From: Dyella dinghuensis
GTDB lineage: Bacteria > Pseudomonadota > Gammaproteobacteria > Xanthomonadales > Rhodanobacteraceae
DNA: 64,000 nt
Assembly: GCF_003977615.1 (NCBI RefSeq)
Contig: NZ_RYZR01000003.1
Location: forward strand, 434,001-498,000
Direction: 5' to 3'
The notes beneath the pieces were generated by a model. The model saw only the letters and a program-made list of their open reading frames with translations, made no database searches and was not told the DNA's origin. The translations under genes and the position numbers were made by a program. Shown here in pieces: positions 1 through 64,000 of the stretch (the first letter of the stretch is position 1; each line of letters opens with the position of its first letter).

Positions 1-45
1 CAGTACGCACGCCCCGGCATGCCGATCGAAAGCGCTGTGGCCTGA
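1..45 (+). CDS. C-terminal end of a gene entering from the left (identity unknown)
   Basis: Frame 1 is open from the first base and stops with TGA at 43-45, encoding 14 residues that end in ESAVA. It lies 93 bases before the tRNA-Leu gene. It could be the tail of a real upstream gene, but 14 residues are too few to identify it and the open frame could be chance. Confidence 0.25.
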   Translation, partial: QYARPGMPIESAVA

Positions 46-138
46 CGTTATCGATATCAATCAGGCCATTCGCTCGTTGGAATCGGCCTCACATGCTACG
101 ATCGCGCGCCTGCAGCCGGTCGTCCGGCAAGTATCCCC

Positions 139-225
139 GCCCGGATGGCGAAATAGGTAGACGCAAGAGACTTAAAATCTCTCAACCGCAAGGTTATGCC
201 GGTTCGATTCCGGCTCCGGGCACCA
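139..225 (+). tRNA. tRNA-Leu (anticodon UAA)
   Basis: A complete class II tRNA cloverleaf can be folded. The acceptor stem GCCCGGA (139-145) pairs with TCCGGGC (215-221). The anticodon arm AGAGA-CTTAAAA-TCTCT (166-182) carries TAA. A long variable arm follows, then the T arm with GGTTCGATTCC, and an encoded ACCA ends at 225. The long variable arm plus anticodon UAA identifies a leucine tRNA. A degraded copy of its 3' part lies at 3658-3716. Confidence 0.96.
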
Positions 226-695
226 ATAAAAACAATAAGTTAGCCTCGCCGCCGGCCAGATCTCTTGCCATACCACTTCGCTGTTTGTGGCTTATTTGCC
301 GTTTGATATGTGGCATCAATGGGGCCTGCAGAAATTTCATCGGGCAAATCAGAGTAAATCCCTTTGGCGTCAAGCTAAGTAGGCACGATTCGGTCTCACG
401 CTATTGAGCCCTACCCTTGCAGCTAGATGCAAAGTAAATGAACTTGCCGCAGCGCTAGGCGAGCGTGTTTATCAGCGGTACCCATCTGATCGCGCCAAAG
501 TGACAAACACCAACGCATCTATCGCGAAGCTGTCGGATAGTTACTCGTACCATGCGCGCAACCGCTCATGTAAAAATAACGGGCGACACGTCGAGCGCTT
601 TTAAAAACAGGGAGAGCTTGTAGACGCAGTCTGCAAGCTCGTAAATGGGGCTCGGAAGCGATTCCGAATGTGAGACAAAGCTAAGGGGACGAGGT
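226..695. other. intergenic region between tRNA-Leu and the S53-like gene
   Basis: This stretch of about 470 bases holds no gene I can support. Short open frames exist (93-407 and 404-604) but have no recognisable protein features. The frame at 93-407 runs through the tRNA. An interrupted inverted repeat, GAGCTTG (614-620) with CAAGCTC (634-640) and an inner GAC/GTC pairing, lies about 55 bases before the S53-like start. It may be a leader hairpin. Confidence 0.5.
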
Positions 696-3500
696 GTGCG
701 AAATAATCTGCGCATGAAGAAACTCGCGGCGGCGATGATGCTTGCTGCGTGCAGCATATCCACCAGTGCTATGGCACAAGCGGCACGCGGCACGAAGACA
801 GCCGCTAGCAGTCCGCTAGTAACATTGCATCCCGCAGTCAGTCTGCAGACAGGCGATACAGTGCTCGGACCGGTGGCCGTTTCGCAGCCGATACATGTTG
901 TCGTAACGCTAAAGCTGCGCAACGAGCAACAGCTTGATGATTACATTGCGAAGCCCGGCTTTCGGCCACTGACATCCGGTCAATTCCAGTTGCTGTACAG
1001 CCCGACGAGTCAACAGGCCCAGACCGTCGCCGACTACTTGACGAAGGCCGGCTTCAGCAATGTAACCATTTCGCGCGATCATGCACTGGTGCAAGCCGAC
1101 GGCCGTGCTGACACGGTGCAGGCAGCTTTTCATACGTCGCTCGTGCATGTGGCCACCCACGATGGTCGCGATGCCTTTGCCAACAACAGTGCGATACAGA
1201 TTCCGGTAGCTCTGCAAGACACGGTGCACGCGGTGCTCGGCCTGCAAACCGTGCATGCCGTCAGCGGCTCTGCCAGCGCGCCCGACCCGCTTATTCCCCA
1301 TGCCATGCAGCCCATGGACCTATCCGCGGGATCGGCGGTGGCACATCAACCCTCCGACTTCCCGATGATTTACGGTGCCAGCGGCATGCCCGCCGTCACC
1401 TCCGTTCCGGTGGGCTCCATTTCTGTCGGATCGATGACCAATGTGCTGGCGGATTTGAAGTCGCTGTATCCCAATGTCACGGTCACCCTGGAGGGTGACA
1501 CCAGCGCCGGTTATGGCAGCGACAACAGCGGTGGCGATGCGTTATGGGACATGGATAGCCAAGCCATCATTGCCTTCACCGGTGCCTCGCAGTATTACTT
1601 CTATGTTGCCGCCTACAACACGGATGCGAGTCTGGAAACGGCGATATCACAAGTCGTGTCGGATAACCTGGTGAAGGTGATCGCCCTATCCTTCGGCGAA
1701 TGCGAAAGTTCCGCGGAGGAGGATGGCGCGGTGTCAGCCATGGACACCTCGTTCAAGCAAGCCGTTGCGCAGGGACAAACGTTCTTTGCGTCATCCGGAG
1801 ACGGCTGCATCACCTATACCATGCCAGAGTGGCCGGCGAGTTCGCAGTACGTCACGGCGGTGGGCGGCACCGAGCTCTATACCAGTTCCAACACCACGTG
1901 GCAGGGCGAAGTGGCGTTCGACGATATCCCGCAACACGGAGGTGCCACGAGTGGTGCTCAGAGCCAATTCGAGCCGCTACCGAGCTGGCAGAAAAACGTC
2001 ACTGCTTACGACAACGGTTACGACCAAGGTTTTACCTATCGCGCCACGTCGGATATCGCGTTCGACGCCGCTCCCGGCATTCTGATCACAGTAGATGGTC
2101 AGGCAAATCATCAGGGCGCTGGCACGAATTTGTCCGCGCCGCTCGCCGCCGGTGCTTGGGCTCGTGTGTTGCAGGCCGATGGTCTCAGCTTAGGCTTTGC
2201 ATCGCCAGTCATTTACCAAGTGGCGCAGTCGTCGCAAATCAACTACAGCAATGCCTTTCACGATGTTGTCTCCGGCACGAACAATACAAAGAACGCGGGC
2301 TTGGGATGGGATTACCTAACCGGTTGGGGCAGCATCGTGGTGAACCAGTTCGCCAGCATGGCGGCTGTCAATGCCAGTGCACCGACCGTATCGTTTGGTA
2401 CCTTGCCCGCGCTGCAAGCTACGACGCCGATTCCGGGAAGTACACATACGCCGGGTGATTTCAACGGCGACGGCATATCCGATATGTTGTGGTTCAACCC
2501 GACGTCCAGCCAGATCGGTTATTGGACGATGAATGCAACGTCGAATACTGGCACGGCCACCGGCAACGTCACGCGTACCGGGCTTAGCAGTTACGACGTC
2601 ACGCCGGGCTATTTCGTCGGGGCGGTTGGCGATTTCAACAACGATGGCTACGCCGATCTGGTATTTACCAGCGCCAATCGCGATCTGTGGTTGTGGACGA
2701 ACAACCAGCAAGGGGGTTGGACGTCCTCGCGCATCAACGGTGGCAGTTATCCGAGCCAGTGGCAGTTGATCGGCGCCGGTGATGTCAATGGGGATGGTTA
2801 CGACGATCTGCTGTGGCTGGATCCGTCCGACTGCGAATTCGGCTATTGGACGATGAACGGAAGTACGGTCACGGGCTATCACACCGTCAACGTTGCGTGT
2901 GGCTATTACCCAATCAGCATTGGTTATTACTCGCCATCAAATCGATTGAGCATTATCTGGACGAGTCCGGCGAATGATCTGTATATCTGGGATAGCAACG
3001 GTGATGGCACATTCAAGGCCTACGACCTGACCACTGGCCTCAATAACAGCTTACCGGCAGGCAGCCACTTTACGTCGATGGGTGGCGGTTATAAGGGACA
3101 GAATATCGGTGTGCAGTTCAACACCACGCAAGGTGCCGAAGGCGGCTTGGCGGTAGCAGGTGGCTGGCTTTTTTCGCGAACATTTGATGCCAGCGGCAAT
3201 CAGACAGGCGTCACTTGGAAGGATTCCGCGATCGCTACGCAAGGCAGTACTCGCATTGCCGCCGCCGGTTACGTGATCGTCAGCAACAAACTCAACAACA
3301 CCGGTGTCTATGACATCGACCCCACCAACATGGTTGTTCACACCGGGGGCTTGTACAACAGCAGCGTGCCTGCTCAAACAGGAAACGCGCCAACGACTCC
3401 CGTGGACTATTCCGCAGGAAGCAGCAGCTGGAGTTATCCAGTTGGTTGGTGGGTGGTGGGTGCGTACTTCAACAACACCGCTGCGCCGCCCTGGCAGTAA
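696..3500 (+). CDS. secreted S53 (sedolisin-like) protein with FG-GAP repeats, probable pseudoprotease
   Basis: The predicted protein has 934 aa. I prefer the GTG at 696 because AAGGGG lies at 683-688; an ATG at 714 (MKKLAAAMM) also gives a good signal peptide ending near AMAQA. Residues about 35-180 match the pro-kumamolisin propeptide. Residues about 220-575 match the S53 catalytic fold, including the oxyanion Asp in SSGDG (D369) and the C-terminal calcium-site region ending TGWGS. The C-terminal third contains several FG-GAP/VCBS-type repeats with DFNGDG, DFNNDG and DVNGDG calcium loops. Two catalytic residues are missing. In xanthomonalisin the Glu precedes WDLDSQ, but here the text is ALWDMDSQ (Glu to Leu, residue 283). 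The Ser of GTS is Asn in GTNLSAP (residue 478). I infer a secreted, probably inactive binding protein. A remote S53 variant using other residues cannot be excluded. Confidence 0.85.
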   Translation: MRNNLRMKKLAAAMMLAACSISTSAMAQAARGTKTAASSPLVTLHPAVSLQTGDTVLGPVAVSQPIHVVVTLKLRNEQQLDDYIAKPGFRPLTSGQFQLLYSPTSQQAQTVADYLTKAGFSNVTISRDHALVQADGRADTVQAAFHTSLVHVATHDGRDAFANNSAIQIPVALQDTVHAVLGLQTVHAVSGSASAPDPLIPHAMQPMDLSAGSAVAHQPSDFPMIYGASGMPAVTSVPVGSISVGSMTNVLADLKSLYPNVTVTLEGDTSAGYGSDNSGGDALWDMDSQAIIAFTGASQYYFYVAAYNTDASLETAISQVVSDNLVKVIALSFGECESSAEEDGAVSAMDTSFKQAVAQGQTFFASSGDGCITYTMPEWPASSQYVTAVGGTELYTSSNTTWQGEVAFDDIPQHGGATSGAQSQFEPLPSWQKNVTAYDNGYDQGFTYRATSDIAFDAAPGILITVDGQANHQGAGTNLSAPLAAGAWARVLQADGLSLGFASPVIYQVAQSSQINYSNAFHDVVSGTNNTKNAGLGWDYLTGWGSIVVNQFASMAAVNASAPTVSFGTLPALQATTPIPGSTHTPGDFNGDGISDMLWFNPTSSQIGYWTMNATSNTGTATGNVTRTGLSSYDVTPGYFVGAVGDFNNDGYADLVFTSANRDLWLWTNNQQGGWTSSRINGGSYPSQWQLIGAGDVNGDGYDDLLWLDPSDCEFGYWTMNGSTVTGYHTVNVACGYYPISIGYYSPSNRLSIIWTSPANDLYIWDSNGDGTFKAYDLTTGLNNSLPAGSHFTSMGGGYKGQNIGVQFNTTQGAEGGLAVAGGWLFSRTFDASGNQTGVTWKDSAIATQGSTRIAAAGYVIVSNKLNNTGVYDIDPTNMVVHTGGLYNSSVPAQTGNAPTTPVDYSAGSSSWSYPVGWWVVGAYFNNTAAPPWQ

Positions 3501-3928
3501 AACCCGTCTTCATACAGCGGCACATCGCGTTGCCGGAGCGGACAGTGCTGCAGTATTCGCCGGGACTAGGATGGATTGATACGGAGGACAAAACTAGCCT
3601 TTTATGCATTTAAACGTTAGCCATGGATAAGCATAGATCGCTTCGAACTTGATACTGAGAGATTTAAAATCTCTCAAATGCACGGTTATGACGGTTCGAT
3701 TCCGGCTCCGAGCACCAATCTCTTAAGGCATTTCGGCAAGCTTCCAGCCCCTGCTCGCACCAGGTCTCCATGGCAACGCCATGGCTCCGATTATCCCAAT
3801 TCGCTAATAGACCAGGCGCAGCACTGCCGTAACCGATAGTGATCTTCCGTGGCCGATAAGACCATCTATTCGATTGCGTACAGACGACATACCGCGCCGA
3901 AGAGAAAGCGGTCACCCATACCGTATGC
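3501..3928. other. gene-free region carrying a tRNA-Leu remnant
   Basis: No credible gene is seen. The short frames here, such as 3664-3915 on the minus strand, run across the tRNA remnant and have no protein-like features. The only recognisable element is the partial tRNA-Leu copy at 3658-3716. Confidence 0.6.
3658..3716 (+). repeat. decayed 3' part of tRNA-Leu (att-like duplicate)
   Basis: From the anticodon stem to ACCA this stretch repeats the tRNA-Leu at 166-225 with only a few substitutions. The anticodon arm AGAGA-TTTAAAA-TCTCT, the T-loop GGTTCGATTCC and the acceptor strand TCCGAGC are all recognisable. Upstream of 3658 the similarity stops, so the acceptor 5' strand and D arm are absent and it cannot be a functional tRNA. 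Such 3' tRNA copies are typical attachment-site duplicates left by tRNA-targeting integrases. No integrase gene remains between the copies. Confidence 0.8.
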
Positions 3929-5500
3929 TCACGCTACGCTTTTGTTGAGAACCTCGTTGATGGCTCGGATCAGATCGTCGCGTCCATACGGCTTAGTCAG
4001 CCGTATTGCACCGTCCGAGAGATCTTCCTGAATTTCTGCGTAGCCGCTGGCGAGCACAACCGGCAATGCTGGCCAGCGGATGTTCGCCTCATTGGTCAAC
4101 TGAGCACCGGTCATGCCGGGCATCGCATGATCGGTCAAAAGGACATCGACATCGTTGACACCTTCGAGAACGGCAATCGCCTCCTCCGCCGAAGACACCT
4201 CGATCACCTTATGTCCCAGGCTCTCGAGCACCACGCCAGTGGTTGCACGAACGAGCGAATCGTCGTCGACGACCAACACGCAAAGCGAATTGTTAGCCAA
4301 TGATAGAGAAGCGTTGCCAGTAGTCGGCGGCTTGAGGTCCCGGACGCGATCAACTTTGGTGCTTGGGAGCCACAACTCGACACGCGTACCGATGCCTTTG
4401 CTGCTTTTGATCACCATGCGGCCACCGGATTGCTCTAACAGGCCATGCACCATCGACAGACCCAGTCCCGTTCCTTTGCCGATGCCTTTGGTCGTAAAGA
4501 ACGGTTCCGTTGCTTTACCCATGGTGACTTCATCCATGCCGATTCCGTCATCGGATATCGCCACGCAAACATAGTCGCCAGGTTCGAGCTTCGTTGAATG
4601 TGCGCGATCGATCGTTACGCTATGAGCGGAAAATGTCACGTTACCGCCGTCAGGTAACGCATCGCGTGCGTTCACCGCCAGATTCATCACCGCCAGCTCA
4701 AACTGATTGGCGTCGACAGATACTTGGCCCAACGCGTTTGGAAAATTCGTGGTGAGACGAATTCTTGGCCCAAGAGATCGTTGCAGCATATCGGTCATGC
4801 CATCGATGAGATCCTTGAGGTCGATCACCTCGAGGCGAAGCTCCTGCTTGCGTGCAAAAGCCAACATACGCTGCGTCAGAGCCGAGCCTCGCTTGACGGC
4901 GGCCTTGGCATGGCTCGCCAGTTTGACAACCTGATCGGGTTGTTCGCACTTGATCTCCATCATCTCGAGCGAGCTGTGGATGATCATCAACAGATTATTG
5001 AAATCGTGCGCGACGCCACCTGTGAGTTTTCCAATCGATTCGAGTTTTTGCGACTGGAATAGTGCTTCGCGTGCGCGCTCAAGTTGCTCGTTGGCTTCCT
5101 TTTGAGGCGTGACATCGCGCGTTATCTTGGCATAACCGATAACGGCGCCTTCATCGTTGGTGATGCGATCGATGATGACGTGTGCCCAGAAACGGGTTCC
5201 ATCCTTGCGTAACCGCCAACCTTCATGCTCAAAACGGCCGTCCTGATGCGCAATGGACAAAGCTCGCTGAGGTAACTCTACCGCGCGATCTTCTTCGGTA
5301 TAAAACATGCTGAAGTGTTTACCCAGAACTTCGTCAGCCTGATAGCCCTTGAAGCGTTCGGCACCGAGATTCCAGCTGATGATGTTGCCGCGGGGGTCGA
5401 GCATGTAGATGGCAAAATCCGCAATCGCCTCCACTAGCGCCCGGTATTCCTGCGCAGAAAGGAATTCCAGGGAATGACGCTCACTCGTTTTGGCGACCAT
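3929..5500 (-). CDS. PAS hybrid sensor histidine kinase with C-terminal receiver
   Basis: The protein has 523 aa and no transmembrane segment, so it should be cytoplasmic. The order is PAS/PAC at about 15-135, HisKA with the phosphoacceptor GGVAHDFNN (His165), HATPase_c at about 265-380 with N box NLAVNARD and G box GKGTGLGLSM, and a receiver at about 405-520 with acidic patch VDDD and phospho-Asp457 in LLTDHAMPGMTG. It would sense a cytoplasmic cue through PAS, autophosphorylate and relay internally. I chose the ATG at 5500, not an upstream in-frame start, because GAGGAG sits just before it and the PAS domain follows. No cognate output gene is adjacent, although two orphan regulators lie within 4 kb. 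The ligand cannot be read from the sequence. Confidence 0.93.
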   Translation of the reverse strand: MVAKTSERHSLEFLSAQEYRALVEAIADFAIYMLDPRGNIISWNLGAERFKGYQADEVLGKHFSMFYTEEDRAVELPQRALSIAHQDGRFEHEGWRLRKDGTRFWAHVIIDRITNDEGAVIGYAKITRDVTPQKEANEQLERAREALFQSQKLESIGKLTGGVAHDFNNLLMIIHSSLEMMEIKCEQPDQVVKLASHAKAAVKRGSALTQRMLAFARKQELRLEVIDLKDLIDGMTDMLQRSLGPRIRLTTNFPNALGQVSVDANQFELAVMNLAVNARDALPDGGNVTFSAHSVTIDRAHSTKLEPGDYVCVAISDDGIGMDEVTMGKATEPFFTTKGIGKGTGLGLSMVHGLLEQSGGRMVIKSSKGIGTRVELWLPSTKVDRVRDLKPPTTGNASLSLANNSLCVLVVDDDSLVRATTGVVLESLGHKVIEVSSAEEAIAVLEGVNDVDVLLTDHAMPGMTGAQLTNEANIRWPALPVVLASGYAEIQEDLSDGAIRLTKPYGRDDLIRAINEVLNKSVA

Positions 5501-5827
5501 AGGTTGCTCCTCGCGGCGCCGCGGGTACTTTGAGACTATAACAAGCGCCAACGGGAGACCGCGTGACGAAATATGCGCAGTGTTCGTAGGCCACACGATG
5601 CAAGCGTTCGGTGGCGATTCATCGCTTAACGGCAGCCTAAACCACGATTTCTCATCTGGCACCCGGTTTCGCATCCGTGGACGCCCAACGCGTTGTGCCT
5701 GACCTCGTCTTGCCGATGACTCTAAAATCACTCGACGGGGTCACTTCAATCACGCGGCTTGGAACATCCTGTGTTTGCCGTCCGGGCACACTGTTTCATT
5801 TTCTACTCATAGCCAGGAATCCATACC
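5501..5827. promoter_or_regulatory. divergent intergenic region between the hybrid kinase and PRC-barrel genes
   Basis: These 327 bases separate two divergent genes and should contain both promoters. No clear sigma-70 pair stands out. A GGAAC string at about 5761 resembles the -35 of extracytoplasmic-function sigma promoters, but I see no convincing partner, so this is only a hint. An in-frame upstream extension of the kinase to 5731 lacks coding character. Confidence 0.35.
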
Positions 5828-6169
5828 ATGACTCAATCACCCCATTTCCTCTCCGCCTCAACCTTGACCGGCGATAAAGTCAAAAATCGCAAGGGCGAGT
5901 CACTGGGCGACCTCAAAGACATCATGATCGACACGACCACCGGCCACATCGCCTATGGCGTGTTGTCCTTCGGTGGTGTGATGGGGTTAGGCGAAAAACT
6001 ATTCGCTGTGCCGTGGGAAGCGCTGCAAGTGGATGGCGGAAAAAAAGAGCTGATTCTCGACGTGGAAAAAGAACGGCTCAAAGATGCCCCGGGCTTTGAC
6101 AAGGATCATTGGCCGAACTTTGCCGATACCGCATTCATCGATCAGGTCAGGCACTACTACATTCACTGA
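5828..6169 (+). CDS. PRC-barrel domain protein
   Basis: The protein has 113 aa and no signal peptide. Residues about 8-80 match the PRC-barrel fold: an opening strand with LTGDKVKNRKGESLGDLKD, the IDTTTGHIAYGVLSFGG segment, then FAVPWEAL. The C-terminus is rich in Asp, Lys and His. Stand-alone PRC-barrel proteins are common in stress-related or surface-associated gene sets, and their molecular role is usually unknown. The gene is transcribed away from the hybrid kinase and ends in a strong hairpin shared with the convergent regulator. An AGGAATCC stretch lies upstream of the ATG. Family assignment is firm; function is not. Confidence 0.85.
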   Translation: MTQSPHFLSASTLTGDKVKNRKGESLGDLKDIMIDTTTGHIAYGVLSFGGVMGLGEKLFAVPWEALQVDGGKKELILDVEKERLKDAPGFDKDHWPNFADTAFIDQVRHYYIH

Positions 6170-6182
6170 TGTTCTTACATGC

Positions 6183-6208
6183 GCGCGAGGGCCATTAATG
6201 GGGCCCTC
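6183..6208. terminator. hairpin between convergent genes
   Basis: GCGAGGGCC (6183-6191) pairs perfectly with GGCCCTCGC (6200-6208) around an 8-base loop. It lies between two convergent genes. There is no good T tract on either strand, so a terminator role is plausible but not certain. Confidence 0.45.
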
Positions 6209-6250
6209 GCCGAAACAAGCACGTTGCCTGGAAGATATTTACTGGTCGCC

Positions 6251-6982
6251 CTAACCCGGGGTCGGATCCGGCTCCGATACATGCGGACCCATATCGGCTA
6301 AACGATATCCCGTGCCTGGAATGGTATGCAGCAACGGATAATCGAAGGGCTTATCGATGACACGGCGCAGGTTGTACATATGCGAACGTAACGTGTCCGA
6401 ATCAGGCAGCGTATCGCTCCATATCTCCTTCTCTATCTCTGCACGCCCCACAACGCGGGGCGATTCCCGCATCAATATCTCCAGAAGGCGCAATCCAAGT
6501 GGCGACACACTGATCTCCTTGCCGTTGCGGGAGACCTTAAGCAACGCTTTGTCGAATTTGAGATTGCCGACGACCAGCGTCTCGGAAGACATCTGACGAC
6601 GCTGTCTGCGAATCAGGGCACGAAGCCGCGCGTCCAGCTCCCGAAGCTCAAAGGGCTTGACCATATAGTCGTCAGCGCCAGCTTCCAAACCTTCCAGCTT
6701 TTCCTCGATGGTGTCGCGAGCAGTAAGCATGAGCAAAGGTGTCGAATTTTTTGCGTCGCCACGAAGCTTGCGACAAACAGCGATACCATCGATACCCGGA
6801 AGCATCAAATCGAGCACGATGATGTCGTAGGGTTTACTGACCGCGAGATGCAGCCCGGTAATACCATCATGGGCCACTTCTACACGGTAGCCAATCTTTT
6901 CCAAATATTCGCTAATGACGCTAGCGATTTCGATATTGTCTTCAACGAGCAGAATCGTCGCTGTGCTTTCGTTTTCCATCAT
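6251..6982 (-). CDS. OmpR/PhoB-family response regulator (orphan)
   Basis: The protein has 243 aa. The receiver spans about residues 8-122 with acidic residues in LLVEDN, phospho-Asp58 in IIVLDLMLPG, Thr in LMLTARD and Lys in MVKPF. The winged-helix DNA-binding domain (about 140-230) ends with the typical IPGTGYRL hairpin. Two consecutive ATG codons occur; a GGAGG lies 4-8 bases upstream and suits the second slightly better. No histidine kinase is adjacent in the same direction. The nearest kinase is the PAS hybrid enzyme about 0.75 kb downstream, so the partner is unknown. Confidence 0.93.
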   Translation of the reverse strand: MMENESTATILLVEDNIEIASVISEYLEKIGYRVEVAHDGITGLHLAVSKPYDIIVLDLMLPGIDGIAVCRKLRGDAKNSTPLLMLTARDTIEEKLEGLEAGADDYMVKPFELRELDARLRALIRRQRRQMSSETLVVGNLKFDKALLKVSRNGKEISVSPLGLRLLEILMRESPRVVGRAEIEKEIWSDTLPDSDTLRSHMYNLRRVIDKPFDYPLLHTIPGTGYRLADMGPHVSEPDPTPG

Positions 6983-7421
6983 TCGTCCTCCACGGGCGTG
7001 CCCGTCCGCTTCTCAGGCTAGAGGGGGAGAGCGTGACAGCGGCGTGAGTCAGAAAATCGATCTTCAGCTATTCGACAGATGCGCACGCTTTTTTTGCTTT
7101 TCGTTCTATATTTTTTCTAGTTTGTATAAACAGGAAGCAACTGCTAATAAAAAGTAACCGGGACTTGATGAGAATTTCGCATGGTCGCGATCTCGTCAGT
7201 CTTCAACTCATCGGGCCTCGAGTACTTAGGTGCAGCTTGCACAAGGAGGGAGCCAGGATCCCTCTTTTTTATGTCAACCCATATCGACGGCGCACCGGCG
7301 CAGATATTTCGATGAAAGATCACATGGACGCGTTGGCAAGCCAAATACGCTTCACGCTCGTCTCATCCGCTCTGTGAAAGCATTGACAATGCGGTCGGGG
7401 GTTACCGCATAGGAGCGAACT
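6983..7421. other. gene-free region with an isolated terminator
   Basis: No protein gene is convincing here; the short frames at 7144-7377 lack features. The stretch around 7085-7130 is T/A-rich and probably carries promoters. A terminator-like hairpin with a T run lies at 7246-7270 although no gene ends there, which suggests a small RNA (separate entry). Confidence 0.5.
7131..7270 (+). ncRNA. candidate small RNA ending in a rho-independent terminator
   Basis: GAGGGA (7246-7251) pairs with TCCCTC (7259-7264) and is followed directly by T7265-7270, the form of an intrinsic terminator. Nothing coding lies upstream on this strand for over 1 kb. A TATAAA at 7125-7130 in an AT-rich stretch could be a -10 element, which would place the start near 7137. 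The -35 is poor. The 5' boundary is a guess and the feature is inferred only from the orphan terminator. Confidence 0.3.
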
Positions 7422-7841
7422 ATGCATGTGCTGGTCATTGAAAATGACCGCGATACGCGTGATGTCCTTAGTTGCATGCTTGAAGATGCAGGCTACACCG
7501 TACTTCAAGCGTCGAAGGTCTCTGACGGTCTGCGACTAGCACGACTCAATAATCACATCGGCGTCGTTCTGGTGGATGTTCATCTGGGCGATCGTTTGAC
7601 GGGATTGGAAATCCTAAAATCGCTGCGCGATCGGCTGCCATTCGCCCAATTCATTCTCATATCCGGCGACTGGGAAGCGCTTGAAAAAACCATTCCCGAC
7701 ACCCGAATGTTGCGCAAGCCCTGTGGACGAATGGAAGTCCTCGGCCTCGTGGGAAGTGCATTTGAAGAGTTCAGATCCAAAGGCGGGTCCGAAGCTGTGC
7801 CACAGGTTATTCGTCGACCCATTCACACTGTGCAGGGATGA
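7422..7841 (+). CDS. single-domain response regulator (CheY-like)
   Basis: The protein has 139 aa and is essentially one receiver domain. Acidic residues lie in IENDRD, the phospho-Asp is D52 in VVLVDVHLGD, Ser in LISGD replaces the usual Thr/Ser site, and Lys is in MLRKPC. There is no output domain, only a short basic tail after residue 120. AGGAG precedes the ATG at a good distance. It may pass phosphate to another protein or act by protein contact, perhaps with the PAS hybrid kinase nearby (inference). A terminator follows at 7891-7916. Confidence 0.9.
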   Translation: MHVLVIENDRDTRDVLSCMLEDAGYTVLQASKVSDGLRLARLNNHIGVVLVDVHLGDRLTGLEILKSLRDRLPFAQFILISGDWEALEKTIPDTRMLRKPCGRMEVLGLVGSAFEEFRSKGGSEAVPQVIRRPIHTVQG

Positions 7842-7890
7842 TTATTCCGATCGCTTGACAGTCCGGGCGCGTGTTACAGGCATGTAAAAA

Positions 7891-7916
7891 GAAAAGACGC
7901 CACCTAGCGTCTTTTC
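7891..7916. terminator. bidirectional rho-independent terminator
   Basis: GAAAAGACGC (7891-7900) pairs perfectly with GCGTCTTTTC (7907-7916) around a 6-base loop. T-rich flanks occur on both strands. It sits between the convergent receiver and CsbD-like genes and can serve both. Confidence 0.8.
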
Positions 7917-7967
7917 TTCATCCGTCCATAGCGAAATATCCGGACTTCTAACATCTGCCCATCATGC

Positions 7968-8144
7968 TTAGTGATTCTTGCGAGCTTCGTCCTTGGCCTT
8001 GCCGTATTCCTTCTCGGCTTTGCCAGCATGCTTTTCGATCTTGCCCTCGGCCTCGCGTGCCGGATTATTGGTGACCTTGCCGATGCCTTCCTTCACAGCG
8101 CCCTTGATCTCATGCTTGGTGCCTTCAGTGCGATGCTTATCCAT
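7968..8144 (-). CDS. CsbD-like stress protein
   Basis: The protein has 58 aa and is highly charged and hydrophilic. It shows the CsbD/UPF0337 pattern: GTKHEIKGAVKEGIGKV, then PAREAEGKIEKHAGKAEKEYG. I start at the ATG at 8144, where the family normally begins (MDKHRTEGTKHE). A longer frame to 8177 adds an unlike N-terminus. An AGAGAG lies about 8 bases upstream. CsbD-like proteins are abundant under general stress in many bacteria but lack a defined biochemical role. The location beside PRC-barrel and receiver genes fits a stress theme. Confidence 0.85.
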   Translation of the reverse strand: MDKHRTEGTKHEIKGAVKEGIGKVTNNPAREAEGKIEKHAGKAEKEYGKAKDEARKNH

Positions 8145-8358
8145 GGTCGTGCTCTCTGTTCGTGGAGGTGGGTTCATGGTGCAGGAAGGACCGCCATCTC
8201 AAAGTCGTGCTCATGTGAAAAACGCATCGACGTCAATGAGCGGCTGTTCATATGCATGCCATCAACGAAGCGTGGTTGACAGTCCCAGTCTCGTGTAGTC
8301 GAAAAGGGCAGCGGTGCGTTATCGATAGCGTGCCTGACTGGAGGCAGGGGTCTACTCG

Positions 8359-9021
8359 ATGAATAAGTTCGCCGTTATTGCCACCGTTTACCTAATGCTT
8401 TGTTGTGCGATTTCCGTGTCGTACTCGGCGCAGGCTCCTTCTGACACAACGGACCGGCCCGGGGTAGCCACCCTGGCGACGACACCCACGAATAGCTGTC
8501 CGGCCGACACACCGGCTTGGCCTATCTATAAGTCGCTAAGCACGGACGCGACCAGGGAAGTCGCCACGTCGATGGCGGCTTATCGCCTATTCGAGGGTGA
8601 ATTTCGATTCTGCAATGCCGGCGGCTACGGATTGGATGCACGCTTGTTGATGGAATCATCGTCCAACCGCGCCAATGGATTTGTGTTTTGTGGGGAAGCC
8701 GTCAATTACGCCGACAACGGCATTACCTCTTCCAGCCAGGGACAGGTAAAGAGCGATGCCACTGCCCGGAAAGCCGCGGTCTTTGAATGGTATTACGGGG
8801 ACAGCTCGCCCCGCTCCACGCCCCTTGCATTCAGCAACACCTATAACAACACAGGACGGCCGCAATACATCGTGGGCGAAGTCGTGACGGGTTATGCCCG
8901 GGCGCTGATCGGTAGCGACCCGAAGCTAGTTCAACAGGAATGCCTGAAAATGACCGAAGACCTTGCCGACGAGAAGGCCGCTGACGTGCTGAAACAACGG
9001 AACGCTCACCAGCGTCCCTAA
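8359..9021 (+). CDS. secreted protein of unknown function
   Basis: The protein has 220 aa. An N-terminal signal peptide (hydrophobic IATVYLMLCCAISVSYS, cleavage after about residue 24 near SAQA) is clear, so it should be periplasmic or outer-membrane-associated. The mature part has four cysteines, at about residues 52, 80, 103 and 195, which could form disulfides, and stretches rich in Ser, Asn and Tyr. I recognise no family. AGGCAGGGG lies upstream of the ATG. It precedes the YncE-like gene by 44 bases in the same direction and may be co-transcribed. Confidence 0.7.
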   Translation: MNKFAVIATVYLMLCCAISVSYSAQAPSDTTDRPGVATLATTPTNSCPADTPAWPIYKSLSTDATREVATSMAAYRLFEGEFRFCNAGGYGLDARLLMESSSNRANGFVFCGEAVNYADNGITSSSQGQVKSDATARKAAVFEWYYGDSSPRSTPLAFSNTYNNTGRPQYIVGEVVTGYARALIGSDPKLVQQECLKMTEDLADEKAADVLKQRNAHQRP

Positions 9022-9065
9022 GCAAGCAATAAGTAACACCGGGCAAGCTTGGCAAACCCCTCATC

Positions 9066-10115
9066 ATGAGCTTGCCCATGCGCCAATCTCTTGCCATCGC
9101 CTTGCTTGCATCATTAGCCTGCGTTGCTGCCGCTCCTTTTGCGACAGCCGCCGATGCAGCCGCACAATCCCCCTATAAAGTGATCGGTCGCCTGACGCTT
9201 GGCGGCACCGGCGGCTGGGATTACCTCAGCTTTGATTCACAACGTCGTCATCTATTTGTTAGTCGCGGCGATCGCGTGTTGGTTATCGATGTCGATGGCA
9301 ATAAGCAGATTGGCGAGATTCCAGGCACCAGTGGTGTGCATGGCATTGCCATCGCGCAGGATTTGCATCGTGGCTTTACCAGCAACGGTAAGGCAAATTC
9401 TGTGACCGTTTTCGATTTGGATACGCTCAAGACTGTCGGCACCATTGCTGGCACGGGGCAGAAGCCGGATTCGATCATCTATGACAGCGCGTCGCATCAT
9501 GTGCTGACGTTCAACGGTAAAAGTGGTGATGCTAGCGTTATCGATCCCACCGCCGCCAAAGTTGTCGCCACGATCGCGCTACCCGGTAAACCGGAGTTCT
9601 CGGCCGCCGATGGTCAGGGCCATGTCTATGTAAACCTCGAAGACAAATCCGAGCTTTCAGAGATCGACACAAGCACGAACAAAGTGCTGCAAACATGGTC
9701 GCTCGCACCGTGCGAATCGCCCAGCGGTCTGGCCATGGATATTGTACATAAGCGGCTTTTCTCGGTCTGCGATAACCAGAAGATGGCGGTACTTGACGCA
9801 ACGAATGGTCACGTCGTCGCAACCTTACCCATCGGTGATGGCCCAGATGCAGTGACTTTCGATCCTGAGCAAGCGCTTATTTACAGCTCGAATGGCGAAA
9901 GCGGTACGTTGACGGTTGTGCATGAAGACGATCCCGATCACTACTCGGTCGTCGCCAATGTTCCTACACAGATCAGTGCTCGCACGCAGGCACTGGATAC
10001 ACAAAAGCACCGCGTATATCTGTCATCGGCCAAGCTCGGCACCGACAAAGATGCGCATGGTCGCCAGCAACCTGTAGCGAATAGCTTTGCCATTCTTACC
10101 GTCGGCAAGCCCTAA
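9066..10115 (+). CDS. YncE-like periplasmic beta-propeller protein
   Basis: The protein has 349 aa. A signal peptide with cleavage near FATAAD precedes repeated blades of the YVTN/YncE type, such as LFVSRGDRVLVIDV, SVTVFDLDTLKTVGTI, ASVIDPTAAKVVATI and MAVLDATNGHVVATL. Such seven-bladed propellers are periplasmic and are often linked with iron or heme handling or with binding other molecules. The real ligand is unknown. Alternative starts at 9066 and 9078 differ by four residues. A hairpin shared with the convergent histidine kinase follows. Fold assignment is firm; function is open. Confidence 0.85.
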   Translation: MSLPMRQSLAIALLASLACVAAAPFATAADAAAQSPYKVIGRLTLGGTGGWDYLSFDSQRRHLFVSRGDRVLVIDVDGNKQIGEIPGTSGVHGIAIAQDLHRGFTSNGKANSVTVFDLDTLKTVGTIAGTGQKPDSIIYDSASHHVLTFNGKSGDASVIDPTAAKVVATIALPGKPEFSAADGQGHVYVNLEDKSELSEIDTSTNKVLQTWSLAPCESPSGLAMDIVHKRLFSVCDNQKMAVLDATNGHVVATLPIGDGPDAVTFDPEQALIYSSNGESGTLTVVHEDDPDHYSVVANVPTQISARTQALDTQKHRVYLSSAKLGTDKDAHGRQQPVANSFAILTVGKP

Positions 10116-10129
10116 AAGCATCGCTTGAA

Positions 10130-10164
10130 TAACCGCCGGTAGTGCCTGAGCACACCGGCGGTTA
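10130..10164. terminator. hairpin between convergent genes
   Basis: TAACCGCCGGT (10130-10140) pairs perfectly with ACCGGCGGTTA (10154-10164) around a 13-base loop. It lies between the convergent YncE-like and histidine kinase genes. There is no strong T tract, so rho-independent termination is only probable. Confidence 0.5.
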
Positions 10165-10172
10165 GGCAACCG

Positions 10173-11594
10173 TCATACCGATTCCGTAGATGCGCCACGC
10201 ACAAAATGTGTGGGAATCACGACGCTTACTCGTAGACCACGACCGGAAGGCGCATCGAGCAGTTCGATCGCAGCGTTATGCAACTGCGCGGCGCGTTGCA
10301 CGATCGACAGTCCCAGTCCGTAGCCGTCTCCGCTGCTGCTCGCCTCACGATGGAAGCGTGCAAAGACGCTGGCGCGACGCTCCGCAGGAATGCCAGGTCC
10401 GTTATCGATCACCTCGATCACGGCCGCTTCCGTCGCTCGCTTCAACAACAATTGAACGCTGCCGCCGGCGGGAACATGATGCATCGCGTTTTCGATAAGG
10501 TTACGCAGCAATGCGGCCAAAGCCGCTTCGTATCCTTGTACTTTCAACGTATCTTCGTGACCGACAAACGCGAACTCGACGCCACTTTCGCCCAGCAAAG
10601 GCGCCAGTTCATCGATGACATTCATCGCCACGACAACAAGATCGACCTCACTGCGCTGTCCTGCTGCAGCGCCCGCTTCCAATCTCGCCAAGGCAAGCAG
10701 TTGTTCGATACGCCGGGCAAGTCTTGAAAGACCAACCTGAGCGCTAGCGAGAGAAGCCTTGGTCGCCGGAAGCTCGCTCGTCGATAACGCGCCGTCCAGG
10801 TGAATCATCGTCGATGCCAACGGCGTGCGTAATTCATGTGCGACGTCGGCACTGAAACGCCGCTCGCGTTCCAGGGCATCTTCCAGACGTTCCAACTGCG
10901 CATTGAGCGCTTCGATAACAGGTTGCAATTCCTGCGGCGCTCTTTCCAGCTCGATGCGCCGGCGGCTACCCGGTGCGCGCGATGCAAGCGCTTGCCTCAG
11001 ACGTTCCAGCGGACGCAACCCGCGGCGCACAGCCCAGCCGATCAGCAGTGCCAGCAACGGGAGCCCGATAAGCAGTGGCATGCCAAGATCCAGCCACAAG
11101 GCATGCGAAATACCGCGGCGGCTGTCATCGCGCTCGCCCATGCGAATGACAAAGCCGTTGGCATCATCCACGAAGGTAAACACGCGCCATCCGTAACCAT
11201 CGAACTGATAGTTCTCGAAACCCGATAACGGTGTTTGCGGCAGCGGTAATTGCGCGAGGTTGGCGGTTGTCAGGCGTACGTGACCGTGCATGTCGAACAC
11301 TTGATAGCCCACTTCGGACTCGTAGGTTCGCCCATGCATCAGCTCTTCTTCGGCTTTGCGGCCGATGACGGGTACGATAAGTGGCCCCTGCTCCGGACGG
11401 CGCAATGCATCGATGCCCTCGTGCTGCATCAATACATCGAGCGTGCGTGCGGATTCGGCAAGACGGCCATCCAGCAGTTCGTGCGTTTCGATCAGCGTAC
11501 GCCGAAAGCTGTAGAGGCCTAATGGCAGCAACACCGCGAACAGCAAAGTGACGATCATCCAACGCAGGCGTCCCTGCAGGCTTAGTGGCTTCAC
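10173..11594 (-). CDS. membrane sensor histidine kinase (QseC/PmrB class)
   Basis: The protein has 473 aa. TM1 is at about 12-30, a periplasmic sensor region at about 31-168, TM2 at about 170-188, then a HAMP-like linker. HisKA has His253 in ADVAHELRTPLA. HATPase_c carries N box NLIENAMHH, G1 NGPGIP and G2 GDGYGLGLSIV. The start is GTG, overlapping the upstream regulator's stop as GTGA, which implies translational coupling. With the adjacent regulator it forms a complete two-component system. Members of this class respond to cations, antimicrobial peptides or other envelope signals; the specific stimulus is not visible here. Confidence 0.93.
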   Translation of the reverse strand: MKPLSLQGRLRWMIVTLLFAVLLPLGLYSFRRTLIETHELLDGRLAESARTLDVLMQHEGIDALRRPEQGPLIVPVIGRKAEEELMHGRTYESEVGYQVFDMHGHVRLTTANLAQLPLPQTPLSGFENYQFDGYGWRVFTFVDDANGFVIRMGERDDSRRGISHALWLDLGMPLLIGLPLLALLIGWAVRRGLRPLERLRQALASRAPGSRRRIELERAPQELQPVIEALNAQLERLEDALERERRFSADVAHELRTPLASTMIHLDGALSTSELPATKASLASAQVGLSRLARRIEQLLALARLEAGAAAGQRSEVDLVVVAMNVIDELAPLLGESGVEFAFVGHEDTLKVQGYEAALAALLRNLIENAMHHVPAGGSVQLLLKRATEAAVIEVIDNGPGIPAERRASVFARFHREASSSGDGYGLGLSIVQRAAQLHNAAIELLDAPSGRGLRVSVVIPTHFVRGASTESV

Positions 11595-12256
11595 GTTGGG
11601 TCTCTTGGAATCATGTAGCCGACGCCTCGAATCGTGCGGATCGCATCGAAGCTGAGTTTGCGTCGCAGTGCATGGATTTGAACCTCCAAGGCGCTGCTGC
11701 CCACGGGGTTGTCGAGGCCGTAAAGCGAATTCTCCAGATGCTCGCGCCGCACGATGCGCCCCGCCCGCTCCATCAGTATGCGCAATAACGAGAACTCGCG
11801 ACGCGTCAGCTCGATGCGTTTGCCGCGATATTCCGCTTCGGATGTTCCGATATCCAGGCTGATCACACCGACGTCGATGCGGTTGGCGGCTAATCCTTGT
11901 GCGCGCCGCGTCAGCGAGCGAATGCGCGCACTAAGCTCATCGACATGGAACGGCTTCACCAGATAGTCATCCGCACCTGCATCCAGACCGCGAACGCGTG
12001 CTTCGAGCGCATCGCGCGCCGTCATCACGATCACCGGCGTGTTGACATGCGCGCGGCGCGCTTCGGCCAAGACGTCCAGCCCGTCCTTGCCCGGCAAGCC
12101 CAGATCCAATAGGACGAGGTCCGCCGTCTGATCGCGCAACGCCACCAGCGCCTCGCGGCCATCGCGCAACCACGTAACCGCGTAGGAAAGCTTTTCCAAC
12201 GCGTTCTGAATCGCGGTGCCGAGCTGAAGGTCGTCTTCGACCAGGATGATGTGCAT
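11591..12256 (-). CDS. OmpR-family response regulator (QseB/PmrA class)
   Basis: The protein has 221 aa. The receiver (1-115) has EDD, phospho-Asp51 in LVLLDLGLPGKDG, Thr in VMTARD and Lys in YLVKPF. The winged helix (about 125-218) contains LTRREFSLLRILM and ends RTIRGVGYMI. It overlaps the downstream kinase gene by 4 bases, so the pair is expressed together. It should bind direct-repeat promoter sites as a dimer. The promoter probably lies in the 500-base region upstream. Confidence 0.95.
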   Translation of the reverse strand: MHIILVEDDLQLGTAIQNALEKLSYAVTWLRDGREALVALRDQTADLVLLDLGLPGKDGLDVLAEARRAHVNTPVIVMTARDALEARVRGLDAGADDYLVKPFHVDELSARIRSLTRRAQGLAANRIDVGVISLDIGTSEAEYRGKRIELTRREFSLLRILMERAGRIVRREHLENSLYGLDNPVGSSALEVQIHALRRKLSFDAIRTIRGVGYMIPRDPT

Positions 12257-12760
12257 ACCGTTATGACCTTCTGAACCCTATCGCCGGGCGTACCCTCGCA
12301 AGCGATTGTGCAGAGATTAACTTAGGGTGGTCTTACTTATCCTTTCTCCAGTCACGCCCCTAATTGGCCAAGACGAGCTTCTGCCGGCGATTATTCGAGA
12401 TTTTCCAAAGGCTTGTATGTTCCGAAACAACAAGGAGCATGAGCAGCCCAACGGTCGCGTGCGGACCAATGAGACTTAAGGACGATCGGAAGGGCTCAAA
12501 ACACCCTGGCGATTCAAGCACGTGACACAAACCTGCCACACATTTTCAAGGCGTCATCGAAGTAGACCTCGCTTTGGAAGCAACGCACTTCTCAAGCCCT
12601 CCAGACGCAAAAAGCAGCCTTTCTTTCGACCCATGCCGAGCCGGAAGAAGCCGTGCTACGCTATTTCGGTATCGCGAACATAGTGATACGGCTTCACGGA
12701 CCACGGATGGCCGCGGCAAGGCGTCACGTGGTGTAAAACGGCACTGCGGGGGCGTGGGCG
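12257..12760. promoter_or_regulatory. 504-base divergent intergenic region
   Basis: This region separates the two-component pair (leftward) from the YbjQ/PspA cluster (rightward) and must hold promoters for both. I see no clear promoter pair, operator or hairpin. A tiny frame at 12430-12516 (28 codons, preceded by AAGGAG) is possible but lacks features. Other frames here, such as 12574-12957, look like chance. Confidence 0.4.
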
Positions 12761-13150
12761 TTGAGCAGTTTTCCAAACGATTTCGATCTGAATGCGGCAT
12801 GGTTTCGCAAGTCGCAAGGCGATCTGAAGGCATTCATGGAGGCCTTCGCGGTGCGACTGGAAGGCGCCATTCCCGGACGCGTGACGGTAGAGCGCCAGAA
12901 GGACGGCCTGTTCTCCAAGATCAGTCACGCCGTCAAGATCTCGGTCGATGCACATAACCACACATACGTGCTTGCGCTGCAGAAGAGCCGTCTTCTGGCA
13001 CAGCGCAGCAAGAGCGTACACGGTGTGACGCTAAGTACCGAACAGATGGATGTGCCGGCATGGCTTGCCGCTCTCCACGACGAAATTCAGGCGCTCGCCG
13101 AACACGCCGGTTCCGCGCAAAACGTACTACACGATTTCCTGATGTCCTGA
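12761..13150 (+). CDS. unknown protein, first gene of the YbjQ/PspA cluster
   Basis: The predicted protein has 129 aa with a TTG start behind a G-rich stretch (GGGGGCGTGGG). There is no signal peptide and no membrane segment. The N-terminus is acidic and aromatic (FDLNAAWFRKS). The middle, GRVTVERQKDGLFSKI then AVKISVDAHNHTYVLALQ, looks like alternating beta strands, and the C-terminus (WLAALHDEIQALAEHAG) is helical. I recognise no family. It is read in the same direction as two YbjQ-like genes and a PspA gene with short gaps, so it probably belongs to their operon. The TTG start makes the exact N-terminus uncertain. Confidence 0.65.
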   Translation: MSSFPNDFDLNAAWFRKSQGDLKAFMEAFAVRLEGAIPGRVTVERQKDGLFSKISHAVKISVDAHNHTYVLALQKSRLLAQRSKSVHGVTLSTEQMDVPAWLAALHDEIQALAEHAGSAQNVLHDFLMS

Positions 13151-13228
13151 CGATGATGTCCGCGTGTCCGGCGGCTCAACCGTTTATCGCTCGAATCCCG
13201 CTGCAAGGATTACAGCCTGGAGTTTCGA

Positions 13229-14179
13229 ATGTCATGGTTTGATCGGTTCAAAGGTAATACCCCTTCCCCGTCCTCCCAGGGCGCACCGCAACAAGATTTT
13301 GCCGGCAGCAATGCCGAGCGGCAGGCGGAATGGGAAAGTGCGCTGCATCATCATCGCCTTCCCGCCTTCGTCAAACAGCGTCTGAGTGACGCATCCAGCG
13401 GGAAACTTCCGTGGATCTCCACGATGACGCCTGCGGAGCTTGCGCAAACGCATCGCTACAAGGTTCGCCCCATCGCGATGGTGTCCGGCACATGCTGGTA
13501 TCACTATGGCTATTCCTGGACGAATGGACACACAGCAGGGTGGCATCAGGCGCTCAAGCGCATGCAGCAGGAAGCCGTCGCTGCCGGTGCCAACGCCATC
13601 GTCGACGTGCGTATGCGCAAAATCAATCTGCACGTGGGCGCGAGCATGGACTTCACCGTGATGGGCACCGCGATTCGCGTCGAAGGCCTGCCGCCCAATC
13701 CCGAGCCGGTGGTCGCGACGGTGACCGCGCTTGAATTCATGCGCTTGCTCGAGGCCGACATCGTGCCGACGGGCATTGCGATTGGCGCGCACTACGAATG
13801 GCTGAATTCTTACTCATGGGCCAATCTCGACGCCAAGGGCGGCTGGATCAATCAGCCGCTTACCGAACTGGGTAACTTCTGGGAACGCGTACGGCGCAAG
13901 GCACTTCTCCAGCTTCGCCAGGACACGCAGCGCGATGGCAATGGCGTGCTTGCACATACGCATTTCGGCGAATTGCTGAAAGTTGAAGAGCAGAACGCCG
14001 CTCGTTACCTGGGCCGGCACATCGTGATCGGCACCGTGGTGGATAGCAAACGCTACGGCGCTGTGCCGCATGACATCCGACATGTTGTAGATATGTGTGA
14101 TGGCACTTCGCCGATGCTCGAAGAACGCCAGCATGGACACAACGCTTATGACACCAATCAGGAAGAGGGTTCGATATGA
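13229..14179 (+). CDS. YbjQ-like (putative heavy-metal-binding domain) protein
   Basis: The protein has 316 aa. Residues about 75-155 and about 165-290 resemble YbjQ/UPF0145-type domains: a strand with VSGTCWYHYGYSW, a helix with GWHQALKRMQQEAVAAGAN, then AIVDVRMRKIN and a hydrophobic strand ending MGTAIRVEG. The second copy is more diverged, with GAHYEWLNSYSW and WERVRRKALLQLRQD. The N-terminal 60 residues are polar linker. There is no signal peptide. YbjQ folds form pentameric rings; their 'heavy-metal-binding' label is a family name, not a proven activity. GGAG precedes the ATG, and the stop overlaps the next start as ATGA. Confidence 0.75.
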   Translation: MSWFDRFKGNTPSPSSQGAPQQDFAGSNAERQAEWESALHHHRLPAFVKQRLSDASSGKLPWISTMTPAELAQTHRYKVRPIAMVSGTCWYHYGYSWTNGHTAGWHQALKRMQQEAVAAGANAIVDVRMRKINLHVGASMDFTVMGTAIRVEGLPPNPEPVVATVTALEFMRLLEADIVPTGIAIGAHYEWLNSYSWANLDAKGGWINQPLTELGNFWERVRRKALLQLRQDTQRDGNGVLAHTHFGELLKVEEQNAARYLGRHIVIGTVVDSKRYGAVPHDIRHVVDMCDGTSPMLEERQHGHNAYDTNQEEGSI

Positions 14180-14997
14180 GTGACGGCACGGCGATTCCGC
14201 AACACGCGCTTGAACGGCTCAAGGGCCTGCGCAGCGAAGGACATCCGGGTGGCATCTTCACCTCGGACTTTTCAGTCAACGAATTCCTGTTGGTGCGCAA
14301 GGCGGGTTTTGAACCGGTCGGCTTGTGCGTCGGCTCATGCATTTACCACCTGGGCATCCAGTATTCGAGCTGGAGCCAGAACCAGGAAATGAACGTGCTT
14401 TCGCAAGCGATGTATCACGCGCGCGAACTCGCGATGTCGCGCATGCGCTCGGAAGCCGAAAGCATGGGTGCCGACGGTATCGTGGGCGTGGAACTCACCG
14501 TCAAGCGCATGGAATGGGATGACAAGATCCTGGAATTCATCGCCATCGGAACGGGCGTGGTACACGCCAAGGGACACCCGGGCTATAAAGGGCATAACGG
14601 CAAACCCTTTACGTCCGATCTTTCCGGGCAGGATTTCTGGACACTCTTGCAGGCCGGTTATCGCCCGCTGGAAATGGTGATGGGATCGTGCGTGTATCAC
14701 GTCGCACATCAAGGCATGTTCAAGGCGCTTGGCAACGTTGGCAACAACACCGAGCTGACCAACTTCTCGCAAGCGCTCTACGACGCACGCGAAATTGCCA
14801 TGGAACGCATGCAACATGAAGCGACCGCCGTGAAGGCAGAAGGCGTCGTCGGCGTCGACCTCCACGAGGGTTCGCACAACTGGCAACCGCATATAATCGA
14901 ATTCTTTGCCGTAGGCACGGCGGTGACACCGATTACGACCGAACGGGATGCTTCCACCATTCCCGATCCGCAATTGGTGTTGTCCGTCAACAATTGA
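14176..14997 (+). CDS. protein with two tandem YbjQ-like domains
   Basis: The protein has 273 aa made of two clear homologous halves. The first (about 27-135) has FTSDFSVNEFLLVRKAG, VGSCIYHLG, ARELAMSRMRSEAESMGADG and FIAIGTGV. The second (about 145-257) has FTSDLSGQDFWTLLQAG, MGSCVYHVA, AREIAMERMQHEATAVKAEG and FFAVGTAV. The shared G-S-C-[IV]-Y-H motif is striking and could be a metal- or ligand-binding site. The gene overlaps the previous one by 4 bases (ATGA) and lies 14 bases before the pspA-like ATG. The likely role is envelope stress or membrane association together with PspA (inference from context). Confidence 0.8.
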   Translation: MSDGTAIPQHALERLKGLRSEGHPGGIFTSDFSVNEFLLVRKAGFEPVGLCVGSCIYHLGIQYSSWSQNQEMNVLSQAMYHARELAMSRMRSEAESMGADGIVGVELTVKRMEWDDKILEFIAIGTGVVHAKGHPGYKGHNGKPFTSDLSGQDFWTLLQAGYRPLEMVMGSCVYHVAHQGMFKALGNVGNNTELTNFSQALYDAREIAMERMQHEATAVKAEGVVGVDLHEGSHNWQPHIIEFFAVGTAVTPITTERDASTIPDPQLVLSVNN

Positions 14998-15011
14998 ACG
15001 GGAGTACAGAC

Positions 15012-15713
15012 ATGAGCATTCTTGGACGCGTAGCCGATCTGCTTCAGGCCAAAACGCATTCGTTGTTGAACAAGCTGGAAGATCCGAACGAGCAGCTCGA
15101 TCTTTCGTATGAAAAAATGATTTCCGGCCTGCAGGAAACCAAGCAGCATCTGGCGGAAGTCGTGACAGAACAGAAGCTGCTTGAGCGGCAGATGGACCAG
15201 GCCACGCAGGAAGCCGATCAAGCACAGGACAATGCAAAACTTGCCATGCAATCGTCGCGCGAGGATCTGGCCCGCGAAGCGCTTGTGAAACGTCAGGCCG
15301 CGCAGGAAAAATTGCAGTCGCTTGGCAAGGCACATGACAACATCAGCGCGCAGGTCGAAAAGCTCATCGGCTACCAGAAAACACTGGAAGGCCGCATCGA
15401 ACAATTCCGCACGCAGAAAGAAGTGATGAAGAGCAGCTACGCGGCTGCTCAGGCGCAGGTGAAGGTCACCGAGTCGTTGACGGGGGTGGGCGATCACCTC
15501 AGCCATGTCGGCGATACCATGCGTCGCGCCGAAGATAAGGTTGCTGGTGCCCAGGCCAAAGCCGACGCAATGGACGGTTTGCTGAAAGCCGGCGTTCTCA
15601 ATGATCCGCTGGATCATCGAAGCAGCAGCGAAAAAGAGCTCGACGCCATGCGCAGCAATAGCGCCATCGACGCCGAACTGGCAAAACTCAAGGCGGAGCT
15701 TGGCAAAGCCTGA
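15012..15713 (+). CDS. PspA/IM30 family protein
   Basis: The protein has 233 aa. I chose the ATG at 15012 because GGGAG precedes it and the family starts MSILGRVADLLQ. The protein is almost entirely heptad-rich coiled coil (about 25-190), with the amphipathic N-terminal helix typical of PspA/IM30/Vipp1. The Asp-Pro motif LEDPNEQLDLSYEKM at about 22-36 is characteristic. These proteins polymerise on stressed membranes and preserve the proton gradient. No pspF or pspBC is adjacent. Instead it follows two YbjQ-type genes, a non-classical phage-shock arrangement. A strong hairpin ends the cluster. Confidence 0.9.
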   Translation: MSILGRVADLLQAKTHSLLNKLEDPNEQLDLSYEKMISGLQETKQHLAEVVTEQKLLERQMDQATQEADQAQDNAKLAMQSSREDLAREALVKRQAAQEKLQSLGKAHDNISAQVEKLIGYQKTLEGRIEQFRTQKEVMKSSYAAAQAQVKVTESLTGVGDHLSHVGDTMRRAEDKVAGAQAKADAMDGLLKAGVLNDPLDHRSSSEKELDAMRSNSAIDAELAKLKAELGKA

Positions 15714-15722
15714 CGCCCATCC

Positions 15723-15748
15723 AGCTGCCGGCTCACGAGCCGGCAGCT
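15723..15748 (+). terminator. hairpin ending the YbjQ/PspA cluster
   Basis: AGCTGCCGGCT (15723-15733) pairs perfectly with AGCCGGCAGCT (15738-15748) around the tetraloop CACG. It starts 10 bases after the pspA-like stop. The following GCTTCTGC is only weakly T-rich, so termination is likely but not of textbook form. Confidence 0.6.
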
Positions 15749-15784
15749 GCTTCTGCAGCACCATGCCTCGCGCGGGCATATGCT

Positions 15785-16573
15785 ATGCACGTGATGACAC
15801 GTGCAGCCCCTCCTCCACTCGGCGAAGACGGTCGCCACCTGCTTACGTTGCAACGTGAGTATCCGCGCGGCACGTATGTCGAAACGCATTCCCACACGTG
15901 GGCGCAGGTGCTTTATGCCGTCGAAGGCGTGATGTGGGTGGAAATCGGGTTTGAAGCGCTAGTCGTGCCGCCGCAGCGCGCGGTATGGGTGCCACCAGAA
16001 ACATTGCACTCGATCAAGATGATGAGTGCGGTGCGCATGCGCAATCTGTATCTGCATCCGCAGGCGACCGAAGCGCTTGGTAAACGTGGCGAAGTATTTG
16101 AAGTCAGTCCTTTGCTGCGGCAGCTGATTGTGGTGATGGCCGAACAGGGTGAGCATCGTAGCCAGGAATACATCGATGCAGCGAACCGATTGATCGTGCT
16201 GGAACTCGCTGCGGCGAAGACCAGTACGTTGCGAATCATGCTTCCCGCCGGAACCGATCGGCGTCTTGAAACGGTGTGTCGTGCCGTGATCGACCATCCA
16301 TCGCTCGATATTCCACTCGAACACTACAGCGATCAGGCTGGCGCTAGCGTACGAACGCTCTCTCGCCTTTTCCAACAGGAGCTCGGCATGGGCTTCGCCG
16401 AATGGCGCCGGCAGGTCCAGCTGGCCGTTGCGACGTCGCGCCTTGCGGAAGGCCACGCCGTTCATGCCATTGCGCGATCGCTCGGCTATTCGCCCAGCAG
16501 TTTCAGCGACATGTTCCGTCGCGAGCTGGGTGTTTCACCGGTAGCCTACCAACCCGCGGCATCCGCTCAGTAA
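15785..16573 (+). CDS. AraC-family transcriptional regulator with cupin domain
   Basis: The protein has 262 aa. The N-terminal cupin (about 20-100) has the pattern ETHSHTWAQVLYAVEG and PPQRAVWVPPETLHSI. The C-terminal double helix-turn-helix (about 160-255) has ASVRTLSRLFQQELGMGF and ends with the signature IARSLGYSPSSFSDMFRRELGVSP. It is close in layout to NimR/YdeC-like regulators that control adjacent efflux or detoxification genes. The next gene in the same direction is a quinone-oxidoreductase-like enzyme, a possible target (inference). Confidence 0.92.
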   Translation: MHVMTRAAPPPLGEDGRHLLTLQREYPRGTYVETHSHTWAQVLYAVEGVMWVEIGFEALVVPPQRAVWVPPETLHSIKMMSAVRMRNLYLHPQATEALGKRGEVFEVSPLLRQLIVVMAEQGEHRSQEYIDAANRLIVLELAAAKTSTLRIMLPAGTDRRLETVCRAVIDHPSLDIPLEHYSDQAGASVRTLSRLFQQELGMGFAEWRRQVQLAVATSRLAEGHAVHAIARSLGYSPSSFSDMFRRELGVSPVAYQPAASAQ

Positions 16574-16689
16574 ACGTATTTTTAAGCTGCAGCAGTTGGC
16601 CGAAATTCGAATGCTTTTGACCGATCGTCGGCGCGGCGGTCATCTACACTTTCCCCTCAACGTAAGCCTTCGTTATGACGGAGACATTT

Positions 16690-17658
16690 ATGAAAGCGCT
16701 TCGCTTTGACCATCCTGGCAAACCCGATGTGTTGGAGTACGTGGATGTCCCTACCCCGGTTATCGATGCCGATAGCGCATTGGTACGCGTTCGCGCGGCG
16801 TCGGTTAACCCCAGTGACGTGAAGAACGTTTCAGGACATTTTTCGCAAACGACGTTGCCCCGCATTCCCGGGCGAGATTTCAGCGGTGTGGTGGAACAAG
16901 GGCCAAAGGACTGGATCAGCGCGGAAGTCTGGGGAACCGGCGGCGATATCGGCTTCACGCGCGATGGCACGCATGCCGAGTACATCAAAGTACCTGTCGC
17001 GGCCCTGGTGCGAAAACCGAAGAGCTTGAGTCATGAAGAAGCCGCGTCGGTAGGCGTGAACTTTGTGGTTGCATGGCTCGGTACCATCGATTTCGCGCAA
17101 TTGCGTCAAGGCGAAACCATCGCCGTGATCGGCGCAGGCGGCGGTGTGGGCGGTGCAGTGACGCAGATCGCCAAATCGCTTGGATGCCGAGTCATCGGAA
17201 TCAATCGCGGTCCACTCGATCCGAATTCACCTGCGGGCCGGCGTGTGGATACCTTCGTGATGTTCGATGACGACACCGTCACTCGCGTACGGCAACTGGA
17301 TGGTTTGGCTGACGGTACCGATGTCGTTTTTGACAGCGTAGGCGGCATCGCTTTCAACATGGCGCTTGGGCTGGCGAAGCGGCGCGGCCGCGTCGTGGAA
17401 ATCAGCGCAACAGGCCAGCGCCGCGTCGAGTTCGACCTGATCGACTTCTACCACAACGAAACACAGTTGCTAGGCGCCGACAGCGCCAAACTGGGCGTGG
17501 CCGAGTCGGCGCGCCTGATGAAGGCGATTGCCACTGGTTTTGACGAGGGCAAGTTCGATGCCCCAGTCATCGCCCAGCGGTTCACCCTGGCTCAGGGCCG
17601 CGAAGCTTATGAGGCAGTGGCCCGTGGTACGACCGGGCGCGTCGTAATCGTCCCTTGA
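16690..17658 (+). CDS. MDR-family NADPH:quinone oxidoreductase-like protein
   Basis: The protein has 322 aa. The start at 16690 is chosen because GGAG lies 6 bases upstream; an in-frame ATG at 16675 overlaps that site. The GroES-like domain (about 1-115) carries VNPSDVKNVSG and PGRDFSGVV. The Rossmann part has the dinucleotide motif VIGAGGGVGGAVTQIAKSLG and the VFDSVGG motif. Zinc ligands are absent, placing it among zinc-independent quinone or enoyl reductases. The substrate is unknown. It may be controlled by the AraC regulator immediately upstream. Confidence 0.88.
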   Translation: MKALRFDHPGKPDVLEYVDVPTPVIDADSALVRVRAASVNPSDVKNVSGHFSQTTLPRIPGRDFSGVVEQGPKDWISAEVWGTGGDIGFTRDGTHAEYIKVPVAALVRKPKSLSHEEAASVGVNFVVAWLGTIDFAQLRQGETIAVIGAGGGVGGAVTQIAKSLGCRVIGINRGPLDPNSPAGRRVDTFVMFDDDTVTRVRQLDGLADGTDVVFDSVGGIAFNMALGLAKRRGRVVEISATGQRRVEFDLIDFYHNETQLLGADSAKLGVAESARLMKAIATGFDEGKFDAPVIAQRFTLAQGREAYEAVARGTTGRVVIVP

Positions 17659-17692
17659 GCGTCAGCACCCACCCCATCATTCAGGAGCGGCG

Positions 17693-17857
17693 ATGAAGCC
17701 TTACCTCGTATCTGTAGCCGTGGGCGTACTGGTTGGCCTGATTTACGGCTTCTTGCGCGTCAAATCCCCGGCACCGCCTACCGTGGCATTGGTTGGCCTG
17801 TTCGGCATGCTGGCGGGTGAGCAGCTCGTGGCATTAATCCGCTCGATGATGCCGTAG
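17693..17857 (+). CDS. XapX-domain small membrane protein
   Basis: The protein has only 54 aa. It begins MKPYLVSVAVGVLVGLIYG, has a central RVKSPAPPTVALVGLFGML and ends near GEQLVALI. Two hydrophobic helices flank the conserved S-PAPP-ALVGL-GML-GE pattern of the XapX family. CAGGAG stands just before the ATG. The gene follows the oxidoreductase by 34 bases in the same direction and is convergent with the next gene, three bases away. XapX proteins have no established function. Confidence 0.85.
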   Translation: MKPYLVSVAVGVLVGLIYGFLRVKSPAPPTVALVGLFGMLAGEQLVALIRSMMP

Positions 17858-17860
17858 GCG

Positions 17861-18139
17861 TTAAACGCTGGCTTTGGGCTTGCGCCCCCGGCGCGGTTTG
17901 GCTTCTGCCTGGGCAATCAGTCCCTGCAGGTAGGCAATGCCTTCTTCCTCCGGAAAGAAGGACACCACGTCGGCAACCGAGAGCTTGTAACGCTCTTTCA
18001 GGGCAAGAAATTCCCCTTTCGCCCTTTCCATAGCGGATAAGGCCGCCTGTTTTTTGCTTGGTGGGCGCTGTTCGTTCTGCTTGTCGAGCGCTGCCAGTTC
18101 TTCCTGGAAGCGGCGGAAGGCGTCTTTGGGGAGTGTCAT
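17861..18139 (-). CDS. small H-NS-like / basic-tailed DNA-binding protein
   Basis: The protein has 92 aa. The first 70 residues are helical and charged, with a coiled-coil look (FRRFQEELAALDKQNEQ and AMERAKGEFLALKERYKLSVADVVSFF). The C-terminus KPRRGRKPKASV resembles the basic R-GR-P minor-groove motif of H-NS-type and AT-hook proteins. The classical H-NS C-terminal domain is shortened. It may be a small nucleoid-associated protein (inference from layout). The gene is convergent with the XapX gene with only 3 bases between stops. Confidence 0.6.
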   Translation of the reverse strand: MTLPKDAFRRFQEELAALDKQNEQRPPSKKQAALSAMERAKGEFLALKERYKLSVADVVSFFPEEEGIAYLQGLIAQAEAKPRRGRKPKASV

Positions 18140-18508
18140 GGCAACGTGGGGGTGCTGCAGGGAGCCCCGATTATCTCATAGACGCTGGGCTTGTTAGGGC
18201 CGCCAGCCATGGGCAGCGCAAGTTTTCTCGATCACGGCTTAATGATTGGCAAGCTCGTGCCGATATCGCGGATAGACAAGCGGAAAACCGATGTGTCGCC
18301 CTTCACGTTTTGAATCACGCCATTTCATATGATTGCCTGAGCGTAACGCTGCGATTCTTTGTTTCAGGACTGTCACCGCTTGCCGCCCTGGTCTTTGACC
18401 GAACTGCACGGTTGGCACGCTTCATGAATTGCCTTACAGCGTTATCGGCGAGTTACACCGCTCAGGGATGGCTGGGGTGCGGTTATCTCGACATCAGGGG
18501 ACGCGGGG
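18140..18508. other. 369-base divergent intergenic region
   Basis: This region lies between the H-NS-like gene (leftward) and the MASE1 gene (rightward). A frame at 18058-18528 crosses the H-NS-like gene and has no features. No clear hairpin or promoter is seen; both promoters should lie here. Confidence 0.4.
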
Positions 18509-20155
18509 ATGATCAAATCAATCGCTGAAAATAGGTGGGTGCGCCAGATTGCCGTGGCGCTCGGATATGCACTCGTCTACACCGTGCTGCGGCCTTATTC
18601 GGGCGGTGTATGGACGGTGACCGCCGGCCTGCGTCTTAGCTGCCTGTTGTTATTTCCCCCTCGCTATTGGCCAGCGCTGATCGTTGGTGAATGCGCCGCC
18701 ATCATTCCTTTTTATTACCCCATGGCAGAACGCTTTGGCACGCTATGGGTCATTGTCAGCTCGATACCTCCGATGCTTGTTGCAGCGCCCATCGTTTGGT
18801 GGAGTACTCGCAAACTCGGGATGTTTCCCTCGAAGCGAACAGTCAAGTTGAAGGCGCTGCTGATCTGCATTACGACGCTGTCGCTGATTTGGGTCGCGAT
18901 GGGGTATGCCAGCGGACTCACTGCCATTGCTTCCGCCAGAGCCCTCCACCATTACCAATGGATAGAAATTCCTTATGCAGTGCTCGGTAAATACGTGGGC
19001 ATCCTCACCATCGTACCGCTTGCCCTGGCGTTCAAATTACGCAAACCTCTGCCGTGGCGTGCGCAATGGGATGAATGGACCAAGAGTCGTCTGACGCTGG
19101 ATACAGCCATGCTGTTGCTGCCGACGCTGGCAGTACTTGTATGGATGTATCGAGATGTGTCGGTCGACATCCGCCAGGTCATTCAGATGGCCATGTTTCT
19201 CCCTGTCGCGTGGCTCACTTCCAAACATGGCTGGCGAGCTGCCGCGATCGGCACAACGGTTGTGATGTTCTGCATCTTCATAGGCAATGCGGCAGACCCG
19301 AATCTGGGTCTGGTCGAAACGCAGGCCTTCATCGCGTTCGCCTCCACCAGCCTATTTGCGCTGGGTGTGCGCATCAGTGCGCAGAATGCGCGAGAGGAAC
19401 AAGAACAACTCGATGCGCAAGCAGCCGTAAAACTCGCACAGCAAGGGCTCTATGCATGCGAAGTACGCATGCGTCAAACCGCCCAGGCGCTGGAACAGAT
19501 CGGCGGTACGCTACAGCTGACGCAAACCAGGTTGCTTAACCGATTCAAACACATGCTCCCGCTGGCGGAAGGCCAGACGTATTTCAAGCAAGTCGCCACG
19601 ACACAAAACCAAGTCTATCGACTGGCGGAGTCCATGCATCCGATAGCGTGGCGTGAACGTGGTCTGCCCGCCGCCTTAGGAGAAACCATAGCGCGCTCAC
19701 TGGATGAAAGTGGCATTGCCTATCGCTTCCAACTCAAAGGTCGTGGACTGAGCCAACTTTCGTCCAGCGTGCACGCCGCCATCTACCGCTTCGCATGCGA
19801 AGCGGTCGTTTATATCTGCGAACAACAAGAATGGTCCTCGGTAGCCATTACACTACGTGGCGGCCTTACAAACGGACAGCAATGGGCGACGCTGCGCGTT
19901 GAAGGATCTACGCACCCTTCCGACATCAACGATCCTCTTTACACCAAATGCGACAGCCGTCAGGTCGCACTTAAACTCGGCACCAACGGAATGGGCATCG
20001 AGGCTATGCGCGATCATGTGCGCTTGTATGACGGCGGTCTGCATGTACGTCGCATGCAAGGCAATATCCAGATTACCGCGTTGATGCATGACGCCTACGA
20101 ATCATTGCGGGAGGCCACAACCGGCGCTCCCGCACGCGAACTCTACATACGTTGA
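18509..20155 (+). CDS. MASE1-domain sensor with degenerate histidine kinase module
   Basis: The protein has 548 aa. Residues about 10-300 form about eight hydrophobic helices in the MASE1 pattern (VWTVTAGLRLSCLLLFPPRYWPA at the second). After a coiled coil (about 300-350) comes a region like the UhpB/NarX-type kinases: SMHPIAWRERGLPAALGE mimics their LRP-LD-LGL-AAL motif, and a reduced HATPase lobe ends NGMGIEAMRDHVRLYDGGL. I cannot find the expected phosphoacceptor ELHD-type His, and the ATP-binding boxes are weak. It may be a sensor that no longer phosphorylates, or it may act with another protein. No regulator gene is adjacent. Confidence 0.8.
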   Translation: MIKSIAENRWVRQIAVALGYALVYTVLRPYSGGVWTVTAGLRLSCLLLFPPRYWPALIVGECAAIIPFYYPMAERFGTLWVIVSSIPPMLVAAPIVWWSTRKLGMFPSKRTVKLKALLICITTLSLIWVAMGYASGLTAIASARALHHYQWIEIPYAVLGKYVGILTIVPLALAFKLRKPLPWRAQWDEWTKSRLTLDTAMLLLPTLAVLVWMYRDVSVDIRQVIQMAMFLPVAWLTSKHGWRAAAIGTTVVMFCIFIGNAADPNLGLVETQAFIAFASTSLFALGVRISAQNAREEQEQLDAQAAVKLAQQGLYACEVRMRQTAQALEQIGGTLQLTQTRLLNRFKHMLPLAEGQTYFKQVATTQNQVYRLAESMHPIAWRERGLPAALGETIARSLDESGIAYRFQLKGRGLSQLSSSVHAAIYRFACEAVVYICEQQEWSSVAITLRGGLTNGQQWATLRVEGSTHPSDINDPLYTKCDSRQVALKLGTNGMGIEAMRDHVRLYDGGLHVRRMQGNIQITALMHDAYESLREATTGAPARELYIR

Positions 20156-20178
20156 CAGGCAACGTTAAACAGTGCCGA

Positions 20179-20667
20179 TCATTGGTTAATGGAGATCGTC
20201 CCGATGTTGCACTTCGTTGGGTCAGAACACAGGCCAGCACTGTTGGAGATGGCGAAGGTTACTGCTCCAGTGCTCTGAGGCGTAGCCGTGATCTGCGTTG
20301 CACTGTCGTTGTAAACCGTCTCGGTTGTCGCTGCAGTGGAAGCATCAGCGTTCTGGACACTGCCCTGCGATACCTGCACGGACGAAGCATCCGTTCCGAT
20401 CGGCAACACCAGCGTCTGACCTCCCGCCGTCGCGACAGCGCCACGCACTGTGCCGTTGGCGTCGTTGATTTGGATGTAGCGGATCCCGTCACGCACGAAC
20501 ACATAAACGTGATAGTGCGGACTGACGCTCACATCGGTAGCGTTCGGCCACGATTGGCCCAATCCGGTGGTGGGTGCTTGAGCCAGCGCCGATACGGAAA
20601 GCGAAAGAGCCATGACGCCTGCTGCGATGGTCAGACGAGAAACGAATTTGGATGATTTGCAGAACAT
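20179..20667 (-). CDS. small secreted protein of unknown function
   Basis: The protein has 162 aa. It has a signal peptide (LTIAAGVMALSLSVSALAQA, cleavage near residue 30) and a beta-rich, Ser/Thr/Ala-rich mature part containing HYHVYVFVRDGIRYIQIND near its start. Two cysteines near the C-terminus (CSDPTKC) could form a disulfide loop. AAGGGG stands before the ATG. It is convergent with the MASE1 gene, whose stop is about 24 bases away. I recognise no family; secretion is the only firm statement. Confidence 0.75.
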   Translation of the reverse strand: MFCKSSKFVSRLTIAAGVMALSLSVSALAQAPTTGLGQSWPNATDVSVSPHYHVYVFVRDGIRYIQINDANGTVRGAVATAGGQTLVLPIGTDASSVQVSQGSVQNADASTAATTETVYNDSATQITATPQSTGAVTFAISNSAGLCSDPTKCNIGTISINQ

Positions 20668-21318
20668 AAAAATCCCCTTTTTGGGTTGTGGTGCGGATTG
20701 CCCTCGGCACGGTAGCCCCAGATACGTCTAGGCCGTGCCAAGCACCTACACCTACTAACCCGATGTAGCTGCCGGTTCTGGGCACCCTGTCTCACTTGAG
20801 GCACACAATCGTTTTTTCTTGCGCAAGCACCAGGTTTGATGCTTTTGCGCTACCGGATTCGATCGAACTTCGGGATGTGACCGCGGTGGTCAGCAACTTC
20901 GAGCACCATCGTCGCGAGATAGTCGAGTTCGCGTTGCTCCACCGAGTCACTACGCACCATCGTCAACGGATACGCTTTGGTTTTATCTCTCAGCGCAGCA
21001 CGTGCTGCTTCTGCATACGTCAGACAGCGAGCGATGGGCTTGCACTACTCTCGCGAAGGCTTATGTCGACGTCGCGTGCACGTGATCAACATCACGTTTT
21101 CAACATAGGGGAAGCGTCAGTCATTCCGATTGGCTTCCCGTTTGCGTAGCGGCAGAAAACAACCATGCGACTGAACTTCAAGTCACAAATTTTCACCGCG
21201 TGAGCACAAACATCACCCTACGCTCCTGCAGCCACTTGGCACCCCTGGGGAGGGGGGCATCAATTTAGTTTCCTCACAATCTTTTCTTCTTTCTTATTAA
21301 CCTTGGGAGTAGGTTTAA
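20668..21318. other. 651-base region upstream of the S53 protease
   Basis: No credible gene is present; the frame at 20796-21149 has no family-like features. A G-rich run (about 21246-21257) followed by a pyrimidine-rich stretch (21270-21300) precedes the S53 protease. GGGAG lies about 14 bases before its ATG. The length suggests a regulated promoter or long leader, but no specific site can be named. Confidence 0.4.
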
Positions 21319-23052
21319 ATGAATAGAACAGATTTGATGAAATCGTTTTCGGCGAAGGGGATTTTCAATTCGCGCGGCAAGCTCTGCGCGCTGCCCTTGG
21401 CAATCATGATGGCAGTTGGCGCAAGCGGCGCTGCCAATGCAGCGCAGTTCTACACGCATCACGTGAGAGCGGCAGTCGCTCAGGCCACAGCGCAAGAAGT
21501 AGGCACGCTTCCTTCCAGCAAACTAATGGCCATTGATGTTGTGCTGCCCGTACGCGATCAGGCCAGCCTTGATCAGTTCGTGGCGGCCGTCAGCAACCCG
21601 GCAAGCCTGCAGTATCGGCAATACGTGACACCACAAGAGTTCACCGAACGCTTTGGGCCTTCGCAAAGTGACTATGACACCGTCGTTCAATACTTGACGA
21701 GAAACGGTTTCACGGTGACCGGTGGAACCCGTGACAGCATGGACGTGCAAGCTGTAGGTCCGGTTTCTGCCGTGGAAACGGCCTTCAACGTCAAGATGCG
21801 CATGTATCAGCATCCGACTGAGAATCGCCAGTTCTACGCGCCAGATCGTGAGCCGACCACTTCGCTTGCCATTTCGTTGTGGCACGTGTCGGGCCTCGAC
21901 AACTATTCGATTCCGCATCCGCAGTATGAGAAGAAGAGCGATTACGCCGCCGCACACGGCATTTCGCCAGACGCCGTGGTGTCGCATGCGACCACCGGCT
22001 CGGGCCCGTCTTCTTCGTTCCTGGGCAGCGACATGCGCGCGGCATATTACGGTAACGGCTCGCTTACCGGTGCAGGTCAGACGTTGGGTCTCTTTGAATA
22101 CTATGGCATCAATACCGCGGACATCACGCTGTATTACAAGAACGCCAAGGAAACCAATCCGAATAACCTCACCGTTGTTTCTACCGACGGCACCTCCACG
22201 AGCTGCACCGGTAGCTGTGACGATGGCGAACAAGCGCTCGACGTGACGCAAGCACAAGGCATGGCGCCAGGGCTTTCCAGCGTCGTCATGTATGTCGGCT
22301 CCACCGACACCGCCATCATTAGCGCGATGACAACGACAACCGATTCCAACGGAGTGTTGCCGCTGACGCTCAGCTGTTCGTGGGGCTGGACGCCGGAAGA
22401 CGCCACTACACTCGATCCCTATTTTGAAAAGATGGCCGCACAAGGCCAGAGCTTCTTTGTCGCGTCCGGCGATTCGGGTGAATGGACAAAGACCGGCAAC
22501 GCAGAATCGTGGCCTGCTGACGATGCTCACATCATCAGCGTCGGTGGCACCGATCTGGTGACATCGAGCGCCGCAGGTCCCTGGAAGTCGGAAACAGCGT
22601 GGAGCGATTCATCGGGTGGTATTTCCCCCAACGACATCGCCATTCCCACGTGGCAGCAGATCTCCGGCGTCATCACCTCAACCAATAAGGGCTCAACGAA
22701 ATATCGCAACGGTCCAGATATTTCGGCCAATGCAAACTTCACCTTCTATACCTGCGCCGACGGCAGCTGCCAGGCAAATGAGTATGGTGGTACGAGCTTC
22801 GCAGCACCCATGTGGGCCGCGTTTGTGGCGTTGGCCGATCAACAGATTGCCAACAACGGCAGCACCGCCTATGTGGGCTTCTTGAACCCAACGGTCTATG
22901 CCAACAATGCACCCGAAGGAACGACCTATACGACAACGTTCCACGACATCACGAGTGGCAAGAACGAAAAGTTCTCGACTGAAAAGGGCTATGACCTCGT
23001 CACTGGATGGGGCAGCCCACAAGCTGCGCTGATCAACAACCTGGCTCAGTAA
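21319..23052 (+). CDS. secreted S53 family serine-carboxyl peptidase (kumamolisin-like), catalytically intact
   Basis: The protein has 577 aa. A signal peptide (LPLAIMMAVGASGAANAA) is followed by a pro-kumamolisin propeptide (about 50-200) and the S53 catalytic domain (about 215-577). The triad is present: Glu304 and Asp308 in GEQALD and Ser493 in GGTSFAAP, with oxyanion Asp385 in ASGDSG. The C-terminal calcium site region FHDITSG and GYDLVTGWGS is intact. Family members are acid-active secreted endopeptidases that mature by autocleavage. The enzyme probably degrades external protein. A strong terminator follows. It contrasts with the triad-deficient paralogue at 696-3500. Confidence 0.95.
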   Translation: MNRTDLMKSFSAKGIFNSRGKLCALPLAIMMAVGASGAANAAQFYTHHVRAAVAQATAQEVGTLPSSKLMAIDVVLPVRDQASLDQFVAAVSNPASLQYRQYVTPQEFTERFGPSQSDYDTVVQYLTRNGFTVTGGTRDSMDVQAVGPVSAVETAFNVKMRMYQHPTENRQFYAPDREPTTSLAISLWHVSGLDNYSIPHPQYEKKSDYAAAHGISPDAVVSHATTGSGPSSSFLGSDMRAAYYGNGSLTGAGQTLGLFEYYGINTADITLYYKNAKETNPNNLTVVSTDGTSTSCTGSCDDGEQALDVTQAQGMAPGLSSVVMYVGSTDTAIISAMTTTTDSNGVLPLTLSCSWGWTPEDATTLDPYFEKMAAQGQSFFVASGDSGEWTKTGNAESWPADDAHIISVGGTDLVTSSAAGPWKSETAWSDSSGGISPNDIAIPTWQQISGVITSTNKGSTKYRNGPDISANANFTFYTCADGSCQANEYGGTSFAAPMWAAFVALADQQIANNGSTAYVGFLNPTVYANNAPEGTTYTTTFHDITSGKNEKFSTEKGYDLVTGWGSPQAALINNLAQ

Positions 23053-23095
23053 TTGTTCCAACGAGAGATTCGAAGAGGACTTTGAGTAAACGAAG

Positions 23096-23122
23096 GGGCG
23101 CGGTTATCCGCGCCCTTTTTTT
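23096..23122 (+). terminator. rho-independent terminator of the S53 protease gene
   Basis: GGGCGCGG (23096-23103) pairs with CCGCGCCC (23108-23115) around TTAT and is followed by seven T residues (23116-23122). This is the textbook form, about 45 bases after the protease stop. Confidence 0.92.
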
Positions 23123-23323
23123 GACATCTACTCAAGGGCCGCCAAACATAGGTTCCGATTTGCAAACATTCCTGCCCACCATGTTTGGCCCACCGCTCAC
23201 CCTCAAGGCGTAACGCACATCGCATGCTTAGTCGCTCAATCGCTGTCCACTCATTGTTGCGAAATCGGATCCAAGTGATCGCTCGAATTGACCAAACGCT
23301 AAGATTGATTTTCTCCCGAGCAA

Positions 23324-23348
23324 TAAAAAAGCCCTGAAAAATCAGGGC
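23324..23348 (-). terminator. rho-independent terminator of tRNA-Ser
   Basis: On the minus strand GCCCTGA (23348-23342) pairs with TCAGGGC (23337-23331), followed by a run of T (complement of A 23330-23325). It lies 12 bases after the tRNA-Ser 3' end. Confidence 0.88.
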
Positions 23349-23359
23349 CTTGATTTTAC

Positions 23360-23449
23360 TGGCGGAGAGAGTGGGATTCGAACCCACGGTAGGCTTACAC
23401 CTACGGCAGTTTTCAAGACTGCTGCCTTAAACCACTCGGCCATCTCTCC
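23360..23449 (-). tRNA. tRNA-Ser (anticodon UGA)
   Basis: This is a complete class II tRNA on the minus strand. The acceptor GGAGAGA starts at 23449. The anticodon loop CTTGAAA gives UGA. A long variable arm follows, then T arm GTGGGTTCGAATCCCAC, and encoded CCA ends at 23360. It lies downstream of serS in the same direction, a natural pairing of tRNA and its synthetase. A strong terminator follows. Confidence 0.96.
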
Positions 23450-23503
23450 GGATTTAGCGGCTGGCGAGCGCGTATCAGCGTCACCAGCGAGGGCGACATG
23501 GTA

Positions 23504-25191
<1,688 letters not shown>

Positions 25192-25254
25192 TTATGGCTG
25201 CCGGGCTAGCGCCACCGCAACGCGGGAGCGCCCTGCCCGCGCCCATAGCCTCGA

Positions 25255-25830
25255 TCAGGCCGTCTTGGTTTCGCGGCGCCCAAGCCACCAGGCCATCACG
25301 GCGCCCGCCAGCAGCCACCCGATCACTTGTTCGACGAGTGCTGCCGTCGCCAGCGCCGTCGGGAAGCGATACCAGTTCCAGTAGGGAATCATCATGCTTA
25401 GCCATGCGAAAAGCGTGGCGACCACGGCAATACCCAAGCGCTTGGTGAAGCCGAACGCGGCCATACCCATCAGGCAAGCCAACATGAGTGCCGACAGCGT
25501 ATCGGAGGCCCATTCGCGTACGAGCTGCGGGCCCATTTGCGTCATATCGATGCCCTGCGGCTCGTAAACCACCCAGGCGTAAGGCGAAGTCGCGGCTTTT
25601 TTGCCGTATGCCGCCCTGACCGCCGGATCGCCCATCTGATTCGGGTCGATGGACGGCAGGATGTAGACACCGGGCTGCGTACCCAATCCCTCATGCAACG
25701 AACTGAGGACAACGTCTTCATGGATCGGTTGATGGATGCCCGGATTGCCTAGCCCAAGCAGCATATGGGCGACGAAACCCCAGAAGAACAGGACGATACC
25801 GCCAAAGATCCCCGCAACGAGTACGCGCAT
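25255..25830 (-). CDS. inner-membrane protein of unknown function
   Basis: The protein has 191 aa. The start at 25830 is preceded by GGAGGGG; longer frames to 26037 overlap rarA and are not credible. There is an N-terminal helix (VLVAGIFGGIVLFFWGFVAHMLL), a soluble segment (about 30-100) with Pro/Gly and YAWVVYEPQG, then three helices near the C-terminus (SALMLACLMGMAAFGF, GIAVVATLFAWLSMMI, VIGWLLAGAVMAWWLG). In related genomes crcB often occupies this place between rarA and serS; this protein has no CrcB features. Function unknown. Confidence 0.75.
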   Translation of the reverse strand: MRVLVAGIFGGIVLFFWGFVAHMLLGLGNPGIHQPIHEDVVLSSLHEGLGTQPGVYILPSIDPNQMGDPAVRAAYGKKAATSPYAWVVYEPQGIDMTQMGPQLVREWASDTLSALMLACLMGMAAFGFTKRLGIAVVATLFAWLSMMIPYWNWYRFPTALATAALVEQVIGWLLAGAVMAWWLGRRETKTA

Positions 25831-25913
25831 AGACAGCCCCTCCCCGGTTGGATGTGAGATGCAATCTAGGCGCCCCCGCAGGTGGCTGCAAGGGATCGCG
25901 CCGCATGATGCGG

Positions 25914-27272
25914 CTAGGGCTTCCGCGCCTGTTTGCGCGCTTCGCGTAACGACTGAAGTTTCTCGCGCAGCTTCAGTTCCAGCCCGCGCTCGACGGGGTG
26001 ATAGAACTCGGTTCCTTCCAGCGCATCGGGCAGGCATTGCTGACCGAGTGCCACGCCGCCTTCGACATCATGGTCGTATTGATAGCCTTTGCCGTAGCCG
26101 AGGCCTTTCATCAACTTGGTCGGTGCGTTGCGCAAGTGCATGGGCACGTCGAGCGTGCCGGTTTCGCACACGATTGCGCGGGCCTGGTTATAGGCCTTGT
26201 ACGCAGCGTTGCTCTTGGGTGCGATGGCAAGCCAGATGGCAAGCTGCGCGAGCCCCAGCTCACCTTCGGGACTGCCAAGGCGTTCGTAGGTATCCCACGC
26301 ATCCAGCGCCATGCGCCATGCGCGCGGCTCCGCGAGACCAACATCTTCGACGGCCATGCGTGTCATGCGTCGCGCGAGATATAGCGGATCGCAACCACCG
26401 TCGAGCATGCGCACGAGCCAGTACACCGCCGCGTCTGGATCAGAAGAACGTACGGATTTATGCAGCGCAGATATCTGGTCGTAGAACTGCTCGCCGCCCT
26501 TGTCGAAACGGCGCGTGCGATCGGCAAGCACCTGTTCCAATGTTGCGTCGTCGATGACTTGGCCGTCGGCAAGTTCTGCCGCGATTTCCAGCAACGTTAG
26601 TGCACGGCGTACGTCGCCGTCAGCAGCCTTGGCGATCAGTTGCAACGTGGCAAGCGAAACGTCGAGCTTGAGTGCACCCAGTCCACGTTCTTCATCGACC
26701 AGCGCACGTTGAAGTGCTGCAACGATATCGTCCACCGACACCGCATCCAGCACGTGCACACGACAGCGCGACAGCAACGCGGAGTTCAACTCGAACGATG
26801 GATTTTCCGTCGTAGCGCCAATGAAGATGATGACGCCGCGTTCAATGTGCGGCAGAAAGGCATCCTGCTGCGCCTTGTTGAAGCGATGCACCTCGTCGAC
26901 AAACAACACCGTGCGCCGGCCCTGCGCAAAGTTAACTTCCGCTTCGGCCAGCGCCTTGCGCACTTCAGGCAACCCGGAGAGCACCGCAGAAATGGCGCGA
27001 AAATCCGCATCGGCATAGCGCGCAACGAGCAGCGCCAGCGTTGTCTTGCCGCAACCGGGCGGTCCCCAAAGCACCATCGAGTGCACACGTCCGGCTTCTA
27101 ACGCGCGCCGCAATGCCTTGCCTGGCGCGAGCAAGCGCTGTTGACCGACAATCTCGTCGAGATCGTTTGGCCGCATACGCTCGGCCAGTGGTTTGAGCTC
27201 GTCCGAATCCGCCGCAAAAAGTTCTGGCGTATGGTGGGGGCTGCGTCGTTCCATCGCTGGATGATAGGGCAT
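25914..27272 (-). CDS. rarA: replication-associated recombination protein A
   Basis: The protein has 452 aa, a AAA+ ATPase of the RarA/MgsA/WRNIP1 family related to clamp loaders; it acts at stalled replication forks. Walker A is GPPGCGKTT (about 70-78), Walker B VLFVDEVHRFNKAQQDAFLP (about 122-141), sensor 1 near GATTENPSFELNSALLSR. The C-terminal tetramerisation region follows from about 250. The start could be 27272 or 27254; neither has a strong ribosome site. It lies 83 bases upstream of the membrane protein gene. Upstream is the AT-rich divergent region shared with the TonB receptor. Confidence 0.97.
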   Translation of the reverse strand: MPYHPAMERRSPHHTPELFAADSDELKPLAERMRPNDLDEIVGQQRLLAPGKALRRALEAGRVHSMVLWGPPGCGKTTLALLVARYADADFRAISAVLSGLPEVRKALAEAEVNFAQGRRTVLFVDEVHRFNKAQQDAFLPHIERGVIIFIGATTENPSFELNSALLSRCRVHVLDAVSVDDIVAALQRALVDEERGLGALKLDVSLATLQLIAKAADGDVRRALTLLEIAAELADGQVIDDATLEQVLADRTRRFDKGGEQFYDQISALHKSVRSSDPDAAVYWLVRMLDGGCDPLYLARRMTRMAVEDVGLAEPRAWRMALDAWDTYERLGSPEGELGLAQLAIWLAIAPKSNAAYKAYNQARAIVCETGTLDVPMHLRNAPTKLMKGLGYGKGYQYDHDVEGGVALGQQCLPDALEGTEFYHPVERGLELKLREKLQSLREARKQARKP

Positions 27273-27377
27273 CTGCTGCGAGCGCCGTTTTGGGCGTTTA
27301 CAGGCCCGACGCTTACGACAGACTTGCGAATAGAATCGGAACGGATATTTCGGGCGTGATCAAAATCACTATTGCGC

Positions 27378-27477
27378 TAATTCTTCATTTCTTATATTAA
27401 TCTTATAAATCTCCGCCAATGGATTAATTCGACGATTTTCTTATTTCAATAATTCTTCAATTCTTAGATTATCCTTA
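27378..27477. repeat. pair of 28-base imperfect direct repeats
   Basis: Copies at 27378-27405 and 27450-27477 share 24 of 28 positions. Both begin TAATTCTTCA and end CTTA, with a central TTCTTA. Centres are 72 bases apart, close to seven helical turns. Their position upstream of the TonB receptor suggests tandem operator sites or repeated UP-like elements. Confidence 0.7.
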
Positions 27478-27479
27478 GC

Positions 27480-27507
27480 GCATTTTCTTTCGCATAAAAG
27501 AAAATGC
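27480..27507. repeat. perfect 11-base inverted repeat
   Basis: GCATTTTCTTT (27480-27490) and AAAGAAAATGC (27497-27507) are perfect reverse complements around CGCATA. It is placed about 90 bases before the TonB receptor ATG, directly after the second direct repeat. It may be an operator for a dimeric regulator. It lacks a following T run on the plus strand, so it is unlikely to be a terminator. Confidence 0.65.
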
Positions 27508-27593
27508 CAATTTAATATATTTGTTATATATGTGTCACACAGCGTCTCTACGGTGTCGGCCTTCTACTACCCCGCCAACACCGGAAAAAAACA

Positions 27594-29870
27594 ATGACGC
27601 GATCCACACATGCGCTGTACCGCTGCCCGCCGGCTTATCTCGCTCTTTGCCTTGCAGTAGCCCTTTCCAATCCGGTTTCGGCGCAGGACGCGGGCAATGC
27701 TACAAATGCCCAGACGAGTGGCCCTGGTACCAGCAATAATTCATCGAACAGCACCTCGACGAAGAATGCAAAAACCCTCGAAGGGTTGCAGGTCAATGCT
27801 AATTCGGCGGTAACTGCCATTGCCCCCACGCAAGGCTCGACCATTGCCACACAGCCGCAGTCGATCATCGGCAGCACGTACATCCAGGAAAACATCCCCC
27901 CGACCGGCGACTACACCGACGCCATGGCCATCTCGCCGAGCGTGTACACGATCGCGCCGAACGGCCCGGGCTTGATGGAAACGCAGGTCGCTTCGATCCG
28001 CGGCTTCCAGGATGGCCAGTACAACGTCACGTTCGATGGCATTCCGTGGGGCGACTCGAACGACTTCACGCATCACTCCACCTCGTATTTCACCAACCAG
28101 GACACCAGCAGCGTCACGGTCGATCGCGGCCCGGGCACGGCCGGTACGCTGGGCGATGCGACCTTCGGTGGCACGGTGTCGGTGGAATCGCTCAATCCGA
28201 CGAACGATTTCAATCTTCACCCGTATGTCAGCCTTGGTAGCTGGGAAACGGCTGTCGAAGGCGCGGTCATCAACACCGGCAAACTCAACAGCAGCGGCAC
28301 CAGCGCTGTGATCAACGTCCAGAACGGTTCGTCCGATGGCTACCTCACCGACGCCGGTCAGCGCCGCCAGAACGTGTTCGCCAAAGTGGTACAGCCGCTG
28401 GGCGATAACACCACGCTTACCTTCGGCGGCATGTGGAACAAGATCAACCAGTACGTTCCGCTTGGTGCAACCAAGGCGCAGATTGCCGAATACGGCCCGA
28501 ACTATGCCTTGAACGACAATCCGAACAGCCAGTCCTACTACCGCTACAACCAGGATCAGATCAGCACCTACATGGGCTATGTCGGTCTGCATTCGGAATT
28601 TGACGGCTGGACACTGGACAACAAGGCCTATACCTACGCGTACAACCACTACGGCTACAACGGCCTGGACCCGAACGGCGAAACGCCGAACGGCACGTTC
28701 TGTAACGGCAAGGGTGACGACTGTCTCTATCCCGACAACGTACCTGGCCAGCACATGCGCAATTGGTATCGCTCGTGGGGCGATATCCTGCGCGTAAGCA
28801 AGGAACTGGGCCCAGGCGAGATCCGCACAGGCGTTTGGTACGACAAACAGGACAACTTGCGCTGGCAGTACGAGTTCGACGATACGTTGGACCAGCCCGC
28901 TATCAACACGACCGGTCAGCCGACCAAGGGCAGCGATAGCCCGGTGGATCGCTTCATGACCGACTCGCTGCGCACCATCCAGCCGTTTGTGGAATACCAG
29001 TGGAACATCACCGACCAGGCTTACCTGGTGGGCGGCGTGAAGTACGAAGACTTCCTGCGCGACATCGATTCCCTGTACAACCAGAAGACCGGCTTGCCGC
29101 TGGATTACTCGAAGGAATGGAACGCCACGCTGCCGTCGGCTGCGTTCCACTACAGCTTCACCTCCGATTGGACGGCGTATGCGCAGTGGGCAAAGGGCTT
29201 CCTGGCACCCAACCTCAACCTGTTCTACGTCACCAATCCGTCGATTTCCGATGCATCGCTTCAGCCGGAAAAAACCACGAACTGGCAGCTCGGTACCACC
29301 TGGACCAGCGACCGCCTGACGCTATCGGGCGACGTCTACAAGATCGACTTCAACAACTTCATCCAGAGCGTGAAAGTCGGCGCCAACACCATCTTCTACA
29401 ACGGCGGTGGCGTGCATTACACAGGCGTCGAGCTCGAAGGCACCTACATGCTCGGCGGTGGCTTCAGCGTCTATGCCAACGGCTCGCTCAACCGCGCGAT
29501 CCAGACTGCCAGCAACACCTGGAACCCGAATACGCCGCACAAGACCGCTGCGCTGGGCATGATCTACACCAATGGCTCGGTATATGCATCGCTGATCGAC
29601 AAGTTCGTCGGCAAGACGTACTACACGGCCAATGCGAACGACGACACGCCGATCGGCGGCTATGCGGTGACCAATTTCACCGCCAGCTACAAGTTCGATC
29701 CGCACATGACCGATGTGAAGGACTTCAAGGTCGGCTTCCAGATCAACAATCTGTTCAACAACACCCACATCGACGCGCTGGCCGGCACCACCGTGGCCGA
29801 TAGCACGCCGCTGTTCTGGACGATTCCGGCGCGCAACTTCAACTTCACCGTGTCGGCGGATTTGTTCTGA
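27594..29870 (+). CDS. TonB-dependent outer-membrane receptor
   Basis: The protein has 758 aa. A signal peptide ends near PVSAQD. A linker rich in Asn/Ser/Thr and a short sequence LEGLQVNANSAVTA, resembling a TonB box region, precede the plug domain (about 85-200), which includes ASIRGFQDGQYNVTFDGIPWGD. The remainder is a 22-strand barrel with alternating aromatic residues, and the last residue is Phe, as expected for BAM recognition. It imports a ligand across the outer membrane using TonB energy. The acid phosphatase gene follows with a 1-base overlap, so the substrate may be a phosphorylated compound (inference). Confidence 0.93.
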   Translation: MTRSTHALYRCPPAYLALCLAVALSNPVSAQDAGNATNAQTSGPGTSNNSSNSTSTKNAKTLEGLQVNANSAVTAIAPTQGSTIATQPQSIIGSTYIQENIPPTGDYTDAMAISPSVYTIAPNGPGLMETQVASIRGFQDGQYNVTFDGIPWGDSNDFTHHSTSYFTNQDTSSVTVDRGPGTAGTLGDATFGGTVSVESLNPTNDFNLHPYVSLGSWETAVEGAVINTGKLNSSGTSAVINVQNGSSDGYLTDAGQRRQNVFAKVVQPLGDNTTLTFGGMWNKINQYVPLGATKAQIAEYGPNYALNDNPNSQSYYRYNQDQISTYMGYVGLHSEFDGWTLDNKAYTYAYNHYGYNGLDPNGETPNGTFCNGKGDDCLYPDNVPGQHMRNWYRSWGDILRVSKELGPGEIRTGVWYDKQDNLRWQYEFDDTLDQPAINTTGQPTKGSDSPVDRFMTDSLRTIQPFVEYQWNITDQAYLVGGVKYEDFLRDIDSLYNQKTGLPLDYSKEWNATLPSAAFHYSFTSDWTAYAQWAKGFLAPNLNLFYVTNPSISDASLQPEKTTNWQLGTTWTSDRLTLSGDVYKIDFNNFIQSVKVGANTIFYNGGGVHYTGVELEGTYMLGGGFSVYANGSLNRAIQTASNTWNPNTPHKTAALGMIYTNGSVYASLIDKFVGKTYYTANANDDTPIGGYAVTNFTASYKFDPHMTDVKDFKVGFQINNLFNNTHIDALAGTTVADSTPLFWTIPARNFNFTVSADLF

Positions 29871-30607
29871 TGCAACGTTACGCATTGCTGTTGAGCATGC
29901 TGCTTTTCAGCCAGTCCGCACTAGCTGACGGCGGTGGCACGAGTCCTGCCACCGTTGAACTGTCGAACCTGCTGCCGCCTCCGCCGGCAGCAGGTTCGAT
30001 TGCGGCCCGGCACGATCTTCAAGTTGTGCTGAGCACGCAGCACACACGCACTGCCGCAGACATGGCCGCGGCCAAAGCCGATGCGGACCGATCCGTCTTT
30101 CGCTTTGCCGATGTGTTCGGCACGCCATTTCAGGCGTCCGCGTTACCCAAGACAGCCGCGTTTTTTACTCGCACGGCCGAACTCGACAAGGCATCAGTAA
30201 AGGAAGCCAAAGAGTACTGGCAGCGTCCGCGGCCATCGTTGGTATCGAGTCAGGTGCATCCGCTGTCGAAGGAAAAAGCCAACGACTGGAGTTATCCGAG
30301 CGGACATTCCACGTTCGGTTATACGACGGCCGTGTTACTCGCGAACATGGTGCCGGAGCAACGTGCGGCGATCTTTGCGCGTGCTGATGTCTACGCCGAG
30401 CATCGTATCGTGATGGGCGTGCACTTCCCGAGCGATGTCGAAGCAGGACGTGTCGCAGGCACCGTAATTGCCGACGACATCCTGCGTGATACGGGTTACC
30501 AGGCGGATTATCAGGCGGCTCGCGCAGAGTTGCGTCATGCGTTGGGTTTACCGGCTGATCCAGTGACGCCCGCATCATCGGTGCCCGCTGCAACCGCAGT
30601 TCACTGA
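29870..30607 (+). CDS. class A (PAP2-type) periplasmic acid phosphatase
   Basis: The protein has 245 aa. A signal peptide (LLLSMLLFSQSALADG) leads to the non-specific acid phosphatase fold. The motif K-x6-RP is present as KEYWQRPRP, followed by PSGHSTFGY and HRIVMGVHFPSD with the catalytic His and Asp, so all three phosphatase motifs appear intact. It should hydrolyse phosphate monoesters in the periplasm. The ATG overlaps the receptor stop (TGATG), so the receptor and phosphatase are translated together. This coupling suggests uptake and dephosphorylation of one substrate class. Confidence 0.92.
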   Translation: MQRYALLLSMLLFSQSALADGGGTSPATVELSNLLPPPPAAGSIAARHDLQVVLSTQHTRTAADMAAAKADADRSVFRFADVFGTPFQASALPKTAAFFTRTAELDKASVKEAKEYWQRPRPSLVSSQVHPLSKEKANDWSYPSGHSTFGYTTAVLLANMVPEQRAAIFARADVYAEHRIVMGVHFPSDVEAGRVAGTVIADDILRDTGYQADYQAARAELRHALGLPADPVTPASSVPAATAVH

Positions 30608-30620
30608 GTTGATAAAAAGA

Positions 30621-30645
30621 AAGGCGCCCTTCAGGGCGCCTTTTT
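30621..30645. terminator. bidirectional rho-independent terminator
   Basis: AAGGCGCCC (30621-30629) pairs with GGGCGCCTT (30634-30642) around TTCA, and T runs follow on both strands (30641-30645 on plus; complement of AAAAAGA on minus). It serves the convergent acid phosphatase and lolA genes; the lolA stop abuts it. Confidence 0.9.
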
Positions 30646-31307
30646 CAATTCTTGATCGGCTGCGTGGTGATGACCGGCAAATCACCCACCACATCTGTGC
30701 CCTTGGGCGGCGTGAAATTGAAATCCTGCGGCGGAACATCCGGATTGCGCTGCCAGTTCGAGAAGCGAATATCGGTGGTCGAACCGAGCTGATCGCGAAA
30801 CTGCATGCGTGCAAGGCCTTTGGCATCGAAGCCAAGATCGACATAGTCGAACTGCGGGTCCTGAGCGCGCGAGGTCAGGCGTAGCCACGCAAGACCATCG
30901 TGCTCACCCTGTTCGGTGATGTTGAAGTCTTTGTCGACCTGCGAAAGATCCGTCAGCACGGCCAGCGGATTGTGTGACGACTCCGTATCCTGGCGGCGCA
31001 CGGTGACCTGCTGCAGGCCTGGGTCGTACGACCACACGCGGCTACCGTCCGCGATGATCGATTGCTTGTACGGCGCCAACGTATCCCAACGGAATTGACT
31101 CGGCGCCTGCAATACCAGCGTGCCACTGGTCTGTTGCGACTGACCGCTCGGATTGCTGAGTGTCTGGGTGAAGTTGCCAGACAAGGCGTGCAACCCGTGT
31201 GCAAACGTATCCAGTCGGGCACGCGCCGGGCCCGTGGCAGCTTGCAAGAGCGTACTGAGCGACAGCGCAACCACGGCGATAGCGGCGGCGAAGCGGAGGC
31301 GTTTCAT
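30645..31307 (-). CDS. lolA: outer-membrane lipoprotein carrier protein LolA
   Basis: The protein has 220 aa. A signal peptide (IAVVALSLSTLLQAA) precedes the LolA half-barrel. Typical features are the early LSGNFTQTLSNPSG, the conserved SGTLVLQAPSQFRWD and the pair YKQSIIADGSRVWSYDPGLQQVTV. It ferries lipoproteins from LolCDE to LolB across the periplasm. It lies 62 bases downstream of ftsK in the same direction, the usual Xanthomonadales order; normally rarA follows, but here a TonB receptor and phosphatase intervene on the other strand. Confidence 0.95.
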   Translation of the reverse strand: MKRLRFAAAIAVVALSLSTLLQAATGPARARLDTFAHGLHALSGNFTQTLSNPSGQSQQTSGTLVLQAPSQFRWDTLAPYKQSIIADGSRVWSYDPGLQQVTVRRQDTESSHNPLAVLTDLSQVDKDFNITEQGEHDGLAWLRLTSRAQDPQFDYVDLGFDAKGLARMQFRDQLGSTTDIRFSNWQRNPDVPPQDFNFTPPKGTDVVGDLPVITTQPIKN

Positions 31308-31369
31308 GAGTCCTGTTCCTGATTGGCCATATAAGCCAAGTGTGCGGCGGGAATGCTTAATGGAAAGCG

Positions 31370-33700
31370 TCAGTTCTTCGGTGGCGGCGGCGCCAGCACC
31401 TCACGGTTGCCGTTGTGCTGCGGCCCGCTGACCACACCGTCGGCTTCCATCTGTTCGATCAGACGCGCGGCACGGTTGTAGCCGATGCGCAAATGACGCT
31501 GCACGCCGGAAATGGAAGCGCGGCGCGTTTCGGTCACGATGCGAACCGCGCGGTCGTAAAGCTGCGCGTCTGCGTCGCCACCACCCTCTTCGCCTTCCAT
31601 CGGCAAACCGGCGTCGCTGATGAACTTGCCGTCGCTGGTCGCCTGCACTTCTTCCAGCACGCCTTCGATGTACTGCGGCGCGCCTTGAGCTCTTAGCCAG
31701 TTCACGACGTTATGCACCTCATGGTCGTCCACGAAGGCGCCGTGCACACGTTCCGGCGTCGCCGTGCCGGGCGGCAGATAAAGCATGTCGCCGTGGCCCA
31801 GCAATGTTTCGGCGCCGGACTGATCGAGAATCGTGCGCGAGTCGATCTTGCTCGATACCTGGAACGCGATGCGCGTGGGAATGTTCGCCTTGATCAGGCC
31901 CGTGATCACATCGACCGACGGACGCTGCGTCGCCAACACCAGATGCACACCCGCCGCACGCGCCTTCTGCGCAAGACGCGCGATCAGCTCTTCGACCTTC
32001 TTGCCGACGATCATCATCATGTCGGCAAACTCGTCGATGATCACGACGATGTAAGGCAGCGGTTGCAGCGGTTCGGCCGCAAGATTCGGCATTTCGGGAT
32101 TCGGGCGGAACAACGGATCGAGCAACGGCTGGCCCGCGTTCTCCGCGTCCTTCACTTTCTTGTTGAAGCCGGCGAGATTACGCACGCCCACCGCGGCCAT
32201 CAGCTTGTAGCGGCGTTCCATCTCGGCCACGCACCAGCGCAGCGCGTTGGCAGCTTCCTTCATATCCGTCACGACCGGCGCGAGCAGATGCGGAATGCCT
32301 TCGTAAACCGAAAGCTCCAGCATCTTCGGATCGATCATGATCATGCGCACGTCTTTCGCGCTGGCTTTGTACAAAAGGCTCAAGACCATCGCATTCACCG
32401 CGACGGATTTACCCGAACCGGTGGTACCGGCCACCAGCAAGTGCGGCATCTTGGCCAGATCGACCACTACCGGCTTGCCGCCGATGTCTTTGCCCAGCGC
32501 CAGCGCCAACGGCGATTTCTGCTGATCGTATTTGTCGGAACGCAGAATTTCCGAGAGAAACACGATCTGCTTTTTCGCGTTGGGAATTTCCAGGCCGATG
32601 ACGTTCTTGCCCGGAATCACGTCCACCACGCGTACGCTGACCACGGACAGACCGCGTGCAATGTCTTTATCCAGACTCGACACCTGACTGCCGCGCACAC
32701 CAGCCGCCGGTTCGAGTTCGAAGCGCGTAATCACCGGGCCGGGATAAACGCCGACCACTTTGGCTTCGATGCGGAAATCCTTGAGCTTCAGCTCGACCTG
32801 ACGCGACAGCACTTCGAGCGTTTCTTCCGAATAACCCGGACCCTGCTCCGGTGCTTCATCCAGCAACGAAAGCGGCGGCAATTCGCCGGGCTGTGCCGCT
32901 CCGACGAACAACGGAATCTGTGTTTCCACGCGCGCGCGTTCGCTCTTCACGACCGGCGCGGCGGGTGCCTCGATACGCACGGGTTCGCGTTTGGCTTGCT
33001 TGATCGCTTCGGTCTTCTTGACCACTTCGCGCTCGGCGCGCGCTTGATGCGCGGCGATCACTTCCGGTGCTGCACGAAGCTTGTCGCCCATCCAGCCGAA
33101 CAACTTCAGCACGCCCTGTCCGGTCGCATCCATCAACTTGAACCAGGACAAACCCGTTGCGAGGGTCACCGCAATCAGAAATACCGCGAGCAACAAAAGC
33201 GGCGCGCCCTTGTCACCGAATGCACGCAACAACCCATGGCCGACGGCACGGCCAATCACACCACCGGCGCCTTCCGGCCCCATGGTGCTGTCTTGAAACT
33301 TCAACCAGCACAAACCGGGCGCGGTGATGAAGAAGAACACCGAACCGATCAGGCGCAGCGAAGGCTCCCACGGCTGCACGCTGCGCGCACCGTGATTGCG
33401 CAACACCTGCACACCGAGGAACAAAAGCAGCAGCGGGAAGAAATAAGCGATGCCACCGAACAGGTAGCGCAGCAGGTCGGCGATATACGCGCCGACCGTG
33501 CCGCCCAGGTTTTGCACATGCTCCGTGGAATTGGCATGCGACCAGCCCGGATCTGCAGCGTCGTAGCTAAACAGACAGACCAGCAGGTAAAGGGCCAGCG
33601 GCATCAACAGCAGCGCGCCGGCCTCACGAAGACGACGCTTGAGCTCTTCGCTCAAGCCCGTCTTTTCCTTTTGTTTTTTTACGTTCGCGCTACGCGCCAC
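31370..33700 (-). CDS. ftsK: DNA translocase FtsK
   Basis: The protein has 776 aa. Four N-terminal transmembrane helices (about 25-200) anchor it at the septum. A fairly short linker rich in Lys/Glu/Pro (about 225-290) precedes the motor. Walker A is [14 protein letters not shown] and Walker B lies in [14 protein letters not shown]. The C-terminal gamma winged helix contains [26 protein letters not shown]. It pumps DNA and coordinates dimer resolution at division. The start at 33700 is preceded by AAAGGAAA. The preceding gene ald ends 32 bases upstream. Confidence 0.98.
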
Positions 33701-33732
33701 CGGGGTCTGTTTCCTTTAGGGATAGGGTGACT

Positions 33733-34797
33733 TTAAACCACACCCTGCAACGCCGGGTGGACCAATTTGCCACCGTCGACGTTGATGCCCTTCTTGAGCG
33801 GCTCGAATTCGCGCCATTCCTTACCGGCAGCCAGACGCTGCACGTACGGAAGGATTGCCGCGGAAATGGCCACGGACGAGGTCTGCGGCACGGCGCCCGG
33901 CATGTTGGTGACGCAGAAATGCGTGACACCGTGCACGTCGTAGGTCGGTTCCTTCCAGGTGGTCGGACGCGATGTTTCGAAGCAACCGCCCTGGTCGATG
34001 GAGATATCCACCAGCACGCTGCCCTTTTCCATCGTCTTGACCATCTCTTCGGTGACCACGCGCGGCGCCTTGGCGCTCGGGATCAGCACGGCGCCGACCA
34101 CGATGTCGGCCGTGGCGACTTCTTCAGCCACCGAGGACTCGTACGCGTACAGCGCAGTGACGTTCGGGCCCATCGCCATCATTTCGGCGAGGCGGTCCTG
34201 ACGCTTGTCGAAGACCACGACGTTGGCACCGGCCGCCGCAGCCAGCGCAGCAGCATTGCCACCGGCAGCGCCTGCGCCCAGCACCACGACCTTGCCGCGC
34301 GGCGTGGAGGCCATGCCGCCGAGCAACTTGCCCTTGCCGCCCTGCGGGCGATGCAGCAGCGTCGTGCCGATCTGCGTGGCGATACGGCCGGCAATGACCG
34401 ACATCGGCAGCAACAGCGGCAGGCCGCCGTCTTCTTCCACCGACTCGAACGCCACGCCGGTCAAACCGATGTCCAGCAGGCTCTTCGTCAGCGCCGGTTC
34501 GGCAGCCAGGTGGAGGTAGCAGAACAGCAGGTGATGCTTCTTGAGCAGGGCCAGATCGCCGGCGATCGGCTCCTTCACCTTCACGATCAGCTCGCCCGCG
34601 TCGTACAGCGCGGCGGCATCCGGCACCAGTTTGACGCCAACCTTCGAATAGGCTTCGTCGGAGAAACCGCTCTTCTCGCCCGCGCCAGCCTGAATGAATA
34701 CCTCGTGACCACGGCGCACCAGATCGGCGGCAGCGGCGGGAACGAGGGCAACACGACCTTCGAGGGTCTTGGTTTCTGAGGGAATACCGATACGCAT
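33733..34797 (-). CDS. ald: alanine dehydrogenase
   Basis: The protein has 354 aa. It interconverts L-alanine and pyruvate with NAD. The N-terminus MRIGIPSETKTLEGRVALVP with RRGHEV is the family signature. A catalytic Lys/His region is near VKVKEP and YLHLAAEP. The Rossmann motif VVLGAGAAGGNAAALAAAAGA is clear. The start at 34797 is set by homology; a longer frame to 35403 runs through trxB and is false. It is divergent from trxB and directly precedes ftsK. A strongly structured region with an intrinsic terminator lies upstream of its start (separate entry), suggesting attenuation. Confidence 0.93.
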   Translation of the reverse strand: MRIGIPSETKTLEGRVALVPAAAADLVRRGHEVFIQAGAGEKSGFSDEAYSKVGVKLVPDAAALYDAGELIVKVKEPIAGDLALLKKHHLLFCYLHLAAEPALTKSLLDIGLTGVAFESVEEDGGLPLLLPMSVIAGRIATQIGTTLLHRPQGGKGKLLGGMASTPRGKVVVLGAGAAGGNAAALAAAAGANVVVFDKRQDRLAEMMAMGPNVTALYAYESSVAEEVATADIVVGAVLIPSAKAPRVVTEEMVKTMEKGSVLVDISIDQGGCFETSRPTTWKEPTYDVHGVTHFCVTNMPGAVPQTSSVAISAAILPYVQRLAAGKEWREFEPLKKGINVDGGKLVHPALQGVV

Positions 34798-34820
34798 GGG
34801 GAATGAATCCTGTGGTCTTA

Positions 34821-35974
<1,154 letters not shown>

Positions 35975-35984
35975 GCCGTTTTAT

Positions 35985-36014
35985 CCGTCATTCCGGCGCA
36001 CGCCGGAATGACGG
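35985..36014. repeat. REP-like palindrome after trxB
   Basis: CCGTCATTCCGGCG (35985-35998) and CGCCGGAATGACGG (36001-36014) are perfect reverse complements around CA. Such CGTCATTCCGGCG palindromes recur between genes in many proteobacteria. Here it may also end the trxB transcript. Confidence 0.75.
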
Positions 36015-36064
36015 GTTCAGATCTATTGATCGTCCTGCAACGTCGTTGATGGCATCATGACATC

Positions 36065-37201
36065 GTGATTGAAGCACGCTTCCACGACAGCATCGACGGC
36101 ATCGCCAGCGCAGATTGGGATGCGCTGCGCCCCGACGACAATCCGTTCGTCTCACACGCTTTTCTCTCCGGTCTCGAACGCACAGGCTGCATTCGCCCGG
36201 AATGGGGTTGGCAGGCGCATCATCTTGGTCTTTATCGCGACAACGCGCTGATTGCCGCCGCGCCGTTGTATCTGAAAGGCAATTCGCACGGCGAATTTGT
36301 CTTCGACTGGAGTTGGGCGAGCGCATGGGAGCGCGCGGGCGGCGACTACTATCCCAAGCTGCTCAATGCGGTCCCCTATTCTCCTGTGATTGGCCCACGG
36401 TTGTTGGTCGGGCCAGACGGCGCAGAAGCTTCCGAGCACCGAAAGATGCTTGTACAAGCCATGCAGCAATACGCCCGGCGCCTGCAGCTTTCTTCCATCC
36501 ACGCCAACTTTCTGGACGACGCCGATCTGCCCGCGTTCGAGGGCGAATGGATGGCGCGCAGCGACGTGCAATTTCATTGGCACAATCAAGGCTACGGCGA
36601 CTTCGACGCATTCCTTGCCGCGCTCAATCACAAGAAGCGGAAGAACATACGCCACGAACGCCAACGTGCCATGTCGCACGGCCTGCACCTGGGCATGCAC
36701 AGCGGCGCATCGCTCGATGCACGCACCTGGCAACGCATCCATTCGCTTTATGCGTCGACGTTCGATGCAAAAGGCAACCATGCCGCGCTTACCGAAACTT
36801 TTTTTCAGTACTTGCGCATCGATTTAGGTAATGCGGTGCAATTGGCGCTTGCAAAAGATGGTGATGACATCGTGGCGATGGCGCTCTTTCTGCATAGCTC
36901 CACCACGCTGTATGGCCGTTACTGGGGCGCGTGTGTCGACCTGCCGGATCTGCACTTCGAGCTCTGCTATTACCAGGGCATTGAATACGCGATCGCACAA
37001 GGACTGGCCCGTTTCGAACCTGGAGCACAGGGCGAACATAAACTGGCACGCGGCTTTCTACCGGTGCGCACGCATTCGCGCCATTACCTGGTGCATGAAG
37101 GATTTCGTTCGGCAGTACGGCGTGCGCTTGAGCACGAACGCGAAGGCATGGATGCTTACGCAGAAGAACTGCTCGATCACTCGCCCTACGCCGAACGATG
37201 A
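36065..37201 (+). CDS. GNAT-fold (DUF482/FemAB-like) protein
   Basis: The protein has 378 aa with a GTG start. The family features are DDNPFVSHAFLSGLE near the start, WSWASAWERAG, the basic segment HKKRKNIRHERQ (about 196-207) and a conserved C-terminal block YGRYWGACVDLPDLHFELCYYQGIEYAI with FEPGAQGEHKLARGFLP. These proteins are built like peptidoglycan-precursor aminoacyl transferases or GNAT acyltransferases; the substrate is unknown. It overlaps aat by 4 bases (ATGA), so the two are co-translated, consistent with an aminoacyl-tRNA-linked role (inference). Confidence 0.88.
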   Translation: MIEARFHDSIDGIASADWDALRPDDNPFVSHAFLSGLERTGCIRPEWGWQAHHLGLYRDNALIAAAPLYLKGNSHGEFVFDWSWASAWERAGGDYYPKLLNAVPYSPVIGPRLLVGPDGAEASEHRKMLVQAMQQYARRLQLSSIHANFLDDADLPAFEGEWMARSDVQFHWHNQGYGDFDAFLAALNHKKRKNIRHERQRAMSHGLHLGMHSGASLDARTWQRIHSLYASTFDAKGNHAALTETFFQYLRIDLGNAVQLALAKDGDDIVAMALFLHSSTTLYGRYWGACVDLPDLHFELCYYQGIEYAIAQGLARFEPGAQGEHKLARGFLPVRTHSRHYLVHEGFRSAVRRALEHEREGMDAYAEELLDHSPYAER

Positions 37202-37983
37202 TTCGCCTTCCTTTGCTCGATGACAACGCGCCCGATCATTTCCCTGATCCACGCACGGCGCTGATCGAACCGAATGGCCTGCTGGCGTTCGGCGGCGATC
37301 TGTCGCCCGAGCGCCTGATCGCTGCGTACTCGCACGGCATCTTTCCGTGGTTCAACGAAGGCGAGCCGATTCTGTGGTGGTCGCCCGATCCACGTTGCGT
37401 TTTTGAGACCGAAGCGCTGCGACCCAATCGCAGCCTGCGGCGTGCATTGTCAGATACGTCATGGCATATCACCGCAGATCGTGCATTTCGCGAAGTGATG
37501 CTCGCCTGCGCCGCACCCAGGGCTGGGCAAGCGGGTACATGGATCAGTCCCGCCATGATCGATGCCTACGTGGCGCTGCATGAAATGAATCGTGCGCACA
37601 GCGTGGAAGTATGGGACGGCGATCAACTCGTCGGCGGCATCTACGGCGTTTCCATCGGCCGGCTTTTCTGCGGTGAATCCATGTTCAGTGCGCGCAGCGG
37701 CGGATCGAAGCTCGCACTGTGCGCGCTTGCTGGATGGCTTCGCGAGTGGAGCTGTCCATGGATCGATGCGCAGGTCAGCAATCCGCATCTGCTTGGACTT
37801 GGCGCGAAGGAGATTCCGCGCAGCGCGTTTCTGCAAAACGTTCGCGTATTGACATCGGCGCCATTCGATCAACAGCAGTGGCACAACATCGCTGATTTGC
37901 CAGCCAATCGCCTATTGATCGACAGCGACATCAATGGTCCGGATGAAGTGCAAGCGTCTTCAGAGCCGGATAGTTGTCCATGA
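37198..37983 (+). CDS. aat: leucyl/phenylalanyl-tRNA-protein transferase
   Basis: The protein has 261 aa. It transfers Leu or Phe from tRNA to N-terminal Arg/Lys, marking proteins for ClpAP. Hallmarks are GLLAFGGDLSPERLIAAYSHGIFPWF, then ILWWSPDPRCVF and GVSIGRLFCGESMFS, in the usual order. It overlaps the upstream GNAT-like gene by 4 bases. Its last 53 bases overlap the end of the convergent HD-GYP gene. infA and clpA, which commonly lie nearby, are not in the window. Confidence 0.97.
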   Translation: MIRLPLLDDNAPDHFPDPRTALIEPNGLLAFGGDLSPERLIAAYSHGIFPWFNEGEPILWWSPDPRCVFETEALRPNRSLRRALSDTSWHITADRAFREVMLACAAPRAGQAGTWISPAMIDAYVALHEMNRAHSVEVWDGDQLVGGIYGVSIGRLFCGESMFSARSGGSKLALCALAGWLREWSCPWIDAQVSNPHLLGLGAKEIPRSAFLQNVRVLTSAPFDQQQWHNIADLPANRLLIDSDINGPDEVQASSEPDSCP

Positions 37984-38743
37984 ATAGCTGCACGAGCTTC
38001 GGGTCCAACTGAGTCCCCGCGACTTCCTGCAGATACTTCAGTACATCCGCCTCGGGCCAAGCGGGTTTGTAGACGCGGGGAAAACTCAGCGCATCCCATA
38101 CGTCCACGACGCTGAAGATGCGTGCCGACAACGGTATCTCGTCGCCTTTCAATCCCTGCGGATATCCTGCGCCATCCCAGCGCTCATGGTGGCTGAAAGG
38201 AATGGCGCTGGCACCACGTAGAAAATCGATTCGTTGCAGCAGCCCATGACCGATGCCGGGATGCGTACGCATCACGACCGTTTCTTCTTCGGTCAATTTG
38301 GCGGGTTTGATGAGGATGGAATCCGGTAACGCCAGTTTGCCGATGTCATGCAGCAATGCGCCGAATCGAATGTCGCGCAAGTCATTACCTTCCACACCCG
38401 CCAGCTTCGCCAGCCCCACCGCCATCCGTACGACGCGCTCGGAATGATCGCTGGTTTCCTTGTGACGCACGTCCATCGCTTCGACCAGCACGCGCAACGC
38501 TTGTTCATGGCTGTCGAGCAAACGCTGATTGGCATCTGCCAGGCGATGAACGGTGCGGCCGATCAACCAGTACAACAAAAAACCCGTGCCCAGCACAAAG
38601 AACCAGCCTTTGAAAATCTGGTATCTGACGATGAGATGCGGATCATGTACCAGGTAGCCGAGCAGGTTCCCGGAAAACCATATCCATGCCGCCGACACCA
38701 GCACGTAAATGCCTGCGGCGCGCAACTGCGGACTTAACCTCAC
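37931..38743 (-). CDS. membrane HD-GYP domain protein (probable c-di-GMP phosphodiesterase)
   Basis: The protein has 270 aa. Two N-terminal helices (about 8-25 and 43-62) anchor it, followed by a short coiled segment. The HD-GYP domain (about 80-255) has the metal-binding HDIGK in LLHDIGKLALPDS, the HHERWDGAGYP block and VVDVWDALSF. The GYP motif is complete, so activity on cyclic di-GMP is plausible. There is no periplasmic sensor domain of any size. Its 3' end lies inside the 3' end of aat on the opposite strand (53 bases). Confidence 0.92.
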   Translation of the reverse strand: MRLSPQLRAAGIYVLVSAAWIWFSGNLLGYLVHDPHLIVRYQIFKGWFFVLGTGFLLYWLIGRTVHRLADANQRLLDSHEQALRVLVEAMDVRHKETSDHSERVVRMAVGLAKLAGVEGNDLRDIRFGALLHDIGKLALPDSILIKPAKLTEEETVVMRTHPGIGHGLLQRIDFLRGASAIPFSHHERWDGAGYPQGLKGDEIPLSARIFSVVDVWDALSFPRVYKPAWPEADVLKYLQEVAGTQLDPKLVQLFMDNYPALKTLALHPDH

Positions 38744-38945
38744 GACTTGCCCTCCCCCGGGGCGCGTCTACTCGATGTGCATTCTGCCATCAGCAACAAC
38801 CACGCCGCTGCGCTGATATGCACAAATCATTGCGCTGATGTTGTGAAATCTGGGACAACGGCATCGTCATGGTTGCCGATGAAAATGATTACAAGGGTTA
38901 TCGACGCCAGGGGCTGTCATCTTGAGACGATGATGAACGTCGAAG

Positions 38946-40928
38946 TTATGGGCGCTTTCTACGCAAGGCCGCCTGCAGCAGACGGCGCTGCAAGCGATCC
39001 GACAACGTCGAGGGCGCATTCAGGCCCATGCGCTCAAGATCCGCAGGTTCCTCCGCATTGGGCTCGCCGGGCATCAACACGGCTTTTAACAGCTGCCATC
39101 GGCCCTTCCAGCTGGAACTGGCGGACTTGAGCCATTCCAGCGCAGGCAAGATTCGCAATTCCACCGCGGTGAAATCCGTCCCGAATGGATAGGTTGGCAG
39201 CAAGCCTTTACGAATCGCGGACGCTAAGGCTTCCCTAAGGTTCTCGGGACGATGCTGACGCCAGGCGTCCGGAATCTTGAAATCCGCGGCGATTTTTCCG
39301 TGCGATTTGGCTTCGGCCGTCAGCGCGTCGATGAATCGCGCATCGCTGATGGCCAGCATAGCTTCGATGCATTCGCTATCGGTTTTGCCGCGTAAGTCGG
39401 CGACGCCGTATTCGCTGATGACGATATCGCGCAAATGGCGTGGAATCGTCATCGCCCCGTAATTCCATCGGATATTCGTTTCGATGCCGTTCTTGCTCTT
39501 GCGGGTGGCACGCAACATCAAGACCGACCGGCCATCGGGAATCTCATGCGCCATGGCCACAAAGTTGTACTGACCACCCACACCACTGACGACCTCGCCA
39601 TCTTCCAACGCATCGGAAACAGCGCCGCCGAGCAACGTGGCCATCATGCACGTGTTGAAGAAACGCGCGCCGCGACGTTGCAACATCGCCAGCGCCTGGT
39701 GATCGCCGTAAAGTTGATTGACGTTGGAAACGCGGCACATGTCGATCGCATCCGGATCGCTGCCTGCTGTGACTTCCATCCAGTCATAAAGATCGCGCGT
39801 ACCAAGAAAGAATGCGCCGCGCAGATAGTGACCGCCGGGCACATCCTCTGCCAGACGCCCCGCCGCCGACGCACGTTCCAGTGCGAGATTGTCCCAGCTG
39901 CGCCGCTTTATCACGCCGGCCTTGGCCAAATGCATGAAACCGTCGAGCACCATTTCACTCGCGCCGTACAAACCCGTTCTGAAACTGGCCAAACCACCCA
40001 TGCGCGTAGCAAGCGAATGAGTGTGACCGCCTTTGTCCAATGCAAGCAGTACCTTGCGCCACGCGACGTTGTCTTGATGGCGCAGTAGCAGTCCCTTGAC
40101 CAGCGCGTCGGATAGCGCACCAATACCAATCTGCAAACAGCCGCCGTCTTTCACCAGCGCGCTGGCGTGCAAACCGATAGCGTATTCGCTGGCATCCACG
40201 GGCAAGCGCGGCACCGCGAACAATCGCGGCGAAACGGGCGGTGCAAGTTCGATGTCGAAGAAATCCTGCGGTACTTCTGCGTGTCCGCCCATATAGGGAA
40301 GCGCCGGGTGCACGACTGCCACGCAGAGGGGACGCTGCTTGCCGGCGGCTTTCACGCGATCGAGAAAATCCAAGGTCAGATCGGGGTTGCACGACAGGCT
40401 GTAACGCACACCGTCCGACGTTTCGTGACGCGAGACCAGTTGCACCAGCAGGTTGATGTCCTGCACCACCAGGTCGCGTGCGACATGCGTGTAGTTCTGA
40501 CTGATGTAATCGCGTTGCGCACTCGGGCTATTCAGATAGGCACCCGATTGCATGTAGAACTCGTGCACGGCCACGTTCGGCGGCAGCTTGCCGTTGATCT
40601 GATCGACGGCGTATTGCGGATTGACGTAATCGTTGCCGAAATGCCGGTCGAGAAAAGGTTCGAGGAAACGGGCTTCCAACCCCGGCTTGGGTTGTGGACG
40701 CATGAGTGAAAGCGCCGTGTACAGCGTCATGGATCGCCACGTGTCCGCTTGCATCAACGCGTAAAGCGCATTGAGCAAGCCGTGTGGTTTACCCAAACCA
40801 AGAGGCGCCGCGACGCGTAAGTCAGCACCCAGCCGCTCGACAATCAGCTGCGCACAGGCGTCGGTGTCCGTGAAACGCTGCTCTGGCAACATGGGCCGAT
40901 CATGCCAGAACTGCATGAATGTGAGCAT
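38946..40928 (-). CDS. acetyl-CoA hydrolase/transferase family protein
   Basis: The protein has about 660 aa, longer than the usual 430-500 aa CoA-transferases of this family. CoA-transferase-like features include GGCLQIGIGALSDALVKGLL and the segment VSGVGGQYNFVAMAHEIPDGRSVLML, then SEYGVADLRGKTDSECIEAML near the C-terminus. Extra material at the N-terminus and in the middle (GTRDLYDWMEV) marks a sub-family. The substrate is unknown. The start is unclear: ATG at 40928 has AGGAG only 2 bases away; 40916 and 40892 are alternatives, and the frame stays open to 40967. It is divergent from the PLD-family gene. Confidence 0.85.
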   Translation of the reverse strand: MLTFMQFWHDRPMLPEQRFTDTDACAQLIVERLGADLRVAAPLGLGKPHGLLNALYALMQADTWRSMTLYTALSLMRPQPKPGLEARFLEPFLDRHFGNDYVNPQYAVDQINGKLPPNVAVHEFYMQSGAYLNSPSAQRDYISQNYTHVARDLVVQDINLLVQLVSRHETSDGVRYSLSCNPDLTLDFLDRVKAAGKQRPLCVAVVHPALPYMGGHAEVPQDFFDIELAPPVSPRLFAVPRLPVDASEYAIGLHASALVKDGGCLQIGIGALSDALVKGLLLRHQDNVAWRKVLLALDKGGHTHSLATRMGGLASFRTGLYGASEMVLDGFMHLAKAGVIKRRSWDNLALERASAAGRLAEDVPGGHYLRGAFFLGTRDLYDWMEVTAGSDPDAIDMCRVSNVNQLYGDHQALAMLQRRGARFFNTCMMATLLGGAVSDALEDGEVVSGVGGQYNFVAMAHEIPDGRSVLMLRATRKSKNGIETNIRWNYGAMTIPRHLRDIVISEYGVADLRGKTDSECIEAMLAISDARFIDALTAEAKSHGKIAADFKIPDAWRQHRPENLREALASAIRKGLLPTYPFGTDFTAVELRILPALEWLKSASSSWKGRWQLLKAVLMPGEPNAEEPADLERMGLNAPSTLSDRLQRRLLQAALRRKRP

Positions 40929-40982
40929 GTCTCCTGGAAAGGAGTCAGGTGGAATGCAAAACCCCATCGATATACTCCCCCC

Positions 40983-42434
<1,452 letters not shown>

Positions 42435-42556
42435 GTCGGCGCACACGAAGGAAAGCATTGCTTACCAAATGCTTACATAACTTCAGTGAGAAATAGCCTT
42501 CGCACAACGCGCCAATAGGATGTTCCCCAAGCCGTTCGTGTTAGTCTCCCGCCTCC

Positions 42557-43924
42557 ATGCACTCGCCCGACGACCTCAGCGACGCTACCGGCGGTCAGCC
42601 ACCCCGGCACATCCTCACGCCCAGCACGCTCAACCGGCTGGTACGCGATCTGCTGGAAGATGCGCTGCCGCTGATCTGGATCGAGGGCGAGCTGTCGAAC
42701 GTGGCGCGGCCCGCATCAGGCCACCTGTATTTCACGCTGAAGGACAGCGCGGCGCAGGTTCGCTGCGCCATGTTCAAGCCGAAAAGCGGCTGGCTGCGCT
42801 TCAAACCCGCCGACGGCATGCAGGTACTGGTGCGTGCGCGGGTGGGCCTGTACGAACCGCGCGGCGAATTCCAGCTTGTCGCCGAGCATATGGAACCGGC
42901 TGGCGAAGGCGCGCTGCAACGCGAGTTCGAGCGGCTGAAGGCACAGCTCGATGCCGAAGGTTTGTTTGCACCGGAACGCAAACGTCCCCTACCCCATTTT
43001 GCACGACGCATCGGCGTCATCACCTCGGCAACTGGCGCAGCGATACGCGATGTATTGAGCGTACTGGCGCGACGCTGGCCATTGGCCGATGTCGACGTAC
43101 TGCCAGTTCCCGTACAAGGCCGCGAAGCACCGCCGGCTATCGTGACGATGCTGCGCAAAGCAGCAGCCAGCGGTCGCTACGACGTTTTACTGCTTACGCG
43201 CGGCGGCGGTTCGCTGGAAGATCTTTGGGCCTTCAACGACGAACGCGTCGCAAGAGCGATTCACGCCAGCAGCGTGCCCGTGGTCAGCGCAGTGGGCCAT
43301 GAAATCGACTTCAGCATTGCCGATTTCGTGGCAGATCTTCGTGCTCCCACGCCTTCGGCAGCGGCGGAGTTGTTGGTACCGGATGCCCTCGCACTCAAGC
43401 GCCATCTTGATCAATTGCGCCAACGCATCGTCGCGATTCAAGAACGACAACTTCAGGCGCGAATCCAACGGGTCGATCATCTGCATGCGCGACTGCAATC
43501 GCAACGCCCGCAAGCACGGCTGACGCGCGATCGCGAACGCTTGCAGCAATTGCACCGGCGTTTACTGAGCGCACGTTCGGCGCAAGCCACGCAATGGACT
43601 GTGCGCCTCGAACGTGCGCATGCTCGCTTGCTCGCACAGCATCCCAAACAACGTCTTGCCCTGTGGCGTCACCAACTCGACCAGCAGGCGACGCATCTGC
43701 GCCGCTCCATCGAACATAAGCTGGAACGGGAGCGCCTGAGTTTGCAGCACACCGCACGCGCCATGCATGCAGTCAGCCCCCTGGCCACGCTGGAACGCGG
43801 CTACGCGATTCTGTTCGATGCAGATGGCAAAGTCCTTCGTTCGGCGCAGAATGTCACGGCTGGCACTGCCTTGCGTGCCCGTCTTGCCGACGGCGAATTG
43901 CCATTACAGGTAAGTGACGACTAA
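42557..43924 (+). CDS. xseA: exodeoxyribonuclease VII large subunit
   Basis: The protein has 455 aa. The N-terminal OB fold (about 18-115) has LEDALPLIWIEGELSNVARPASGHLYFTL-type sequence; the catalytic part has IGVITSATGAAIRDVL, LLLTRGGGSLEDLWAFNDE and VVSAVGHEIDFSIADFVADLRAPTPSAAAE. A long Arg/Gln-rich coiled coil follows (about 285-400) and the C-terminus has LERGYAIL. It degrades single-stranded DNA with XseB, whose gene is not in the window. No strong ribosome site is seen before the ATG. Confidence 0.97.
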   Translation: MHSPDDLSDATGGQPPRHILTPSTLNRLVRDLLEDALPLIWIEGELSNVARPASGHLYFTLKDSAAQVRCAMFKPKSGWLRFKPADGMQVLVRARVGLYEPRGEFQLVAEHMEPAGEGALQREFERLKAQLDAEGLFAPERKRPLPHFARRIGVITSATGAAIRDVLSVLARRWPLADVDVLPVPVQGREAPPAIVTMLRKAAASGRYDVLLLTRGGGSLEDLWAFNDERVARAIHASSVPVVSAVGHEIDFSIADFVADLRAPTPSAAAELLVPDALALKRHLDQLRQRIVAIQERQLQARIQRVDHLHARLQSQRPQARLTRDRERLQQLHRRLLSARSAQATQWTVRLERAHARLLAQHPKQRLALWRHQLDQQATHLRRSIEHKLERERLSLQHTARAMHAVSPLATLERGYAILFDADGKVLRSAQNVTAGTALRARLADGELPLQVSDD

Positions 43925-44016
43925 GTTCTGATTGCTCACACGAATTGAATGTTTCCAGTAACGAATCGAACATTGGTGTACGTGTAGCATCTGCTTTATT
44001 CCGATGGAGGCGATGC

Positions 44017-45660
44017 ATGAAGGCCGCGACCCTTTTCGTGAAAGCCCTGGAAGCCGAAGGCGTACGCTGGATATTCGGTGTGCCGGGCGAAGAAAACCTG
44101 GATCTCGTCGAAGCGCTCCGGGAATCGTCCATCCGATTGATCGTCACCCGTCACGAACAAGCTGCCGGTTTTATGGCCGCCACGTGGGGGCGCCTTACCG
44201 GCGAAACGGGCGTCGCACTGTCGACCCTTGGCCCGGGAGCGACCAACCTGGTCACCGCGGCGGCGTATGCACAGCTCGGCGCCATGCCCATGCTGATGAT
44301 CACCGGCCAGAAGCCCATCCGCACGCACAAGCAGGGCATGTTTCAGCTGGTCGATGTCGTCGACATGATGCAACCGCTGACCAAATACACTCGCCAGATC
44401 GTGTCGGCGGCGACGATTCCGGCGCGCATCCGCGAAGCGTTCCGTCGTTCCGAAGAAGAACGCCCCGGTGCAGTGCACCTCGAGTTGCCGGAAGATATTG
44501 CGCGCGACGAGGTGGAAGACGCCATTCTGCTTCCCACCGAATACGCGCGGCGTCCAGCGCCCGACGATGCCGCACTGGTGCAAGCCGCCGAAGCAATCAG
44601 CAATGCAAAACATCCGATCCTGATGATCGGTGCGGGTGCGAATCGTCAACGCACAGCAGTCGCCTTGCGGGCCTTCATCGACAAACTCGGCATCCCGTTC
44701 TTTACCACGCAAATGGGCAAAGGCGTGGTCGATGAAGACCATCATCTGTGGCTTGGCAACGCAGCGCTGTCGGCTGGCGACTTCGTCCATCGCGCCATCG
44801 ACGCTGCCGACGTCATCATCAACGCCGGTCACGATGTGGTGGAAAAGCCGCCGTTCTTCATGACGCGCGGTCGGCGCACGGTGATCCACATCAACTTCTC
44901 CTCCGCCGAAGTGGATTCGGTTTATTTCCCGCAAATTGAAGTCGTCGGCGATATTGCCCACACCATCGAGCGGCTGACCGATGCCTTGAGCAAGCAGGAA
45001 CACTGGGATTTCAAATTCTTCGACAAGGTACGCGACGCATTCCACAAGCAGCTCGCGGAAAACGCCGACGATCCGCGCTTCCCGATGCATCCTGTGCGCA
45101 TTGTCGACGACACGCGCAAGTACATGCCCGACGACGGTGTGCTCTGTCTCGACAACGGCATGTACAAGCTCTGGTATGCGCGCTATTACAAAGCGCGCCA
45201 ACCCAATACGGTTTTGCTCGATAACGCCTTGGCGACGATGGGTGCAGGCTTACCTTCAGCGATGGCCGCGAAAATGGTTTATCCCGACCGCAAGGTGCTG
45301 GCGATTTGCGGCGACGGCGGTTTCATGATGAATGCGCAGGAGCTGGAAACGGCCGTGCGTCTGAAGCTCGATCTGGTAATACTGCTGTTGCACGACGACG
45401 CCTTCGGCATGATCCGCTGGAAACAGGCCGACATGGGATTTGCCGATTTCGGTATGGAGTTCGGCAACCCCGATTTCGTGAAATTCGCCGAAGCCCATGG
45501 CGCGCACGGCCACCGCCCGGAACGCGCCGACGATTTTCTTCCGACGTTGAAACGCGCTTACGACCAGGGCGGCGTGCATCTTATCGATCTGGCCATCGAC
45601 TATTCCGACAACCACCGTGTGCTCGACGAAGAAATTCGCCGCTTGAGCGCTGCCGTTTGA
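44017..45660 (+). CDS. thiamine-diphosphate enzyme, acetolactate synthase-like
   Basis: The protein has 547 aa. GGAGG precedes the ATG at 44017. The Pyr domain has the catalytic Glu in VTRHEQAAGFMA and LGPGATNLVTAAAYA. The middle FAD/DHS domain spans about 190-325. The PP domain has CGDGGFMMNAQELETAV; the usual Asn of the ThDP motif is replaced in LLHDDAFGMIRW. No regulatory subunit gene is adjacent, and an aldehyde dehydrogenase gene follows 15 bases later. It could be a catabolic acetolactate synthase or a related 2-oxoacid decarboxylase feeding the dehydrogenase. The reaction is not proven by sequence. Confidence 0.85.
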   Translation: MKAATLFVKALEAEGVRWIFGVPGEENLDLVEALRESSIRLIVTRHEQAAGFMAATWGRLTGETGVALSTLGPGATNLVTAAAYAQLGAMPMLMITGQKPIRTHKQGMFQLVDVVDMMQPLTKYTRQIVSAATIPARIREAFRRSEEERPGAVHLELPEDIARDEVEDAILLPTEYARRPAPDDAALVQAAEAISNAKHPILMIGAGANRQRTAVALRAFIDKLGIPFFTTQMGKGVVDEDHHLWLGNAALSAGDFVHRAIDAADVIINAGHDVVEKPPFFMTRGRRTVIHINFSSAEVDSVYFPQIEVVGDIAHTIERLTDALSKQEHWDFKFFDKVRDAFHKQLAENADDPRFPMHPVRIVDDTRKYMPDDGVLCLDNGMYKLWYARYYKARQPNTVLLDNALATMGAGLPSAMAAKMVYPDRKVLAICGDGGFMMNAQELETAVRLKLDLVILLLHDDAFGMIRWKQADMGFADFGMEFGNPDFVKFAEAHGAHGHRPERADDFLPTLKRAYDQGGVHLIDLAIDYSDNHRVLDEEIRRLSAAV

Positions 45661-45675
45661 TATCAGGGATTGATC

Positions 45676-47106
45676 ATGCTCAAGAAAACCTACCCTTACT
45701 ATCTTGCCAATCAGCCGCAAACGTCCAAGACCATGATGGAGGTGCTGGATAAATACAGCGGCAAAGTCGCCACGCGCGTAGCCGTGCCCGACGACGGCGC
45801 TACCGAAAAAGCCATCAAGTCAGCGGTGAAAGCCGCCGGCCCCATGAAGGATTTCCGGCCCTGGGCACGGCAAGCCGTGTTGCAACATTGTGCAAAGCGC
45901 TTCGAAGAGCGTCGTGACGAACTGGCGATGGCGCTGTGCGTTGAGGCTGGCAAACCTATCAAGGATTCCGCTGGCGAAGTGACGCGACTGATCGAAACCT
46001 TTCGAGTTGCGGCGGAAGAAGCGGTGCGTGTGAACGGCGAAACGCTGAATCTTGAGCTTGCTTCGCGATTGGATGGTTATCACGGTTACACCAAGCGTGT
46101 GCCGCTTGGCCCCGTGTCCTTCATCACGCCGTTCAACTTTCCCCTCAATCTGGTTGCGCACAAGGTAGCGCCAGCGATCGCCGCGGGCTGTCCGTTTGTG
46201 CTGAAGCCTTCGGAAAAAACGCCGATCGGCGCATTGATCATCGGCGAAATCCTCGCCGAGACCGATTTGCCCAAAGGCGCATTCTCGGTGCTTACGCTGG
46301 ATGGCAAGCACGCCACGCCGCTGGTCGAGGACGAACGCCTGAAACTGCTGTCATTTACCGGCGGCCAGATCGGCTGGGACCTGAAAGCCAAGGCCGGACA
46401 CAAAAAGGTCACCCTGGAACTGGGCGGCAACGCAGCGTGCATCATCGATGCCGATCAGAAATCGCGCATGGATAAAGTGATCGAGCGACTGATTTTCGGC
46501 GCCTTCTATCAATCCGGCCAAAGCTGCATCAGCGTGCAGCGCATCTACGCCCATGCGTCGATTTACGACGAACTGAAAAAGCGACTCGTCGAAGCGGTGA
46601 AGGCGCTCAAGGCCGGCGACCCGAAGAAGAAAGACGTATTCCTCGGCCCGATGATTGATGACGCCGCAGCCGAACGCCTAGAGGGCTGGATCAAGGAAGC
46701 GCACAAGGCAGGCGGCAAGATCCTGTGTGGCGGCAAGCGTAAGGGCAACATGCTCGAAGCTACGCTAATGGAAAATGTGCCGCGCGATGCGAAGGTCAAT
46801 CGCATGGAAGCCTTCGGACCGTTCGCGTTGCTCGCACCTTTCAAGCGTATGGACGACGCTATCGCCATGGTCAACGACTCCGACTTCGGCCTGCAGGCCG
46901 GCATCTTTACCGACAGCCTCGATCACGCCATGCGTGCATGGAACGGCCTGGAGCAAGGCGGCGTAGTCGTCAACGACGTACCAAGCTTCCGCGTGGACAA
47001 TATGCCCTACGGCGGCGTCAAACTATCGGGCATCGGACGCGAAGGCGTGCGCTATGCGATTGAGGATATGACGGAAATTCGGCTGATGGTGATGCGCGAA
47101 CGTTAA
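45676..47106 (+). CDS. NAD(P)-dependent aldehyde dehydrogenase
   Basis: The protein has 476 aa. I choose the ATG at 45676 because AGGGA lies 6 bases upstream; a TTG at 45670 is less likely. Family motifs are FITPFNFPLNLVAHKVAPAI, the glutamate motif VTLELGGNAACII and the catalytic Cys in FYQSGQSCISVQRI, ending near MPYGGVKLSGIGREGVRYA. It is close to succinate-semialdehyde- or lactaldehyde-type enzymes. Tight spacing after the ThDP enzyme gene suggests that it oxidises the aldehyde made or released by that enzyme (inference). Its end overlaps the convergent AraC gene by 4 bases. Confidence 0.92.
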   Translation: MLKKTYPYYLANQPQTSKTMMEVLDKYSGKVATRVAVPDDGATEKAIKSAVKAAGPMKDFRPWARQAVLQHCAKRFEERRDELAMALCVEAGKPIKDSAGEVTRLIETFRVAAEEAVRVNGETLNLELASRLDGYHGYTKRVPLGPVSFITPFNFPLNLVAHKVAPAIAAGCPFVLKPSEKTPIGALIIGEILAETDLPKGAFSVLTLDGKHATPLVEDERLKLLSFTGGQIGWDLKAKAGHKKVTLELGGNAACIIDADQKSRMDKVIERLIFGAFYQSGQSCISVQRIYAHASIYDELKKRLVEAVKALKAGDPKKKDVFLGPMIDDAAAERLEGWIKEAHKAGGKILCGGKRKGNMLEATLMENVPRDAKVNRMEAFGPFALLAPFKRMDDAIAMVNDSDFGLQAGIFTDSLDHAMRAWNGLEQGGVVVNDVPSFRVDNMPYGGVKLSGIGREGVRYAIEDMTEIRLMVMRER

Positions 47107-48053
47107 CGCGCATCCATCGCACAAACCTCACCCGCCACCTGCCGCAGCCGATTCACATCGCGCAGCGGCGGTGCACCGTGTTGACGACTGTATTCGCGAC
47201 TGAATTGCGAGGGGCTTTCGTAACCGACGCGATGTGCGGCGGTGGCTACGTCGCAGCCTTCCGTCAGCAACAAGCGGCGCGCTTCATGCAAGCGCAGCAG
47301 TTTTTGATATTGCAACGGACTCATCGCCGTGATCTGACGAAAGTGATGATGCAGCGACGACGCGCTCATATTCACCCTGTTGGCCAGATCGCCAATGCGC
47401 AGCGGCCGGCTGTAGTGTTGCTTGAGCCATTGGATCGCACGTGCAATCTGCTGACTCTGGCTCCCCGAGGTAGCAATTTGCGCAAGCCGAGCGCCCTGCT
47501 CCCCTGTCAACAACCGATAGATGATTTCGCGTTCGATCAGCGGCGCAAGCAACGGCAAATCGGCTGGTGAGTCGAGCAAACGCACAAGACGCAGCAACGG
47601 ATCGAGAAGCTCGTTGTTCAACGGACTCAATGCCAGTCCGCGCACTGTCGCTGTGGCGTGCTTGGACAACTTCACCTCGGACAGCCATTCGCTGATGCGA
47701 ACCGGATCGAGCCGTAGCGTTAGGCAAAGGCATGGCTCCTTGGGCGATGCACGCATCACTTGCGCCGACACCGGCACGTCGATCGAGCTGATCAGGTAAT
47801 GCCCGTTCTCCTGCTCCAGGCGCTCGTCGCCCAACAGGATGTGTTTGCTGCCCTGTAGCAAGACGCCAAGACAGGGCTCGTACATCGCACAGGTGCGGTC
47901 GCTCGGGGCATCGGCGCGGAAGACGGACAGCCCGGGCCACGCGGTCGGGGTGAGTCCTTCGGACTGAGCGTATCGTTCAATGAGCGCTGTCAATTCCTCG
48001 CGACCAGGCTCCAGGCGGGGAAAGGCGTCAATCGGCTTGAGTTGGCTATTCAT
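47103..48053 (-). CDS. AraC-family regulator with AraC_N domain
   Basis: The protein has 316 aa. The N-terminal AraC_N domain (about 40-195) includes EPCLGVLLQGSKHILLGDERLE and ALSPLNNELLDPLLRLVRLLD. The C-terminal HTH pair (about 205-305) has LANRVNMSASSLHHHFRQ and HRVGYESPSQFSREYSRQHG. This type commonly stands divergent to an alcohol dehydrogenase gene and controls it, as is the case here: the ADH gene starts 178 bases away on the other strand. The start at 48053 was chosen by family alignment; there is no strong ribosome site. Confidence 0.92.
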   Translation of the reverse strand: MNSQLKPIDAFPRLEPGREELTALIERYAQSEGLTPTAWPGLSVFRADAPSDRTCAMYEPCLGVLLQGSKHILLGDERLEQENGHYLISSIDVPVSAQVMRASPKEPCLCLTLRLDPVRISEWLSEVKLSKHATATVRGLALSPLNNELLDPLLRLVRLLDSPADLPLLAPLIEREIIYRLLTGEQGARLAQIATSGSQSQQIARAIQWLKQHYSRPLRIGDLANRVNMSASSLHHHFRQITAMSPLQYQKLLRLHEARRLLLTEGCDVATAAHRVGYESPSQFSREYSRQHGAPPLRDVNRLRQVAGEVCAMDAR

Positions 48054-48231
48054 GTGGATAAACGGGCCATCACGAGGAGAGTAGAGATTGCCTGTTCCTG
48101 CGAGCCATGGCGAGTGCCCGCACCCAGCGCTGCAGGATCGGGCAAGCATCGAGCAGGAATCGACTAGCTCCATCCAGGCCGCGCTGCGCATACTTGCCCT
48201 CTGTTCGCTCCCCCTTCCTCAGGAGATATCC

Positions 48232-49293
48232 ATGGCTCAGAACATTCGTGGCTACGCCGCGCAATCGGCCACCGCACCGCTGGCACCCCATCAGTTCGAG
48301 CGGCGCGATCCACGCCCGGATGACGTGGTCATCGACATCCTTTACTGCGGCGTCTGCCACTCCGATATCCACACCGCCCGCAACGAATGGGGCGGCAGCA
48401 AGTATCCGGTCGTGCCGGGACACGAAATCATTGGCCGCGTGGCCTCGGTCGGCGACAAAGTCACCAAGTTCAAAGTCGGCGATATGGTCGGCGTCGGTTG
48501 CATGGTCGATTCCTGCCAGCATTGCGACGCATGCAATCAAGGGCTCGAGCAGTACTGCGAAGAAGTGCCGACCTTTACGTACAACAGCCTTGATCGCCAC
48601 GACAAGCGCCCGACATTCGGCGGCTATTCCGAGCGCATCGTGTCGTCGGAAAAGTTCGTGCTGCGCATTCCCGATGGCGTCGATCCGAAAGCCGCTGCGC
48701 CGCTGCTATGCGCGGGCATTACCACGTGGTCGCCGCTGCGCCACTGGAAGATCAGCAAAGGACACAAGGTCGCCATCATCGGCCTCGGCGGTCTGGGCCA
48801 TATGGGTTTGAAATTTGCCAAGGCGATGGGTGCCGATGTCACGCTGTTTACGCGCTCGCCCGACAAGGAAGAAGAAGCGCGTCGTCTGGGTGCGGATCAC
48901 GTGGTGCTTTCCACCGATCCGAAACAGATGGAAGCGGTGGGCCGTTCGTTTGACTTCATTCTCGATACGGTTCCGCACCAGCATGACCTCAATCCTTATC
49001 TGGCCACGCTGAAGCTCGATGGCATCCATGTACTGGTGGGATTGGTAGAACCGATCGAACCGGCTGTGCACGCAGGCGGTCTGATTTTCGGCCGTCGCTC
49101 CGTCGCCGGCTCGTTGATCGGCGGCATTCCGGAGACGCAGGAAATGCTGGATTTCTGCGCCAAGCACGGCATCGGCTCGGATATCGAGATGATCAATATC
49201 CAGGACATCAACGAAGCCTACGCACGCATGCTCAAGAGCGACGTGCGCTACCGCTTCGTGATCGACATGGCCTCGCTGAAGAAAGAAGCTTGA
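48232..49293 (+). CDS. zinc-dependent NADP(H) alcohol dehydrogenase (YahK/CAD-like)
   Basis: The protein has 353 aa. The catalytic zinc site is YCGVCHSDIH and GHEIIGRV. The structural zinc cysteines lie in CMVDSCQHCDACNQGLEQYC. The nucleotide motif is VAIIGLGGLGHMGLKFAKAMGA, followed by TRSPDKEEEA; the Ser/Thr-Arg-Ser pattern favours NADP. Related enzymes reduce a broad range of aldehydes. AGGAG stands before the ATG. It is probably controlled by the divergent AraC regulator and ends with a strong hairpin terminator. Confidence 0.93.
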   Translation: MAQNIRGYAAQSATAPLAPHQFERRDPRPDDVVIDILYCGVCHSDIHTARNEWGGSKYPVVPGHEIIGRVASVGDKVTKFKVGDMVGVGCMVDSCQHCDACNQGLEQYCEEVPTFTYNSLDRHDKRPTFGGYSERIVSSEKFVLRIPDGVDPKAAAPLLCAGITTWSPLRHWKISKGHKVAIIGLGGLGHMGLKFAKAMGADVTLFTRSPDKEEEARRLGADHVVLSTDPKQMEAVGRSFDFILDTVPHQHDLNPYLATLKLDGIHVLVGLVEPIEPAVHAGGLIFGRRSVAGSLIGGIPETQEMLDFCAKHGIGSDIEMINIQDINEAYARMLKSDVRYRFVIDMASLKKEA

Positions 49294-49312
49294 TAGTTGT
49301 CTTGACGAACGA

Positions 49313-49346
49313 ACGGCCGGATGTGCGCTGCACATCCGGCCGTCTT
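49313..49346. terminator. long hairpin terminator between convergent genes
   Basis: ACGGCCGGATGTGC (49313-49326) pairs perfectly with GCACATCCGGCCGT (49330-49343) around GCT. CTTGTTT follows on the plus strand. It separates the alcohol dehydrogenase and the YdcF-like gene. Confidence 0.85.
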
Positions 49347-49352
49347 GTTTAA

Positions 49353-50123
49353 TCAGGCCGCACCGTATCGGCTCGGCGGCGGCGCGTTCCATCCTAGGAC
49401 GTTGTAGAGGTGATACGTCAGGATGCCGATGTATTCGTGCAAAGCCGTATCCGTCAACGTCATGTTCCACACGTTAGGCAACCATGTAAGGCGAACCTGG
49501 ATGTAATCCCCGCGCACGGGTGTTGGATCCATACCAAAATGCGCAAAAAACGCTTGCGCGCGGCGCAAATGGAAGGCCGACGTTACAAGCACGACACGCT
49601 GTGGCTGATACGCATGAAGTAACGGTTGCACGAATTGCGCGTTCTGCCACGTATTCATGCTGCGCGCGTCGAGGATCAGGTCGGATGGATCCACACCCAT
49701 CGACTGCAGCACCGCCGCATAAGAATCCGCTTCCGACATGCCGTTGTGAAACGCATCACCGCCGCTGACCACTAATTTGCAGTTGTCGCCTGCCTGCTTG
49801 CATGAACGGTATAGCGCATACGCCTCGATAATGCGCCCGTCCGCAAAAATGGTCGGTTCAACACGGTCTGTGTCCTCGATCCGTGCAGTCCCCGCACCCA
49901 GCAATACAATCGCATTGCGCTGTGCCCAGCTGATATCCGGGCGCACGGCATACGGCGATTGCAGGTGAGTCAGCAACCACTTGGGTAGCGGGCCACAGGC
50001 CGATGCAAGAAACAGTGCAAGCGCGAGACCATAAAGCGTCCACTGGCATCGTCGCCAGCGAAAAAGACCGAAGAGAAATCCGATCAGCACGAGCACCAGC
50101 AGCCACAGGATCAACATGCGCAA
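49353..50123 (-). CDS. YdcF/ElyC-like DUF218 membrane protein
   Basis: The protein has 256 aa. Two N-terminal helices (about 3-20 and 29-46) precede a DUF218 domain (about 68-220) with NAIVLLGAGTAR, KLVVSGGDAFHNGMSEADSYA, ILDARSMNTWQNAQFV and VVLVTSAFHLRRAQAFF. ElyC/SanA relatives affect envelope integrity and peptidoglycan precursor carrier metabolism; biochemical activity is unknown. The start may also be ATG 50117. It is divergent from the YigZ-like gene with 67 bases between them. Confidence 0.88.
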   Translation of the reverse strand: MRMLILWLLVLVLIGFLFGLFRWRRCQWTLYGLALALFLASACGPLPKWLLTHLQSPYAVRPDISWAQRNAIVLLGAGTARIEDTDRVEPTIFADGRIIEAYALYRSCKQAGDNCKLVVSGGDAFHNGMSEADSYAAVLQSMGVDPSDLILDARSMNTWQNAQFVQPLLHAYQPQRVVLVTSAFHLRRAQAFFAHFGMDPTPVRGDYIQVRLTWLPNVWNMTLTDTALHEYIGILTYHLYNVLGWNAPPPSRYGAA

Positions 50124-50190
50124 CTATCCGTATGGAAAGCATGCAGCCTAACGCAAGCGCCATGCGCTCGCTTCCCCTAACCTATGCAGC

Positions 50191-50787
50191 ATGAGTGACA
50201 CGTTGCACACACTGGTTGCTGCTGCCAGCCATAGCGAAGACATCCGCAAGAGCCGCTTCCTGGCGCAAGCGGCACCGGTCGATACACCGCAGCACGCGCT
50301 GACCTACGTGCAGCAGGTCAGCGATCTGTCCGCCACGCACAACTGCTGGGCGTATCGCATCGGGCAGGACTACCGCTTCAACGACGATGGCGAGCCCGGC
50401 GGCACAGCCGGGCGCCCGATCCTGCAGGCCATCGAGGGACAGGGCGTGGGTCGCGTCGTGGTGGTCGTGACGCGCTGGTACGGCGGCATCAAGCTCGGTG
50501 CAGGAGGGCTTGCTCGCGCCTATGGCGGAACGGCGGCCGAATGCCTGCGGCTCGCCCAACGCGTTCCGATCGTCACGATGATTCGGCTTGGCGTGCGATG
50601 CGACTTCCCCGACCTCGCCCGCATGAAAGCGCGCCTGAAGGATCTGGGCGCCGACGTCGAGCAGGAAACCTTCGATGCGACCGGTGTGACCTTGCATCTG
50701 CGCTTGCCGCACGATGTCGTCGAGGATGCGAAGGCCCGCATTGTCGACATCAGCCGTGGCCGTCATGAAGCCTACGAACTCGATTGA
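50191..50787 (+). CDS. YigZ/IMPACT family protein
   Basis: The protein has 198 aa. The UPF0029 domain (about 10-120) has SHSEDIRKSRFLAQAAPV, THNCWAYRIG, FNDDGEPGGTAGRPIL and VVVVVTRWYGGIKLGAGGLARAYG; the C-terminal DUF1949-type domain follows (about 135-195). The family is widespread with a proposed role in translation control or proteolysis, not firmly shown for the bacterial proteins. The gene lies 128 bases before the acyltransferase gene in the same direction. Confidence 0.92.
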   Translation: MSDTLHTLVAAASHSEDIRKSRFLAQAAPVDTPQHALTYVQQVSDLSATHNCWAYRIGQDYRFNDDGEPGGTAGRPILQAIEGQGVGRVVVVVTRWYGGIKLGAGGLARAYGGTAAECLRLAQRVPIVTMIRLGVRCDFPDLARMKARLKDLGADVEQETFDATGVTLHLRLPHDVVEDAKARIVDISRGRHEAYELD

Positions 50788-50915
50788 AAATGCGCGTCAT
50801 CGAAACGCCAGAATCCCGCCTTTCACGGCACCCATCTCTGCCGAAAACTTGCACGCTGGCCCGACGTGGAACCCGTGCATGAAGCACGGGTACGTTGCGG
50901 CCAGAGGGGACCTCC

Positions 50916-52022
50916 ATGCATCGCCTTCCCGGACTCGATCTGCTGCGTGCTATCGCTATCGTCTGGGTAATGCTTTTCCATTCCTGGATCGTCGGTGGGC
51001 TTGGTAGTCCCTACGATGCTGTCGCCGGTTATGGGTGGATGGGTGTCGATCTATTTTTTGTGTTGAGCGGTTACCTGATAGGTTATCAGTTGCTCAAACC
51101 TTTGAGCCTTGGTGAACCGCTGCGCTTAGCCGAGTTTTATCGGCGTCGCGCCTATCGCATCCTTCCGGCATTCCTGACAGTACTAGCCATTTACGTGCTT
51201 CTGCCGGGCTGGCGCGAAGCACCGGGTTTGCAGCCTGCGTGGCAGTTCCTGACGTTCACGGTCAATCTGCTGATCGACTATCAGCACAATCAGGCTTTCT
51301 CGCATGCCTGGTCGCTATGTGTCGAGGAACACTTCTATCTTTTGTTTCCGTTGCTCGCGTGGGGATTGGCCAGATGCCGTTCGCGCACGCTTGTCATCGG
51401 ACTGTGCCTGTTCGTCGTTGCTGCGGGAATGTTGATACGTGGCTATGCATCCATGCATGGCAAGGATTATCTGGAGAGCATTTACTACCCAACGTATACG
51501 CGCCTCGATGGATTGATGGCGGGCGTATTGCTAGCCGCTATTCAGTCGTATCAACCCCAGCGCTGGGCGCGCCTGCAAGGGCATGCCAATACACTTGCTG
51601 TGGCGGGACTCATCATCGTCGGTTTTTCGATGTGGCTCTTTCGCGATCGTAGCTTCGCGCCGGTCGTGTTCGGCTTCCCGTTACTCGCGCTGGGATTCGC
51701 CCTGCTCGTTGCCGCGGCGGCAACTAAGCAAAGCTTTGGGCGCTGGCAGGTTCCCGGAGCCGGCTGGATGGCGGCGATGTCCTACAGCCTTTACCTCAGC
51801 CACAAACTGGCCATGCATCGGGTCGCCAGTTCGCTCGCCACGCACCCGCAGATCCACGGCTGGGCCGCGTTTTTGCTCTACGCCGTGACGATTTTCCTTT
51901 TCGGCACCCTGCTCCACTATGGGGTGGAACGTCCGTTCCTGCGCCTGCGAGATAGGCACACCGCCGCGCTGGGGCGGCCTGCTATCGCGGCCAGCGGGCC
52001 CCTCCCAGCTGCAAATGATTGA
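50916..52022 (+). CDS. acyltransferase family 3 (OafA/YrhL-like) membrane protein
   Basis: The protein has 368 aa. GAGGGGACC precedes the ATG at 50916. About ten transmembrane helices are seen. The family signatures include LDLLRAIAIVWVMLFHSW with the catalytic-type His, FFVLSGYLIGYQL, FYRRRAYRILPAF and SHAWSLCVEEHFYLLFPL. It transfers acyl groups, often acetyl, to a surface sugar such as lipopolysaccharide, exopolysaccharide or peptidoglycan. The acceptor is unknown; no glycan cluster is adjacent. Confidence 0.92.
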   Translation: MHRLPGLDLLRAIAIVWVMLFHSWIVGGLGSPYDAVAGYGWMGVDLFFVLSGYLIGYQLLKPLSLGEPLRLAEFYRRRAYRILPAFLTVLAIYVLLPGWREAPGLQPAWQFLTFTVNLLIDYQHNQAFSHAWSLCVEEHFYLLFPLLAWGLARCRSRTLVIGLCLFVVAAGMLIRGYASMHGKDYLESIYYPTYTRLDGLMAGVLLAAIQSYQPQRWARLQGHANTLAVAGLIIVGFSMWLFRDRSFAPVVFGFPLLALGFALLVAAAATKQSFGRWQVPGAGWMAAMSYSLYLSHKLAMHRVASSLATHPQIHGWAAFLLYAVTIFLFGTLLHYGVERPFLRLRDRHTAALGRPAIAASGPLPAAND

Positions 52023-52073
52023 ATCGTCTGGCGCGGGCCCCATGTGAATTCGAACGGCATACGGCGAGAACCC

Positions 52074-53846
52074 ATGAGCACACCCCCGGCCAACGATCCC
52101 AAACGCCCTCGCCGCATCGGCTCGCTGAAGCTGTTGTGGCCGTTTGTGCGGCCCAACCGGACGCTAGCGTTTGGCTGGCTGCTGTTCCTGGCCTTGTCCT
52201 CCGCTTCCGCGCTGGTATTGCCGGTCGCGGTGCGGCACATGTTCGACCACGGCTTTCGCCACTCCAATGCGCAAGCCATCAACGGCAGCTTTCTGGCGCT
52301 GTTTGTCGTTGCATTGGTGATGGCCTTCGCCACCGCGGCGCGCTTCTACTGCATCTCGCTGTTGGGCGAACGCACGCTTGCCGCGCTTCGCTCCAAACTC
52401 TATGCGCACGTGATTCGTCTGGATGTCGGGTTCTACGAACGCAACCGCGTGGGCGAACTGACATCACGCCTGGGTACGGATACCGAGGTGGTGCAGGCCT
52501 TGGTCGGCTCGGGCATTTCGGTTGCCTTGCGCAGTGCGGTCATGCTGATCGGCGCGACGGTTGCGATGGTCTGGACCAGTCCGCGACTCGCCGGCCTTAC
52601 CGCGCTGGTGATTCCCGCCGTGGTCCTGCCCATCCTGATATTCGGCCGTCGCGTACAGAAGCTTTCGCGTGCCAGCCAGGATCGTCTCGCCGACGCAGCG
52701 GCGATTGCCAACGAAACACTCAACGCCGCATCGGCCGTGAAAGCCTATGCGCGCGAGGGCATAGAAAGCGACCGCTATGGCGATGCCATCGCGCGCGCGC
52801 TGTCGACTGCGCGCAAGCGTATCGGTGTGCGTTCGATTCTCACGGCCGTTGTGATCACGCTGTTTTTCGGCGCGATCACCCTGGTGCTCTGGGTCGGTGC
52901 ACGCGATGTGCTCGCCGGAACACTCGAGGAAGGCGTCCTCGCGCAATTCATCTTTTACGCTGTGTATTCCGGCGGTTCGATGATGGGTTTGTCCGATGTG
53001 TGGGGCGACGTGTTGCGTGCAGCCGGTGCCATGGAGCGCATTGGCGAACTGTTCGCCGAGGACGCGACGATTGCCGACCCGCCGAACCCCGTCGCACTGC
53101 CAACACCCGTTCACGGCGCGCTGCGTTTTGAGCACATCGAGTTTCGCTATCCGACGCGCCTTGATGCTCCTGCGCTGCACGACTTCAATCTCGATATACG
53201 CCCAGGCGAAACGGTGGCACTGGTCGGACCTTCCGGCGCCGGCAAGAGCACCGTCTTTGCGCTACTGCTGCGCTTCTACGATCCGCAACGTGGCCGCATC
53301 ACGTTCGATGGCGTCGATCTTCGCGCGATGACACTGCCGGAACTACGCGGCGCCATCGCACTGGTGCCGCAGGAAACGGTGCTGTTCAGCGGCAGCGCTG
53401 CTGACAACATCCGTTTCGGACGGCAAGACGCCAGCGACGAGGAAGTGCACGATGCCGCCCGCGCCGCCGAGGCGAACGATTTCATCCAGCTGCTGCAGGA
53501 TGGCTATAACGCGGAACTGGGCGAGCGCGGCGTACGTCTGTCGGGCGGTCAGCGCCAGCGCGTGGCGATTGCGCGTGCGATTCTGCGTGATGCCCCATTG
53601 CTACTGTTGGACGAGGCGACTTCGTCGTTGGATGCACAATCGGAAGCGGCGATTCAACAGGCACTGGAACGGCTGGAAAAAGGCCGTACCACGCTGGTTA
53701 TCGCGCACCGTCTGGCCACCGTGCAGCGTGCGGATCGCATTGTGGTGATGGATGGCGGACGCATCATTGCGCAAGGCACGCATGCGAGCCTCTTGGCCGA
53801 AGGCGGTCTTTACGCCGAACTGGCACGTTTGCAGTTTGTAGCCTGA
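52074..53846 (+). CDS. ABC exporter half-transporter (permease plus ATPase)
   Basis: The protein has 590 aa. The start at 52074 follows the acyltransferase stop by about 50 bases. Six transmembrane helices span about 25-320. The nucleotide-binding domain has Walker A GPSGAGKST, signature VRLSGGQRQRVAIARAI, Walker B LLLLDEATSSLD and switch His in VIAHRLATV. The layout and the domain order resemble MsbA- and BmrA-like exporters; it would work as a homodimer. The substrate, a lipid or a drug, cannot be told from sequence. The preceding acyltransferase suggests possible envelope lipid or glycan export (weak inference). Confidence 0.92.
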   Translation: MSTPPANDPKRPRRIGSLKLLWPFVRPNRTLAFGWLLFLALSSASALVLPVAVRHMFDHGFRHSNAQAINGSFLALFVVALVMAFATAARFYCISLLGERTLAALRSKLYAHVIRLDVGFYERNRVGELTSRLGTDTEVVQALVGSGISVALRSAVMLIGATVAMVWTSPRLAGLTALVIPAVVLPILIFGRRVQKLSRASQDRLADAAAIANETLNAASAVKAYAREGIESDRYGDAIARALSTARKRIGVRSILTAVVITLFFGAITLVLWVGARDVLAGTLEEGVLAQFIFYAVYSGGSMMGLSDVWGDVLRAAGAMERIGELFAEDATIADPPNPVALPTPVHGALRFEHIEFRYPTRLDAPALHDFNLDIRPGETVALVGPSGAGKSTVFALLLRFYDPQRGRITFDGVDLRAMTLPELRGAIALVPQETVLFSGSAADNIRFGRQDASDEEVHDAARAAEANDFIQLLQDGYNAELGERGVRLSGGQRQRVAIARAILRDAPLLLLDEATSSLDAQSEAAIQQALERLEKGRTTLVIAHRLATVQRADRIVVMDGGRIIAQGTHASLLAEGGLYAELARLQFVA

Positions 53847-53981
53847 TCCAACGAGAACGGCTCTTCGCATTCGGCTGCTCTTTCCTCCGCATAGAGGATT
53901 GAGGCGAGGGTATTCTTGCGTTGAATGCTTATAAGAGCGCGCTTTGAATCGAGGCGCCGCAAGATTGGCCCCTCATCCCAA

Positions 53982-54004
53982 CCTTCTCCCCAGAGGGGAG
54001 AAGG
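53982..54004. repeat. intergenic palindrome
   Basis: CCTTCTCCCC (53982-53991) and GGGGAGAAGG (53995-54004) are reverse complements around AGA. The flank CCCCTCATCCCAA is part of a common proteobacterial intergenic repeat. It lies between the ABC exporter and the csp gene. Confidence 0.7.
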
Positions 54005-54030
54005 GGTGCACGCAAAAAGCCATGTTTATA

Positions 54031-54065
54031 AAAAGAGAAAGCCTTGCGCTAGGCAAGGCTTTCTC
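54031..54065 (-). terminator. rho-independent terminator of the cold-shock gene
   Basis: GAGAAAGCCTTGC (54035-54047) pairs perfectly with GCAAGGCTTTCTC (54053-54065). On the minus strand it is followed by TTTTTAT. It begins about 23 bases after the csp stop. Confidence 0.88.
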
Positions 54066-54087
54066 CGAACTGCTATAGACGGATTGA

Positions 54088-54294
54088 TCAGACCGCGAGT
54101 TCGACACCGGAAGCCTGGGCACCTTTCGGGCCCTGGGTCACTTCGAACTTCACGCGCTGGCCTTCCTGCAGGCTACGAAAGCCCTTGGAGTTGATCGCCG
54201 AGAAGTGGACAAACACGTCCTCCCCACCGTCCTCGGGTGCGATAAAACCGAAACCCTTGGCGTCGTTGAACCACTTGACCGTACCGAAACGCAT
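54088..54294 (-). CDS. cold-shock family RNA chaperone
   Basis: The protein has 68 aa, the standard single cold-shock domain. It begins [18 protein letters not shown], with RNP1 KGFGFI and RNP2 VFVHF. It melts RNA secondary structure. The start at 54294 gives the canonical N-terminus; the frame extends to 54348 but that region is leader. GAGG precedes the ATG. A plausible sigma-70 promoter lies about 95 bases upstream, giving a leader of roughly 85 nt, as is common for csp genes. Which csp paralogue it is cannot be stated. Confidence 0.96.
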
Positions 54295-54385
54295 TGCGTG
54301 AACCTCTGAATCTAAGGACTGGATGCACCAAGTCTCTGCGAGAACCAACCTCTACCCCTAGGTCCACCGCCCCTGGCACGGAGAA

Positions 54386-54415
54386 AGTATCTGCACGTTT
54401 CTGGGTAAAGCGCAA
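54386..54415 (-). promoter_or_regulatory. predicted promoter of the cold-shock gene
   Basis: On the minus strand TTGCGC (54415-54410) and GATACT (54391-54386) are separated by 18 bases, a fair sigma-70 match. Transcription would start near 54380 and give a leader of about 85 nt before the csp ATG. Confidence 0.4.
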
Positions 54416-54456
54416 TATGTGACTGCGCGGGGTATGACCTAAAGCGGGTTGATTGC

Positions 54457-55206
54457 TTAGGTTTTAAGCAGTTCGGCGAGGATCGGCGGCACCTGGGCGG
54501 TGGCGGCCGCGAGGTGGGCGAAGATCTCTTCGATGCTGATTTCCGCTTCGTCGCCGCAGCCGGCGGCAAAGTTGGCGACCAACGCAAGGCAGGCGTAATC
54601 CAGTTCCAGCTCGCGGGCGAGGCAGGCTTCGGGCATGCCGGTCATGCCGACCAGATCGCAGCCGTCGCGTTTCATACGGGCGATTTCGGCGCGGGTTTCC
54701 AGGCGCGGCCCCTGTGTTGCACCGTAGCAACCGCCGTCGATAACCGCGACGCCTGCACGATGGGCTGCGCCGATCAATGCCGTTCGCAGCGACGCGGTAT
54801 ACGGTTCGCTGAAATCGATATGTTTGACCCCGGCGCCTTCGACATCGCAAAAGCTGGTGTAGCGCCCGTGCGTGTAATCGATGACCTGGTCGGGAATGAC
54901 GATGACGCGCGGCCCCATGTCGGCGCGAATGCCACCTACCGCATTCACACCGATCACCCGGCGCGCACCCAGGTGCTGCAGTGCCCAGAGGTTGGCGCGG
55001 TAATTCACGCGATGCGGCGGTAGCGTATGGCTTTCGCCATGGCGCGCCAGAAAAGCAATGCGACGGCCCGCAAAATCGCCGATCACTACATCGCCCGATG
55101 CCGGACCGTAGGGGGTATCGACGCTTTGACGAGAAGTGTTTTCGAGGCCCGGAAATTTATAGAGGCCGCTGCCGCCGATGACGGCGAGATCAATGGAAGA
55201 GGTCAT
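54457..55206 (-). CDS. S-methyl-5'-thioinosine phosphorylase
   Basis: The protein has 249 aa, of the MTA/purine nucleoside phosphorylase type. Family motifs are VIGGSGLYKF, FLARHGESHTLPPHRVNYRANLWAL, NAVGGIRADM and TQGPRLETRAEI, with MTGMPEACLARELELDYACLALVANFAAG. In Xanthomonadales and Pseudomonas this length class corresponds to MTI phosphorylase, which recycles methylthioinosine after MTA deamination. The adjacent hypoxanthine phosphoribosyltransferase would salvage the released hypoxanthine, which supports that assignment over MTA phosphorylase. It lies 53 bases downstream of hpt in the same direction. Confidence 0.88.
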   Translation of the reverse strand: MTSSIDLAVIGGSGLYKFPGLENTSRQSVDTPYGPASGDVVIGDFAGRRIAFLARHGESHTLPPHRVNYRANLWALQHLGARRVIGVNAVGGIRADMGPRVIVIPDQVIDYTHGRYTSFCDVEGAGVKHIDFSEPYTASLRTALIGAAHRAGVAVIDGGCYGATQGPRLETRAEIARMKRDGCDLVGMTGMPEACLARELELDYACLALVANFAAGCGDEAEISIEEIFAHLAAATAQVPPILAELLKT

Positions 55207-55259
55207 GGAATGGCCTGGCGTGAATACGTTTACAAGTGAAGAGAAAGCACGATTGCGCC

Positions 55260-55811
55260 CTATTCTTTCAGCGCATAGATGGCAGGCAGATTACGGCCTT
55301 GTTCGTAGTAGTCCATGCCGAAGCCGAAGACATAACGGTCGGGCAATTCCACGCCGTTGAAATCGCTGATGATGCCCTCGGCGACGCGATCGTGCTGTTT
55401 GCAGCACAGCGTGACCACCAGTACGCGCTTCGCACCACGCTGAAGACAATCGTCGCGAACGGCTTTCAACGTATGGCCTTCGTCGAGAATGTCGTCGACG
55501 AGCAGCACGGTACGGTCCTGCAGCGACACGACGGGCTCGCGCAGCCAATGCAGATCGCTGCCGGATGTTTTACCGCGATAACGCGTGGCATGCACGTAAT
55601 CGAATTCCATATCGGTGCGGATCGTCAGAGCCAGCAAGCCGCCGAACACCAAGGCACCGTTCATGACGGTAAGGAACACCGCACGCTCGCCATCGAGCGT
55701 GGCGTCGATGGCACGGCCCATGTCCGCGATCACGGTGTCCAGTTGTTCGCGATCGAATAGCTTGTCTGAGCGCAGCAGCGCATCGGTCAGGGACGGTGGA
55801 GATTGGCTCAT
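55260..55811 (-). CDS. hpt: hypoxanthine phosphoribosyltransferase
   Basis: The protein has 183 aa. The PRPP-binding motif is VLLVDDILDEGHTL (about 100-113), and the flexible loop region with FDYVHATRYRGKTSG precedes it. It makes IMP/GMP from hypoxanthine/guanine and PRPP. It stands between nagZ (9 bases upstream) and the MTI phosphorylase gene, so purine salvage from methylthioadenosine is grouped here. Confidence 0.93.
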   Translation of the reverse strand: MSQSPPSLTDALLRSDKLFDREQLDTVIADMGRAIDATLDGERAVFLTVMNGALVFGGLLALTIRTDMEFDYVHATRYRGKTSGSDLHWLREPVVSLQDRTVLLVDDILDEGHTLKAVRDDCLQRGAKRVLVVTLCCKQHDRVAEGIISDFNGVELPDRYVFGFGMDYYEQGRNLPAIYALKE

Positions 55812-55820
55812 GGAGATTCC

Positions 55821-56822
55821 TTAGTGATCCAATGCAGTGACGCGGGCGACGAAGCGATCGCGTTGCGGATTGTCGAGCAAACCGGCCCAGGTTGCGCCGA
55901 TTGCGCCGCGCAGTATGGCGACGCGTTGCATGCTGGTCTCGGAAGCTTGCGGCATCGCGGCAATGGCCTCTTCCACCACGTCGGGGAAACAGGCCAGCAC
56001 GAGATCGCAGCCGGCGGCGAAATGCGCGTGAATGCGTTTCTCTACGCTACCCGCGACGCCGGCGGCGGCCATGCTGATGTCATCGCTGATCACGGCACCC
56101 TGAAAGCCGAGTTCGTCGCGCAGGATGCCGTGAATCCAGCGACGCGAATAGCCTGCCGGTTGATCGTCGACTGCCGGATAGACCACATGGGCCATCATGA
56201 CTGCCTCCGCATGCGCGGCGAACGCTTCCGTGAAGGGGCGAAGATCATCGCGGCGGATATCGTCCAATGAACGCGGATCAATGGCCTGCGCCTTGTGGGT
56301 ATCCGCAGCGACGGACCCATGCCCCGGAAAGTGCTTCAGCACGGCAGCCATCCCGCCCAGATGCATGCCGCGCACGTAGGCTTGAACCAGTTCACCCGTA
56401 ATCGCCGGATCGGCATGGAAAGCACGCGAACCAATGGCGGCGTTACCACGTGCGAGATCCGCGACCGGGGCAAAACTGAAATCGATACCACTGGCGCGCA
56501 ATTCGCTGGCCATCACCCAGGCGTGTTCTTCGGCCAGACGCACGGCTTCGGCAGGATCACGGTCGTACACCTCGCCAATGCGTGCGAGCGCCGGCAATCG
56601 GGTAAACCCTTCGCGGAAACGCTGCACCGGGCCGCCTTCTTGATCCACGGCAATCAGCGTGTCTTCACCCGCCACTTCGCGGATCGATTCGACCAGCGAG
56701 AGCAGCTGATCGCGGTTGGCATAGTTGCGCGAGAACAAAATCACACCAGCCACACCCGGTGCCGTGAGCCACGCGCGCTCGTGCGGCAACAGCTCGGGTC
56801 CGGCGATACCGATCAGCAACAT
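55821..56822 (-). CDS. nagZ: beta-N-acetylhexosaminidase (peptidoglycan recycling)
   Basis: The protein has 333 aa, of GH3 type. Motifs are GVILFSRNYANRDQL, AVDQEGGPVQRF, FSFAPVADLARGN, the catalytic loop KHFPGHGSVAADTHKA with His, and the nucleophile Asp in VISDDISMAA. It cleaves GlcNAc from anhydromuropeptides in the cytoplasm. The ATG at 56822 overlaps the previous stop (TGATG) by one base, so it is coupled with the CYTH gene; the longer frame to 56954 lies within CYTH and is false. Confidence 0.95.
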   Translation of the reverse strand: MLLIGIAGPELLPHERAWLTAPGVAGVILFSRNYANRDQLLSLVESIREVAGEDTLIAVDQEGGPVQRFREGFTRLPALARIGEVYDRDPAEAVRLAEEHAWVMASELRASGIDFSFAPVADLARGNAAIGSRAFHADPAITGELVQAYVRGMHLGGMAAVLKHFPGHGSVAADTHKAQAIDPRSLDDIRRDDLRPFTEAFAAHAEAVMMAHVVYPAVDDQPAGYSRRWIHGILRDELGFQGAVISDDISMAAAGVAGSVEKRIHAHFAAGCDLVLACFPDVVEEAIAAMPQASETSMQRVAILRGAIGATWAGLLDNPQRDRFVARVTALDH

Positions 56823-57361
56823 CAGGCCTTTACTCCGTGCATGGGTTTGGCGTCGTTCGCGTCGCGCTCGGCCGGGCTCCACGTGGTGTATGGGTGCCCG
56901 ATCAAATTCACGTTGTAGTACCGCTCCAGATCGCTCACTTCGCGTCCCAGCCATGCCGGACGCGGAAAGTGCGCATCGGCGGCAGGCAATTCGATTTCCG
57001 CGACGATCAGGCCACGGTTGTTGCCACTGAATTCATCGACCTCGAACAGCCAGCCGTCAATGGTTACGTGGTGACGCGTCTTTTCCAGCGCGCCATCGCA
57101 GAGTGTCTCAAGCATGGTTTTGGCGTCATCGAGCGGCAACGGCAATTCGTATTCGGCGCGCGATACGCCCAAGTCCACTGATTTGATGTTGAGCCACGCT
57201 TGTTCGCCGCTGATGCGCACCCGTACCGACGCGCGCGCCGTTCCGTCTCGCATCGCGCTCACGTCGACCAGATAACCCTGGGCGATGCGCTTGCTCTCCG
57301 TCACCGCTTGTCGCCAATCATCGTTGGCCAGGAGAAACTTGCGTTCGATTTCGATGCCCAT
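56822..57361 (-). CDS. CYTH-domain protein (triphosphatase-like)
   Basis: The protein has 179 aa. The signature ExExK is present as EIERKF at residues 3-8. Basic and acidic strands of the triphosphate tunnel follow: ASVRVRISGEQAWLNIKS, RAEYELPL, FEVDEFSGNNRGLIVAEIEL. Such proteins are mostly inorganic triphosphatases; a few are class IV adenylate cyclases, and sequence alone does not decide. AAGGGG precedes the ATG. It lies between rlmD (10 bases upstream) and nagZ (1-base overlap). Confidence 0.92.
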   Translation of the reverse strand: MGIEIERKFLLANDDWRQAVTESKRIAQGYLVDVSAMRDGTARASVRVRISGEQAWLNIKSVDLGVSRAEYELPLPLDDAKTMLETLCDGALEKTRHHVTIDGWLFEVDEFSGNNRGLIVAEIELPAADAHFPRPAWLGREVSDLERYYNVNLIGHPYTTWSPAERDANDAKPMHGVKA

Positions 57362-57371
57362 CGTCTGCCCC

Positions 57372-58685
57372 TTAGCGGCGCTCGAATAGCGCAATGGATT
57401 CGACGTGTGCAGTGTGCGGGAACATATCCATCACGCCAGCGGATTTCAGCCGGAAACCATGTTGGTTGACCAGGATGCCCGCGTCTCGCGCCAACGATGC
57501 CGGATGACAGGATACGTAGACAATGCGGCTGGTCTCCTTATGCGGCAGATACTCAAGCACCTTGTCGGCTCCTGCGCGCGGCGGATCGAGCAATAGCTTG
57601 TCCCACGGCTTGCGGGACCAGTCTGTGCCACGCTGATCTTCAAACAGATTGGCCACATGGAAGCGCGCATTGGTAATACCGTTTCTGGCAGCATTCTCCG
57701 CGGCGCGTGTGACAAGGCCATGCTCCCCTTCCACACCCGTCACTTCCGCAACGCGGCGCGCGAGCGGCAAGGTGAAATTGCCCAGCCCGCAGAAGAGATC
57801 CAGTACATGGTCGGTCGGCTGCGGATCGAGCAATTCCAGCGTGCGCGCCATCATGCGGCGATTCATGCCGGCATTGACCTGCACGAAATCGAGCGGCTGA
57901 AATTCGAGTTCGACATCCTGCACGCCTTCCCCGGCGGGAATTCGGAAGGCGAGTCGCGGATGTTCGGGCCACAGCGGATGCACGCTACTGATGCCTCCCG
58001 GCTGGAGGTAGATCGCAAAGCCGTGCTCCTGACCAAACGCGATGAGTGCGGCGCGATCGCGCTCGCTAAGCGGCTGCAGGTGGCGGAAAACCAATGCGAT
58101 GGTGTCGTCGCCCGCGGCAAATTCAATCTGCGGAATTTCCGCTGCCGCATCCATGTTGCTGATGAGTTCGCCGAGCAAACCGATCTTCGGCCCCAGCGCC
58201 GGATGCACGACATCGCAATGCGTGATGTCGGCGACGAAACGCGGATTGCTTTCTTCGCGAAAGCCAACAAGCACTCGGCCTTTCTTGGCCACCGCGCGCA
58301 CGGACAAACGACCCTTGCGACGATAACCCCAGGCTTCGTCGGTAAGCGGCGCAAGCCAGCTTTCCGGTTCCACCTTGCCGATGCGCGCAAAATTATCGAC
58401 AAGCACACGTTGCTTGGCTTCGATCTGCGCGACGGCATCGAGATGCTGCAACGAGCAGCCGCCGCATTGCCCGAAGTGACGGCAACGAGGCTCAACGCGA
58501 TGTTCCGACGGGGTGATCACTTCGACGGTTTCGGCTTCATCGAAATTGCGGTGACGTTTGCGCATCCGTATGCGCACTTGCTCGCCGAGCAAGGCGCCGC
58601 TGACGAATACGGTCTTGCCGTCGATGCGTGCAACGCCCCGGCCGTCGTGACTCAAATCGGTGATGGCGGCTTCAAATTCTTTCAT
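57372..58685 (-). CDS. rlmD: 23S rRNA (uracil-1939-C5) methyltransferase
   Basis: The protein has 437 aa. An N-terminal TRAM domain (about 2-60) is followed by the iron-sulfur cysteines in CRHFGQCGGCSLQHL and the SAM domain with VLDLFCGLGNFTLPLA and LLLDPPRAGAD. The catalytic Cys is in IVYVSCHPASLARD. It methylates U1939 of 23S rRNA. The start at 58685 begins just before the TRAM domain; 58709 is the alternative. The downstream CYTH and nagZ genes follow closely. Confidence 0.95.
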   Translation of the reverse strand: MKEFEAAITDLSHDGRGVARIDGKTVFVSGALLGEQVRIRMRKRHRNFDEAETVEVITPSEHRVEPRCRHFGQCGGCSLQHLDAVAQIEAKQRVLVDNFARIGKVEPESWLAPLTDEAWGYRRKGRLSVRAVAKKGRVLVGFREESNPRFVADITHCDVVHPALGPKIGLLGELISNMDAAAEIPQIEFAAGDDTIALVFRHLQPLSERDRAALIAFGQEHGFAIYLQPGGISSVHPLWPEHPRLAFRIPAGEGVQDVELEFQPLDFVQVNAGMNRRMMARTLELLDPQPTDHVLDLFCGLGNFTLPLARRVAEVTGVEGEHGLVTRAAENAARNGITNARFHVANLFEDQRGTDWSRKPWDKLLLDPPRAGADKVLEYLPHKETSRIVYVSCHPASLARDAGILVNQHGFRLKSAGVMDMFPHTAHVESIALFERR

Positions 58686-58824
58686 CGGCACTCTTGGAAA
58701 AGCGGGCACCCGGATCGATGAGCCCGGGCGTGGTCATGAGGTAACAGAAGAAAGCGTAGGCCATGGCCAACCTTCCGCATCCGCCCATGATACCAGCCGT
58801 GGCCGAGGAGCCAGGAGGCCCGAA

Positions 58825-60846
58825 TTAGCGATCGGCGACGTTGCCTTGGGACGCTGCCTTGAGACGGTGCAAGAACGTCGGCCAGTCGATTCGCGTCTGC
58901 TCGCCCACCACGTGCAGATAGGGCAAGCCGCTGCCTTCGACGATGGTGTAGCCGCTAGCATCTCCGTCGAGACCACTGAACGTGCACACCCCATTCTGCA
59001 AGGTGGTGTCGATCCCCATCCGCTTGTAATTGAGCGTCTTGAAGAGCTTCATCACCGCGCCCTGGAAACCGCCCGCCGCGGTACCGCCAGTTACAACGGA
59101 GAGATTGTTGGCGGCGTGCAGGCTGATCTTCCCGCCGTTCTGGGCGAGCAATGACGCCTTGAATGCGACGAGGTTACCACCCACAAGTTGCACCCCGTTG
59201 ATCGAGCCATCCAGACGGCCGGTCATGCTGCCGAAACTGAAGGTATCGGCAAGCGGCGCGAGATCGAGCTGATGCAGCGCGACATCCGTAGTGATGATCG
59301 GGTTCTCGCTCAGCGGTTGCTGCACGGAGAGGTGCGTGAGAACAGCTGTGCCGTCGAACGCCTTGGCGGTGAGCTCGCCTTGAAGCTCGTATCGCTCGTT
59401 GATCGACGACATGGACGAAATCGTGCCATCCAGCGTGCCGGCGATCGGCGTCCAGCCCATGGTTTGATTGAGCGTCGCGAGGTCAACGCCAGCCACACTG
59501 GCAGCGAGATTCAGGCGTTGCGCTTTGGCAGCAGCAGGGCGCCATTCCAACGCCGTGAGATGAACCTGACCTTTGAGCAGCGGCATATCCAACGGTGACT
59601 GCAGCGCGAGACTTCCGTCATGACTGTGCCAATGCGATTGCGCGGCGCCGACTGCGTATTTGCGCCATACCAGCTGATTCCAGCCGAACGTGGTCGGCGG
59701 TTTGTCACCCTGTTCTGACCAGTCAACGTTCCCGTGAAGGCCGCTGGCCTGAAGCTGGCCAGTGCTATCGGCAAGATCCAGCCCGTCGCTATGGAAGGCG
59801 AAACTGCGCCAGCTATCCGCCACGTAGTCGAGATGGCCATCAAGCTGGCCGCTGATATGCAAGTTCGGCGCTAACGCGTTATCGAACCAGGGTTGACCGT
59901 AGCGATCGTAGGCTGCTGGGAAACGTGCCTGGAAATGATCGAGTTTCAATTTCTGCAGATTGCCTTTTGCATCGATGGAGAGTGCACCATCGAGCTGCAA
60001 GGCATCCGCGTCATCCAGATGAAGGCGACTGACCTCTGCACCGCCATGTTCCATATTGGCCACAAGATCCAGCGCAATATCATGGTCAGGCAAGCGCGCG
60101 AGCGCGGGTCCGAACTGCAACTGACCGCCATGCAGGCTGCCGTTCAAGGCAAGTTGTGCTGGACGATGTGTTGCATCCAGCGCGAAACGCGCATGCCCAG
60201 CCAACCCATCTGCGGCGACGTTGCCTGCAGGTGTGGTGTATTTAAGGTCTGCCGTCGTGACATCGCCGGACGACTGGAATCCTTCGTCTCGTACATCGAG
60301 CGCGAGTTCAGCATCCACTTTTCCGCCAGCAACATGCCCTGCCCAAACGGTTGCCAACAAGCCTTGCAACCAGCCGGCCGGCAGATTGTGCATGTTGATC
60401 TGCGCGTGGCTGGGCTGATCCAGCGGAAGCGCTGCACCGACGCGTATCACACCTTGCGTCGCATCGACTTCCAGCGTGTTCGCCGATCCGTCCATCACCA
60501 CCGCAATGATCGCGTTGCTCAACGCACCACCGGGAGCGCCAGTGAACTGTGCAGTGCCGTCGAACAGCCAGCGCATTTGGATATCGCGCCGAAGATTGCC
60601 TTGCAGTGTCAGGCCGACCTTCCGCCAGCCCAATGTCGGGAAGTCAGCCTTGCTTGCGTGCAGGCTGATCTTTACCGTGTTCGGATCTGCGCCTGGCGCC
60701 AGCCGTGCTGTGATGTCCTGCAGGCTGGCGCCCGGGACATCGACTCGCTTGGCCGCGACGACCGTATCCGCCCACACCGGTACCGCCCCCATCAAACCGC
60801 AGAAGGTACACAGGCAAAGTAGCGAGCGGCGCAATGAACGAAACAT
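58825..60846 (-). CDS. YdbH-like large periplasmic/envelope protein
   Basis: The protein has 673 aa. The start at 60846 gives a signal peptide (LLCLCTFCGLMGAVPVWA); the frame continues to 61203 but that part lies in the divergent receiver-HPt gene. The protein is largely repeating amphipathic beta strands with Leu-rich, Asp/Gly-rich turns (for example LDGALSIDAKGNLQKLKLDHF), as in AsmA/TamB/YdbH-type lipid-transfer proteins. The C-terminal region (about 440-670), with MTGRLDGSINGVQLVGGNLVAF and a final FHRLKAASQG-like stretch, resembles YdbH. A role in phospholipid transport between membranes is likely from family knowledge. Assignment to YdbH is by pattern only. Confidence 0.8.
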   Translation of the reverse strand: MFRSLRRSLLCLCTFCGLMGAVPVWADTVVAAKRVDVPGASLQDITARLAPGADPNTVKISLHASKADFPTLGWRKVGLTLQGNLRRDIQMRWLFDGTAQFTGAPGGALSNAIIAVVMDGSANTLEVDATQGVIRVGAALPLDQPSHAQINMHNLPAGWLQGLLATVWAGHVAGGKVDAELALDVRDEGFQSSGDVTTADLKYTTPAGNVAADGLAGHARFALDATHRPAQLALNGSLHGGQLQFGPALARLPDHDIALDLVANMEHGGAEVSRLHLDDADALQLDGALSIDAKGNLQKLKLDHFQARFPAAYDRYGQPWFDNALAPNLHISGQLDGHLDYVADSWRSFAFHSDGLDLADSTGQLQASGLHGNVDWSEQGDKPPTTFGWNQLVWRKYAVGAAQSHWHSHDGSLALQSPLDMPLLKGQVHLTALEWRPAAAKAQRLNLAASVAGVDLATLNQTMGWTPIAGTLDGTISSMSSINERYELQGELTAKAFDGTAVLTHLSVQQPLSENPIITTDVALHQLDLAPLADTFSFGSMTGRLDGSINGVQLVGGNLVAFKASLLAQNGGKISLHAANNLSVVTGGTAAGGFQGAVMKLFKTLNYKRMGIDTTLQNGVCTFSGLDGDASGYTIVEGSGLPYLHVVGEQTRIDWPTFLHRLKAASQGNVADR

Positions 60847-60892
60847 GTCCGCCCATTCTGCCAAACTAAGCTGAACGAAACGGACAACGACG

Positions 60893-61627
60893 ATGCCGTA
60901 CCTGTCCCCTTCCTCGCCCACCGATGCTGCCGGACCGTATGTGCTGGTGGCCGACGACGACGCGACCAGCCGGTGCTTCCTGGGGAATGCCCTGCAGCAG
61001 CTCGGTGCGCGCGTGGCTTTGAGCCCCGATGGGGGAGCGGCGCTCAATCGAGCACGCACAGAAGCGTTTGACCTATTGCTGCTCGATTGCCGCATGCTGG
61101 ACACCGATGCCGTAAGCGTGCTGAACCAGCTTCGCGATGACATCCATGCCCTTTCGGCGCGCACACCCGCGGTCGCGAGCAGCGCCGAGCTCGATGCCAG
61201 CAAGCAGCGCAGCTTATTGGAGGCCGGATTTCATGCGGTCCTGCTCAAACCCTGTACGTTAAGTGATCTGCAGGGCATCCTGGCCTTCGCGGCGATCGAT
61301 AGCCAGCAACTGCCGCTGCTGGACGACAAGCTCGCCTTGAACGCCAGCGGTACGCCTGCCGTTATGCAGGCCCTGCGCAAACTCTTTCGCCAGGAATTGC
61401 TCCATCTGAACGAGGAACTTGACGCGCTAAGCTCGGATGCCACCGCGCTGGAAACACGGCTGCACAAGCTTCGTTCTTCCTGCGGCTTTTGCGGGGCAGC
61501 GTCATTAGCCGAACACAGCATGTCGTTGCAACGCCATTTGAAACTAGCGCAGCGCGGAGCGATGCTGCCGCTGGCTGATTTTCGCCAATCGTTGTTGCAG
61601 ACAATCCAGGCGCTGGACGCGCAGTGA
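60893..61627 (+). CDS. receiver-HPt phosphorelay protein
   Basis: The protein has 244 aa. The receiver (about 15-130) has VADDD, phospho-Asp65 in DLLLLDCRMLD and Lys in VLLKPC. The C-terminal part (about 145-240) is helical and carries RLHKLRSSCGFCGA, which fits the HPt H-x-L-R/K-x-x-x-G pattern with His191. It could shuttle phosphate between domains, or between a hybrid kinase and another regulator. There is no kinase nearby in this direction. It is divergent from the YdbH-like gene with only 46 bases between starts. Confidence 0.85.
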   Translation: MPYLSPSSPTDAAGPYVLVADDDATSRCFLGNALQQLGARVALSPDGGAALNRARTEAFDLLLLDCRMLDTDAVSVLNQLRDDIHALSARTPAVASSAELDASKQRSLLEAGFHAVLLKPCTLSDLQGILAFAAIDSQQLPLLDDKLALNASGTPAVMQALRKLFRQELLHLNEELDALSSDATALETRLHKLRSSCGFCGAASLAEHSMSLQRHLKLAQRGAMLPLADFRQSLLQTIQALDAQ

Positions 61628-61629
61628 CT

Positions 61630-62340
61630 TCAGCGGCGTGTCAGCGCGCCGCGCAAAACACGCCAGGCACGCAATTCGACACCGCCGAGGTGAAAGCGAA
61701 TCAATTCGCGCATCGTGCCGCGAAGCGCTTGCAGTCCCTGTGCGTCGGGCATGCGATCTTCGCCCAGCGCCAATAGAACGCTGCCTTTCAAGGCATGCGG
61801 ATCGGTGGCATTGCAAAGTACTGCGCCATGCTCAGGGCGATAGGTATAGGTTGCATCGGGTTGCAATGGCGCATCGCCGTCCGCCTCAACCTCCAGCTGC
61901 ATGGCGTAACCAAGCGACGCAAGCAGATCTCTTTCAAAACGACGCAATTGCCAGCTCAACGACTCCCCGGTAGCCAAGCGGCCAAGCGTCTGCGCGTAGG
62001 CGGAGTAAAGCGTGGAAAGCGGATCCTGGCGCTCGGTCAATCGCACGACCAGTTCGTTGACGTAGAGGCCGGCGAGTGCGGCATCACCTGATAAACGCAA
62101 CGGCAACGACGACAATTCGGCATGACGCAATGTCGCCAGCTCGCCGCGCAGCTGCAGATCGAGCAGCAACGGTTGAAAAGGCTCCAGTTGCGCCCGCGAT
62201 ACCCGGGAACGCGCGCCGCGTACGCCACGCGCGACGACGCCGAGACGTCCCGCATCGCGCGTCAGACATTCGAGCAGCAACGACGTTTCCCGATAAGGGC
62301 GCGAATGCAAGACGAAGGCAGGCTGTTGCTCAAGGAGCAT
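61630..62340 (-). CDS. recO: DNA repair protein RecO
   Basis: The protein has 236 aa. The N-terminal OB fold has AFVLHSRPYRETSLLLECLTRDAGRLGVVARGVRG, and helical domain features LYVNELVVRLTERQDPLSTLYSAYAQTL follow. It loads RecA on SSB-coated DNA with RecR. It lies 42 bases downstream of era in the same direction, completing the usual rnc-era-recO order. Its stop is two bases from the convergent receiver-HPt stop. Confidence 0.95.
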   Translation of the reverse strand: MLLEQQPAFVLHSRPYRETSLLLECLTRDAGRLGVVARGVRGARSRVSRAQLEPFQPLLLDLQLRGELATLRHAELSSLPLRLSGDAALAGLYVNELVVRLTERQDPLSTLYSAYAQTLGRLATGESLSWQLRRFERDLLASLGYAMQLEVEADGDAPLQPDATYTYRPEHGAVLCNATDPHALKGSVLLALGEDRMPDAQGLQALRGTMRELIRFHLGGVELRAWRVLRGALTRR

Positions 62341-62382
62341 GATGACCGCCGCCCCATCGTTCCTGCCGGATCATCACTTTCG

Positions 62383-63321
62383 CTAGTCCGTGTAACCAAA
62401 CTGCTTCAGCAAAGACTCGTCGTCCGCCCAACCCTCACGGACCTTCACCCACAGTCGCAGAAAAACCTTGCGATCGAACATGCGCTCCATATGCCGGCGC
62501 GCTGCCGTGCCAATCGCCTTGAGTTGCTCGCCGCCCTGACCGATCACAATGGCCTTTTGACCGTCGCGCTCCACCCAGATCACCGCGTGAATTTCCGCAA
62601 TGCCGTCCGGGCGATCCTGGAATTGTTCGATCTCAACCGTAGTCGCGTAAGGCAGCTCCTGATCCAGACGCAACATCAGTTGCTCGCGCACCATTTCTGC
62701 GGCGAGGAAGCGTTCGCTTCGATCCGTAATTTCGTCTTCGCCAAACACCGGCGCACGCACGGGCAAGCGCGTGATGATGTCATGCGTCAGCGCTTCCAGG
62801 CCCTTGCGCTTTAAAGCACTGACATAGTGCACAGCTTCAAAGCTGTGCTTTTCACTCAGCTCCGCAACGAAGGGCAGCAACGCCGCCTTATCTTTCGTCA
62901 GGTCGACCTTGTTGATGACGAGCAATCGCGGCACCTTTTGCTCATCTAGAGCTTCGTAGAGCGCCTCGTCTTCATCGGTCCAGCGCCCCGCCTCGATCAC
63001 CTGCACAGCCAGTTCCACTTCGCTGATGGCCGAACGAACCGCACGGTTGAGGCTGCGATTCATCGCGCGCTTGGCGCCACGGTGCAACCCGGGCGTATCC
63101 ACATAAAGGATCTGCCCCGCTTCGCTGGTAGCGATACCAAGGATTCGATGACGCGTCGTTTGCGGCCGTGGGCTGACGATAGACAAGCGAACGCCGATCA
63201 GGGCGTTGAGCAACGTCGATTTGCCGACGTTCGGTCGTCCGGCCAGTGCAACGAAGCCACAGCGGAAATCCGGATGCGGCAATTCGTGTTCGGCGAAGTC
63301 GTCTTCGCGATCGTCATTCAT
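62383..63321 (-). CDS. era: GTPase Era
   Basis: The protein has 312 aa. G1 is [10 protein letters not shown]3 [13 protein letters not shown], and G4 NKVDLTKDK. The C-terminal KH domain with the sequence [27 protein letters not shown] binds 16S rRNA near the 3' end for 30S maturation. An N-terminal extension rich in Asp/Glu ([13 protein letters not shown]) precedes the core. It lies 131 bases from rnc, the usual upstream partner. Confidence 0.97.
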
Positions 63322-63452
63322 GGGATAAAAATACTCTCGTGGACGGCTGTAAGCATGGCGCTACCTGTCTGCGAGCGCCACTGAAAAATACAACGTGATA
63401 AAACGGTTAATGAGGAGACAGGCCATCCTGATCGGATGCCCGGCGCCAGGTG

Positions 63453-64000
63453 TCATGGGCTGTCGCGGGTATCCAGCAATCGGCTCAGCACCATTTCTGC
63501 GGCATCCTGCTCGGCCAGCCGGCGACTACTGCCCCGCCCCGCGGCAGTGATGGCCATCGGTTCCATGACCACGCAATTCACATCGAAGATGCGCGCGTGG
63601 TCTTCGCCTTCACTGCCCACCAGCTCGTACTGAGGCAAGGGCCAACCTTCGGCCTGCAACCACTCCTGCAACCGCGTCTTGGGGTCCTTGGAGGAGCGCG
63701 GCAACGCGGTGACGCGATCGGCAAACAGGCCTCTCACCGTCTGGCGACAGGCCTCAAAACCACCATCGAGGTAAACCGCAGCGACAAGCGCTTCGAATGC
63801 ATCGGCAAGGATCGAGTCTCGCCGAAAGCCACCGCTCTTGAGCTCGCCCGAGCCGAGCTTGAGACGATCGCCAAGCTCAAGTTCGCGCGCCATCTCGGCA
63901 AGCGCCTGACCGTTCACCAATTGCGCACGAAGACGTGACATCTCGCCTTCACTGGCCTTGGGATGCGTCTCATACAGCATCTCGGCGACGATGGCTCCAA
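63453..64000 (-). CDS. rnc: ribonuclease III (5' end beyond the window)
   Basis: The visible part is 182 codons in frame, entering from the right edge and ending at 63453; the N-terminal catalytic signature is outside. Visible are the second half of the RNase III domain (SGGFRRDSILADAFEALVAAVYLDGG, with the metal-binding Asp and Glu) and the double-stranded RNA-binding domain (about the last 75 residues: KTRLQEWLQAEGWPLPQYELVG to RRLAEQDAAEMVL). It cleaves double-stranded RNA in rRNA and mRNA processing. An internal ATG at 63980 is not the real start, as the frame continues with GAIVAE before it. Confidence 0.95.
   Translation of the reverse strand, partial: GAIVAEMLYETHPKASEGEMSRLRAQLVNGQALAEMARELELGDRLKLGSGELKSGGFRRDSILADAFEALVAAVYLDGGFEACRQTVRGLFADRVTALPRSSKDPKTRLQEWLQAEGWPLPQYELVGSEGEDHARIFDVNCVVMEPMAITAAGRGSSRRLAEQDAAEMVLSRLLDTRDSP

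Follow-up and report, generated by a model that had tools for sequence, protein, structure and literature searches.

In the genome of the soil bacterium Dyella, we identify a gene for what we interpret as a secreted S53 (sedolisin-type) pseudoprotease, kept for a non-catalytic job that would consist of binding through an FG-GAP propeller; we give this reading a probability of roughly 60%. The gene lies at 696-3500 (+) of the window, the 64,000-nucleotide stretch of DNA that was analysed. That its product is a genuine S53 pseudoprotease is well supported by sequence comparison, while its function is something we can only infer. The catalytically dead form has been seen in a single genome, which keeps the standing of the finding as a whole moderate.

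The open reading frame runs uninterrupted through 951 codons (645-3500 (+)). Its start codon is likely the GTG at 696, with an SD-like AAGGGGACG upstream at 684-692, or else the ATG at 714; residues are numbered here with ATG 714 as residue 1, and a count from GTG 696 runs six higher. A Sec-type signal peptide, MKKLAAAMMLAACSISTSAMAQA, is judged by eye from the translation at 714-782 (+), followed by a Pro-kumamolisin activation domain (the propeptide) at 861-1250 (+) (Pfam PF09286, E 3e-20, residues 73-202 of the 951-aa frame). The remaining domains, placed like the first by profile and phmmer searches, are an S53 catalytic-type domain with a broken triad at 1326-2357 (+) (phmmer to sedolisin 1ga1, E 1.5e-50, residues 228-571) and a C-terminal FG-GAP domain, a probable beta-propeller, at 2391-3497 (+) (Pfam FG-GAP and FG-GAP_3, with a weak predicted model). 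With both similarity to a solved sedolisin and the activation domain found in its sequence, the protein is a member of the S53 family by descent.

The original prediction had read the motifs ALWDMDSQ and GTNLSAP as an S53 active site with Glu replaced by Leu (residue 283) and Ser by Asn (478) and with the oxyanion Asp (369) retained, in the count from GTG 696. Both motifs are present, and alignment to 1ga1 together with the codons places the three residues, 277, 363 and 472 in our numbering, at Glu80, Asp170 and Ser287 of sedolisin. Leu277 (TTA, 1542-1544 (+)) thus occupies the position of the catalytic Glu and Asn472 (AAT, 2127-2129 (+)) that of the nucleophile Ser, while the triad Asp (Asp281, 1554-1556 (+); sedolisin Asp84) and the oxyanion Asp (Asp363, 1800-1802 (+)) are kept; an active S53 enzyme requires all four. 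The S53 calcium-site region (HDV...GWD, aligned with sedolisin) and the propeptide are likewise retained, as had been claimed, and the second S53 gene of the window, which had been offered as an internal comparison, is intact as described (21319-23052 (+); Glu304, Asp308, Ser493; a distant paralogue about 27% identical).

The presence of other Glu or Ser residues at the active-site positions would have overturned the prediction, and in the alignment with the FG-GAP-fused siblings we see no substitute near 277 or 472. Ser474 also occurs in the intact siblings (GTSLSAP), and the Asp at 275 is common to them as well. At the same codons the five fused relatives carry GAA or GAG (Glu) and AGC or AGT (Ser), and the Glu-to-Leu exchange to TTA therefore took two base changes. 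In addition, just after the oxyanion Asp, the window protein lacks four residues that its fused siblings carry between Gly364 and Cys365. Because of this two-base exchange, the four-residue loss and changes at 18 of 116 otherwise invariant positions, chance or a single read error can be rejected; sequencing error, which would also have to explain the one base at Ser472, is ruled out. We infer that the protein lacks peptidase activity. A precedent comes from human TPP1, where exchange of the equivalent serine (S475L) is reported to abolish activity, and where the pro-form of this variant still gets processed in patients (PMC2914745); hence retention of the propeptide by the window protein is not a given.

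How unusual this loss is becomes clear from a survey of 16 Dyella genomes, which returned 141 Pro-kuma matches at E 1e-6: 17 from the 4.2-Mb genome of the window (the window lies in its contig 6), 37 from loci collected earlier and 87 in 83 further stretches. The set of 140 S53 catalytic domains leaves out two duplicate fragments of a tandem pair in D. psychrodurans (G011) and a 222-aa frame without a catalytic domain (G002). Aligned by two methods, 138 of the 140 keep Glu/Asp/Asp/Ser, which supports the assignment as a pseudoprotease. The two exceptions, the window protein (Leu/Asp/Asp/Asn) and a paralogue at L016:6658-9135 (Ser/Gly/Asp/Ala), both belong to the genome of the window, where the other 15 of 17 paralogues are intact; none of the 123 domains in the 15 congeners is dead (2/17 versus 0/123, Fisher p 0.014), so the search of related genomes for the same substitutions that had been proposed came back empty. 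Beyond the genus we scored the best three candidates from each of 233 family genomes and the best two from each of 398 order genomes. Among these best candidates, the full-length fused relatives are two Rhodanobacter proteins, both intact; seven shorter family or order matches are intact too, giving nine intact relatives (three further shorter S53 matches, G174:C7, G172:C4 and G023:C57, lie outside this count). No relative sharing the losses of the window protein was found in the genus, family or order searches, which thus give no sign of the dead state being conserved across species. Among 47 plasmid records, no place covered 80% of the query, and the best places were all below 60% identity. 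The 222-aa frame in G002 (C17:173873-174283) carries the activation domain alone, about 1 kb before another Pro-kuma match, and is possibly a truncated copy in a congener.

The closest relatives of the window protein share its whole layout. Three intact paralogues in the same genome, together with single proteins from Rhodanobacter sp. C01 and sp. 7MK24, are 58-60% identical to it, and all five keep Glu/Asp/Asp/Ser. The three paralogues, the second dead S53 and the free-standing FG-GAP genes described below had not figured in the original prediction. Trees put the window protein within or at the base of this fused group, its exact place being weakly supported, and give it the longest terminal branch of the group. 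At E 1e-80, 14 of 15 congeners have a match, covering the propeptide and catalytic part with the exception of one FG-GAP-only match in G001.

The distribution of changes along the protein bears directly on whether the gene is still used. Nineteen other sequences define 116 invariant positions in the catalytic domain, and the window protein departs from them at 18, the Glu and Ser losses included, where the five intact fused relatives do so at 0, 1, 5, 1 and 6 of 98-104 (p 0.029 versus the most changed of them). In the FG-GAP part, where seven other sequences define the invariants, only 2 of 138 are changed (relatives, 0 to 8 of 136-144), a contrast with the catalytic domain that is significant (Fisher p 2.7e-5); the propeptide has 4 of 62 changed (relatives, 0 to 3 of 58-61), a share not significantly different from that of the catalytic domain (p 0.10). 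Tajima relative-rate tests follow the same pattern: the window protein has more unique changes than the sibling in 10 of 10 catalytic comparisons (p < 0.05 in six) and in nine of 10 propeptide comparisons (two below 0.05), whereas its FG-GAP part does not differ from that of intact siblings (0/10 reach 0.05, all p > 0.3). These comparisons share sequences and are hence not independent, and, since two of eight control tests between intact siblings exceed 3.84 (propeptide, L012 versus L054, 11.8; catalytic domain, L012 versus L018_4813, 5.6), they are not fully clean.

The most serious alternative is that the gene is a decaying paralogue, a redundant copy that lost catalysis during the S53 expansion of its genome and is drifting towards a pseudogene with no present function. 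We regard this as unlikely but well short of negligible, for the genome holds 17 Pro-kuma matches where each of the 15 congeners has 4 to 12, and among the 16 genomes the dead state occurs there only and has befallen a second paralogue. A purpose-written codon branch model on a fixed polytomy gave a window-branch omega of 0.154 for the propeptide, 0.186 for the catalytic domain and 0.148 for the FG-GAP part, each below 1 (p 1.3e-11 or smaller) on long branches with synonymous sites near saturation, and none different from the background (2 delta lnL 0.39, 0.37 and 0.004). This omega averages in the time before the loss and so cannot date the loss of catalysis, a point in favour of decay. Against decay stand the open 951-codon frame, an omega far below 1 in all three domains, and simulations of neutral drift over the whole gene: of 500 runs that reached 18/116 changes, only two did so without a stop codon and 498 with one, and such drift predicts about 21 changed FG-GAP invariants where two of 138 are observed. 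Given the open frame, an omega of 0.15-0.19 and the 18/116 versus 2/138 changes, the gene is not an obvious dying pseudogene. From the invariant counts, the rate tests, omega and the simulations, we conclude that constraint was lifted in the catalytic domain with the FG-GAP part kept under selection; lost catalytic residues thus coexist with an intact, constrained frame, the combination looked for in a pseudoprotease kept by selection, with omega including pre-loss time.

What the FG-GAP part might do is suggested by its motifs and by its occurrence elsewhere. Three calcium-loop-like motifs, DFNGDGISD (2457-2483 (+)), DFNNDGYAD (2631-2657 (+)) and DVNGDGYDD (2781-2807 (+)), lie in register with those of the siblings within a region matched by the Pfam FG-GAP profiles; we take such loops to be calcium-binding, and the domain is probably so too. 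A model of the domain built from three sequences has a mean pLDDT of 52. Judged by their names, most of the structures listed for it by Foldseek, at TM 0.25-0.42 of the query, are propellers and include fucose-binding lectins, which hints at a fold but says nothing of a ligand; the whole-protein model (mean pLDDT 37.8) was set aside. A sequence search of the FG-GAP part against solved structures gave a single match at E 0.2, taken as chance, and an NCBIfam XAC2610 match under its cut-off, covering 18 positions, was taken as a shared calcium loop. The domain also stands alone: two frames of 410 aa each with signal-like N-termini (L018:8239-9468 and 9512-10741 (+)) are flanked on either side by an intact S53 gene with fused FG-GAP. 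The order search, with two candidates scored per genome, adds five matches to FG-GAP only, whose frames measure 397-420 aa, from three other family genomes. Beyond the genome of the window, FG-GAP-only matches come from G001, G061, G069 and G076. In a search of 369 genomes of the class, a draw with few family genomes, a match at E 1e-60 was present only in the genome of the window. The idea in the original prediction that a pseudoprotease joined to FG-GAP repeats has a binding role thereby gains indirect backing, as the relative-rate tests detect no difference between its FG-GAP part and those of the intact siblings but a faster catalytic part, and as the FG-GAP domain occurs on its own; the results speak neither for nor against the surface, decoy or inhibitor-capturing roles that were also offered there.

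The second dead S53 (L016:6658-9135 (+), contig 6 about 11657-14134; Glu to Ser, Asp to Gly, Ser to Ala) has lost the whole triad and retains the oxyanion Asp. Immediately upstream of it, in the same orientation, is an intact paralogue (L016:4273-6654, 66% identical; the matches of the pair are at 9299-11653 and 11693-14134 of contig 6), and in D. psychrodurans both members of a comparable tandem pair are intact. The dead member differs at 28 of 282 otherwise invariant positions as against 5 of 259 in its partner; this count alone is not diagnostic, because G014b, another member of that alignment with intact catalytic residues, is about equally divergent (27/281). Both dead copies keep the oxyanion Asp and one directly follows an active paralogue, features which raise the speculative idea, to us an improbable one, that this Dyella lineage turned secreted sedolisins into pseudoproteases at least twice independently, forming an arrangement of active and dead copies, similar to that of the Csp proteins, that controls extracellular acid proteolysis or senses substrates.

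Slightly more doubtful still is that the window protein itself tunes the three intact FG-GAP-fused enzymes, through its propeptide or by competing for substrates or partners. In Clostridioides difficile, CspA and CspC are described as subtilisin-like pseudoproteases with mutated catalytic residues that are thought to control CspB (PMC6464247), and this precedent, the three siblings of 58-60% identity in the same genome and the same-strand tandem that the other dead S53 forms with the intact one just before it all speak for regulation of this kind. Against it, the window gene lies on a contig apart from its three fused siblings, and its propeptide is 63-70% identical to those of siblings and relatives, which among themselves reach 71-87%, so that no special conservation of the propeptide is seen. 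That the protein is an altered yet active enzyme, with other residues standing in for Glu80 and Ser287 or with self-cleavage supported by Asn472, is very improbable: the S53 fold expected from sequence, the retained Asp84 and Asp170 and the low omega would fit, but no Glu or Ser is newly placed nearby, the TPP1 S475L exchange abolishes activity (PMC2914745), and changes accumulate at otherwise invariant positions of the catalytic domain.

Upstream lie a tRNA-Leu (139-225) and, judged by eye from their translations, a response regulator and an RNase E-like gene; downstream, on the opposite strand, is a histidine kinase-like frame (3929-5731), which has a strong match in six congeners. In the four of these six that were examined, the analysed stretch around the kinase contains no S53 gene like that of the window, so these congeners do not share the site of the gene, a point against the reading as a protein kept for binding. 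The G+C content of the gene (54-61% in 500-base steps) is slightly above that of the next 5.5 kb (50-57%) and overlaps it, and recent horizontal gain was set aside on this composition. Both S53 genes of the window have a tRNA within about half a kilobase (Leu, 139-225; Ser, 23360-23449), which may be coincidence.

Returning to the pseudoprotease kept for binding, we envision that the protein would be exported by its signal-like N-terminus, could not cleave peptide bonds, and probably would not remove its own propeptide. It would thus persist as a folded pro-form, barring trimming by a sibling protease. With calcium, the FG-GAP propeller may then bind a ligand, be it a surface, a glycan or a protein, and the dead protease part might act as a scaffold or as a binding partner, whether for the three intact siblings or for the substrates of these. 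Of the 17 S53 paralogues in the genome two are dead and fifteen intact, and FG-GAP occurs both fused and free, which makes the genome a natural experiment in turning a secreted protease into a binding protein.

Among the papers listed by searches of the open-access literature, none describes an S53 pseudoprotease by its title or the start of its abstract. MEROPS and similar databases hold non-peptidase homologues that have gone undescribed. Likely inactive homologues were dismissed before counting in one study (PMC5567314), and sequences were filtered on catalytic residues in another (PMC6278154); by such filtering, S53 pseudoproteases may be known as discarded entries. Bga1903 of Burkholderia gladioli, considered as a relevant case, is described as an S8 enzyme (PMC8002681) and was set aside. 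Pseudoproteases in general are known in several families, with the subtilisin-like Csp proteins as bacterial examples (PMC6464247).

Compared with sedolisin-type S53 peptidases (1ga1, 1nlu), the window protein has the same signal, propeptide, catalytic domain, calcium-site region, triad Asp and oxyanion Asp, but its Glu and Ser are replaced and an FG-GAP C-terminus is added. The five intact FG-GAP-fused S53 proteins have the same three-domain layout and differ by keeping Glu/Asp/Asp/Ser; relative to its siblings, the window protein also lacks four residues just past the oxyanion Asp. MamO, a pseudoprotease of the bacterium Magnetospirillum that binds metal and has a role in magnetosome development, is likewise a bacterial protease homologue in a non-catalytic role, a likeness drawn from its description (PMC6464247). 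CspA and CspC differ in being subtilisin-like rather than S53, in being spore proteins and, as described, in having no FG-GAP fusion, and their role rests on genetics whereas that of the window protein is read from sequence only. They are nevertheless the nearest precedent, from family S8: bacterial protease homologues that serve in a role without catalysis alongside a relative that is active (PMC6464247).
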